7,808 nt of DNA from Saprospiraceae bacterium (GTDB lineage Bacteria > Bacteroidota > Bacteroidia > Chitinophagales > Saprospiraceae), in the NCBI GenBank assembly GCA_013002475.1, contig JABDJM010000061.1, positions 1 through 7,808 on the forward strand. The letters run 5' to 3'. Positions within the stretch are counted from its first letter, which is position 1. Every line of letters starts with the position of its first letter. A model generated the notes under the pieces. That model was not told where the DNA came from, did no database searches, and saw only the letters and a list, made by a program, of their open reading frames with translations. The position numbers and the translations under genes were made by a program. Shown in pieces: positions 1-7,808 of the stretch.

Positions 1-545
1 ATTCTCTGGTGCATAAACCCCAGGCGCGGCGGCACGCCTTGCTGCCTGGGATCATTCCCAAAAAACGAACCTTCCGCATCAGCGAAGCCTTTGAAGATGG
101 CAAAGAACTTTTTGAAGGCATCAAAGAGGCTGGCATGGAAGGGATCATGGCCAAAGATAAATCTGCCTCCTATCTGCCGGGCCAGCGAAGCGAGGCCTGG
201 CTCAAAATCAAAGTCAGAAATGATCTTGAAGCAACAGTTATCGGATATACAAAAGGAGAGGGAGATCGCTCAGGCTTGATCGGAGCTTTGCATCTGGCAA
301 TACCTCAGCAAGATGGCTTCCAATATTTGGGAAAAGTCGGAACTGGCTTTGATCACACCACCCTGAAAGCCATACTTGAACGCTTAAAAGCCCTTCCTGA
401 GACTGAAAAACCCGTCATGGAAGCTATAGAGGAAGAGAAAAGGACAGTATGGGTTGAAGGCAAATACCGGTGCAATGTCGAATATGCGAGCAAAACAAAT
501 ACTGGAACCCTGCGGGAACCGGTCTGGAAGGGCTGGATTCATTAG
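1..545 (+). CDS. ligD: ATP-dependent DNA ligase, LigD/NHEJ type (C-terminal part; 5' end outside window)
   Basis: This is the last 180 residues of a nick- and end-sealing DNA ligase; the reading frame is open to the window edge, so the start is not seen. Visible are the end of the adenylation domain, with ligase motif IV (EGIMAK, about nt 162-179) and motif V (WLKIK, about nt 198-212), then the OB-fold domain (ATVIGYTKGEGDRSG, later YLGKVGTGFD) and a motif VI-like end (TLREPVWKG). This order and wording match the ligase domain of bacterial LigD, which works with Ku in non-homologous end joining; a ku gene lies about 5.1 kb downstream. Because the protein ends in the ligase domain, a C-terminal polymerase domain (PE-LIG-POL order) is excluded; upstream PE or POL domains, or a ligase-only protein, remain possible. 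The GTG at position 9 is internal, not the start. Family call is firm; the symbol assumes the usual LigD naming. Confidence 0.9.
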   Translation, partial: SLVHKPQARRHALLPGIIPKKRTFRISEAFEDGKELFEGIKEAGMEGIMAKDKSASYLPGQRSEAWLKIKVRNDLEATVIGYTKGEGDRSGLIGALHLAIPQQDGFQYLGKVGTGFDHTTLKAILERLKALPETEKPVMEAIEEEKRTVWVEGKYRCNVEYASKTNTGTLREPVWKGWIH

Positions 546-728
546 GTTCCTCCTTTTCGGCAAAAATTCAACACCCTAATTACGATGTCACAAAAGTACT
601 AAGAATGGTATTTTCTCTAAGGTTGGCATAGTATTCGCATCCTCTTGAACAACCGAAAAAACGATTCCCCCTCTTTCGCACTCTTCTCCCTCCTCCCCGC
701 GAACTGTATTCTTTTATCAACAAATTAT

Positions 729-857
729 ATGACCATGAAAGTAAAATCTATCAAGAACCTTCAAGACCTGAAGCTAAACCAAGTTCAAATGACTAGGATT
801 AAGGGTGGAGGAAAATCCAGACCCATTAGACCTAATTCACTGAACTTTGGAGGATAG
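729..857 (+). CDS. Small double-glycine leader peptide (putative RiPP/bacteriocin/pheromone precursor)
   Basis: A 40-residue peptide (ATG 735) or 42 residues (in-frame ATG 729). It has two parts: a Lys/Leu-rich leader ending in LNQVQMTRIKGG and a 15-residue tail with two Arg-Pro pairs that ends LNFGG. Counting back from the first GG, the leader has Leu at -12, Met at -7, Ile at -4, Gly at -2 and -1, the spacing of double-glycine leaders cut by C39 peptidase/ABC exporters. Bacteroidetes carry many such short 'natural product precursor' peptides (for example the TIGR04149 type). No exporter, peptidase or typical maturase sits next to it. It has its own intrinsic terminator 29 nt after the stop, so it is probably transcribed as a single short gene. 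The next gene is a sensor kinase with an extracytoplasmic TPR domain, which raises a signalling role. The reading frame is open upstream to 645, but that part is low-complexity Ser/Leu-rich and has no GG-leader character. Real gene: likely; function: unproven. Confidence 0.66.
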   Translation: MTMKVKSIKNLQDLKLNQVQMTRIKGGGKSRPIRPNSLNFGG

Positions 858-886
858 GTTCTGTCATTAGTGAATAAAAGAGAGAG

Positions 887-913
887 GTCCACCCTTTTTG
901 GGTGGACTTTTTT
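887..913 (+). terminator. Intrinsic terminator after the peptide gene
   Basis: A perfect 8-bp stem, GTCCACCC (887-894) with GGGTGGAC (900-907), a TTTTT loop and a six-T run at 908-913. An AGAGAG tract just before the stem can pair weakly with the T run. It starts 29 nt after the peptide stop codon. It lies inside the longest open frame of the following kinase gene (GTG at 870), which argues that the kinase starts further down, or that it is expressed by read-through. Confidence 0.85.
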
Positions 914-929
914 CCAGAAACCAACAGCC

Positions 930-3002
930 TTGAAAAATACCAAAGCCACTAAAGCTATTGCTAAGATCGCCGTCATCCTGGTTGCACTTTTTTTTTCCAA
1001 CGGGGTCTTTGCCAACAATTCCGATCAACTTATTAAGGAGGCCCGCCAGGCAGTAGAAGATGGAATTGAACTCATCCGTAACGGACAAAAGTATGAGACC
1101 GCCAAACTGATTTTTAATCAGGCATTGACCATTGCCGAACAGCAAAAACATCTTTTGCTTGAAATAGAAGCATTGAGAGGTATGGGATTGGCTTTGTATT
1201 TTGAAGGACAATACGAGCAATCGTTTAACATCCTGGATTCCATTGCGACTTTTGTACCGACTAACAAGCCGGGGATTACAGCAAGCATAAACAAGATCCA
1301 GGGAGACAACCTCGTGTTCCTTGGACAATATTCCCGAGCCTACGAGCATCAGCTTAAAGCCCAGGAGTATTACAAAACTGTTGGGAACCAATCCAGGATC
1401 GCCTCAATGACTTTCTCCATCGCCAACAATTTTTTCTATCAGGAACTGTATGACATGGCGAAAAAGGAGTTCGAAAATTCGCTAGCCCTTTATAAAGAAA
1501 TTGATGACACCCGTGGAATTTTTAGTGCGCTGGGTGCCATAGGTAGTTGCAATGAGTACCTTGGAAACTTTGAAGAAGCGATTGCTTATTCAGAGCAATC
1601 CCTGTCCATTGCGTACCAGCTAGGTAACAAGGCTGACATTGCCTGGACACAATACAACATTGGTTCCATCTCTTCAACCGCTGGTGATCTAAAGAAAGCT
1701 CAATTACACCTGGACAAAGCTTTGGCAAGTGCTAAGGAGATTGAAGACATGCCTTTAATCGGCTATACTTTGGAAGCCCTAACGGTAGTAAATCGGCAGC
1801 TTGGACACTACAAAGCTGCTTTGGTTTCTCTGGACCAGAGTTTTCAAATTGCACAATCAAACAATGATAAATCAAACATCCCCGGCCTGCTAAAACTTTA
1901 CTCGGAGTTATACTTTGAGTTGAAAGATTATGAAGCATCCAAGAATTACATAGACAAATACATTGCTCTTAAGGACAGTTTGCGAAGTGAGGAATTGGCC
2001 GCAAACATGGGGAATCTGAAAAAGGATTTTGAGATCAAGGAAATGCAAAAGTTAAAGCAGATTGAACTTTTGAAGAAAGATGCCAAGATCAACAGATTTC
2101 GGATCATCATTGGAGTTTCAATAGCCACCCTGTTTGGCTTGGCTTTGTTTTTCATGTTCATTTTTACAAGAGCGAAAAGCAATCATGTCAAAGAGAAAAA
2201 TGATCTTCTTCTTTCTAAAAATCAAGAGATCCTCCGCCAAAATGAGATCCTGAAATCTTCCAACCAGGATCTTAAACAATATGCCTATGTCATCTCTCAT
2301 GACTTGAAAGAACCCCTAAGAAATATCAGCAGTTTTACCTCTTTGTTAAAACGAAGGCTTAAGGGAAAGCTGGATGAGAACACGCAGGATTACATGGATT
2401 ATATCACCAACGGGGTCAATCAAATGACTTCCTTGCTGACGGATCTATTAGAGTATTCTAAGATCAGGAAAAAGAAACATGAGGTTAATAGAACAGATCC
2501 AAATGAAGTTATCGACCGCGTCATTGAATCAATGCAGTTCAAGATCGAGGATGCCCAGGCGGAAATTGAAGTCCATAATCTTCCACAGGTAGTTATGGAA
2601 GAAAATCACTTCTATCAGGTAATGTTAAATCTGATCTCCAACGGACTGAAGTTTCGCGGAGAAGCCAGGCCCAAAGTCAAGGTAACCTGCAAGCAGGTCG
2701 GCGAGCAATATGTATTCTCGGTATCTGACAATGGTATTGGTATTGATCCAGAATTTCATGATAAAATCTTTGTGGTGTTCCAAAGGCTTCACAACCGGGG
2801 AGAGTTTTCCGGCTCGGGAATTGGCCTTTCTACTTGTAAGAAGATAATAAACGATTACGGGGGACAGATCTGGGTAGACTCAAACCCTGACGAGGGCTCC
2901 ACCTTTCATTTTACCATTCCAAAAACACCAGTTGATTTGGAAGACCCTGTTATGGAACTTCCGGAAATAAATAAGGAGAGCAATTTAGTTTTAAGCGCTT
3001 AG
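930..3002 (+). CDS. TPR sensor histidine kinase, membrane-bound
   Basis: Two-component sensor kinase, 690 residues from TTG 930. In order: signal peptide (about residues 1-28, ending NGVFA), a periplasmic region of helical TPR-like repeats (about 35-350; phrases such as YEQSFNILD, LGNFEEAIAYSEQSLSIA, AGDLKKAQLHLDKAL), a Lys/Glu-rich coiled stretch, one membrane helix (about 391-412), a short cytoplasmic coiled coil, a HisKA domain with the phospho-acceptor His457 in SHDLKEPLRN, and an HATPase domain with N box (NLISNGLKF), G1 (SDNGIGID), F box (IFVVFQRLH) and G2 (GSGIGLSTCKKI). All catalytic boxes are intact. It should autophosphorylate and pass phosphate to a response regulator that is not in this window. 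The open frame reaches GTG 870, but that would put 20 extra residues, including the terminator hairpin, before an otherwise perfect signal peptide; I therefore prefer TTG 930. No clear ribosome binding site supports either. It overlaps the convergent radical SAM gene by 12 nt. Confidence 0.88.
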   Translation: MKNTKATKAIAKIAVILVALFFSNGVFANNSDQLIKEARQAVEDGIELIRNGQKYETAKLIFNQALTIAEQQKHLLLEIEALRGMGLALYFEGQYEQSFNILDSIATFVPTNKPGITASINKIQGDNLVFLGQYSRAYEHQLKAQEYYKTVGNQSRIASMTFSIANNFFYQELYDMAKKEFENSLALYKEIDDTRGIFSALGAIGSCNEYLGNFEEAIAYSEQSLSIAYQLGNKADIAWTQYNIGSISSTAGDLKKAQLHLDKALASAKEIEDMPLIGYTLEALTVVNRQLGHYKAALVSLDQSFQIAQSNNDKSNIPGLLKLYSELYFELKDYEASKNYIDKYIALKDSLRSEELAANMGNLKKDFEIKEMQKLKQIELLKKDAKINRFRIIIGVSIATLFGLALFFMFIFTRAKSNHVKEKNDLLLSKNQEILRQNEILKSSNQDLKQYAYVISHDLKEPLRNISSFTSLLKRRLKGKLDENTQDYMDYITNGVNQMTSLLTDLLEYSKIRKKKHEVNRTDPNEVIDRVIESMQFKIEDAQAEIEVHNLPQVVMEENHFYQVMLNLISNGLKFRGEARPKVKVTCKQVGEQYVFSVSDNGIGIDPEFHDKIFVVFQRLHNRGEFSGSGIGLSTCKKIINDYGGQIWVDSNPDEGSTFHFTIPKTPVDLEDPVMELPEINKESNLVLSA

Positions 3003-4367
3003 GATTTCCTCAGAGAGGGAGGGGTCAAGAGATCTCCTGTGTCCTTCCATGTTTGGAAAATAGTATTGCTCCTTATCATTGATAAAATTTGATCGAACGA
3101 TACCCCTGACAACATAATTCTTAAAGAACCACCATTTACCCCTCTTAAGCTCATCATAAAACAAACGTCCGAGACCATCTTTGTATAATTTGATCGAAGA
3201 TTGGAAGGTGGTCTTTAATTCATGTAGAAGCTCCAGCATTTCTTCCTTTCCGATGTATGGATGCTTCCAGACCAGATTCCTTGAATCATATTTGTGCATG
3301 TCGGGTTCGTCTATGCCATACTTTGAATCGATCTCATCCCATTGTTGGGTATGAGGAAAAGGAGTTAGTACACTTGCCCGGTTGATCTCAAAGCCCAATG
3401 CCTTCAATTTGTAGGCGTCGGCAATGGTTTTTTCACGATCCATATCGGGGTGGCCAATAATTGAAAAGGCGTAACGAAACATTCCCGGTTTGCGGGAAAC
3501 TTTCGCCCACTCTTTAATTTTATCTACTGCCTGTGTTTTGTTCACATCTTTTAGAATTCCTTCATCCATGAATTCTACCCCAATGCCTGGCAGTCGTAGA
3601 CCGCGCTCATACCATTTCTCATAATGTTTTAGGAAGATCTCAACCCTGGACTGTGCGGCCCAGATCATTCCATACTTCTCTAACAATTTTGTTACCCCTT
3701 CATAGTGCTGTGCATGAACACCAAAGGTTTCATCGAAGATTCCGATGTAGCGGATTCCGAGCTCGTGGTAATGTTTCAAAACACGGTCGATGCTTTCCAG
3801 GTTAACGCGGCGCCTGTTTTTAATGAACACCGGGGTTTGACAAAAGCTGCAATGGAATGGGCAACCAAAAGCGGTGTACAATATTCCAAAGGACATGAGA
3901 CGGAATTTCCATATTGCAGTTACCGTGGCTGTCATTGCCGGGTGTTCGATTTTGTCAGGAGCAATGCTATATCCAAAGAGAGCGGACACCTCGTCAAAGC
4001 CATCTCCTATAACGACCCTGTCCACTGCCTCTTCTATGGCAGGAACGGGAGCACCGTAGTTGCCAGCCCAGATTTCTTTGACTCCGTGGGCCCTGGCAAT
4101 CTCGATCATTTCCAGGATCTCTGGAATCTGATATAAGTAAACGCTGAAACCCACTATATCCCAGCCTTCTTTCAACTTCTCGACATAGTCCTCGTACTCC
4201 GGGTATTCCAGGACTTCAAGCTCAGGGATATTTTGCTTCAAAAAACGAAGGCCCGGGCTTACCCGAACCGTGGCCCCGGCCCGGGGAAAGGTTTTCACGT
4301 GCTCTGCAACCATGTCCGTAACGACATTAGGTTTGTTGAATACAGTTGTAAAAAGTACCTTTTTCAT
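2991..4367 (-). CDS. Cobalamin-binding-type radical SAM protein (class B-like)
   Basis: 458-residue radical SAM enzyme, start ATG 4367. The N-terminal part (about residues 1-135) has the alternating strand/helix look of a B12-binding Rossmann domain (MKKVLFTTVF, then WDIVGFSVYLYQIPEILEMIEIA, WAGNYGAP, VVIGDG). The radical SAM core follows, with the 4Fe-4S motif CPFHCSFC (Cys169, Cys173, Cys176) and the usual later strands (YIGIFDETF, GIGVEFMDEG, FSIIGHP). The C-terminal 100 residues are helical and rich in aromatic and basic residues. Enzymes of this layout include methylases and ring-forming enzymes (HpnP, BchE and others); some act on peptides, so the substrate cannot be read from sequence. 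It is the second gene of an operon, 5 nt after the methyltransferase stop, so the two probably act on the same substrate. A frame-extended start at 4400 would overlap the methyltransferase by 28 nt and precede the typical MKKVLF opening, so I reject it. Its 3' end overlaps the kinase gene. Confidence 0.85.
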   Translation of the reverse strand: MKKVLFTTVFNKPNVVTDMVAEHVKTFPRAGATVRVSPGLRFLKQNIPELEVLEYPEYEDYVEKLKEGWDIVGFSVYLYQIPEILEMIEIARAHGVKEIWAGNYGAPVPAIEEAVDRVVIGDGFDEVSALFGYSIAPDKIEHPAMTATVTAIWKFRLMSFGILYTAFGCPFHCSFCQTPVFIKNRRRVNLESIDRVLKHYHELGIRYIGIFDETFGVHAQHYEGVTKLLEKYGMIWAAQSRVEIFLKHYEKWYERGLRLPGIGVEFMDEGILKDVNKTQAVDKIKEWAKVSRKPGMFRYAFSIIGHPDMDREKTIADAYKLKALGFEINRASVLTPFPHTQQWDEIDSKYGIDEPDMHKYDSRNLVWKHPYIGKEEMLELLHELKTTFQSSIKLYKDGLGRLFYDELKRGKWWFFKNYVVRGIVRSNFINDKEQYYFPNMEGHRRSLDPSLSEEILSA

Positions 4368-4372
4368 GATCG

Positions 4373-5224
4373 TTATTTTGGTCTTAGCATAAACCGCCAA
4401 TATTCTATTTTTCGAGTGTTGAATTCATCAAAGCGTCTGCTTCCTTCAACGCCACTAAATTCTGCAAAGGCTTTTCTCCAATATGACGGAATGAAATCTT
4501 TTATGATTTTCATTCTGGAAGAAGAATCAGAACGCAGTGCCTGAACCACGCTGGAAGTTATCTCCTCTTCCTCCTCTAGACTAAAGCCCACCTGTTCCAT
4601 CCAGGTTCGTATTTTGTCGACTTCCCCTTTTTTGATCATGTCTGCAAAAAGAAATTTTCCTCGGGGACTCAACACCCTTTTCACCTCCTCGAAAAATCTT
4701 GGAATACTTCCATAGCAACGGGCAGATTCCACATTTAGCACTATGTCAAACTGATCCTTTTTAAAGGGTAAAGATTCAGCATCACCCTTAACAAAACTCA
4801 GGTTTGAAAAGCTGTGTTTTTGCTGACAAAATCCGATTGCCTCTTTCGAGATATCCATTCCAACATAACTACGGGGGTTCCTTGACCGAACTAACCAGGA
4901 GGCGCCTCCTCCTCGACCGCAGCCAACCTCTAATACCCTGGCACCGGAAAATGAAACAGGCTTTGCCACATGGTCATATAACTGGATCCCATAGCGATTT
5001 GGGAAGTCCTCCTTCTGAAGTTGCAATCCCTGGGACTTTTGCCCGGTAGCCGCATAACCGTAGTTTAAAAAGACGCCGGCGTGGTCCTGATCCCATTTTT
5101 GAATTAGATTATGAGCCCACTTCCAAAGCGGTTTCCGGAGGGGTCGAGGCAGCTCGCAATATTTCTCAACAAGGGCTCTCATATTTGAAAGGTTAACAGA
5201 GGACCTACTAAAAATATCTGTCAT
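4373..5224 (-). CDS. Class I SAM-dependent methyltransferase
   Basis: 283-residue Rossmann-fold methyltransferase. SAM-binding motif I is VLEVGCGRG (residues 97-105), followed by the acidic strand end VGMDIS (121-126), GDAESLPF (147-154) and the post-motif strand DIVLNVESARCYG (160-172), then the usual RVLSPRGKFLFAD turn. The pre-domain segment LNYGY...LQ.ED..R..IQLYDHVA resembles methyltransferases of the phthiotriol/phenolphthiotriol (Rv2952) and sterol C-methyltransferase group, which methylate small or lipid-like molecules on O or C. The substrate here is unknown. The C-terminal third (about 200-283) is helical and charged and could form a substrate lid. It is the first gene of a minus-strand pair with the radical SAM protein, and probably shares its promoter in the repeat-rich region 5225-5490, where I find no convincing Bacteroidetes -7 element on this strand. 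Start ATG 5224 is the first in frame; ATG at residue 15 is an alternative. Confidence 0.87.
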   Translation of the reverse strand: MTDIFSRSSVNLSNMRALVEKYCELPRPLRKPLWKWAHNLIQKWDQDHAGVFLNYGYAATGQKSQGLQLQKEDFPNRYGIQLYDHVAKPVSFSGARVLEVGCGRGGGASWLVRSRNPRSYVGMDISKEAIGFCQQKHSFSNLSFVKGDAESLPFKKDQFDIVLNVESARCYGSIPRFFEEVKRVLSPRGKFLFADMIKKGEVDKIRTWMEQVGFSLEEEEEITSSVVQALRSDSSSRMKIIKDFIPSYWRKAFAEFSGVEGSRRFDEFNTRKIEYWRFMLRPK

Positions 5225-5278
5225 CGGATGATCACGAGATGACGTATGTCACTTGGCAAGATGAAGAAAGCTTGTTTA

Positions 5279-5316
5279 GGTCACGGGTCACGGGTCACGG
5301 GTCACAGGTCCCAGGT
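5279..5316. repeat. 7-bp tandem repeat, GGTCACG
   Basis: Three perfect copies of GGTCACG (5279-5299), then GGTCACA (5300-5306), GGTCCCA (5307-5313) and a partial GGT. The decay toward one end, with perfect copies at the other, looks like recent slippage on an older array. It lies 55 nt upstream of the methyltransferase start (minus strand). Confidence 0.9.
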
Positions 5317-5331
5317 TTCTTCCCTGCGCCT

Positions 5332-5377
5332 TCTTTGTGGTCTTCGTGCCTGCCTGCCGGTAGGCAGGTCTTTGTGG
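5332..5377. repeat. Dispersed-type repeat interrupted by a CCTGCC/GGCAGG palindrome
   Basis: Two direct copies of TCTTTGTGG (5332-5340 and 5369-5377) flank TCTTCGTG plus a 20-bp near-palindrome at 5349-5368 (7-bp arms CCTGCCT and AGGCAGG around GCCGGT). Removing the palindrome leaves a continuous TTTGTGG-TCTTCGTG-TCTTTGTGG string, as if the palindrome had inserted. Translated, it gives the 'CLPAGRQ' string that I recall as a common false peptide in Bacteroidetes and candidate-phylum genomes. Confidence 0.7.
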
Positions 5378-5395
5378 CAATCGGAAATTTGGTGT

Positions 5396-5459
5396 CGCTC
5401 CTCTGGAGCTTGAAATTCTTTTAACCTTTTACTAGAAAAATTGCGCCCCTCTGGAGCTT
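5396..5459. repeat. Pair of 16-nt direct repeats (CGCYCCTCTGGAGCTT)
   Basis: Copies at 5396-5411 and 5444-5459 differ at one position and are 48 nt apart. Each can fold: copy 1 as GCTCC-TCT-GGAGC, copy 2 together with the following bases as TCTGGAG-CTTAA-CTCCGGA (one G-T pair). Neither is followed by a proper T run for a gene ending nearby, so a terminator role is not supported. Confidence 0.65.
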
Positions 5460-5490
5460 AACTCCGGAATAGATTATGAGCTAGGGCTAT

Positions 5491-5646
5491 CCTATTAGAC
5501 CCACATCCAAAGAACCCTATATGTCCCCATCAATAACCACCCGATAACCAATGGTGCCCCAACAGTGTACCCATTGTAAACCGATCGTGCACCAACCGTA
5601 TACCTATTGAACACCCACTGCACACCTATTGTCCACCCACTATTTT
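5491..5646. repeat. Degenerate 11-bp-period array with invariant CC
   Basis: From 5515 to 5646 there are 12 back-to-back units of exactly 11 bp, each starting CC, with consensus CCnAYnGTnnA. Across the 12 units CC is 12/12, A at position 4 is 10/12, pyrimidine at position 5 is 11/12, G at position 7 is 9/12, T at position 8 is 8/12 and A at position 11 is 9/12. Examples: CCAACAGTGTA (5559), CCGATCGTGCA (5581), CCTATTGTCCA (5625). Two related units with altered length extend it left to 5491. Units 9-10 and 11-12 resemble each other as 22-bp pairs. It ends 25 nt before the ku start codon. Function unknown. Confidence 0.8.
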
Positions 5647-5648
5647 TA
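5641..5648 (+). promoter_or_regulatory. Weak candidate ku -7 element (TATTTTTA)
   Basis: TATTTTTA matches the Bacteroidetes -7 consensus TAnnTTTG except at the last base and sits 23 nt before the ku ATG, just where the 11-bp array loses its pattern. No TTG-type -33 element is found at the expected distance. Weak. Confidence 0.25.
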
Positions 5649-5670
5649 TCTTCACGAAAAATAAAGTCTT

Positions 5671-6462
5671 ATGAGATCCATATGGAAAGGTCATATTCGA
5701 TTTTCCCTGGTAACCATCCCCATACAAGTATTTAGCGCCGTTGAATCCAAAGGCAACATCAGTTTCCGCCAGATACATAAAGAAGACAATGGAAGAGTGG
5801 GTTATAAAAAGGTATGCAAGGAATGTGAGCAAACCCTGTCGAAAGGCGATATCGTGAAAGGCTTCGAATACGAACCGGATCAGTATGTGCTACTTTCTGA
5901 GGACGAGCTCGATGCGGTCCGGCTGGAAAGTACCCGGGCCATTGATATCGAAGCCTTTGTGAATATAGACGAAGTCCACCCCAGCCGCTTCGAAGCAGTT
6001 TATTATCTGGGCCCAAGCGCTAAAGCTGCTATCGACACCTTCAGCCTCTTTTGCGAAACGCTCCGCTCAACCGGGAAAGCAGGTATCGGACGCCTCATCC
6101 TGAGGGATCGAGAGGATGTAGTTTTGATAACGCCTCATAAGAATGCACTTATCATGTACAAGCTCCGCTATCCATATGAGATTCGATCTGTGGAAGATGT
6201 ACCTGACCTTAAGGAAGGAGCTGTTGAAGAATCACAACTTAAGCTGGCAAAAACGCTGGTTGATAGTTTGAGCATGCCTTTTGCCAAAGTTGATTTCGAA
6301 GACCGCTATCGTGATGCACTGATGGAGTTGGTGGAACAAAAGATCGCCGGAAAAGAAATTGTCAAGATCACCGAAGAAGGTGAAGAGGAAGAAGTGGTGG
6401 ACATCATGGATGCCCTGAAGAAAAGTATTGAAGAAGCCAAAAAGCTTAAGAAGGCCGGCTGA
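5671..6462 (+). CDS. ku: Ku, DNA end-binding protein of non-homologous end joining
   Basis: 263-residue bacterial Ku, the usual length for the family. It forms a homodimeric ring that threads onto double-strand DNA ends and recruits LigD. Family features are clear from the first residues: MRSIWKGHIRFSLVTIPIQVF, the RQIHKEDNGRVGYKKVCKEC segment (Cys49, Cys52), DIVKGFEYEPDQYVLLSEDEL, then IDIEAFVNIDEVHP, YYLGPSAKAA and the helical region with QKIAGKEI. The C-terminus is a Lys/Glu-rich helix ending KKLKKAG, short compared with the long basic tails of some Ku proteins. Start ATG 5671 gives the canonical N-terminus. The stop overlaps the next gene's ATG by one base (TGATG), so translation is coupled to the EEP nuclease. 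The ligase end at 1-545 is the likely partner. Confidence 0.96.
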   Translation: MRSIWKGHIRFSLVTIPIQVFSAVESKGNISFRQIHKEDNGRVGYKKVCKECEQTLSKGDIVKGFEYEPDQYVLLSEDELDAVRLESTRAIDIEAFVNIDEVHPSRFEAVYYLGPSAKAAIDTFSLFCETLRSTGKAGIGRLILRDREDVVLITPHKNALIMYKLRYPYEIRSVEDVPDLKEGAVEESQLKLAKTLVDSLSMPFAKVDFEDRYRDALMELVEQKIAGKEIVKITEEGEEEEVVDIMDALKKSIEEAKKLKKAG

Positions 6463-7154
6463 TGTTTAAACTCATTTCCTGGAATATTCAGGCCGGTGGT
6501 GGAACAAGGATTGCTGGGATTGCAAGAGCACTTTCGGCGGAAGCACCTTCGTGCATAATCCTTTCCGAGTTTCGTAACAACGACAGCGGTGCAAAGCTGC
6601 GCGGCTTTCTGCTTAAGGCCGGATACAAAATCCAAATGGCCCACGCTGCTCCTGGATCGATCAATTCCGTTTTAATCGCCTCTAAATTACCTGCCGATAC
6701 AAAATTACATCACTTAGCCGATGCCAACTTTCCATATGCGATCGTGGAAGCCGTCTATCCCGCCTTTCGGGTATTTGGCGTCTACCTGCCTCACAAAAAG
6801 AAGCACAAACTTTTTCCCTACCTGCTAGATCAGATTAAGGAAGATGAAACTCCAGCCATTATCGCCGGAGACTTTAATTCAGGGTTTAATTTCATTGACC
6901 AGAAAGGAGACAGCTTTTGGTACTCCGAGTATTTGGCTAAGCTCAACAAAGATGGAGTGGCAGATGCTTTTCGACATCTTCATGGTGATAAGAAGGAGTT
7001 CAGCTGGTTTTCACACCATGGAAATGGCTTCCGCTATGATCATACCTACCTGAGTGAAGATCTCCTGCCGCTGTGCAAGAAATGCTATTATCTCCATGAA
7101 TGGCGGGAGGCAAAGTTGGCAGACCACTCTCCTATGGTATTAGAGTTAGCCTAG
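6462..7154 (+). CDS. EEP-family (ExoIII/AP endonuclease-like) nuclease coupled to ku
   Basis: 230 residues of the endonuclease/exonuclease/phosphatase fold. The metal and catalytic positions are all there: Asn8 in SWNIQ, Glu36 in LSEFR, a Tyr in GVYLPHKK (108), Asp137/Asn139 in GDFNSG, Asp193/His194 in RYDHTYLS and Asp221/His222 in LADHSPM. The fold cuts phosphodiester or phosphomonoester bonds with Mg2+; members include ExoIII/AP endonucleases, DNase I and phosphatases. It is shorter than E. coli ExoIII (268 residues) and its LSEFR differs from the LQETK of true Xth proteins, so AP-endonuclease activity is not certain. Sharing a TGATG junction with ku strongly suggests a role at broken DNA ends, such as trimming or 3'-end cleaning before ligation. 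No signal peptide, so cytoplasmic. No clear terminator follows. Confidence 0.88.
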   Translation: MFKLISWNIQAGGGTRIAGIARALSAEAPSCIILSEFRNNDSGAKLRGFLLKAGYKIQMAHAAPGSINSVLIASKLPADTKLHHLADANFPYAIVEAVYPAFRVFGVYLPHKKKHKLFPYLLDQIKEDETPAIIAGDFNSGFNFIDQKGDSFWYSEYLAKLNKDGVADAFRHLHGDKKEFSWFSHHGNGFRYDHTYLSEDLLPLCKKCYYLHEWREAKLADHSPMVLELA

Positions 7155-7231
7155 AAAAGTTTGGACCCACGGGCAGATTTCACCCTCCTTTCTGAAGGAT
7201 CAGGGCCTTAGCTACTTCCTTGCATTTCCCT

Positions 7232-7239
7232 TATCTTTG
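7232..7239 (+). promoter_or_regulatory. Candidate ileS -7 promoter element (TATCTTTG)
   Basis: TATCTTTG is an exact match to the Bacteroidetes sigma-A -7 consensus TAnnTTTG, 32 nt before the ileS ATG, giving a plausible short leader. The -33 element is weak: only TTAG occurs near the right distance. Confidence 0.55.
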
Positions 7240-7271
7240 CTGCTTCATTTTTATCAGTCAAATCATCTTTG

Positions 7272-7808
7272 ATGTACAAAGAATACAAAGGCCTGAATTT
7301 ACCAGAGATCGACAAGGAGATCCTTAAGTTTTGGAATGAGGAGAAGATCTTTGAAAAGTCTGTTGATCAGAGATCAACCGATAACACCTTTGTATTTTTT
7401 GAAGGACCACCTTCAGCTAATGGGAAACCCGGCATCCACCATGTTATGGGCCGGACGATCAAGGACCTATTTTGCCGTTTCCAGGCGATGAAGGGCAAGC
7501 GGGTAGAAAGAAAAGGTGGCTGGGATACCCACGGATTACCTATTGAACTGGCTGTGGAAAAAGAGCTGGGCATTACCAAAGAGGATATCGGCACCAAGAT
7601 CGATGTGGACACCTACAACGCTAAGTGCCGGGAGACAGTCATGCGGTATAAGGATGAATGGGATGACATCACCCGTAAGATGGGTTATTGGGTTGATCTC
7701 GAACATCCCTATGTTACCTTTAAAAACGAATACATAGAATCCGTTTGGTGGTTGCTGGGAGAACTGTATAAGAAAGACCTTATGTACAAGGGCTACACAG
7801 TGCAGCCT
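7272..7808 (+). CDS. ileS: Isoleucyl-tRNA synthetase (N-terminal part; 3' end outside window)
   Basis: The first 179 residues of IleRS, a class I synthetase that charges tRNA-Ile with isoleucine in the cytoplasm; full-length proteins are around 1,000-1,150 residues, so most is outside. The opening MYKEYKGLNLPEIDKEILKFW, the nucleotide-binding segment EGPPSANGKPGIHHVMGRT (residues 44-62), RKGGWDTHGLPIE (80-92) and the following KMGYWVDLEHPY are typical. The class I HIGH signature reads GIHH (54-57), with the first and third positions of HxGH exchanged. Start ATG 7272 follows an AT-rich leader with a good -7 element; no Shine-Dalgarno sequence is seen, as usual in this phylum. It is a housekeeping gene and marks the right border of the accessory segment. 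Confidence 0.95.
   Translation, partial: MYKEYKGLNLPEIDKEILKFWNEEKIFEKSVDQRSTDNTFVFFEGPPSANGKPGIHHVMGRTIKDLFCRFQAMKGKRVERKGGWDTHGLPIELAVEKELGITKEDIGTKIDVDTYNAKCRETVMRYKDEWDDITRKMGYWVDLEHPYVTFKNEYIESVWWLLGELYKKDLMYKGYTVQP

Follow-up and report, generated by a model that had tools for sequence, protein, structure and literature searches.

Phase-locked 11-bp repeat arrays in gene gaps of a Saprospiraceae genome, one of them upstream of ku

The window analysed here is the whole of a 7,808-base contig (C581) of the Saprospiraceae genome bin G000, which comprises 2.84 Mb in 593 contigs and is 82% complete. It carries the C-terminal part of an ATP-dependent DNA ligase gene, a TPR histidine kinase gene, ku, an endonuclease/exonuclease/phosphatase gene and the start of a class I aminoacyl-tRNA synthetase gene; a radical SAM gene and a methyltransferase gene lie on the minus strand. 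The histidine kinase gene adjoins ku in the two same-genus stretches that we read, where the radical SAM and methyltransferase genes were not found, so that in this lineage a block including a repeat-rich gap separates the kinase gene from ku. The gap extends from the methyltransferase start (5224) to ku (5671) and holds a row of the heptamer GGTCACG, two copies of a 16-mer and an array of 11-bp units (Table 1). Elsewhere in the window, a small ORF of 40 amino acids (735-857, plus strand), read by eye, carries a leader-like LNQVQMTRIKGG motif, of a kind typical of Bacteroidota secreted peptides; 3′ of it, near 884-913, lies a terminator-like hairpin with a T run, and then comes the TPR histidine kinase gene.

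Table 1. Positions of the features discussed, in the window or, where a contig is named, elsewhere in the G000 bin.
Feature	Position	Strand	Remarks
Radical SAM and methyltransferase genes	2991..5224	-	Between histidine kinase gene and ku
GGTCACG 7-bp tandem array	5279..5316	+	Same intergenic region as 11-bp array; Tandem Repeats Finder
16-mer CGCTCCTCTGGAGCTT, first copy	5396..5411	+	Same intergenic region as 11-bp array
16-mer CGCTCCTCTGGAGCTT, second copy (94%)	5444..5459	+	Same intergenic region as 11-bp array
Array of 12 in-phase 11-bp units, skeleton ACCNAYNGTNN	5515..5646	+	First units weaker
Clearest 11 units of the array	5526..5646	+	Used for skeleton and free-position counts
Candidate -7 box TATTTTTA	5641-5648	+	Predicted; 5/6 matches
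Candidate -7 box TATCTTCA	5647-5654	+	Predicted; 4/6 matches; overlaps TATTTTTA
ku (PF02735)	5671..6462	+	Gene downstream of 11-bp array
Array before ribH	C11:2794-2885		Unit of ACCNAYNGTNN type
Array about 210 bp before trpE	C133:3540-3597	-	Near contig end; ACCNAYNGTNN type
Array between moeA and a gene with a T9SS sorting tail	C269:5837-5890		Unit nearer GTTNAAC plus four bases
Array between trpB and trpA	C572, about 2230-2295		Reaches last trpB codons; unit nearer GTTNAAC plus four bases
Weaker arrays	C133 (3668), C64, C475

The first-pass annotation had described 12 consecutive 11-bp units with an invariant CC and had named shuffled sequence as the yardstick for them. Measured against 5000 dinucleotide-preserving shuffles, the description holds. 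Identity at lag 11 in 5491-5646 was 0.524 (shuffle mean 0.279, sd 0.037, maximum 0.434), it was 0.515 at lag 22 and 0.520 at lag 33, and the remaining lags between 3 and 39 gave 0.16-0.32. CC occupied one 11-bp phase 12 times out of 12, compared with a mean of 4.8 and a maximum of 9 in the shuffles. In the rest of the window the best count of CC at 12 positions spaced 11 apart was 4, and 156-bp stretches more than 156 bases from the array reached a lag-11 identity of 0.345 at best. The start at 5491 was about two units too early: the CC units run from 5515 to 5646, and in the rows at 5493 and 5504 the place of CC is taken by TA and CA. With Tandem Repeats Finder the array went undetected, also at a score of 30.

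We write the skeleton as ACCNAYNGTNN, where CC opens the unit and the leading A is the last base of the preceding one. In 18 units, 11 from the ku array (from 5526) and 7 from the array before ribH, CC was present in 18, A at position 4 in 17, Y at position 5 in 18, G at position 7 in 14 and A at position 11 in 15; the unit at 5515, which has CC and no A at position 4, was left out of this count, as were the two units at the start of the ribH array, of which one has no CC. The earlier argument that stop codons exclude a coding repeat applies to five of the frames; the sixth, on the minus strand, runs through the array without interruption from one stop (5671) to the next (5497) and is not otherwise supported as a gene. 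The CC steps had also been placed on nearly the same face of the helix. As 11 bp is half a base more than one turn of B-DNA, this phasing is only approximate, and would drift by about half a turn over 12 units.

Copies were found elsewhere in the genome, which bears out the reading of the array as a dispersed periodic repeat. A 25-base two-unit pattern, allowing two mismatches or fewer, matched G000 16 times and its reversed control 3 times; the top count in the other 59 genomes was 8, where the genome's own control gave 7. With a 35-base pattern there were 15 matches in G000 and none for the control, and 8 of 298 genomes of the order had any match. At least five arrays of phase-locked 11-bp units thus lie in gene gaps of G000, with ACCNAYNGTNN common to those on C581, C11 and C133. 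The unit on C572, GTTNAAC plus four bases, which is also that of the G115 genome described below, is similar to the GTNNACC plus four bases of ku and not identical to it. The ATG of ribH (2906) was assigned by eye, a longer open frame crossing the array and the enzyme domain starting at residue 95 of it; trpB on C572 is named by position, its Pfam match being PALP only. GC content was 0.40-0.46 in the array contigs and 0.42-0.45 in the readable sample contigs, and contamination of the bin was rejected as the source of the arrays on this comparison. Six of the 20 G000 contigs sampled, all shorter than 3 kb, read as N; the 106,262-base sample therefore holds about 91.6 kb of letters, and searches of this bin may miss arrays there.

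At ku itself the array has no counterpart. At 18 other ku loci (17 distinct), the 450 bp preceding the gene gave best lag-11 identities of 0.31-0.44, compared with 0.62 in the window, and each of the 18 fell below the maximum of its own 60 shuffles; within these 450 bp the array was found at none of the 17 other distinct loci, both same-genus genomes included. Judged from the sequences, the array is not a ku feature. The first-pass annotation had staked its interpretation on traces of the period in relatives: this goes against it at ku and does not touch the family of arrays in the genome. Its proposal of a dedicated regulator of the ku operon is not supported, given the absence from the 17 loci and the position of other arrays beside unrelated genes, in an operon gap and between convergent genes.

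We examined the wider distribution with a profile (R1) derived from 36-base stretches, ten in all (seven from G000, two from G115, one from G001), so that some of its matches in these three genomes coincide with training places. Under strict filters, and with 17 candidates scored in each genome, matches at E 0.003 or less were obtained at 6 places in G000, 12 in G115, 1 in G592 and 1 in G483 and at none in the other 391 of 395 genomes of the phylum; only G000 and G115 had more than one. The other strong place among 60 relatives, G001 C38:30742, is itself a training place, with four units between a convergent glucosaminidase gene and pdxA. G115, a genome of 2.0 Mb, belongs to another family of the order. 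In a 400-kb sample of it, chosen to include matches and with 91% of its length in ORFs, 10 of 12 lag-11 peaks were intergenic by a longest-ORF rule (two of the peaks being one array), as were 33 of 41 lag-7 peaks; there were 6 peaks at lag 8, 3 at lag 14 and none at lags 10 and 13. The 280 kb of G115 C1:1-300k, picked regardless of matches, gave 24 lag-7 peaks and no lag-11 peak, or two weak lag-11 stretches (L223, L227) at a laxer cut-off of 0.56, and the strong 11-bp matches lie at C1:312-340k and on C8, C2 and C6. No lag-11 peak (identity 0.62 over four units) was seen in 352 kb of G001 or in the G000 sample outside the pattern matches. The 11-bp arrays are therefore few, and in G115 they are clustered. 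Many intergenic degenerate 7-bp rows (GGACATT, TTTAGGG and others) were seen in G115 C1:1-300000.

Turnover of the arrays is fast, as the gap between trpB and trpA shows: it spans 79 bp in G000, against 13 bp in G001 and 2 bp in both G011 and G019, and in G012 there is no gap but an overlap of 14 bases. An 11-bp array precedes mqnC in G115; in G259, whose MqnC is 95% identical to that of G115, we saw there, by eye, a 7-bp row of CTTCATC type together with an inverted counterpart, and in G273, at this single locus and again by eye, neither an 11-bp nor a 7-bp row.

The closest known kind that we found is the arrays of the heptamer TAACTGA, intergenic direct repeats reported in Beggiatoaceae, Cyanobacteria and five Bacteroidetes (MacGregor, 2015; PMC4679880), of which the 11-bp arrays would be a variant with another unit length and half-free units. 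The TAACTGA arrays share with those of G000 short direct repeats, a mostly intergenic position, often just before start codons of unrelated genes, a sporadic, strain-specific occurrence with absence from the same gap of close relatives in the cases described, and sometimes other heptamer arrays beside them (PMC4679880). The ku array is likewise intergenic, sporadic and strain-specific and lacks the exact period-7 TAACTGA heptamer; the heptamer is described there as nearly invariant, whereas the G000 unit has 11 bp, about half of them free, and a skeleton common to several loci. The 7-bp arrays of G115 and the GGTCACG row of the window look like the TAACTGA sort. In the open-licence literature we found no paper on 11-bp intergenic or Bacteroidetes-promoter direct repeat arrays.

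Repeat arrays are usually put down to copying errors. The units of the ku array were compared at six free and five skeleton positions, a split made on the same data. Up to five units apart, identity was 0.31-0.37 at the free positions (0.35 between neighbours) and 0.83-0.88 at the skeleton positions; six to eight units apart, where few pairs are left, the ranges were 0.11-0.38 and 0.73-0.80. At free positions adjacent units match no better than distant ones, and recent growth by slippage, the expanding repeat of the first-pass annotation, is unsupported. Resemblance between units was as high across distant loci as inside a single array: mean identity in register was 0.552 within C581, 0.579 between C581 and C11 and 0.601 between C581 and C133, compared with 0.10-0.34 when the register was shifted or the opposite strand taken. 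The same was seen in G115, where 67 units from 11 arrays, kept after a filter that required at least 4 of 6 core letters, had free-position identities of 0.388 within and 0.385 between arrays and skeleton identities of 0.832 and 0.841. Simulated uniform star decay reached the observed unevenness among positions in a fraction of 0.001 of 2000 runs for C581 and, more weakly, 0.02 for C11 (uniform rates, C133 left aside). Uniform decay of identical copies is rejected as the source of the pattern, and the earlier observation that period and key bases are kept and the rest varies stands, explained neither by shuffled sequence nor by such decay. With identity across loci equal to that within arrays and decay rejected, the units resemble repeated realisations of one genome-wide consensus and not local copies, and the fixed skeleton seems to be recognised genome-wide.

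A neutral minisatellite, in which an 11-bp unit was multiplied by old slippage and then decayed, the kept letters being due to chance or mutational bias, is unlikely on these data. It would account for the sporadic occurrence, for the absence at ku in relatives and for an operon gap that is array-filled in one lineage only, but not easily for CC in 12 of 12 units beside free positions near background, nor for units of different loci as alike as those of one array. The near-identical units with closest neighbours that mark an ordinary minisatellite or VNTR were not found in the array.

The combination of a skeleton fixed across loci, two of its letters invariant, with free positions near background, neighbours that show no closer kinship and a location in gene gaps points instead to recognition of each 11-bp unit in trans. 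We tentatively favour, at somewhat less than an even chance, the view that the units at ku are head-to-tail sites of a putative sequence-specific DNA-binding protein. Such a protein would line up along the row, by analogy with Streptomyces PhoP on 11-nt units (PMC7866108), probably cooperatively, and would cover the stretch immediately 5′ of the ku promoter, where the row ends at a predicted -7 box. The skeleton would then be kept because the protein reads it, and the arrays would form a fast-turnover class of Bacteroidota intergenic short-period arrays, of 7 and 11 bp, gained and lost at gene gaps. If the array acts on ku at all, by shielding its promoter or by activating locally, this would be a recent trait of the lineage and not a conserved control of this gene. 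If a protein does read the arrays, they would provide a testable class of rapidly changing regulatory or nucleoid-organising sites in Bacteroidota; if none does, they would be a clean case of sequence constraint without known cause. A bolder extension, which we regard as rather doubtful, is that some Bacteroidota possess an intergenic address system made of rows of 7- or 11-bp units, with a lineage-specific skeleton and a DNA-binding protein that co-evolves with them; between sister species the units at a given gap would be exchanged for others of different sequence and the layout kept, much like satellite DNA at eukaryotic centromeres.

It is rather unlikely that the arrays stem from a non-autonomous mobile or REP/BIME-like repeat that a transposase or an RNA-based process inserts into gene gaps, with a one-armed copy in the window. 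The arrays are dispersed, mostly intergenic and lineage-specific, and those of G115 have two inverted arms, mostly with GTTGAAC units to the left and GTTCAAC units to the right of a centre that reads GTTTAGC in 4 of 11. Eight G115 arrays and the C572 array fold as hairpins (z -2.5 to -6.2), unlike the ku array, whose plus strand does not fold (z -0.01) and whose minus strand does so weakly (z -2.28); the imperfect palindrome of REP/BIME elements is thus not seen in the window, and beyond the skeleton the arrays are not copies of each other. One arm pair in G115 brackets a gene for a 23S rRNA intervening-sequence protein (PF05635), and intergenic genes of this kind often lie between inverted repeats, 11 of 21 scoring above all 84 mismatched-flank controls. 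GTTNAAC-unit rows were found at 1 of 25 PF05635 loci, however, and no PF05635 gene was found in the G000 contigs examined, and this association was rejected as an explanation for the window. REPs with RAYT transposases resemble these arrays in being extragenic, dispersed and species-specific, and those of G115 also in their two orientations, but REPs are palindromes with usually more than 100 copies per genome (PMC2817692) and the window array is direct, one of about five clear arrays in G000. The BrickBuilt MITE of Porphyromonas gingivalis is likewise a dispersed intergenic tandem repeat of a Bacteroidota genome; its minisatellite units are of 23 nt and lie within a defined element with leader and tail (PMC4596501), as against 11 bp here. 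A conserved RNA hairpin was also considered and rejected. In ten G115 arrays, C572 being left out, pairing of the arms within an array gave -6.0 to -36.7 kcal/mol and cross-pairing gave row means of -16.3 to -32.9, and covariation was unsupportive; the arms pair no better within than between arrays, so the RNA hairpin need not be what is kept.

Among the known 11-bp layouts are ParR-type centromeres, which are iterons beside parM/parR genes on plasmids; this candidate was rejected, the neighbours in the window being the ligase, ku and aminoacyl-tRNA synthetase genes. An operator for an OmpR/PhoB-family response regulator, controlling ku, ribH, trp and other genes through 11-nt direct repeat units, is quite improbable. 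Its GTNNACC presumably resembles the Streptomyces PhoP core, and we counted this in its favour. Unit length and head-to-tail layout would fit as well: the passages on Streptomyces PHO boxes describe 11-nt head-to-tail units in rows of several, conserved beside less conserved ones (PMC7866108). In these passages, however, two to six units mark phosphate-controlled promoters (PMC7866108), whereas the ku array has 12 units before a gene without known phosphate control. The conservation of regulon promoters among relatives expected of such operators was not found: the arrays are not conserved at orthologous places, and the genes linked to them have no evident common theme. The copies in the trpB-trpA operon gap and, in G001, between convergent genes, odd places for promoter operators, argue against so simple a role and are more in keeping with a general intergenic docking site or with a repeat family that has dynamics of its own.

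The same copy between convergent genes weighs against a very improbable alternative, a 5′-leader RNA element bound by an RNA-binding protein and controlling translation. Such a role has been proposed for TAACTGA repeats (PMC4679880), and three G000 arrays (at ku, ribH and the C269 gene) end about 13-25 bp before the ATG. Matches to the Bacteroidota -7 box, TAnnTTTG (PMC9723704), are nevertheless predicted between array and ATG at ku, ribH and the C269 gene and at mqnC and fumC of G115, and would leave these arrays untranscribed. Boxes with at least 5 of 6 matches stand behind 5 of 7 array-preceded gene starts; 2 of the 4 array-free genes of the window score equally, and the box was rejected as a hallmark of arrays.

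Descent from phage replication-origin iterons, as relics or decoys, is scarcely credible for the ku array: three AACNAYNGTTN units in a row occur in 60 viral stretches (10 for the reversed pattern), 51 of them within a stop-free stretch of at least 120 codons, and two translated ORFs look like phage replication proteins, but the ku-type ACCNAYNGTNN is not enriched in viral contigs (20, compared with at least 120 for the reversed pattern) and the ku array lies between cellular genes, those for the methyltransferase and Ku, outside any initiator coding sequence. This origin was rejected on the ACC-type matches.

Two minor leads emerged from these comparisons. The first concerns the 23S intervening-sequence genes. 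One of the two PF05635 genes of G115 lies between inverted 11-bp arms, beside sugar-nucleotide genes (C8; L239 15500-16100), and the other, by eye, between different inverted repeats. In the set of 25 loci (L242-L266) four others show weak lag-11 peaks of 0.58-0.61; the flank test above covered 21 of the 25, two being absent from the list and two too short. A search of the open-licence literature for 23S intervening sequences with a four helix bundle returned no paper, and neither did one for DUF1376 with iterons. The second lead is viral. Replication-protein-like ORFs (L272 2649-3362, L291 8092-8868 and others), of two families, Lin1244_N and DUF1376 (two were translated), contain in-frame rows of the 11-bp unit AACGACCGTTN, followed by AT-rich sequence or short repeats. 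From sequence, these rows look like an origin inside the initiator gene, and the motif ST[TA]V[QE] was found in 44 of the 51 viral stretches, among the 60, that have the row in a stop-free stretch of at least 120 codons.
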